5,796 bases of DNA from assembly GCA_030591745.1 (NCBI GenBank), contig JAUVAM010000287.1, positions 1 through 5,796 on the forward strand, written 5' to 3'. This document shows positions 1 to 5,796 of this stretch, one piece after another. The translations under genes were made by a program, and so were the position numbers. The notes under the pieces were generated by a model, which saw only the letters and a program-made list of their open reading frames with translations, was not told the DNA's origin and made no database searches. This DNA is from Deltaproteobacteria bacterium (GTDB taxonomy: Bacteria; Myxococcota; B64-G9). Numbering within the stretch: position 1 is the first letter of the stretch; every line of letters starts with the position of its first letter.

Positions 1-4
1 ACTC

Positions 5-16
5 CACATAACAAAG
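5..16. repeat. Partial third copy of the palindrome arm
   Basis: CACATAACAAAG here matches CACATAACCAAAG at 48-60 except for one missing C, and is inverted relative to the arm at 29-41. It could therefore pair with 29-41 as a 12-bp stem with a one-base bulge, as an alternative to the pairing of 29-44 with 45-60. The window begins only four bases upstream, so the repeat series may continue to the left. Confidence 0.7.
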
Positions 17-28
17 GGCTGCGGATAA

Positions 29-60
29 CTTTGGTTATGTGCAGCTGCACATAACCAAAG
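29..60. repeat. Perfect 32-bp palindrome
   Basis: The half-site CTTTGGTTATGTGCAG (29-44) is followed directly by its exact reverse complement (45-60), with no spacer. As RNA it would fold into a stem of about 14 bp with an AGCT loop; as DNA it could extrude a cruciform or bind a dimeric protein. No T-run follows on the + strand (ATTCC) and none is clear on the - strand, so a standard intrinsic terminator is not supported. It could be the 3' hairpin of an unseen gene to the left, an operator, or part of a repeat element. Confidence 0.9.
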
Positions 61-82
61 ATTCCACAAGAGGGTGCCATAA

Positions 83-123
83 GGCCGGGTTGTGCCGGCG
101 GTTTCTGCCGGCACGTTCCGGCC
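83..123. other. GC-rich two-part stem-loop
   Basis: GGCCGG (83-88) pairs with CCGGCC (118-123), and GTGCCGGC (92-99) pairs with GCCGGCAC (107-114). The two stems are separated by a symmetric 3x3 internal loop (GTT opposite GTT) and closed by a 7-base loop, GGTTTCT. Fourteen perfect, mostly G-C pairs in 41 bases is unlikely to be chance. There is no following T-run, so it looks more like a structured RNA or a repeat than a terminator. I match it to no known RNA family. Confidence 0.6.
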
Positions 124-323
124 GCAAATAAGAGCCCCGCAAGGTTCTCGAGCCGACAGGCGATGAGGTTCTTCCGGGGTGGACGCCGGTTGGCGGATAA
201 ACCCATGATGCTTGGCATCCGGTGGTCGCATCTGTTGTGGGCGGCGCACCGGGGCGAAAGCTTCTTTGCGCGGGGGTCATGAGTTTGTTAGGCTTTGCCC
301 ATATGTTTGAGATCATGAACCGA
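124..323. other. Upstream region with no recognisable gene
   Basis: I see no convincing coding sequence between the stem-loop and the acyltransferase ribosome binding site. Reading frames here have no recognisable protein features. Visible items are minor: a repeated AGGTTCT (142-148 and 160-166), a short hairpin GATGC-TTG-GCATC (207-219), and a weak promoter-like pair TTGTTA (285-290) and TGAGAT (308-313) 17 bases apart. A long 5' leader for the acyltransferase mRNA is possible. Confidence 0.4.
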
Positions 324-335
324 TAGGGGAGCAAA

Positions 336-1241
336 ATGCCTCAAGACCCGCTTAAGAATCCATCTGATCCCTTGGTTCGCGCCAAGGCTCTGGCCAAGGC
401 TGTGCCGGTATCGACTGCTTTGGGTGCTAGCTTGATGGGCATGAATTTCATCCAAATGCTTTCGGTGGGTCTGGTTCCCTTCAACAGGCAGGCCTTTCGG
501 GCGGTCAATCGCTGGGCCGGGGACACCTGGTGGAGCTGGTGTGTGTCCGTGAGCGAGAAATTGAATGGCGTGGAGATCAAGTACAGTGGTGACGAAATTC
601 CGCACGGAGAGAACGTGATCTTGGTCTGCAACCACCAGCAGATGACCGACATCACTTTGCTCATGGATTTCGCCAAGGGCAAGGGGCGTCTGGGCGACAT
701 GAGGTTTTTTGTTAAGGATATCTTGAAGTATGTGCCGGGGGTTGGCTGGGGCATGTTTTTTATCGGCCATTTTTTCGTCAAGCGCAACTGGAACGAGGAT
801 CGGGCGTCCATCGAGCAGACCTTCGCGGGCATTTTGCGTGACAACATTCCGGTTTGGCTCATCAGCTTTGTTGAGGGCACCCGCGGCACACCGGAGAAGA
901 TCGAGCGCTCACAGGCCTATGCACGAGAGAAGGGGCATCAAGAAACCCAGCATGTCTTGTTGCCGCGGACCAAGGGATTCGTGGCCTCCATGGCGGGTTT
1001 GCGGGACTACGTGGACGCGGTTTACGATGTCACCATCGGCTATCCCGATGGTCTGCCCACGCTCTGGCAGTTCGTCCAGGGTCACGCTCCCCTGGCGCAT
1101 GTCCACGTGCGCCGTTATCCCATCGGCGAGATGCCGACGGATGAAGCGGATCTGAGTCAGTGGCTTTTCGATCGTTTCGTTGAAAAGGACGAACTGCTGG
1201 ATGGCTACTATCGGCAGGGGTATTTTGGCGTTCAGCAGTAA
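336..1241 (+). CDS. Lysophospholipid acyltransferase, AGPAT3/4/LCLAT1-like
   Basis: A 301-residue PlsC-superfamily acyltransferase, predicted to move an acyl chain onto a lysophospholipid such as 1-acylglycerol-3-phosphate at the inner face of the membrane. Seen: the catalytic HX4D motif as NHQQMTD (99-105, His100 and Asp105), a block-II region with FFVKRNWNEDR (146-156), the glycerophosphate-binding block FVEGTR (178-183), LLPRTKGF (208-215) and AVYDVT (228-233). The order, the LLPRTKGF and VYDVT motifs and the tail pattern WLF..F.EKDELL..Y resemble, from memory, the eukaryotic AGPAT3/AGPAT4/LCLAT1 branch more than short bacterial PlsC. A hydrophobic stretch at 29-50 may bind the membrane; the C-terminal membrane helices of the animal enzymes are absent. 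The ATG at 336 is chosen because GGGGAG (326-331) lies four bases upstream. It converges on pspF with no gap. The exact acyl acceptor is not determined by sequence. Confidence 0.88.
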   Translation: MPQDPLKNPSDPLVRAKALAKAVPVSTALGASLMGMNFIQMLSVGLVPFNRQAFRAVNRWAGDTWWSWCVSVSEKLNGVEIKYSGDEIPHGENVILVCNHQQMTDITLLMDFAKGKGRLGDMRFFVKDILKYVPGVGWGMFFIGHFFVKRNWNEDRASIEQTFAGILRDNIPVWLISFVEGTRGTPEKIERSQAYAREKGHQETQHVLLPRTKGFVASMAGLRDYVDAVYDVTIGYPDGLPTLWQFVQGHAPLAHVHVRRYPIGEMPTDEADLSQWLFDRFVEKDELLDGYYRQGYFGVQQ

Positions 1242-2240
1242 TCAGTTTTCTTGTCGATTCTCCAAGACCTCTTTGTGCTTTCGGTATAGACCTCGGAACT
1301 GGTGATAGCTTAGGCCCAATAATGCCGCGGCTTGTTTTTGCTGGTGGCGGGCCTGGCGTAGCGCCTGCGCCAGACGGGAGCGCTCCAATTCGCGGATTTC
1401 TTCTTGCAGCTTACAGGGCAATGTGGGGCAAGCTGTTTGAACTTTCGCCATTTCCTCCCGGGCCTGGCCTGTCGATTCGGGGAAGGGGTCAAAGACGATC
1501 TCGTCGATTTCCGTGACCTCGGCTCGGTACAGGGCCCGCTCCACCACGTTTTTCAACTCGCGGATGTTGCCGGGCCAAGGGTAGTCGAGCAAGCTTTGCT
1601 CTGCTTGCTCCGAAAATCGGCAGAGGCCGTCTTTGCCCAACTCCCGGGCCATACGGCTTGCAAAGTGCCGGGCCAAGAGCATGATGTCCTCCCGCCGCTC
1701 TCTCAAAGGAGGGAGTGAGAGCACCTCGAAGCTCAGGCGATCCAAGAGATCCCGTTTGAACAGACCTGCCTCGGCCATGGCTCGCAAGTCGGCATGGGTT
1801 GCGCCGACGAGGCGTACGTCCACTTCCACGGGCTGGGTGGAGCCCACTCGCTCGAAGGTGCCGTACTCCACCGCCCGGAGTACCTTTTCCTGGGCCTCCA
1901 TGGGCAGGTGCCCCAGTTCGTCCAAAAACAGGGTGCCACGATGGGCGGCCTCGAAGCGACCTGCGCGACGTCGCTCGGCTCCGGTGTAGGCACCTGCTTC
2001 GGCACCGAAGAGTTCCGAGGTGAGCAGGCTTTGGGTGATGGCCGCGCAGTTCATGGTCACCAGGGGTTCGTTCCATCGCTGAGACAGGAAATGAATGCGC
2101 CGGGCGGCCAGTTCCTTGCCCGTACCCCGTTCGCCTTGCAGGAGCACCGGTCGGTTGATTTTGGCCACGCGAGAGAGCTGCTGCTGAAAAGCCAAGAAAG
2201 CTTCGCTTTGGCCCAGGGCTTCGTTTGTGTCGGTTCTCAT
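1242..2240 (-). CDS. pspF: PspF, sigma-54 enhancer-binding activator of psp
   Basis: A 332-residue AAA+ activator with no N-terminal receiver domain, like E. coli PspF (325 aa). It uses ATP to remodel sigma-54 RNA polymerase at the psp promoter and is held inactive by PspA. Seen: Walker A GERGTGKE (36-43), Trp56 (the residue through which E. coli PspF senses PspA), GAYTGA sigma-54 loop (83-88), Walker B FLDEL (105-109, Asp107 and Glu108), Arg168, sensor II WPGNIRELKN (222-231, Arg227), and a C-terminal Fis-type helix-turn-helix (about 300-322, ending LLGLSYHQFRGLYRKH). As I recall the E. coli protein, these residues fall at identical numbers. An oddity is FKRDLLDRL at 161-169: position 162, arginine in E. 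coli, is Lys followed by Arg163. The start at 2240 is preferred over an in-frame ATG at 2279 because MRTDTNEALG then aligns with the E. coli N-terminus; neither has a clear ribosome binding site. It is divergent from pspA, as in enterobacteria. Confidence 0.96.
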   Translation of the reverse strand: MRTDTNEALGQSEAFLAFQQQLSRVAKINRPVLLQGERGTGKELAARRIHFLSQRWNEPLVTMNCAAITQSLLTSELFGAEAGAYTGAERRRAGRFEAAHRGTLFLDELGHLPMEAQEKVLRAVEYGTFERVGSTQPVEVDVRLVGATHADLRAMAEAGLFKRDLLDRLSFEVLSLPPLRERREDIMLLARHFASRMARELGKDGLCRFSEQAEQSLLDYPWPGNIRELKNVVERALYRAEVTEIDEIVFDPFPESTGQAREEMAKVQTACPTLPCKLQEEIRELERSRLAQALRQARHQQKQAAALLGLSYHQFRGLYRKHKEVLENRQEN

Positions 2241-2290
2241 GGGCTGATAATGCCATGATGTGGCGAAAAATACCAGCATGAAGTTGATTT

Positions 2291-2302
2291 GACCACGTGG
2301 TC
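2291..2302. promoter_or_regulatory. Palindrome, candidate PspF enhancer site
   Basis: GACCACGTGGTC is a perfect 12-bp palindrome in the pspF-pspA gap. Its centre is about 92 bp upstream of the start site predicted from the sigma-54 promoter at 2363, within the range where PspF upstream activating sequences lie in enterobacteria, and about 55 bp upstream of the pspF start codon, where it could also mediate autorepression of pspF. Palindrome and position are seen; the role is inferred. No second equally good copy is visible, although enterobacterial psp has two sites. Confidence 0.5.
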
Positions 2303-2362
2303 CGGTCGGTGATCTTGGGATGAACCTTGGTTTTTCGGTGACTTGGCGAGTTTGGAGCTTCT

Positions 2363-2378
2363 TGGCCCGGATGATGCT
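2363..2378 (+). promoter_or_regulatory. Sigma-54 (-24/-12) promoter of pspABC
   Basis: TGGCCCG-GATG-ATGCT matches the consensus TGGCACG-N4-TTGCW at 10 of 12 defined positions. The invariant GG (2364-2365) and GC (2376-2377) are exactly 10 bases apart. The predicted start is near 2389, giving a leader of about 41 bases before the pspA ATG. A poorer element with the same spacing, TGGCGAG-TTTG-GAGCT (2344-2359), lies 19 bp upstream and is a less likely alternative. The adjoining PspF gene and PspA strongly support the call. Confidence 0.85.
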
Positions 2379-2429
2379 CTAAGAGCAGGACAGAAGCCGA
2401 GTGCTGGTAATCAACCAATGGAGGCGGTC

Positions 2430-3104
2430 ATGGGTATTTTCAGTCGAGTGCGTGACATCGTAAATTCAAATCTGAACTCCATGCTGGAAAAAGCGGAAGA
2501 TCCGGAAAAACTCATCAAGTTGATGATTATGGAGATGGAGGACACCTTGGTGGAGGTCAAGGCCTCGGCGGCCGGTATCATGGCCGATGCCAAGAACACG
2601 CGGCGAGCTCTGAACGCCTGTCAAGACCGGGCCTCGGACTGGGCCGACAAGGCTCAGTTGGCCATGGACAAAGACCGTGAAGACCTGGCCCGGGAGGCGC
2701 TCCTTGAAAAGCGACGTTTTTCCAGGCAGGCCGAAGGCTTGGAGCAGGAGCTTTCGGACATGGACGCGCTCATCGCTCAGTACCATGAGGATTTGGGGCT
2801 CTTAGAGGCCAAGCTGGTCGAGGCCCAGGAAAAACACCGGATTTTGGTGAAGCGGGCGATCCGGGCTCAGGACAAGAAGAAAGTCCACAGCCAGATTCGG
2901 AAGGCCGCCTCCCACGACGCCGTCCTGCGATTCGAGCAGTTCGAGCGGCGCATCGATCGCTCCGAGGCCGAGGCGGATCTTGTCAACATGCATCGCAAGG
3001 ACAGCTTAGAAGATCGCTTCGAGGCCATGCAGGTGGAAGACGACATTGAGCGGGAAATGGCCGCGATGCGCGAAGGCAAGGACGGGGCAAAAGAAGCCGA
3101 TTGA
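2430..3104 (+). CDS. pspA: PspA, phage shock protein A (IM30/ESCRT-III family)
   Basis: A 224-residue peripheral inner-membrane protein that binds and inhibits PspF when the membrane is healthy and, under stress, oligomerises on damaged membrane to preserve proton motive force. Seen: an amphipathic N-terminal helix MGIFSRVRDIVNSNLN, the conserved KAEDPEKL (21-28, Pro25), MEMEDTLVEVK (34-44), long charged heptad-like coiled-coil helices through about residue 190, and the family signature RFEQFERRID (167-176). Length is close to E. coli PspA (222). The ATG at 2430 is chosen because the protein then starts with the family N-terminus and GGAGG (2420-2424) lies five bases upstream. A longer in-frame reading from 2343 would run through the sigma-54 promoter and is rejected. 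It is the first gene of the psp operon; a hairpin separates it from pspB. Confidence 0.97.
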   Translation: MGIFSRVRDIVNSNLNSMLEKAEDPEKLIKLMIMEMEDTLVEVKASAAGIMADAKNTRRALNACQDRASDWADKAQLAMDKDREDLAREALLEKRRFSRQAEGLEQELSDMDALIAQYHEDLGLLEAKLVEAQEKHRILVKRAIRAQDKKKVHSQIRKAASHDAVLRFEQFERRIDRSEAEADLVNMHRKDSLEDRFEAMQVEDDIEREMAAMREGKDGAKEAD

Positions 3105-3119
3105 TTTGAGTTGATGGAT

Positions 3120-3150
3120 GGGACTGGGCTAAGCTCTTGGTACCAGTCCC
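3120..3150 (+). other. Stem-loop between pspA and pspB
   Basis: GGGACTGG (3120-3127) pairs perfectly with CCAGTCCC (3143-3150) around a 15-base loop. It begins 15 bases after the pspA stop and ends just before the pspB ribosome binding site GGGAG (3154-3158). No T-run follows, so complete termination is unlikely. A reasonable inference is a 3' stabiliser or partial block that lets pspA product exceed pspBC, or a fold that limits access to the pspB start. Confidence 0.6.
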
Positions 3151-3166
3151 CATGGGAGAACACTCC

Positions 3167-3433
3167 ATGCCATACGAGCAAGCCTCAGATTTGTTTTGGA
3201 TCTTGGCCTTTATGACGCCGGTTGTTTTGCTGGCACTTATCGGCGGCATCATCCTGGGTGCCATCAAGATTATCAAGGGCGATACCAAACGCTCCAGGAA
3301 GAACAATGAAGAGGAGGCCCGCATGATCCAGGAAATTTACATGGGGCTTTCGGGCATGGAGCGCAGGGTGGAATCCTTGGAAACCTTGTTGTTCGATCGG
3401 GAGAGGGAAAGGAGTGTTTCGCATGAGCAATGA
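3167..3433 (+). CDS. pspB: PspB, inner-membrane stress sensor subunit
   Basis: An 88-residue bitopic membrane protein that, with PspC, draws PspA away from PspF and so induces the operon. Seen: one hydrophobic segment (about 9-34, rich in I, L, V, A, G), a basic stretch KGDTKRSRK (37-45), then a charged coiled-coil with MERRVESLETLL (64-75), matching the conserved RIQALESIL-type helix of E. coli PspB (74 aa). The short extension before the membrane segment is slightly longer than in E. coli. The ATG at 3167 is chosen because GGGAG (3154-3158) lies eight bases upstream; an in-frame TTG at 3137 and ATG at 3152 sit in or beside the intergenic hairpin and are less likely. Its last 11 bases overlap pspC, suggesting translational coupling. 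Confidence 0.9.
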   Translation: MPYEQASDLFWILAFMTPVVLLALIGGIILGAIKIIKGDTKRSRKNNEEEARMIQEIYMGLSGMERRVESLETLLFDRERERSVSHEQ

Positions 3434-3818
3434 AGAACGCAAAGCGAATCGTCGCGGGCCATACCGCTCGCGTAGTGGCTTGGTGATGGGTGTTTGCCGA
3501 GGGCTGGCCGAGCATTTTGGGTTTTCGGTCAAGGTCTTTCGCATCGTGACCTTAATCGGCGTCATCGTGACCGGCTTTTGGCCCGGCGTGGCCATCTATC
3601 TGGTGGCGGCCTATCTAATGAAATTGGAGCCCCTCTTGCCTGTCAGCACGGACAGCGAGGAGGAGTTTTACAACTCCTATGCCCGGGACCGGCACCTGGC
3701 CTTGGCGCGCATCAAGCTTCAATATGACCGGATCAATCGCCGCATCGGGCGCATGGAAAACTCGGTCACGAACAAAGAGTATTCCTGGGAAGAGCGACTG
3801 AACGGGAAGCTTCCTTAG
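3423..3818 (+). CDS. pspC: PspC, inner-membrane Psp sensor
   Basis: A 131-residue PspC-domain protein, partner of PspB in sensing membrane stress and recruiting PspA. Seen: PspC signature GLVMGVCRGLAEHFGFSVK (19-37), then VFRI and a hydrophobic region 40-66 interrupted by GFWPG (51-55), matching the family's membrane segment, followed by an acidic linker (78-82) and a charged C-terminal helix. RIGRMENSVTN (107-117) resembles the REMERYVTS tail of E. coli PspC, so the regulatory C-terminal part appears intact. The ATG at 3423 has AGGAG (3410-3414) eight bases upstream, inside pspB; a GTG nine bases earlier is rejected for lack of spacing. The start overlaps the pspB end in another frame. Length is close to E. 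coli PspC (119). Confidence 0.95.
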   Translation: MSNEERKANRRGPYRSRSGLVMGVCRGLAEHFGFSVKVFRIVTLIGVIVTGFWPGVAIYLVAAYLMKLEPLLPVSTDSEEEFYNSYARDRHLALARIKLQYDRINRRIGRMENSVTNKEYSWEERLNGKLP

Positions 3819-3897
3819 TCGGAAAAAAGCTCCAGAGTAAGCTGGATCTACCCAAAAGCAAGGCTGTCCAGGCCAGCTGAGGGGAGGAGACTCGGAC

Positions 3898-4077
3898 ATG
3901 AACATATTTGCAACCCTCATCTTTGTCTTGGGAGGCATGAGCGGCATGGGTACCACGGCCGCCATCAACCAACCTTTGCTGATCAAGCCCATACAGCATG
4001 TCTTCCAGGTCACGCCCTACCTGCTGTGTTTGCCTGGCGAGGTGGTGGAACGAGCCGGCACCGAAAAGAGCCAATAA
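3898..4077 (+). CDS. Small hydrophobic protein downstream of pspC, unknown
   Basis: A 59-codon ORF that I do not recognise. It starts MNIFATLIFVLGGMSGMGTT, a hydrophobic and glycine-rich segment that could be a membrane helix, then a proline-containing middle and a polar tail ending GTEKSQ. The start is supported by a very strong purine-rich ribosome binding site (GGGGAGGAG, 3881-3889) eight bases upstream of the ATG, and about 73% of third codon positions are G or C. It lies 79 bases after pspC on the same strand, where enterobacteria have pspD, but shows no resemblance to PspD. It may be a new accessory member of the operon or a chance ORF; there is no homology evidence. Confidence 0.5.
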   Translation: MNIFATLIFVLGGMSGMGTTAAINQPLLIKPIQHVFQVTPYLLCLPGEVVERAGTEKSQ

Positions 4078-4163
4078 ACCGGCGTCCCTCCTTAACGAAA
4101 AACTGATACCTACGAAGCCTTTGCGCGGATTTTTGATGGACTCTTCGGCTTCGATCTCTCCTA

Positions 4164-4179
4164 TGTGACCGGGATCACA
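4164..4179. promoter_or_regulatory. CRP-family-type palindrome
   Basis: TGTGA-CCGGGA-TCACA has both half-sites identical to the core CRP consensus (TGTGA-N6-TCACA). Its centre is about 47 bp upstream of the predicted sigma-54 start and 14 bases separate it from the -24 element. It could be a CRP/FNR-superfamily site. At sigma-54 promoters a factor bound this close more often modulates or represses than acts as the remote enhancer protein. The site is seen; the identity of the binding protein is inferred. Confidence 0.5.
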
Positions 4180-4192
4180 GGTGGCCTCTGTT

Positions 4193-4208
4193 TGGCACGG
4201 GGGTTGCT
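4193..4208 (+). promoter_or_regulatory. Consensus sigma-54 promoter of the macroglobulin gene
   Basis: TGGCACG-GGGG-TTGCT matches TGGCACG-N4-TTGCW at every defined position. The GG (4194-4195) and GC (4206-4207) have the required 10-base separation. The predicted start is near 4219, about 68 bases before the ATG at 4287, with no gene between. This is a better match than the pspA promoter. Transcription would need an AAA+ activator; PspF is the nearest candidate, but the palindrome found upstream of pspA is not repeated here. Confidence 0.85.
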
Positions 4209-4221
4209 TGAATCATAGCCC

Positions 4222-4240
4222 TGCAGGAGTTTGTCCTGCA
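4222..4240 (+). other. Hairpin at the 5' end of the macroglobulin mRNA
   Basis: TGCAGGA (4222-4228) pairs perfectly with TCCTGCA (4234-4240) around the loop GTTTG. If the start site is near 4219, the hairpin begins about four nucleotides from the RNA 5' end, where such stems commonly protect mRNA from decay. No T-run follows, so termination is not supported. It is well upstream of the gene's ribosome binding site (4276-4280). Confidence 0.55.
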
Positions 4241-4286
4241 ATGGTCAGACATGGGGTCGACATGGCGACTCCGCGGGAGGCAGGCT

Positions 4287-5796
4287 ATGAAGAGGATGAA
4301 AAGGGTCGGATTTTTGCCGATGAGCGGTGTGATTTTGTTGGTTTTGGCTGTGTCCTTCGCGGGTTGTTTCGGCGAAGAGGAGACAAGCGCCATTGAGGTC
4401 ACGGAGCTTGCCGGTCTGCGCATCGATGAGGCGCGCATGCAGGCCTTGCCGGATGGCAGTCGTTTGGATTTCCAGATTGTCTTGGAACGTACGGAAGACA
4501 AGGTGTTCCAGGGGGTTTTGGAGGCTGAAGTCCGGGATTTGGATGGCCGGCAGATCGATCGGCAGGTCCGGACCTTTATATTAAACGAGTCCGAACGCTC
4601 TTTCGCCTTGAACTTTGAGGGCATCGAGGGTGGCTTAGGTCTGGAAGACCTGGCGCGCTACTTAGTGGATTATCGGGTCGAATGGGAAAACCACGCGCTT
4701 TTCGGTTCCCGCTCGGTATACGCGGCCGCTGAAAAACTGGAGACCCAAGTCTTGGCCCCTTCCCGCCTCTATGAAGGAGCGGGCAGCTTTTTGCGGGTTA
4801 TGACCCGCAATCCCACAAGTGGAGAGGCCCGATCCGATGTGAACGTGGTCGTTGAGTTGCAACTCGAAGACACGACGGTGCCATTAGGACAGGGACGCAC
4901 CAACGAAAAGGGCACGGCCGAGATCTATTTGCAATCCCCTGCCGACCTGGTGGGTCAGGGCCAGATGGTCGTGACCATCCAACCACCCCAGGGCGAAGTG
5001 GAGACCCTGAGCGGGGTGGTGGAGATCATGCGGGAGGAGAAAATCCTTCTGACCACCGACAAGCCGATCTACCAGCCGGGCCAGACCATGCATCTGCGGT
5101 CTCTGTCTCTTAGACGCCCCGCCTTGCGGCCCGTGGCCGATGAGGCCTTTGTGTTTGAGGTACGCGACGGCAAGGGCAACAAGGTTTTCAAGGAACAGGG
5201 TCTGACCAACGCCTTCGGCATCGCCTCGGTCGACTTCAAGTTGGCCGGCGAAGTCAACATGGGGCCCTTTGAGATCATGTGCCGCGTGGGCACCACCGAG
5301 GCCATCAAGACCGTGGAGGTCAAACGCTACGCCCTGCCCAAGTTCGGCGTGAGCTTCTCTCCAGACAGGGGCTACTACCTGCCCGGTCAGCGGGTGGCGG
5401 GACAAGTACAGGCCGCTTATTTCTTCGGCAAGCCCGTGGCCAATGCCGAAGTGCGGGTCAAGGTCTTGACCTTTGACGTCGGTCTGAACCAGATCGGCGA
5501 GGTCGTGGGCCAAACCGACGATGAGGGCTTCTTTTCTTTCAGCTACCAGTTGCCCACGGTCTTTGCCGGCATCGATCTCTTGCAGGGCGATGCCTATCTT
5601 CAGTTTGACCTGGAGGTCACGGATTTGGCCGAGCACGTCGAGAAAGCAAGCGTGGTCAGCGTGGTCGCCGCCGAGCCCTTGAAGGTATCTTTGGTGCCCG
5701 AAAGCGGCGAATTGGTGCCCGGCCTGCCCAACCAGATTTTTGTGGTCACCGCCGATCCCACTGGCAGGCCCTTAAGCGCCGTGGTGCAGATCAGCG
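4287..5796 (+). CDS. Alpha-2-macroglobulin-family lipoprotein (5' part, runs off window)
   Basis: The first 503 codons of a bacterial alpha-2-macroglobulin, a periplasmic membrane-anchored protease trap. Seen: lipoprotein signal peptide with basic start MKRMKR, hydrophobic core 13-25 and lipobox FAGC with Cys27 (Phe at -3 is slightly unusual); an N-terminal beta-rich domain of uncertain type (about 30-150); an MG1-like domain (about 152-250); the MG2 signature TTDKPIYQPGQ (256-266); and an MG3-like domain starting KRYALPKF (346-353) with YYLPGQRV and YFFGKPVANAEV. The thioester (CxEQ), bait and receptor-like regions, if present, lie beyond the right edge, so the class cannot be settled; full-length relatives are usually well over 1,500 residues. 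The ATG at 4287 has GGAGG (4276-4280) six bases upstream; an in-frame ATG at 4296 is an alternative. It is preceded by a perfect sigma-54 promoter. The pbpC partner often found beside bacterial macroglobulins is not seen here. Confidence 0.93.
   Translation, partial: MKRMKRVGFLPMSGVILLVLAVSFAGCFGEEETSAIEVTELAGLRIDEARMQALPDGSRLDFQIVLERTEDKVFQGVLEAEVRDLDGRQIDRQVRTFILNESERSFALNFEGIEGGLGLEDLARYLVDYRVEWENHALFGSRSVYAAAEKLETQVLAPSRLYEGAGSFLRVMTRNPTSGEARSDVNVVVELQLEDTTVPLGQGRTNEKGTAEIYLQSPADLVGQGQMVVTIQPPQGEVETLSGVVEIMREEKILLTTDKPIYQPGQTMHLRSLSLRRPALRPVADEAFVFEVRDGKGNKVFKEQGLTNAFGIASVDFKLAGEVNMGPFEIMCRVGTTEAIKTVEVKRYALPKFGVSFSPDRGYYLPGQRVAGQVQAAYFFGKPVANAEVRVKVLTFDVGLNQIGEVVGQTDDEGFFSFSYQLPTVFAGIDLLQGDAYLQFDLEVTDLAEHVEKASVVSVVAAEPLKVSLVPESGELVPGLPNQIFVVTADPTGRPLSAVVQIS

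Follow-up and report, generated by a model that had tools for sequence, protein, structure and literature searches.

A conserved sigma54 control region ahead of a bacterial alpha-2-macroglobulin gene appears to answer to a sensor system that may also control serpins, and not to the neighbouring PspF

What controls a bacterial alpha-2-macroglobulin (A2M) gene that follows directly upon a set of psp genes? Work on A2Ms and serpins of bacteria has mostly treated them one protein at a time, with little settled about the conditions and purpose of their synthesis. Known bacterial A2Ms are linked to PbpC, and one of them, YfhM, is a thioester-bearing lipoprotein. YfhM (ECAM) of E. coli is proposed to be a trap for foreign proteases (PMC4498604), and MagD of P. 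aeruginosa is reportedly another. The window, by which we mean the whole stretch of 5,796 nucleotides analysed here, contains in order an acyltransferase gene, pspF (on the minus strand), pspA, a pspB-like gene (scoring below the cut-off of its model), pspC, a small open reading frame and the 5' part of the A2M gene. The following features are used in the description.

2261..2274, plus strand: PspF-type site TGGCGAAAAATACC upstream of pspA, a comparison element (p 0.018 in leave-one-out; motif chosen by eye)
2363..2378, plus strand: sigma54-like core of pspA, TGGCCCGGATGATGCT, a comparison element (2 mismatches)
4095..4106, plus strand: possible second, distal site for the activator, ACGAAAAACTGA, located 30 bp above the main enhancer-like site (weak here; aligned by eye)
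4125..4136, plus strand: main UAS (enhancer-like site) GCGGATTTTTGA, the predicted target of a response regulator of the NtrC family (matrix score 13.3 bits, equalled by 0 of 1000 shuffles)
4164..4179, plus strand: CRP-family palindrome TGTGACCGGGATCACA, exact here and conserved in position in the relatives G001, G004, G005 and G008
4193..4208, plus strand: sigma54 -24/-12 core TGGCACGGGGGTTGCT, an exact match
4218..4219, plus strand: predicted transcription start, placed 12 bases past the GC of the -12 element
4287..5796, plus strand: A2M lipoprotein gene, 5' part (MG2 and MG3), running past the end of the window

A scan of genome contigs yielded five relatives (G001 to G005), all titled Deltaproteobacteria MAGs. 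L001 is a full-length copy of the A2M gene, 97% identical at the protein level to the part in the window, so that the two are hardly independent; the comparison set consists of the nine genomes of its class, of unstated completeness. A close A2M orthologue is present in six of these nine genomes, with 59–98% identity over the main stretch and 50–51% for the amino-terminal pieces of G003 and G004; leaving L001 aside, the orthologues are 50–72% identical across the matched stretches. In what follows, counts out of six merge the window with G001, while counts out of seven keep both apart, and the regulator, kinase and CRP-family protein of the window's own organism are assigned from its relatives.

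The best start of the A2M gene is the ATG at 4287, with GGAGG six bases ahead of it and, as read by eye, a lipoprotein-like signal behind it. Within the window the protein contains MG2 (E 9.5e-21) and MG3 (E 6.1e-6), and the two full-length relatives scanned, L001 and the A2M of G008, have MG2, a bait region, TED_complement and a receptor-binding domain; L001 shows an A2M domain as well. A GCFEQ motif is present in all four full-length relatives read, including L001. With MG2 and MG3 in the window, and the bait region and TED/thioester part in the relatives only, the gene probably encodes an A2M of the thioester type. As a putative protease trap it resembles YfhM and MagD, from which it differs in the TED_complement domain and GCFEQ of the relatives read. 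Another difference is the next gene, which encodes not PbpC but an exported conserved protein of about 365 amino acids, found directly 3' of A2M at L103:8156-9244, L102:13874-14962, L100:15914-17023 and L002:7824-8915. No Pfam family was matched by the two of these partner proteins scanned; matches at E≤0.001 occur in 13 of 195 genomes of the phylum, of which only five are strong, all within the nine-genome class. The A2M gene of G004 (L004 / L043 / L063, G004:C459) is split across two frames near residue 228–246, by a frameshift or an assembly error. The open reading frame at 3898–4077, between pspC and the A2M promoter, encodes 59 amino acids, is also present in L001 and has no Pfam or NCBIfam matches.

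The sigma54 core TGGCACGGGGGTTGCT is the sole match to TGGCACNNNNNTTGCW without mismatches in the window, in agreement with the earlier note, which had described an exact core inside 4164–4208. In all six orthologue upstream regions, TGGCAC-N5-TTGC is located roughly 50–110 bp ahead of the A2M start codon, which argues for sigma54 control of the protease-trap gene as far as DNA sequence can. As a control, 22 other A2M-family genes of the clade were fetched, and none of the nine with a readable start has a core better than 8/12. A simple consensus scan gave no sigma70-type promoter near the A2M gene, and Rfam gave no RNA element in its leader. Just past the predicted start, at 4222–4240, there is a perfect 7-bp inverted repeat (TGCAGGA/TCCTGCA), which L001 shares and which is not apparent in the remaining relatives of the alignment.

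A third element, overlooked by the earlier note, is an enhancer-like site (RCRGATTTCTGA) at 4125–4136. The GCGGATTTTTGA of the window aligns with a conserved block of the relatives, CGGATTTCTGAG, upstream of the palindrome. The matrix for this main UAS was built from the sites behind the response-regulator gene described below in eight genomes; the alignment of these sites had been made by eye and with knowledge of the A2M consensus, and the test was then repeated in reverse. It locates a site in six of the seven A2M upstream regions, that of G005 failing with p 0.136. In G003, G004 and G008 the second-best matrix match is a second copy, 30–31 bp above the main UAS, while the second-best match of the window is elsewhere and weak.

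Two UAS sites were found just past the stop codon of a gene for an NtrC-family response regulator, for which all nine genomes have one clear orthologue (63–68% identity; next best 44–51%). The one scanned contains a receiver domain, a sigma54 AAA+ domain and a Fis-type HTH; among 25 of the 112 matched NCBIfam models none is above its cut-off, AtoC being the best with 478 bits against 714. In the reverse test, for which the matrix was built solely from the six A2M sites, the best match falls 2–22 bp from the first base of the regulator stop codon in eight of the nine genomes, with p≤0.005 in seven and 0.023 in one; in G009, where the contig ends, the site was not found (p 0.28). Among paralogous regulators, p≤0.05 was reached behind one of 18 (21 had been fetched; two were dropped because the match fell short of the carboxy-terminus and one was left out). 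In all eight readable cases the regulator-side UAS is followed by a core of 10–11/12, ahead of a gene for an exported coiled-coil-like protein. Directly upstream of the regulator, a kinase reading frame is present in six of eight neighbourhoods (a listing that omits L297); G006 and G008 show other frames under the ORF filter. The membrane kinases of G003 and G001, the two scanned, contain HAMP, HisKA and HATPase domains. A regulator with a linked kinase, and a UAS common to its locus and its targets in the relatives, are what a two-component regulon of the NtrC family would present.

Across the nine genomes, the pattern TCAGAWWTCTGAG with at most one mismatch has 145 strand-wise matches, against 35 for the reversed pattern; as the motif is palindromic, both figures count many sites twice. 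The loci fetched, which for G009 cover part of its matches, contain 133 strand-wise sites; 40–140 bp downstream of these there are 19 strong sigma54 cores, including that of one A2M gene, against 11 in the other approximately 1900 bp of the ±1000 surroundings. The UAS-to-core distances cluster at 77–78, 89, 96–99, 108–109 and 116, plus two longer ones. Helical phasing of UAS and core has a p of 1.5e-4 for the 18 non-A2M promoters (excluding L158, the A2M of G003), a value that is optimistic because some of these promoters are homologous; for all 34 the best period is 10.4 bp. The consensus core and the helically phased upstream site, which is non-significant in G005, together make the A2M promoter a probable sigma54 promoter of the enhancer-dependent kind. 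A separate observation is that TTCTGA before a core gives 12 matches, five at A2M genes and seven elsewhere, the seven to be set against two for the reversed control. Four of the genes downstream, read by eye, include gspC-like, polysaccharide and S8-protease genes; in L077 (G008:C28:105872), also read by eye, a sigma54-type core is located ahead of a gspC-like type II secretion gene.

Among the first genes found behind a UAS and core are those of three lipoprotein-like serpins in three genomes. The nine genomes contain 31 serpin matches, of which 26 were retained after dropping one without a locus and four without the amino-terminus. Fifteen of the 26 have a core of at least 10/12 at -33 to -67 and one more has 9/12, against a background of 0.0027 per 50 bp; the other ten have no core of 9/12 or better close to the start. 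Of these 16 core-bearing promoters, 11 also have a UAS at p≤0.002 and three at 0.026–0.046, and two with good cores are without it. Three of the serpins had first been met in the UAS search, so that the two routes overlap. The set behind the UAS is mixed, containing also FecR-domain, beta-propeller, S41-peptidase and Cys-rich exported proteins. The exact UAS-plus-core pattern, which does not capture the site of the window itself, has 14 occurrences in 12 of the 195 genomes of the phylum; its reversed control has 0. Six of these units are inside the nine-genome class and eight outside, where one precedes a serpin gene (G016) and seven precede the gene of an exported protein of 441–443 amino acids. 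The latter (L325-L331) belong to seven large genomes of 11.2–13.5 Mb, and the two scanned are without a Pfam match.

The explanation that we regard as probable is a regulon run by a kinase and a sigma54 activator, with exported protease inhibitors among its members and a CRP-family input that is almost confined to A2M. Sigma54-RNA polymerase would transcribe the A2M gene from the core at 4193–4208, and one response regulator of the NtrC family, paired with the HAMP-HisKA-HATPase membrane kinase, would switch it on. The regulator would bind the palindromic UAS at 4125–4136, perhaps also 4095–4106, and, as UAS and core share a helical face, contact the polymerase by looping of the DNA. The regulator would drive a set of exported proteins in which protease inhibitors are prominent, namely the thioester A2M lipoprotein and the lipoprotein serpins, and a CRP-family protein would bind the palindrome within the loop, at A2M and at the one other such UAS promoter found. 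The elements with their conservation and phasing, the common sites and the gene neighbourhoods follow directly from the computation; which protein occupies which site, in which direction the CRP-family protein acts and what the signal is are what we infer.

Two-component sigma54 regulons of the NtrC family generally have the properties seen in NtrBC, ZraSR and AtoSC. As in those systems, there is a kinase with a regulator of receiver, AAA+ and Fis-type HTH domains, and UAS sites are located upstream of -24/-12 cores, whereas the predicted targets here, protease inhibitors along with further surface proteins, are exported. SerRK of Bifidobacterium breve is reportedly a two-component system that controls a serpin; it is like the present case in placing a bacterial serpin under two-component control, but it belongs to a Gram-positive organism and is not known to involve sigma54 or an A2M. 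Among the matches listed from the open-licence literature, the available portions of the texts place neither an A2M nor a serpin gene under sigma54.

The part of the CRP-family protein is the point at which the regulon can be read in two ways. The palindrome TGTGACCGGGATCACA is indeed exact at 4164–4179, as had been claimed, and is the only match to TGTGA-N6-TCACA with up to two mismatches in the window; the gap to the core is 13 bases (4180–4192) and not the 14 given before. The proposed conservation of both motifs is upheld for the core in all six upstream regions and for the palindrome, at 9–10/10, in four (10/10 in G001, G004 and G008; 9/10 in G005); it is degenerate in G002 (8/10) and was not found in the A2M upstream region of G003. 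With even base composition and independence assumed, a palindrome of at least 9/10 has a chance of about 0.0013 per spacer, and four in six about 5e-11. The genomes of all six A2M-bearing relatives encode a close CRP-family orthologue with the recognition helix SRETVSR, residues that presumably read TGTGA; TGTGA half-sites serve several regulators. The protein of G001, the one compared, matches solved structures, including catabolite gene activator chains, at E of about 1e-24. Palindrome and encoded regulator with a matching helix suggest a CRP-family operator, and a CRP-family modulator, as proposed in the earlier note, is supported to that extent. A palindrome of 9/10 occurs at only one of the 18 non-A2M UAS promoters, which makes the CRP input almost exclusive to A2M; the exception, the sole non-A2M triple found, belongs to a FecR-domain gene (L172, G005:C445) with a UAS and a 10/12 core. 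The strict composite pattern of CRP site and core occurs at A2M genes only, in two of five genomes, looser palindromes being mostly without a core. At G004:C225, a plus-strand UAS has a 9/10 palindrome with no core following.

In the same regulon, the CRP-family protein might act as a repressor that blocks the contact of activator and polymerase at high cyclic-nucleotide levels. The glnAp2, dctA and Pu promoters resemble that of A2M in combining a CRP input with sigma54 and an upstream activator. PMC3900584 describes all three as down-regulated by CRP-cAMP in E. coli; at glnAp2 this happens because the activator is prevented from reaching the polymerase. With its centre near -47.5 or -56.5 relative to the predicted start, the palindrome would suit such a role. 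They differ in that the A2M palindrome is exact, within the loop and at a fixed distance from the UAS, while for Pu the same source reports no potential CRP site (PMC3900584). Between the TGA of the UAS and the palindrome there are 30 bases in four genomes and 29 bases in G008, a spacing of 29–30 in five of six, while the palindrome stands 13 or 22 bases from the core, which fits a UAS-palindrome unit better than blocking at the core. Repression thus keeps a real, if lesser, share of the probability; the constant distance from the UAS leans weakly towards an architectural co-activator, which we consider slightly more likely.

The UAS might instead be bound by another activator, the response-regulator locus being merely one more target. 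Each genome encodes many sigma54 activators (8–15 matches at E≤1e-90), and a site behind a gene does not prove what the gene product binds. The site is at the same place behind the regulator in eight of nine genomes and scarcely ever behind its paralogues, as counted above, and we consider this alternative unlikely.

The earlier note had placed A2M in the PspF regulon, coupling inner-membrane repair to protease trapping. The psp genes are located directly upstream of A2M in the window and G001, G002 and G005, three lineages in all; pspA and A2M both have sigma54-type cores, and core-like sequences, by eye, also precede pspA in the relatives. The PspF regulon is controlled by sigma54, as A2M probably is, and in E. 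coli consists of pspABCDE and pspG (PMC2763126). However, a PspF-type motif, picked by eye from the pspA upstream regions, is found in five of six of these (p≤0.022 in leave-one-out; not in G006) and in none of six A2M upstream regions (p 0.11–0.69), while the A2M-type UAS matrix finds none of seven pspA upstream regions (p 0.07–0.65). Core and UAS are also kept at A2M where psp is non-adjacent, being on separate contigs (G003 and G004) or represented only by distant PspA paralogues (G008). PspF of the window contains no receiver domain, unlike the candidate regulator. Control of A2M by PspF was rejected on these reciprocal motif tests and is very improbable; of the previous interpretation, sigma54 control, the CRP-family modulator and the conservation of the motifs are supported to the extent that sequence allows, and membership of the PspF regulon is not. 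In the viral contigs searched there is no PspA relative. Distant PspA paralogues near PspF-like AAA+ regulators are present in L086, L087, L088 and L093, and three of the four regulator frames have, by eye, a receiver-like amino-terminal part (L093 is cut), which suggests that the clade has a further psp-like locus of the two-component kind.

Chance matching, finally, for which it may be said that short consensus motifs are common and that neither motif is enriched in the window at relaxed stringency (32 against 27.7 in shuffles for the core at 3 mismatches, 1 against 1.68 for the palindrome at 2), so that the argument depends on exact matching and, to a greater degree, on conservation, was rejected since core, palindrome and spacing are conserved among orthologues as diverged as these, and has next to no probability.

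The control region ahead of A2M is real and conserved, and a sensor system seems to control A2M and serpins. Whether this amounts to a dedicated antiprotease programme, in which a kinase and sigma54 activator sense attack and raise lipid-anchored thioester A2M traps and serpins jointly, with a cyclic-nucleotide gate of the CRP family in the A2M loop, we regard as evenly balanced; the signal would likely be envelope or proteolytic attack, and the programme, if true, would be ancient in the phylum because a UAS-core unit precedes a serpin gene in G016, outside the nine-genome class. The common UAS, the candidate regulator and the linked sensor kinase make two questions testable, namely which signal induces the antiproteases of bacteria and whether traps and serpins form a single defence. 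Common control of A2M and serpins would point to a coordinated antiprotease defence in bacteria.
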